Shown here: positions 1 to 6,630 of the stretch, one piece after another
Numbering within the stretch: the first letter of the stretch is position 1
Layout of the letters: every line of letters begins with the position of its first letter
Position numbers and translations under genes: made by a program
The notes under the pieces: model-generated
What the model was told of the DNA's origin: nothing
Databases searched by the model: none
What the model saw: only the letters and a program-made list of their open reading frames with translations
Source of the DNA: Candidatus Poseidoniaceae archaeon
GTDB lineage: Archaea > Thermoplasmatota > Poseidoniia > Poseidoniales > Poseidoniaceae
Direction of reading: 5' to 3'
NCBI GenBank assembly: GCA_022425585.1
Contig: JAKMFF010000315.1
Location: 1-6,630 of the forward strand
Length of the DNA stretch: 6,630 bases

Positions 1-1
1 T

Positions 2-1075
2 TACAATGGTGATGCAAAACAATTTGACCGGTCAAAGTGCGGCGTGGTTTTTGCCAATGCTTTAGGAGGGGAGAATCGTAACCTCTCAAACATTCGAGTA
101 TGGTCTAATCATACCAAGAACGTCGCCATCAAACACGGGCTGCCACAAGACCAAGCTGAAGTATTTCGTGAAGAGATAGTCGAACATTCACCAAGAATTG
201 ACGAGGACACAATGCCTGGTGAACTGGCCAATGTAGTATCTGGTAGGGTTGCTAATTTACTCGATTTGCAAGGACCAAACTACACCACAGATGCTGCATG
301 CGCATCCTCTATGGCGGCAATTCTTGACGCCTGCCGACTATTGCAAAGTAGGCAGGTGGATTTGATGCTGGCGGGTGCTGCAGACCGCACTATGGATCCT
401 GCAACCTACGCTAAATTCAGCGCTATTGGCGCATTGTCACCAAGCCACTCAACACCGTTTGATGCTAGAGCCAATGGTTTTGTAATGGGAGAAGGAGCAG
501 GCGTTTTAATTCTCAAAAGATTATCAGACGCAATTGATGACGATGACGAAATCCACGCGGTAATTCGCGGAGTCGGTAGCTCTTCAGACGGAAGGGGCAA
601 GGGTATTACTGCACCAAGTCAAAGGGGGCAAATCCAAGCGATTTCTAGGGCTTACAATCAAGCAGGATACGATGCTTCATCAGTTGAATTAGTCGAGGCA
701 CATGGTACTTCGACAAAAGTCGGTGATGCAACAGAATTGTCTTCATTGTCTACTTTGTGGACTGGTTTGACAGGTGGCGACCATGTTGCAGTTGGCTCAA
801 TCAAATCACAAATTGGCCATCTTAAAGCGGCAGCCGGAATAGCAGGCGTCATCAAAGCAGTAATGGCGCTACATCACGCAACTATACCTCCGTCTGCTGG
901 ATTCGAGACACCAAATCCAACAGTACAATGGAATGAAATTCCATTTTTTGTCCCAACTCAAGCCAGAGATTGGCCCAGGCCATTGGAACATCCGCGTCGA
1001 GCTGGTATCTCTGCATTCGGTTTTGGGGGGACAAATTTTCACATAGCGTTAGAAGGCTATGAGCCAGAATACCAC
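2..1075 (+). other. KS1: beta-ketoacyl synthase domain, N-terminus missing
   Basis: Residues 1 to about 358 form most of a thiolase-fold ketosynthase, which condenses an acyl group held on its cysteine with malonyl-ACP. The nucleophile is Cys100 in DAACASS (codon 299-301). The two catalytic histidines are His234 in EAHGTSTKVGD (701-703) and His273 in GHLKAAAG (818-820). Other family marks are the segment PFDARANGFVMGEGAG and the C-terminal GISAFGFGGTNFH (1004-1042). The full Cys-His-His triad with normal spacing argues for an active enzyme. GKGITAP after the GEGAG block and the general wording recall the PfaA ketosynthase. The window begins inside the domain, so roughly 70 to 120 N-terminal residues should lie upstream, a figure inferred from usual KS length. 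It is followed by a KS-AT linker and AT, the standard condensing pair. Confidence 0.95.
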
Positions 1076-4000
1076 ACTCCGATTGCCAATAGCTGGCAGC
1101 AAAAATGGAGTGGCAATGTCCCAAAACCATCAGTTTCATCCATTCTAGATGCCAATGCAAACCCAACAATGACTCATGAAGAATTGAAATCAATTGAAGG
1201 TGGCATTTTGTTGTTATCTGGGGGCAGTATTGAAAACCTGATGGCGAAACTCGCTGATGTATCATTTGATGGACCATCTTTCGATGAGGATGCTAGTGGC
1301 CGCAGATTGTCTGTTGAGTTGATGCAAGTTTCAGATTTCAACAAATCAGACACCTATCGTATGGCCATAATCGCTACTAGTTGGGCAGATTATGACAAAC
1401 GGGTCGGTCTTGCATTAAAAGCCATGGAAGACAGTAACAAATGGGGCTTTTTACAGTCTCAAGGTGTTATGATTACCAATGAGCCAATCCTTCCATCAAA
1501 AGCCAAGATTGCCCACATGTATCCTGGTCAAGGTAGCCAATATGTCGGCATGACATACGACCTAAACAAACGTTACACTTCGGTACAAAAAGTATGGGAT
1601 AAATCCGATGAAACCATGGTCGAGGTGCTGGACGGTGAGACTTTGTCTAGCTTCGTCTTGCGGACCAATCTTTCAAAACAGGAATTGATTGAATCAGAGC
1701 ACAAGCTTAAGCAAACAGAATACACTCAACCGGCCATGTTAACCGCAGATTTGGCCATTGAACGATTGCTCAATGCGCATGGACAAACGCCAGATATGGT
1801 GGCTGGGCACTCACTTGGCGAGTATGCTGCATTGATGTCTTCGGGGATATTGAATATGGACGGCGCATTGCGGGCCTCAGCAGCTAGGGGTACAGAAATG
1901 GGTTCTGTGCAAATAGATGACAAAGGATTGATGGCCAGTGTGACCGCACCATACAAAGAGGTTGAAAAAGTCCTTAATTCTGCAGATGGATATGTTATTG
2001 CAGCCAACAAAAACTCTCCTAAAATGACCGTAATTGCTGGAGAAAGCGAGGCAGTAAAGGGTGTAATGAAATCATTTGAATCCAAAGGATTCTCAACTAC
2101 TCAATTAGCAACCTCCCACGCATTCCACTCCCGTATCGTCGCACCAGCCAATGAACCACTGCGAAGATTCCTTGAAACCTTGGAGATAAATTGGCCCCAA
2201 ATTCCAATTACGGCAAATTTTGATGGCGAATTTTACGAAATGTCTGGGGCTGATTCCAAAACAGCAGTTCTCGATAAATTAGCCCCTCAAATGGCTTCTT
2301 CAGTAGAGTGGACTTCACAAATCGAAAAGATGTATGATTCGGGTGCGAGAGTTTTCATTGAAGTAGGGCCAAAAAGAGCATTGACGATGTTTGCCACTCA
2401 AATCTTAGAAGGCAAGCCACATTTGCCAATCATGACTAATCACCCTAAGCAAGGAGGCATTGCTTCTTTCCTTGGCGCAATGGCCGGATTATATCTTGCT
2501 GGCAGAACTCTTCAATGGCCGTCTGGTACATCAGAGGAATTATCTGAAGCCTTTAGAGCAGGGCCAATAGAAGCACACAGTCAATTAAAGCATGCTGTAA
2601 AGCAATCATCCAATAATGACCTTAATTCAAGGGCCAAACCGCTCCCAACTCAATCTGCTGCTAAGTCTTCTGCTGGGGTAAGTGTTACGACGATAGAAGT
2701 CTCCATTGAAGATGCCAAGAATGCCTACCTCGGAGATTGTTTATCACCAATAACGGGATATCCAGCAAAGTTCTGTAATGGCATGGTAAACTTAAGGGAA
2801 GTACTTGGATTATCCAATTCGCAAATAACTCAATTAATCGCTAAAATTAGTAATGAATGTGATACAGATAGCGAGTTTGATATCTCCAAGGCAGAAGTAG
2901 TGCAAGATTTCTCAAGGTGGATTAGAGCCCCACCCAAATCTTACCTTTCCAAAGCAATAGCCACTGCGCCAATATCTCAAATGACAGTTAGTAATTTTGC
3001 AAATAATAATGATTCTAGGGAATCTGATCCAATCGTCATCAGTGGCATTTCATTAGGTTTGCCAGGTGGCGAAAAGGTGTTTTCTGAAGATACGTTTGAA
3101 CGTTTAGTAAGAGGTGAGACCTGCATCACTGAGGTAAGTGACGAGTACAAACAACGGCTATTGGATAAAAACATAGTTCGCTTAATCAAAGGTAGAGACG
3201 GTTCAGTAAACATGGAAAAAGCCACCCAGTTCAGCGATATACCACAACTTGCGGGAATTAAGGGAGCATTTGATTTGGCGGCTGAATTTGGTATCGATCC
3301 AAAAGCAGTCATGGCTTGGGACATTACCACCCAACTTTCTGTTGCTGCAGGTCTGTTAGCACTTCGAGACGCTGGAATCCCGCTTACGCCAGTCGAACAA
3401 ACCGGCAAGGGCGGTCTACGTTTGATTACCAATTGGCAAATCCCTCAAATTCAAAGAGATCGAACGGGAATAATATTTGCCTCTTGCTTCCCGGGATTGC
3501 AGATGGCAATGAAACATGCTAAGAATAATGGAGATGATGGCGAGGGTCGTTTTGATCGAAGGTATCTATTCCAAATTCTTAATATGGGCCATTCTCAATT
3601 TGCTCAATATACTGGAATTAGAGGTCCAAATACCACGCTGAATTTAGCTTGCGCTTCAGCGACTGCAGCGTTTAGTACTGCAGAGGATTGGCTAGAAAAT
3701 GGTAGAGCAGATAGAGTGGTAATTATCTCTGCGGATGACGTTACTGGTGAAGACCTCTGGGAATGGATGGGTAGTGGATTTGCTGCCTCAGGCGCCGCTT
3801 CAACAGGTGATAAGGTAGAGGAGTCTGCTTTACCATTTGACAAGAGAAGGAATGGTATGGTGCTTGGAATGGGCGCAGCGGCATTTGTTGTTGAACGTAA
3901 TTCTATGGCTCAAGAGCGTGGGGTTCAGCCAATTGCAGAATTATTGGGAACTAAGATTTCTAATTCAGCATATCATGGAACAAGACTTGATGTTGAACAT

Positions 4001-6630
4001 GTCGCACAAACTGTCAACCAATTTATCGGCACTATGGAGGCTAAATGGAATCTAGATAGACACCAAATAGCACCGGAAACGGTCTTTTTCTCACATGAAA
4101 CCTATACTCCAGCCCGTGGTGGGTCTGCACAATCAGAAGTCAAAGCACTTAGAGATACCTTTGGGCCAAGTGCTGATAAATTGATTATTGCCAATACCAA
4201 AGGGTTCACTGGACACCCAATGGGGGTTGGGATAGAAGATGCCAGCATGTACTATGGTTTGTTAACCGGGCGTATTCCACCAATTGCCAATTACCGTGAA
4301 AAAGATCCAGAGCTGGGTGAACTAAATCTGTCAAAAGGTGGAGAATATCCAGAATTAAAGTACGGACTACGATTTGGTGCAGGATTCGGTTCGCAAATCG
4401 CATTATCTTTAGCAAGGAAATGGGATGTAACTGGTGAACGAATTGATGGTTCAAAATTCATGGCTTGGATTAGACAACTTGCTCAATCTGATGATGTAGT
4501 TTTACGTGTTCTTGATGGTAAATTGGTTTCCTACGTTGATGGTTCAGATAATCTTCACGGCGGTATTCAAGGTAAGGCTTGGAATGTTACCAACGAGTTT
4601 GAAGGCTTGCCAATTAACCAGCCAGTAGTTGCTGAACAAGTTCCCGAGAAGACTATCACTGAAGTGCAACAAGTAACAGAGAAGGTTGTTGTTGCACCAA
4701 CAGTTCAGCAAAACTCAGGTGGCGAAGATGTTGTTGATGCAGTTATCGATGTAGTTGTGAAACATACTGGCTATCCTGCTGACTTTGTTGAACTAGACCA
4801 AGACCTTGAAGGCGAATTAGGTATTGATACAGTAAAACAGGCAGAAATTATGGCCGAGATTCGTAGTCGTTTTGGCTTACCAGTTGACGAAGATTTCGTG
4901 CTTGCTGATTATCCAACACTAAACCACATGATCGGCTATATCGATAAGATGTCTGGAGGAACTTCCACTGCTGCACAAGCAGTTGTAACACCAGTGGAGG
5001 CGGCAGTTGAAATGGCACAAGACATAGTTAGCGATGTTGTTGAAAAAGTTGCTCAAGCAAAGCCTCAGGCTATGCTGGTAAATGATGATGATTTAATTCA
5101 AACAGTAATCGAAGTAGTTGTTGAACACACCGGATACCCCGCAGATTTTATTGAATTAGATCAAGATTTGGAAGGAGAACTTGGAATTGATACAGTCAAG
5201 CAGGCAGAAATAATGGCAGATATTAGAAGTAAATTCTCCTTACCAGTCGATGAAGACTTCGTATTATCTGATTATCCAACATTGAACCACATGATTGCCT
5301 ATATTCACAAAATGACCGGCAATGCACCCGCTTCTGCCACACCTTCAGTCCCTGAAGCAGTGGCAGAGGAAACTCCAATTCCGCTTGATATGGACCAACC
5401 AGAGGTAGTTTCGACGCCTCCAAGTGAAATGTCTGGAAATGCGGATATCCAATCAAAATTGATTGACGTTGTGGTGAAACATACTGGTTATCCAGCCGAC
5501 TTCATTGAAATGGACCAAGACCTTGAAGGTGAGCTTGTAATTGATACAGTAAAACAAGCAGAAATAATGGCCGAGGTCAGAGATATATTCCAACTTCCAG
5601 TCGATGAAGACTTTATTTTAGGCGATCATCCAACTCTCAATCACTTTACGGCTTATATCATAAAAATGCAAGGCGGCCCAATTCAAGAACCGCCGGCAAG
5701 TCAACAAATCGATACACTGGATTTGCCGGAACAGTTGGAAATGCCTGAACAAGATAAATCATCCAATGCCAGCATTTCTTCACAATCTACAGTGAACCCT
5801 TCAGGTTGCCGAAGATGGCAAGTAGAAGTCGAGGAATGTCTAGGTTTAGATGAGCCAATAGAGCTGTCGGGAACTGTAGTTGTTACCGATGATGGGTGGG
5901 GTATTGCCGAGGAATTGTGCACTCTTTTGGAGACACGAGGGTTAGCAGCTATTAGAGTTGGATTTGAATCAGAAATTCGGGATATGTCAATCCAAGTTGA
6001 AGGCACTAGGACTGTGTTGAGGGCAGATCCAGCCAATACTGAACACATTGCGTTAGTCGGTGAAGAATTAAACAAATCGAAAATATCTGGTGTCATTCAT
6101 TTAGCAGCCCTAAAGTTGGCAGGCGTTGAATGGGAAGAAGACACTTACCCATCGTCACAAATATCCCTCGCAGCCCATGGGTGGTTTGCCCTGTTGAAAC
6201 AACTCGATGGTCAACTTGCCACTTTAGATTCGGGAATAGTTGCCTCGGTAACCACTCTGGATGGTAGGCACGGCAACAAGGGCGAACTATTCAATTCCAT
6301 ACAATGCTCGGCAAGCGGTGTAACTAAGTCCTACTCATTTGAACAACCTCATCTCCGAACGAGGGCTTTAGATTTGCACCCAGAAATCGTCTTGGATGCA
6401 GCTCATGCAGCAGAAATTATTGACAACGATTTGTTTGCAATTGGTGGCGATGTTGAGATTGGCATTGACCGTGACGGCAGAAGGTGGACTCTGGTCGCCT
6501 TTGATGAGCAATTGGAAGGCGAACGTCAACCATTGGTTAACAAAGATACTTGGTTAGTCTCAGGGGGTGGTTCAGGAGTTACCGCAGCCTCAATAATTGG
6601 TGTGGCTGCTGCTAGTACAGACGCCAATGC
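2..6630 (+). CDS. Partial type I PKS / PUFA-synthase-like megasynthase: KS-AT-(ACP-like)-KS-ACP-ACP-ACP-KR, open at both ends
   Basis: One uninterrupted frame of 2209 complete codons crosses the window; the last two bases begin another codon. No in-frame stop was found on reading every line, and the frame never shifts, so this is a single intact polypeptide fragment. Catalytic landmarks in order are KS1 Cys100/His234/His273, AT Ser604/Arg629/His709, KS2 Cys1217/His1365/His1405, carrier attachment positions Thr1610, Thr1731 and Thr1849, and a KR glycine motif near residue 2188. The product should be a cytosolic multienzyme that builds a carbon chain by decarboxylative condensation with beta-keto reduction; I see no signal peptide or membrane segment. 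The KS-AT...ACPn-KR order resembles PfaA of PUFA synthases, but a second KS is inserted between AT and the carriers. The product is unknown: a lipid or PUFA-like chain is inferred from architecture alone. Dehydratase, enoylreductase or release domains, if present, lie outside the window. Confidence 0.95.
1076..1501 (+). other. KS-AT linker region
   Basis: About 142 residues join KS1 to the AT. The first part is variable, with Pro, Ser and Asn. The second part carries GGILLLSGGSIENL (from about base 1200), matching the position and style of the structured adapter that packs between KS and AT in type I synthases, where a hydrophobic LLLSA-type strand is followed by a helix. A later YRMAIIATSWADYDKR stretch resembles the YRLAVVA-type strand seen shortly before the AT. 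No catalytic motif is visible. Linker identity is inferred from position and pattern, not from a strong family signature. Confidence 0.7.
1502..2525 (+). other. AT: malonyl-CoA:ACP acyltransferase domain
   Basis: Residues 501 to about 842 form an acyltransferase that should move malonyl from CoA to the carrier domains. The oxyanion-side motif PGQGSQYVGM begins at residue 508. TEYTQPAM, a common AT signature, sits near base 1720. The nucleophile is Ser604 in GHSLGEY (1811-1813). Arg629 (1886-1888) lies exactly 25 residues after the serine, the spacing of Ser92 and Arg117 in E. coli FabD, where the arginine binds the malonyl carboxylate. His709 in HAFHS (2126-2128) completes the dyad. HAFHS is the classic malonyl-type motif, in contrast to YASH for methylmalonyl. 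FIEVGPKRALT near base 2354 marks the C-terminal part. It is the only AT visible and may serve every carrier. Substrate choice is inferred from motifs only. Confidence 0.95.
2526..2701 (+). other. Low-complexity linker after AT
   Basis: About 59 residues rich in Ser, Ala, Asn, Gln and Lys, with short runs such as KQSSNN and QSAAKSS. It has the look of a flexible tether between folded domains and shows no catalytic motif. It directly precedes the carrier-like segment, just as the linkers before the true carriers further downstream do. Confidence 0.6.
2702..2923 (+). other. Cryptic, probably inactive acyl-carrier-protein-like domain (Asn at attachment site)
   Basis: Residues about 901 to 974 align with the three downstream carriers. 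From TGYPA (residue 918, base 2753) the first 19 positions match ACP1 without gaps: TGYPA, F at position 7, L at 14 and LG at 18-19 are all shared. Helix III agrees at Ala and Ile (positions 30 and 32), and after a two-residue shorter loop the end reads FDIS...WI against FVLA...YI. Where ACP1 has IDTVK, this copy has LSNSQ, so the attachment position is Asn939 (2816-2818), which cannot carry phosphopantetheine; Ser938 and Ser940 flank it. The acidic residues of the normal carrier helix II region are also mostly gone. I infer a decayed or structural carrier left from an ancestral KS-AT-ACP module. It could instead be a docking or spacer domain that kept the four-helix fold. Confidence 0.65.
2924..3025 (+). 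other. Short linker before KS2
   Basis: About 34 residues (RAPPKS, then SKAIATAP and an Asn-rich NNND run) with no recognisable motif. It joins the carrier-like segment to the start of KS2 at DPIVISG. Confidence 0.5.
3026..4426 (+). other. KS2: divergent beta-ketoacyl synthase domain
   Basis: Residues 1009 to about 1475 form a second ketosynthase, complete at both ends. It opens with DPIVISGISLGLPGG, the usual KS start, and has the nucleophile Cys1217 in NLACASATAA (3650-3652). The first histidine block is unusual: HETYTPARGGSAQSE with His1365 (4094-4096), in place of EAHGTGTxxGDxxE. The second is NTKGFTGHPMGVG with Lys1400 and His1405 (4214-4216), closer to fungal-FAS-type TGHPKG than to IGHLEAAAG. 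GEGAG is replaced by GMGA, and the final GFGGTNxH by GAGFGSQIAL. The Cys-His-His triad is therefore kept while the surrounding loops differ, which suggests a working enzyme with another acyl pocket or partner. From memory, similar wording occurs in large bacterial KS/ACP/SDR proteins. It has no AT of its own and is followed by the carriers. Confidence 0.9.
4427..4723 (+). other. KS2-to-ACP linker
   Basis: About 99 residues. The first half looks structured (FMAWIRQLAQ, then VLRVLDGKLVSYVDG), like the tail that often follows this kind of KS. The second half is rich in Val, Gln, Glu, Thr and Pro (PEKTITEVQQ, VVVAPTVQQ) and looks like a flexible tether into the first carrier. No catalytic residues are evident. 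Confidence 0.6.
4724..4951 (+). other. ACP1: acyl carrier protein domain with Thr at the attachment site
   Basis: Residues 1575 to 1650, about 76 long, the normal size of a carrier domain. It holds growing chains on a 4'-phosphopantetheine arm. The conserved core runs KHTGYPADF, DQDLEGELGID, then TVKQAEIMAEIR, and ends YPTLNHMIGYI, the usual four-helix carrier pattern; the DLGIDSIKRVEI motif of PUFA-synthase carriers is the closest well-known relative. The modified serine is replaced by Thr1610 (4829-4831). Whether a phosphopantetheinyl transferase accepts this threonine cannot be seen from sequence. It is the first of three consecutive carriers. Confidence 0.9.
4952..5083 (+). other. ACP1-ACP2 linker
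   Basis: A 44-residue Ala, Val, Gln and Pro-rich tether, with stretches such as TPVEAAVEMAQ and KVAQAKPQA. Alanine/proline-rich spacers of this kind separate tandem carriers in PfaA proteins and let each carrier swing. Confidence 0.6.
5084..5314 (+). other. ACP2: acyl carrier protein domain with Thr at the attachment site
   Basis: Residues 1695 to 1771. Over a 59-residue core it matches ACP1 at 53 positions, with conservative changes such as Val/Ile, Glu/Asp and Arg/Lys. The motif LGIDTVKQAEIM is identical to ACP1, and the attachment position is Thr1731 (5192-5194), 121 residues after that of ACP1. Only 26 of the 53 shared residues use the same codon, so the two copies are not a recent duplication, or have been held together by selection on protein sequence. 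Confidence 0.9.
5315..5443 (+). other. ACP2-ACP3 linker
   Basis: A 43-residue Pro, Ala and Glu-rich spacer (APASATPSVPEAVAEE, later STPPSEMSGN). Its length nearly equals the previous linker, but the sequence is unrelated, as expected for a spacer under weak sequence constraint. Confidence 0.6.
5444..5668 (+). other. ACP3: diverged acyl carrier protein domain with Thr at the attachment site
   Basis: Residues 1815 to 1889. Over the 59-residue core it matches ACP1 at 46 positions and ACP2 at 47, so it is the outlier of the three. The attachment position is again Thr1849 (5546-5548). The glycine before IDT is replaced by Val1846 (ELVIDTVK), YPTLNHM is HPTLNHF, and helix III differs (EVRDIFQ). 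It is followed by a Gln and Pro-rich linker into the ketoreductase region. It is probably still a folded carrier, but the loop leading to the attachment site may differ in shape. Confidence 0.88.
5669..5809 (+). other. ACP3-KR linker
   Basis: About 47 residues rich in Gln, Ser, Pro and Glu (QEPPASQQIDT, SSNASISSQST), without a recognisable motif. It is a likely flexible tether from the last carrier to the ketoreductase region. Confidence 0.55.
5810..6630 (+). other. KR: ketoreductase (SDR) region, C-terminal part cut by window end
   Basis: Residues 1937 to 2209. The first about 245 residues look like the non-catalytic structural half of a PKS/PfaA-type ketoreductase: a strand-helix unit with VVVTDDGWGIAEEL (from 5876), then SGVIHLAAL (6086), a VASVTTLDGRHG strand and an RTRALDLHPE strand. 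The catalytic half then opens with TWLVSGGGSGVTAAS (6548 onward), whose glycine-rich loop (from residue 2188) is the NADPH-binding TGGxxGxT-type motif of short-chain dehydrogenases. The catalytic Ser, Tyr and Lys lie beyond the window, so activity and stereochemistry cannot be judged. It should reduce the beta-ketoacyl group on the carriers to beta-hydroxyacyl. Ser in place of Thr before the glycines (SGGGSG) is a minor variant. Position after tandem carriers matches PfaA. Confidence 0.85.

What the first reader, a model, noticed from the sequence alone, without database searches (positions are those of the whole stretch)
4724..5668. All three tandem carrier domains have Thr where the phosphopantetheine Ser is expected
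Seen directly: each carrier reads IDTVKQAE (Thr1610, Thr1731, Thr1849), whereas carriers normally have DS at this place (DSIKRVE in PfaA). Established: 4'-phosphopantetheinyl transferases modify serine, and Ser-to-Ala changes abolish carrier function; threonine as a natural acceptor is not the usual case. The codons are all aca, so a change to serine would need one base change in each. Because surrounding residues are highly conserved across three copies, the Thr looks selected, not decayed. Either a dedicated transferase accepts Thr, or these domains tether intermediates in another way. From memory, DTVKQAE carriers also occur beside KS2-like domains in other large bacterial proteins, so this may define a family.
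Basis: partly seen in the sequence, partly recalled or inferred. Interest (0 to 1): 0.75.

Follow-up and report, generated by a model that had tools for sequence, protein, structure and literature searches.

The report
Acyl carriers with threonine attachment sites
A giant lipid-making enzyme of ocean archaea, and its bacterial relatives, have threonine where the swinging cofactor arm is expected to hang on serine, and the archaeal gene lies beside a gene for an arm-attaching enzyme, so nature probably uses a substitution that is known to kill the E. coli carrier.

Summary
In detail: three tandem carriers in one open frame read IDTVKQAE, Thr codons (ACA) at 4829, 5192 and 5546. The window is part of a roughly 2935-aa KS-AT-KS-ACP3-KR-DH synthase of Ca. 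Poseidoniaceae (Marine Group IIa archaea), which looks like an archaeal form of the bacterial "Type R" secondary-lipid synthase.

Thr is a family trait, not decay. Of 1,038 carriers read in 341 relatives, 957 have Thr, 81 Ser, none another residue, and none of the 341 mixes them. In 14 of 14 genomes of relatives, the only carriers found (E <= 0.001) are in this synthase and the only phosphopantetheinyl transferase (PPTase) lies beside it; 55 of 55 loci that include the synthase 3' end have the PPTase next.

Orthologues with the same synthase-PPTase order read Ser instead, probably by two switches (DSIKQAE, DSVKQAE), so Thr and Ser behave as equivalents. In E. coli ACP the S36T mutant is reported to be unmodifiable and dead. 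Best reading: Thr is the phosphopantetheine acceptor, armed by the neighbouring PPTase. Evidence is genomic only; mass spectrometry is needed. The synthase kind is known; the Thr acceptor is a new variant as far as my searches reach.

The parts
2..6628 (+). one open frame, part (about residues 128-2336) of a synthase of about 2935 aa; runs off both window ends
   Evidence: full-length near relatives P0015 and L001 6470-15277
2..1087 (+). first ketosynthase (5' part missing), Cys motif 296-310, His motifs 692-715 and 803-832
   Evidence: PF00109, PF02801, PF16197; motifs located
1517..2410 (+). acyltransferase, Ser motif AGHSLGEY 1802-1825
   Evidence: PF00698 residues 506-803
2702..2923 (+). 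degenerate carrier-like stretch (TGYPAKFC...LGLSNS) without the DT/DS acceptor
   Evidence: position; the same stretch matches the carrier profile in relatives, with D or E at the acceptor column (12 matches)
3152..4501 (+). second ketosynthase-like domain (called CLF in the Type R literature), Cys 3644-3664 and His motifs 4085-4123, 4205-4225 in place
   Evidence: weak ACP_syn_III match
4730..4948 (+). carrier domain 1, acceptor Thr1610 codon 4829-4831
   Evidence: PF00550; model with the Thr as first residue of helix II
5093..5311 (+). carrier domain 2, acceptor Thr1731 codon 5192-5194
   Evidence: PF00550
5447..5665 (+). carrier domain 3, acceptor Thr1849 codon 5546-5548
   Evidence: PF00550
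6542..6628 (+). start of the ketoreductase nucleotide-binding part (WLVSGGGSGVTA), cut off by the window end
   Evidence: sequence; PF08659 in full-length P0015

Best explanation
The three domains are working acyl carriers whose 4'-phosphopantetheine arm is attached to threonine instead of serine. The arm is put on by a dedicated Sfp-type phosphopantetheinyl transferase encoded by the next gene downstream. The armed carriers then pass acyl intermediates between the KS, AT, KS2, KR and DH domains of the same protein and a FabI-type enoyl reductase encoded just upstream, so that the operon is a self-contained type I fatty-acid or secondary-lipid synthase. Shown by sequence: the Thr, its conservation, the gene order in relatives, one PPTase and no other carrier match in the genomes tested, and the predicted folds. 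Inferred: that the arm is on this Thr, that this PPTase puts it there, and that the product is a fatty acyl chain.
For: Only Thr or Ser is allowed: 957 Thr, 81 Ser, 0 other of 1,038 carriers in 341 proteins, each protein uniform. PPTase next to the synthase in 55 of 55 loci with the 3' end (4 of these built the profile), in 27 of 32 loci (the other 5 are contigs that end inside the synthase) and in 4 of 5 loci of the DSV group (the fifth is cut). Single PF01648 match in 14 of 14 genomes and 39 of 39 PF00550 matches inside this protein. PPTase keeps D-x-E, W..KE..K and hShxH motifs (52 of 52 for the D, E, K, E, K and H columns); model pLDDT 88, best PDB match human PPTase with ACP, then Sfp with a carrier. 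Carrier model folds like ACPs with the Thr at the start of helix II. Ser and Thr replace one another in orthologous operons. PPTase and carriers co-occur: both in 70, PPTase alone in 6, carriers alone in 9, neither in 207 of 292 genomes of the phylum.
Against: E. coli ACP S36T is reported to be unmodifiable and non-functional (PMC3340395, passages). No biochemical evidence for Thr. No residue of the PPTase explains Thr acceptance: the Gln that goes with Thr in Poseidoniia is absent from 8 of 8 fused PPTases of other Thermoplasmatota with Thr carriers. G233, with the same synthase and PPTase, also has a Ser carrier on another contig, and G054 has extra Ser carriers, so exclusivity is not universal. 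The genomes are mostly metagenome assemblies and may be incomplete. The PPTases of the DSV Ser group have lost the His of hShxH (4 of 4), which I cannot explain.
Confidence: 0.83

Rival explanations
1. The Thr domains are not armed; they are structural or docking modules, and intermediates travel as CoA thioesters or on another carrier. The PPTase acts on something else.
For: S36T is dead in E. coli. The same proteins hold a degenerate carrier-like stretch without an acceptor (window 2702-2923), so carrier folds without an arm are tolerated here.
Against: The degenerate stretch shows what an armless carrier drifts to (D, E), whereas the three carriers never do. No other carrier match was found for the PPTase in 14 of 14 genomes, and only fragments under the cut-off at E <= 10 in 4 of them. 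Orthologues carry canonical DS.
Confidence: 0.09
2. The arm, or the acyl chain itself, is attached to another conserved residue of the carrier (for example the Thr of HTGYP, the Thr of PTLNH or the Lys of VKQAE), and the helix II Thr is only structural.
For: Those residues are also invariant in the 30 carriers aligned.
Against: Only the canonical position changes between Thr and Ser as a whole-protein switch; the predicted fold puts it where known acceptors lie.
Confidence: 0.05
3. Local decay or a sequencing or frame artefact.
For: None beyond the departure from Ser.
Against: Open frame; Thr in 220 of 220 acceptor-covering carriers of the 80 loci, by four Thr codons; 396 of 396 in the new proteins of a search from a bacterial query.
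Confidence: 0.01

Closest known systems
Type R secondary lipid synthase of Shulse and Allen 2011 (Koribacter, Solibacter, Elusimicrobium, Roseiflexus; PMC3098273, passages and section 8 read)
   Same: One PfaA-like protein with KS-MAT-CLF-ACP(3-6)-KR followed by a PPTase gene with an hShxH motif; relatives named Roseiflexus, Caldilineaceae and others come up with the same carriers.
   Different: Archaeal host; FabI-type reductase gene just upstream; the second ketosynthase keeps Cys-His-His; Thr acceptor, on which that paper is silent (0 occurrences of 'serine' and of 'threonine').
Ser-acceptor carriers (PF00550), for example E. coli ACP
   Same: Family match and predicted fold (6lvu apo-ACP, TM-score 0.91 by target length).
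   Different: Thr at the acceptor position; the same change in E. coli ACP, S36T, is reported unmodifiable and dead (PMC3340395).
Sfp-type PPTases (Sfp 4mrt, human AASDHPPT 2cg5)
   Same: Predicted fold and conserved catalytic motifs of the neighbouring gene product.
   Different: 15 and 18% identity to these two; a C-terminal GCxT/A element in 51 of 52 and a Gln before the catalytic Lys in 51 of 52 (one unread) of the PPTases from the loci; predicted acceptor is Thr.
PfaA of polyunsaturated fatty acid synthases (TIGR02813)
   Same: Best NCBIfam model of the window, 666 bits; KS-AT-tandem ACP-KR order.
   Different: Below the curated cut-off of 1010 bits (window partial); second ketosynthase in the same protein; carriers DTVKQAE (PfaA motif DSIKRVE is from the finding and recall, not from a call).

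Membership tests
Type R secondary lipid synthase | KS-MAT-CLF-ACP(3-6)-KR in one protein | tested here: met
   (KR seen whole only in full-length P0015)
Type R secondary lipid synthase | PPTase gene downstream | tested here: met
   55 of 55 loci of relatives with the synthase 3' end; the window itself ends before it
Type R secondary lipid synthase | PPTase with the hShxH (P1b') motif | tested here: met
   SISIGH and variants in the alignment; His column 52 of 52
Type R secondary lipid synthase | KS phylogeny together with the published Type R proteins | tested here: inconclusive
   Nearest bacterial rows include proteins named Roseiflexus, but the published Type R sequences were not placed on the tree
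Type R secondary lipid synthase | Second KS is a chain length factor | tested here: inconclusive
   It keeps the Cys and both His motifs, so it may be an active ketosynthase
4'-phosphopantetheine carrier domain (PF00550) | Sequence family and four-helix fold | tested here: met
   81 bits, 3 stretches; (model pLDDT 78)
4'-phosphopantetheine carrier domain (PF00550) | Serine as acceptor | tested here: not met
   Thr in 3 of 3
4'-phosphopantetheine carrier domain (PF00550) | Carries the phosphopantetheine arm | not testable with these tools
   Needs mass spectrometry
Sfp-type PPTase (neighbouring gene) | PPTase fold and catalytic motifs | tested here: met
   PF01648 above cut-off; no PDB match by sequence at E 0.01
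Sfp-type PPTase (neighbouring gene) | Transferase activity on the adjacent carriers | not testable with these tools
   Needs a bench assay
PfaA (TIGR02813) | Curated NCBIfam cut-off, 1010.1 bits | tested here: inconclusive
   666.1 bits, but the window holds only part of the protein

The most novel reading that the evidence does not exclude
A large, old family of lipid synthases in archaea and bacteria works with phosphopantetheinyl-threonine carriers made by dedicated transferases; threonine is the older state inside the family, and archaeal lineages went over to serine in the carriers of the whole protein. The serine rule of PPTases would then be a property of the enzymes studied so far, not of the chemistry.
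Probability: 0.75. Interest if true: 0.82.

Novelty: new variant of a known kind. Interest (0 to 1): 0.74.

Why it matters
The arm is held to go on serine, and an E. coli S36T carrier serves as a dead control (PMC3340395). Here the same substitution is the usual state of about a thousand carriers read, in the archaeal cases with a transferase gene next door. If the arm is on Thr, annotation rules that call Thr carriers inactive are wrong, carrier-PPTase pairs with another acceptor become available for labelling and engineering, and the open question of how Marine Group II archaea, which lack the archaeal glycerol-phosphate enzyme, could make acyl lipids (PMC6461757, PMC7852524, passages read) gains a concrete candidate operon: enoyl reductase, synthase, PPTase. 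The Thr and Ser orthologues of sister lineages make the test direct.

Tried and rejected
A PPTase signature for Thr. A Gln just before the catalytic Lys goes with Thr carriers in Poseidoniia (63 of 63 readable: 51 of 52 from the loci, one unread; 11; G542) and is absent with Ser (0 of 19 readable: 12 Ser, 3 Gly, 4 Leu; one truncated). But 8 of 8 fused PPTases of other Thermoplasmatota with Thr carriers lack it (KEAFTK, KEAAAK, KEAYLK, KEAVLK and the like), so it is not required. The C-terminal GCxT/A element follows kinship, not Thr (0 of 10 Thr-carrier genomes of the Thalassarchaeaceae side have it). Kept as leads only.

A single origin of Ser. Parsimony needs two changes; an AU test on 41 of the 112 rows weakly rejects one clade (p 0.042; the group was named after the tree was seen). 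The following residue (Ile or Val) also differs. Not settled. Pattern searches for the DSV group in the 148 genomes of G293's family found none; it turned up in other genomes of the class.

Virus origin: no pattern match in viral contigs. The window's own genome: none held. Literature: (open-licence PMC papers only) listed nothing on a natural Thr acceptor or on this synthase in Marine Group II; subscription journals were not searched. I recall, from no call, a 1989 paper on spinach ACP with Thr or Cys at the acceptor, not modified.

Rows dropped before counts: one search set aside 10 stretches (5 cut off; 4 that by position lie in the degenerate stretch; 1 DTVKQAL, a Thr); of 346 proteins 3 had no readable acceptor and 2 no carrier match. 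Its pattern fixed the neighbours (D before, E after), so a carrier that lost those would be missed. One search's 15 'A' hits are a non-carrier string (LDAVHAAE type). In one search, 2 of 80 loci had no match and 3 only cut-off ones. One search used a narrower filter, reached 43 of 80 loci and was replaced. One search drew its words from the carrier region, so its Thr count is biased; started from the KS2 domain for that reason, but list only the best 80, 120 and 120.
Full report
WHAT IS THERE. The window is one open reading frame on the + strand, 2..6628, without a stop. Pfam finds a ketosynthase, an acyltransferase and three PP-binding domains. Between acyltransferase and carriers lies a second ketosynthase-like domain with its Cys and two His motifs in place. 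The three carriers read ELGIDTVKQAE, ELGIDTVKQAE and ELVIDTVKQAE, with ACA codons for Thr1610, Thr1731 and Thr1849 at 4829, 5192 and 5546.

WHOSE IT IS. The nearest named loci, 98% identical over the second ketosynthase, are from MAGs titled Ca. Poseidoniales, Euryarchaeota and Ca. Poseidoniaceae archaeon (L001, L002, L003), that is Marine Group IIa. All 80 loci kept by that scan have titles of this order or of uncultured Euryarchaeota, among them a chromosome-scale MG-II record (L041). No genome is held for the window, so statements on neighbours come from relatives. In L001 the synthase frame is 2935 aa; the full-length relative P0015 (94% identical in the carrier region) adds KR and a dehydratase (motif HAIEGVPYHP).

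GENE NEIGHBOURS. Directly upstream is an enoyl-ACP reductase of the FabI kind (L001 5543-6457; PF13561, 1.7e-68; best solved relative an enoyl-ACP reductase, 1ulu). Directly downstream is a PPTase of about 260 aa (PF01648). A profile from four loci finds the PPTase next to the synthase in 55 of 55 loci that include the synthase 3' end (the four included); the other 25 of 80 loci end inside the synthase. FabI is found in 61 of 80; the other 19 loci begin inside the synthase or less than 0.5 kb before it. The PPTase keeps D-x-E, W..KE..K and hShxH motifs. Its AlphaFold model (pLDDT 88) matches the human PPTase in complex with ACP (2cg5) first and Sfp with a carrier (4mrt) second. By sequence alone it had no PDB match at E 0.01, and the NCBIfam PPTase models score it far below their cut-offs.

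EXCLUSIVITY. In 14 of 14 genomes that hold such loci (15 asked for, L005's genome not held) there is one PF01648 match, and all 39 PF00550 matches lie in the frame of this one protein, both at E <= 0.001. At E <= 10 in 4 of these genomes, 12 of 16 PF00550 matches are in the synthase; the other 4 are fragments of 22 to 31 of 67 positions under the cut-off. One of those holds a GLDSL string in a 197-aa frame that I take by eye, untested, for a SAP-like domain. PF01648 still gives one match per genome. In 292 genomes of the phylum, both families are present in 70, PPTase alone in 6, carriers alone in 9, neither in 207. Exceptions: G233, with the same synthase and PPTase, has a second long frame on another contig with a Ser carrier (GLDSLAAVE), gene or contaminant I cannot tell; G054 has two small Ser carriers and a second PPTase besides its Thr synthase.

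IS THR FIXED? Three searches gave 346 proteins. A carrier profile reads 1,038 acceptor positions in 341 of them: 957 Thr, 81 Ser, 0 other; 300 proteins all Thr, 41 all Ser, none mixed. By search: 459 of 459 Thr (words from the carrier region, so biased); the new proteins, from a bacterial query by its KS2 domain, 396 of 396 Thr (names seen include Roseiflexus, Caldilineaceae, Anaerolinea, Deltaproteobacteria, Myxococcales); the new proteins, from an archaeal Ser query by its KS2 domain, 102 Thr and 81 Ser. Each search lists only its best 120 of more than 3,000. In the 80 loci, 220 of 220 carriers that cover the acceptor are Thr. Several other genomes of the phylum have synthases with the PPTase in the same long frame and carriers DTVKQ[AV]E; one of them, G041, mixes one DSVKQVE with three DTVKQVE, the only mixed protein I saw. 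A further frame, in G061, reads DSVTHVE. Unrelated carriers in the phylum, 15 of 15 read by position, have Ser. A cultured bacterium, Nonomuraea gerenzanensis, has a relative in which my pattern finds one carrier, DLGVDTVKQAE (no genes are listed there, and carriers of other patterns were not sought).

THE NATURAL EXPERIMENT. On the Thalassarchaeaceae side of the order (names) part of the genomes have the orthologous synthase with LGIDSIKQAE carriers. In L114 it lies between fabI and a PPTase (profile matches), after frames that by eye resemble the TatD-like and TBP-like genes of L001. Of 27 loci with a PPTase, 16 go with DSI carriers and 11 with DTV carriers (one of these, from G366, a genome with both kinds, is of the Poseidoniaceae type). 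A further group of the class, outside G293's family, reads LGVDSVKQAE, with a PPTase next door in 4 of 4 loci that reach it. On a tree of the AT-KS2 region, which leaves out the three carriers, 33 bacterial rows and the other Thermoplasmatota are Thr (the mixed G041 not counted), and Ser needs two changes inside the archaeal part (0 of 500 shuffles as low; quick method, long branches flagged). A single Ser origin is weakly rejected (p 0.042). The direction Thr to Ser rests on a root among the bacteria, which I chose; if the wider PfaA family outside has Ser (recalled), Thr arose near the base of this family.

MECHANISM. Established: PPTases move phosphopantetheine from CoA to a hydroxyl at the start of helix II of a carrier. 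The carrier model (pLDDT 78) puts the Thr as first residue of helix II, in a fold closest to ACPs. Inference: the neighbouring PPTase, for which no other carrier was found in the genomes tested, transfers the arm to this Thr. The published counter-case is clear: E. coli ACP S36T is described as unmodifiable and does not support growth (PMC3340395, passages). The enzymes of this family must then differ from AcpS in how they house the extra methyl group. I did not find the determinant: the Gln before the catalytic Lys follows Thr inside Poseidoniia but not outside.

COMPARISON WITH WHAT IS KNOWN. Shulse and Allen (PMC3098273; passages and the whole of section 8 read) describe a Type R cluster: one PfaA homologue, KS-MAT-CLF-ACP(3-6)-KR, followed by a PPTase with the hShxH motif, in Acidobacteria, Elusimicrobia and Roseiflexus, product unknown. 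The window's protein and its neighbours meet these features, so it works like a Type R synthase; membership by phylogeny with the published proteins was not tested. Two papers (PMC6461757, PMC7852524, passages) report that Marine Group II lacks the archaeal glycerol-phosphate enzyme and has bacterial-type lipid genes. The synthase was found in 205 of 339 genomes of the class and in 38 of 118 of G293's family, so it is unlikely to be the sole fatty-acid source of the whole group. No paper on a natural Thr acceptor was listed by the searches named under Tried and rejected.

VERDICT. The synthase kind is known; the threonine acceptor is a new variant of a known kind, well supported by genomics, unproven at the bench and directly testable.

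Noticed in passing
window 2702-2923: Degenerate carrier-like stretch between acyltransferase and second ketosynthase, without an acceptor; in relatives it matches the carrier profile with D or E at the acceptor column.
   Followed up: partly
L161, L162, L163, L164 (PPTase frames): PPTases beside the DSVKQAE carriers read FSIST or FSISS where the others have the His of hShxH (4 of 4).
   Followed up: no
L097, L099, L100, L104, L105, L106, L108, L109: In other genomes of the phylum the PPTase lies in the same long frame as the Thr carriers; L097 and L104 also have a FabI-like frame.
   Followed up: partly
L098: One synthase (G041) mixes one DSVKQVE carrier with three DTVKQVE carriers.
   Followed up: no
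L116 (G233 contig C24): A genome with the Thr synthase has a second long frame with a Ser carrier (GLDSLAAVE); gene or contamination not resolved.
   Followed up: no
G293's family: Only 38 of 118 genomes of this family match the second ketosynthase at E 1e-50; absence or incomplete assemblies not told apart.
   Followed up: no
L001 2966-3499 and 3499-4392: A TBP-domain protein and a TatD-like DNase are encoded two to three genes upstream of the synthase.
   Followed up: no
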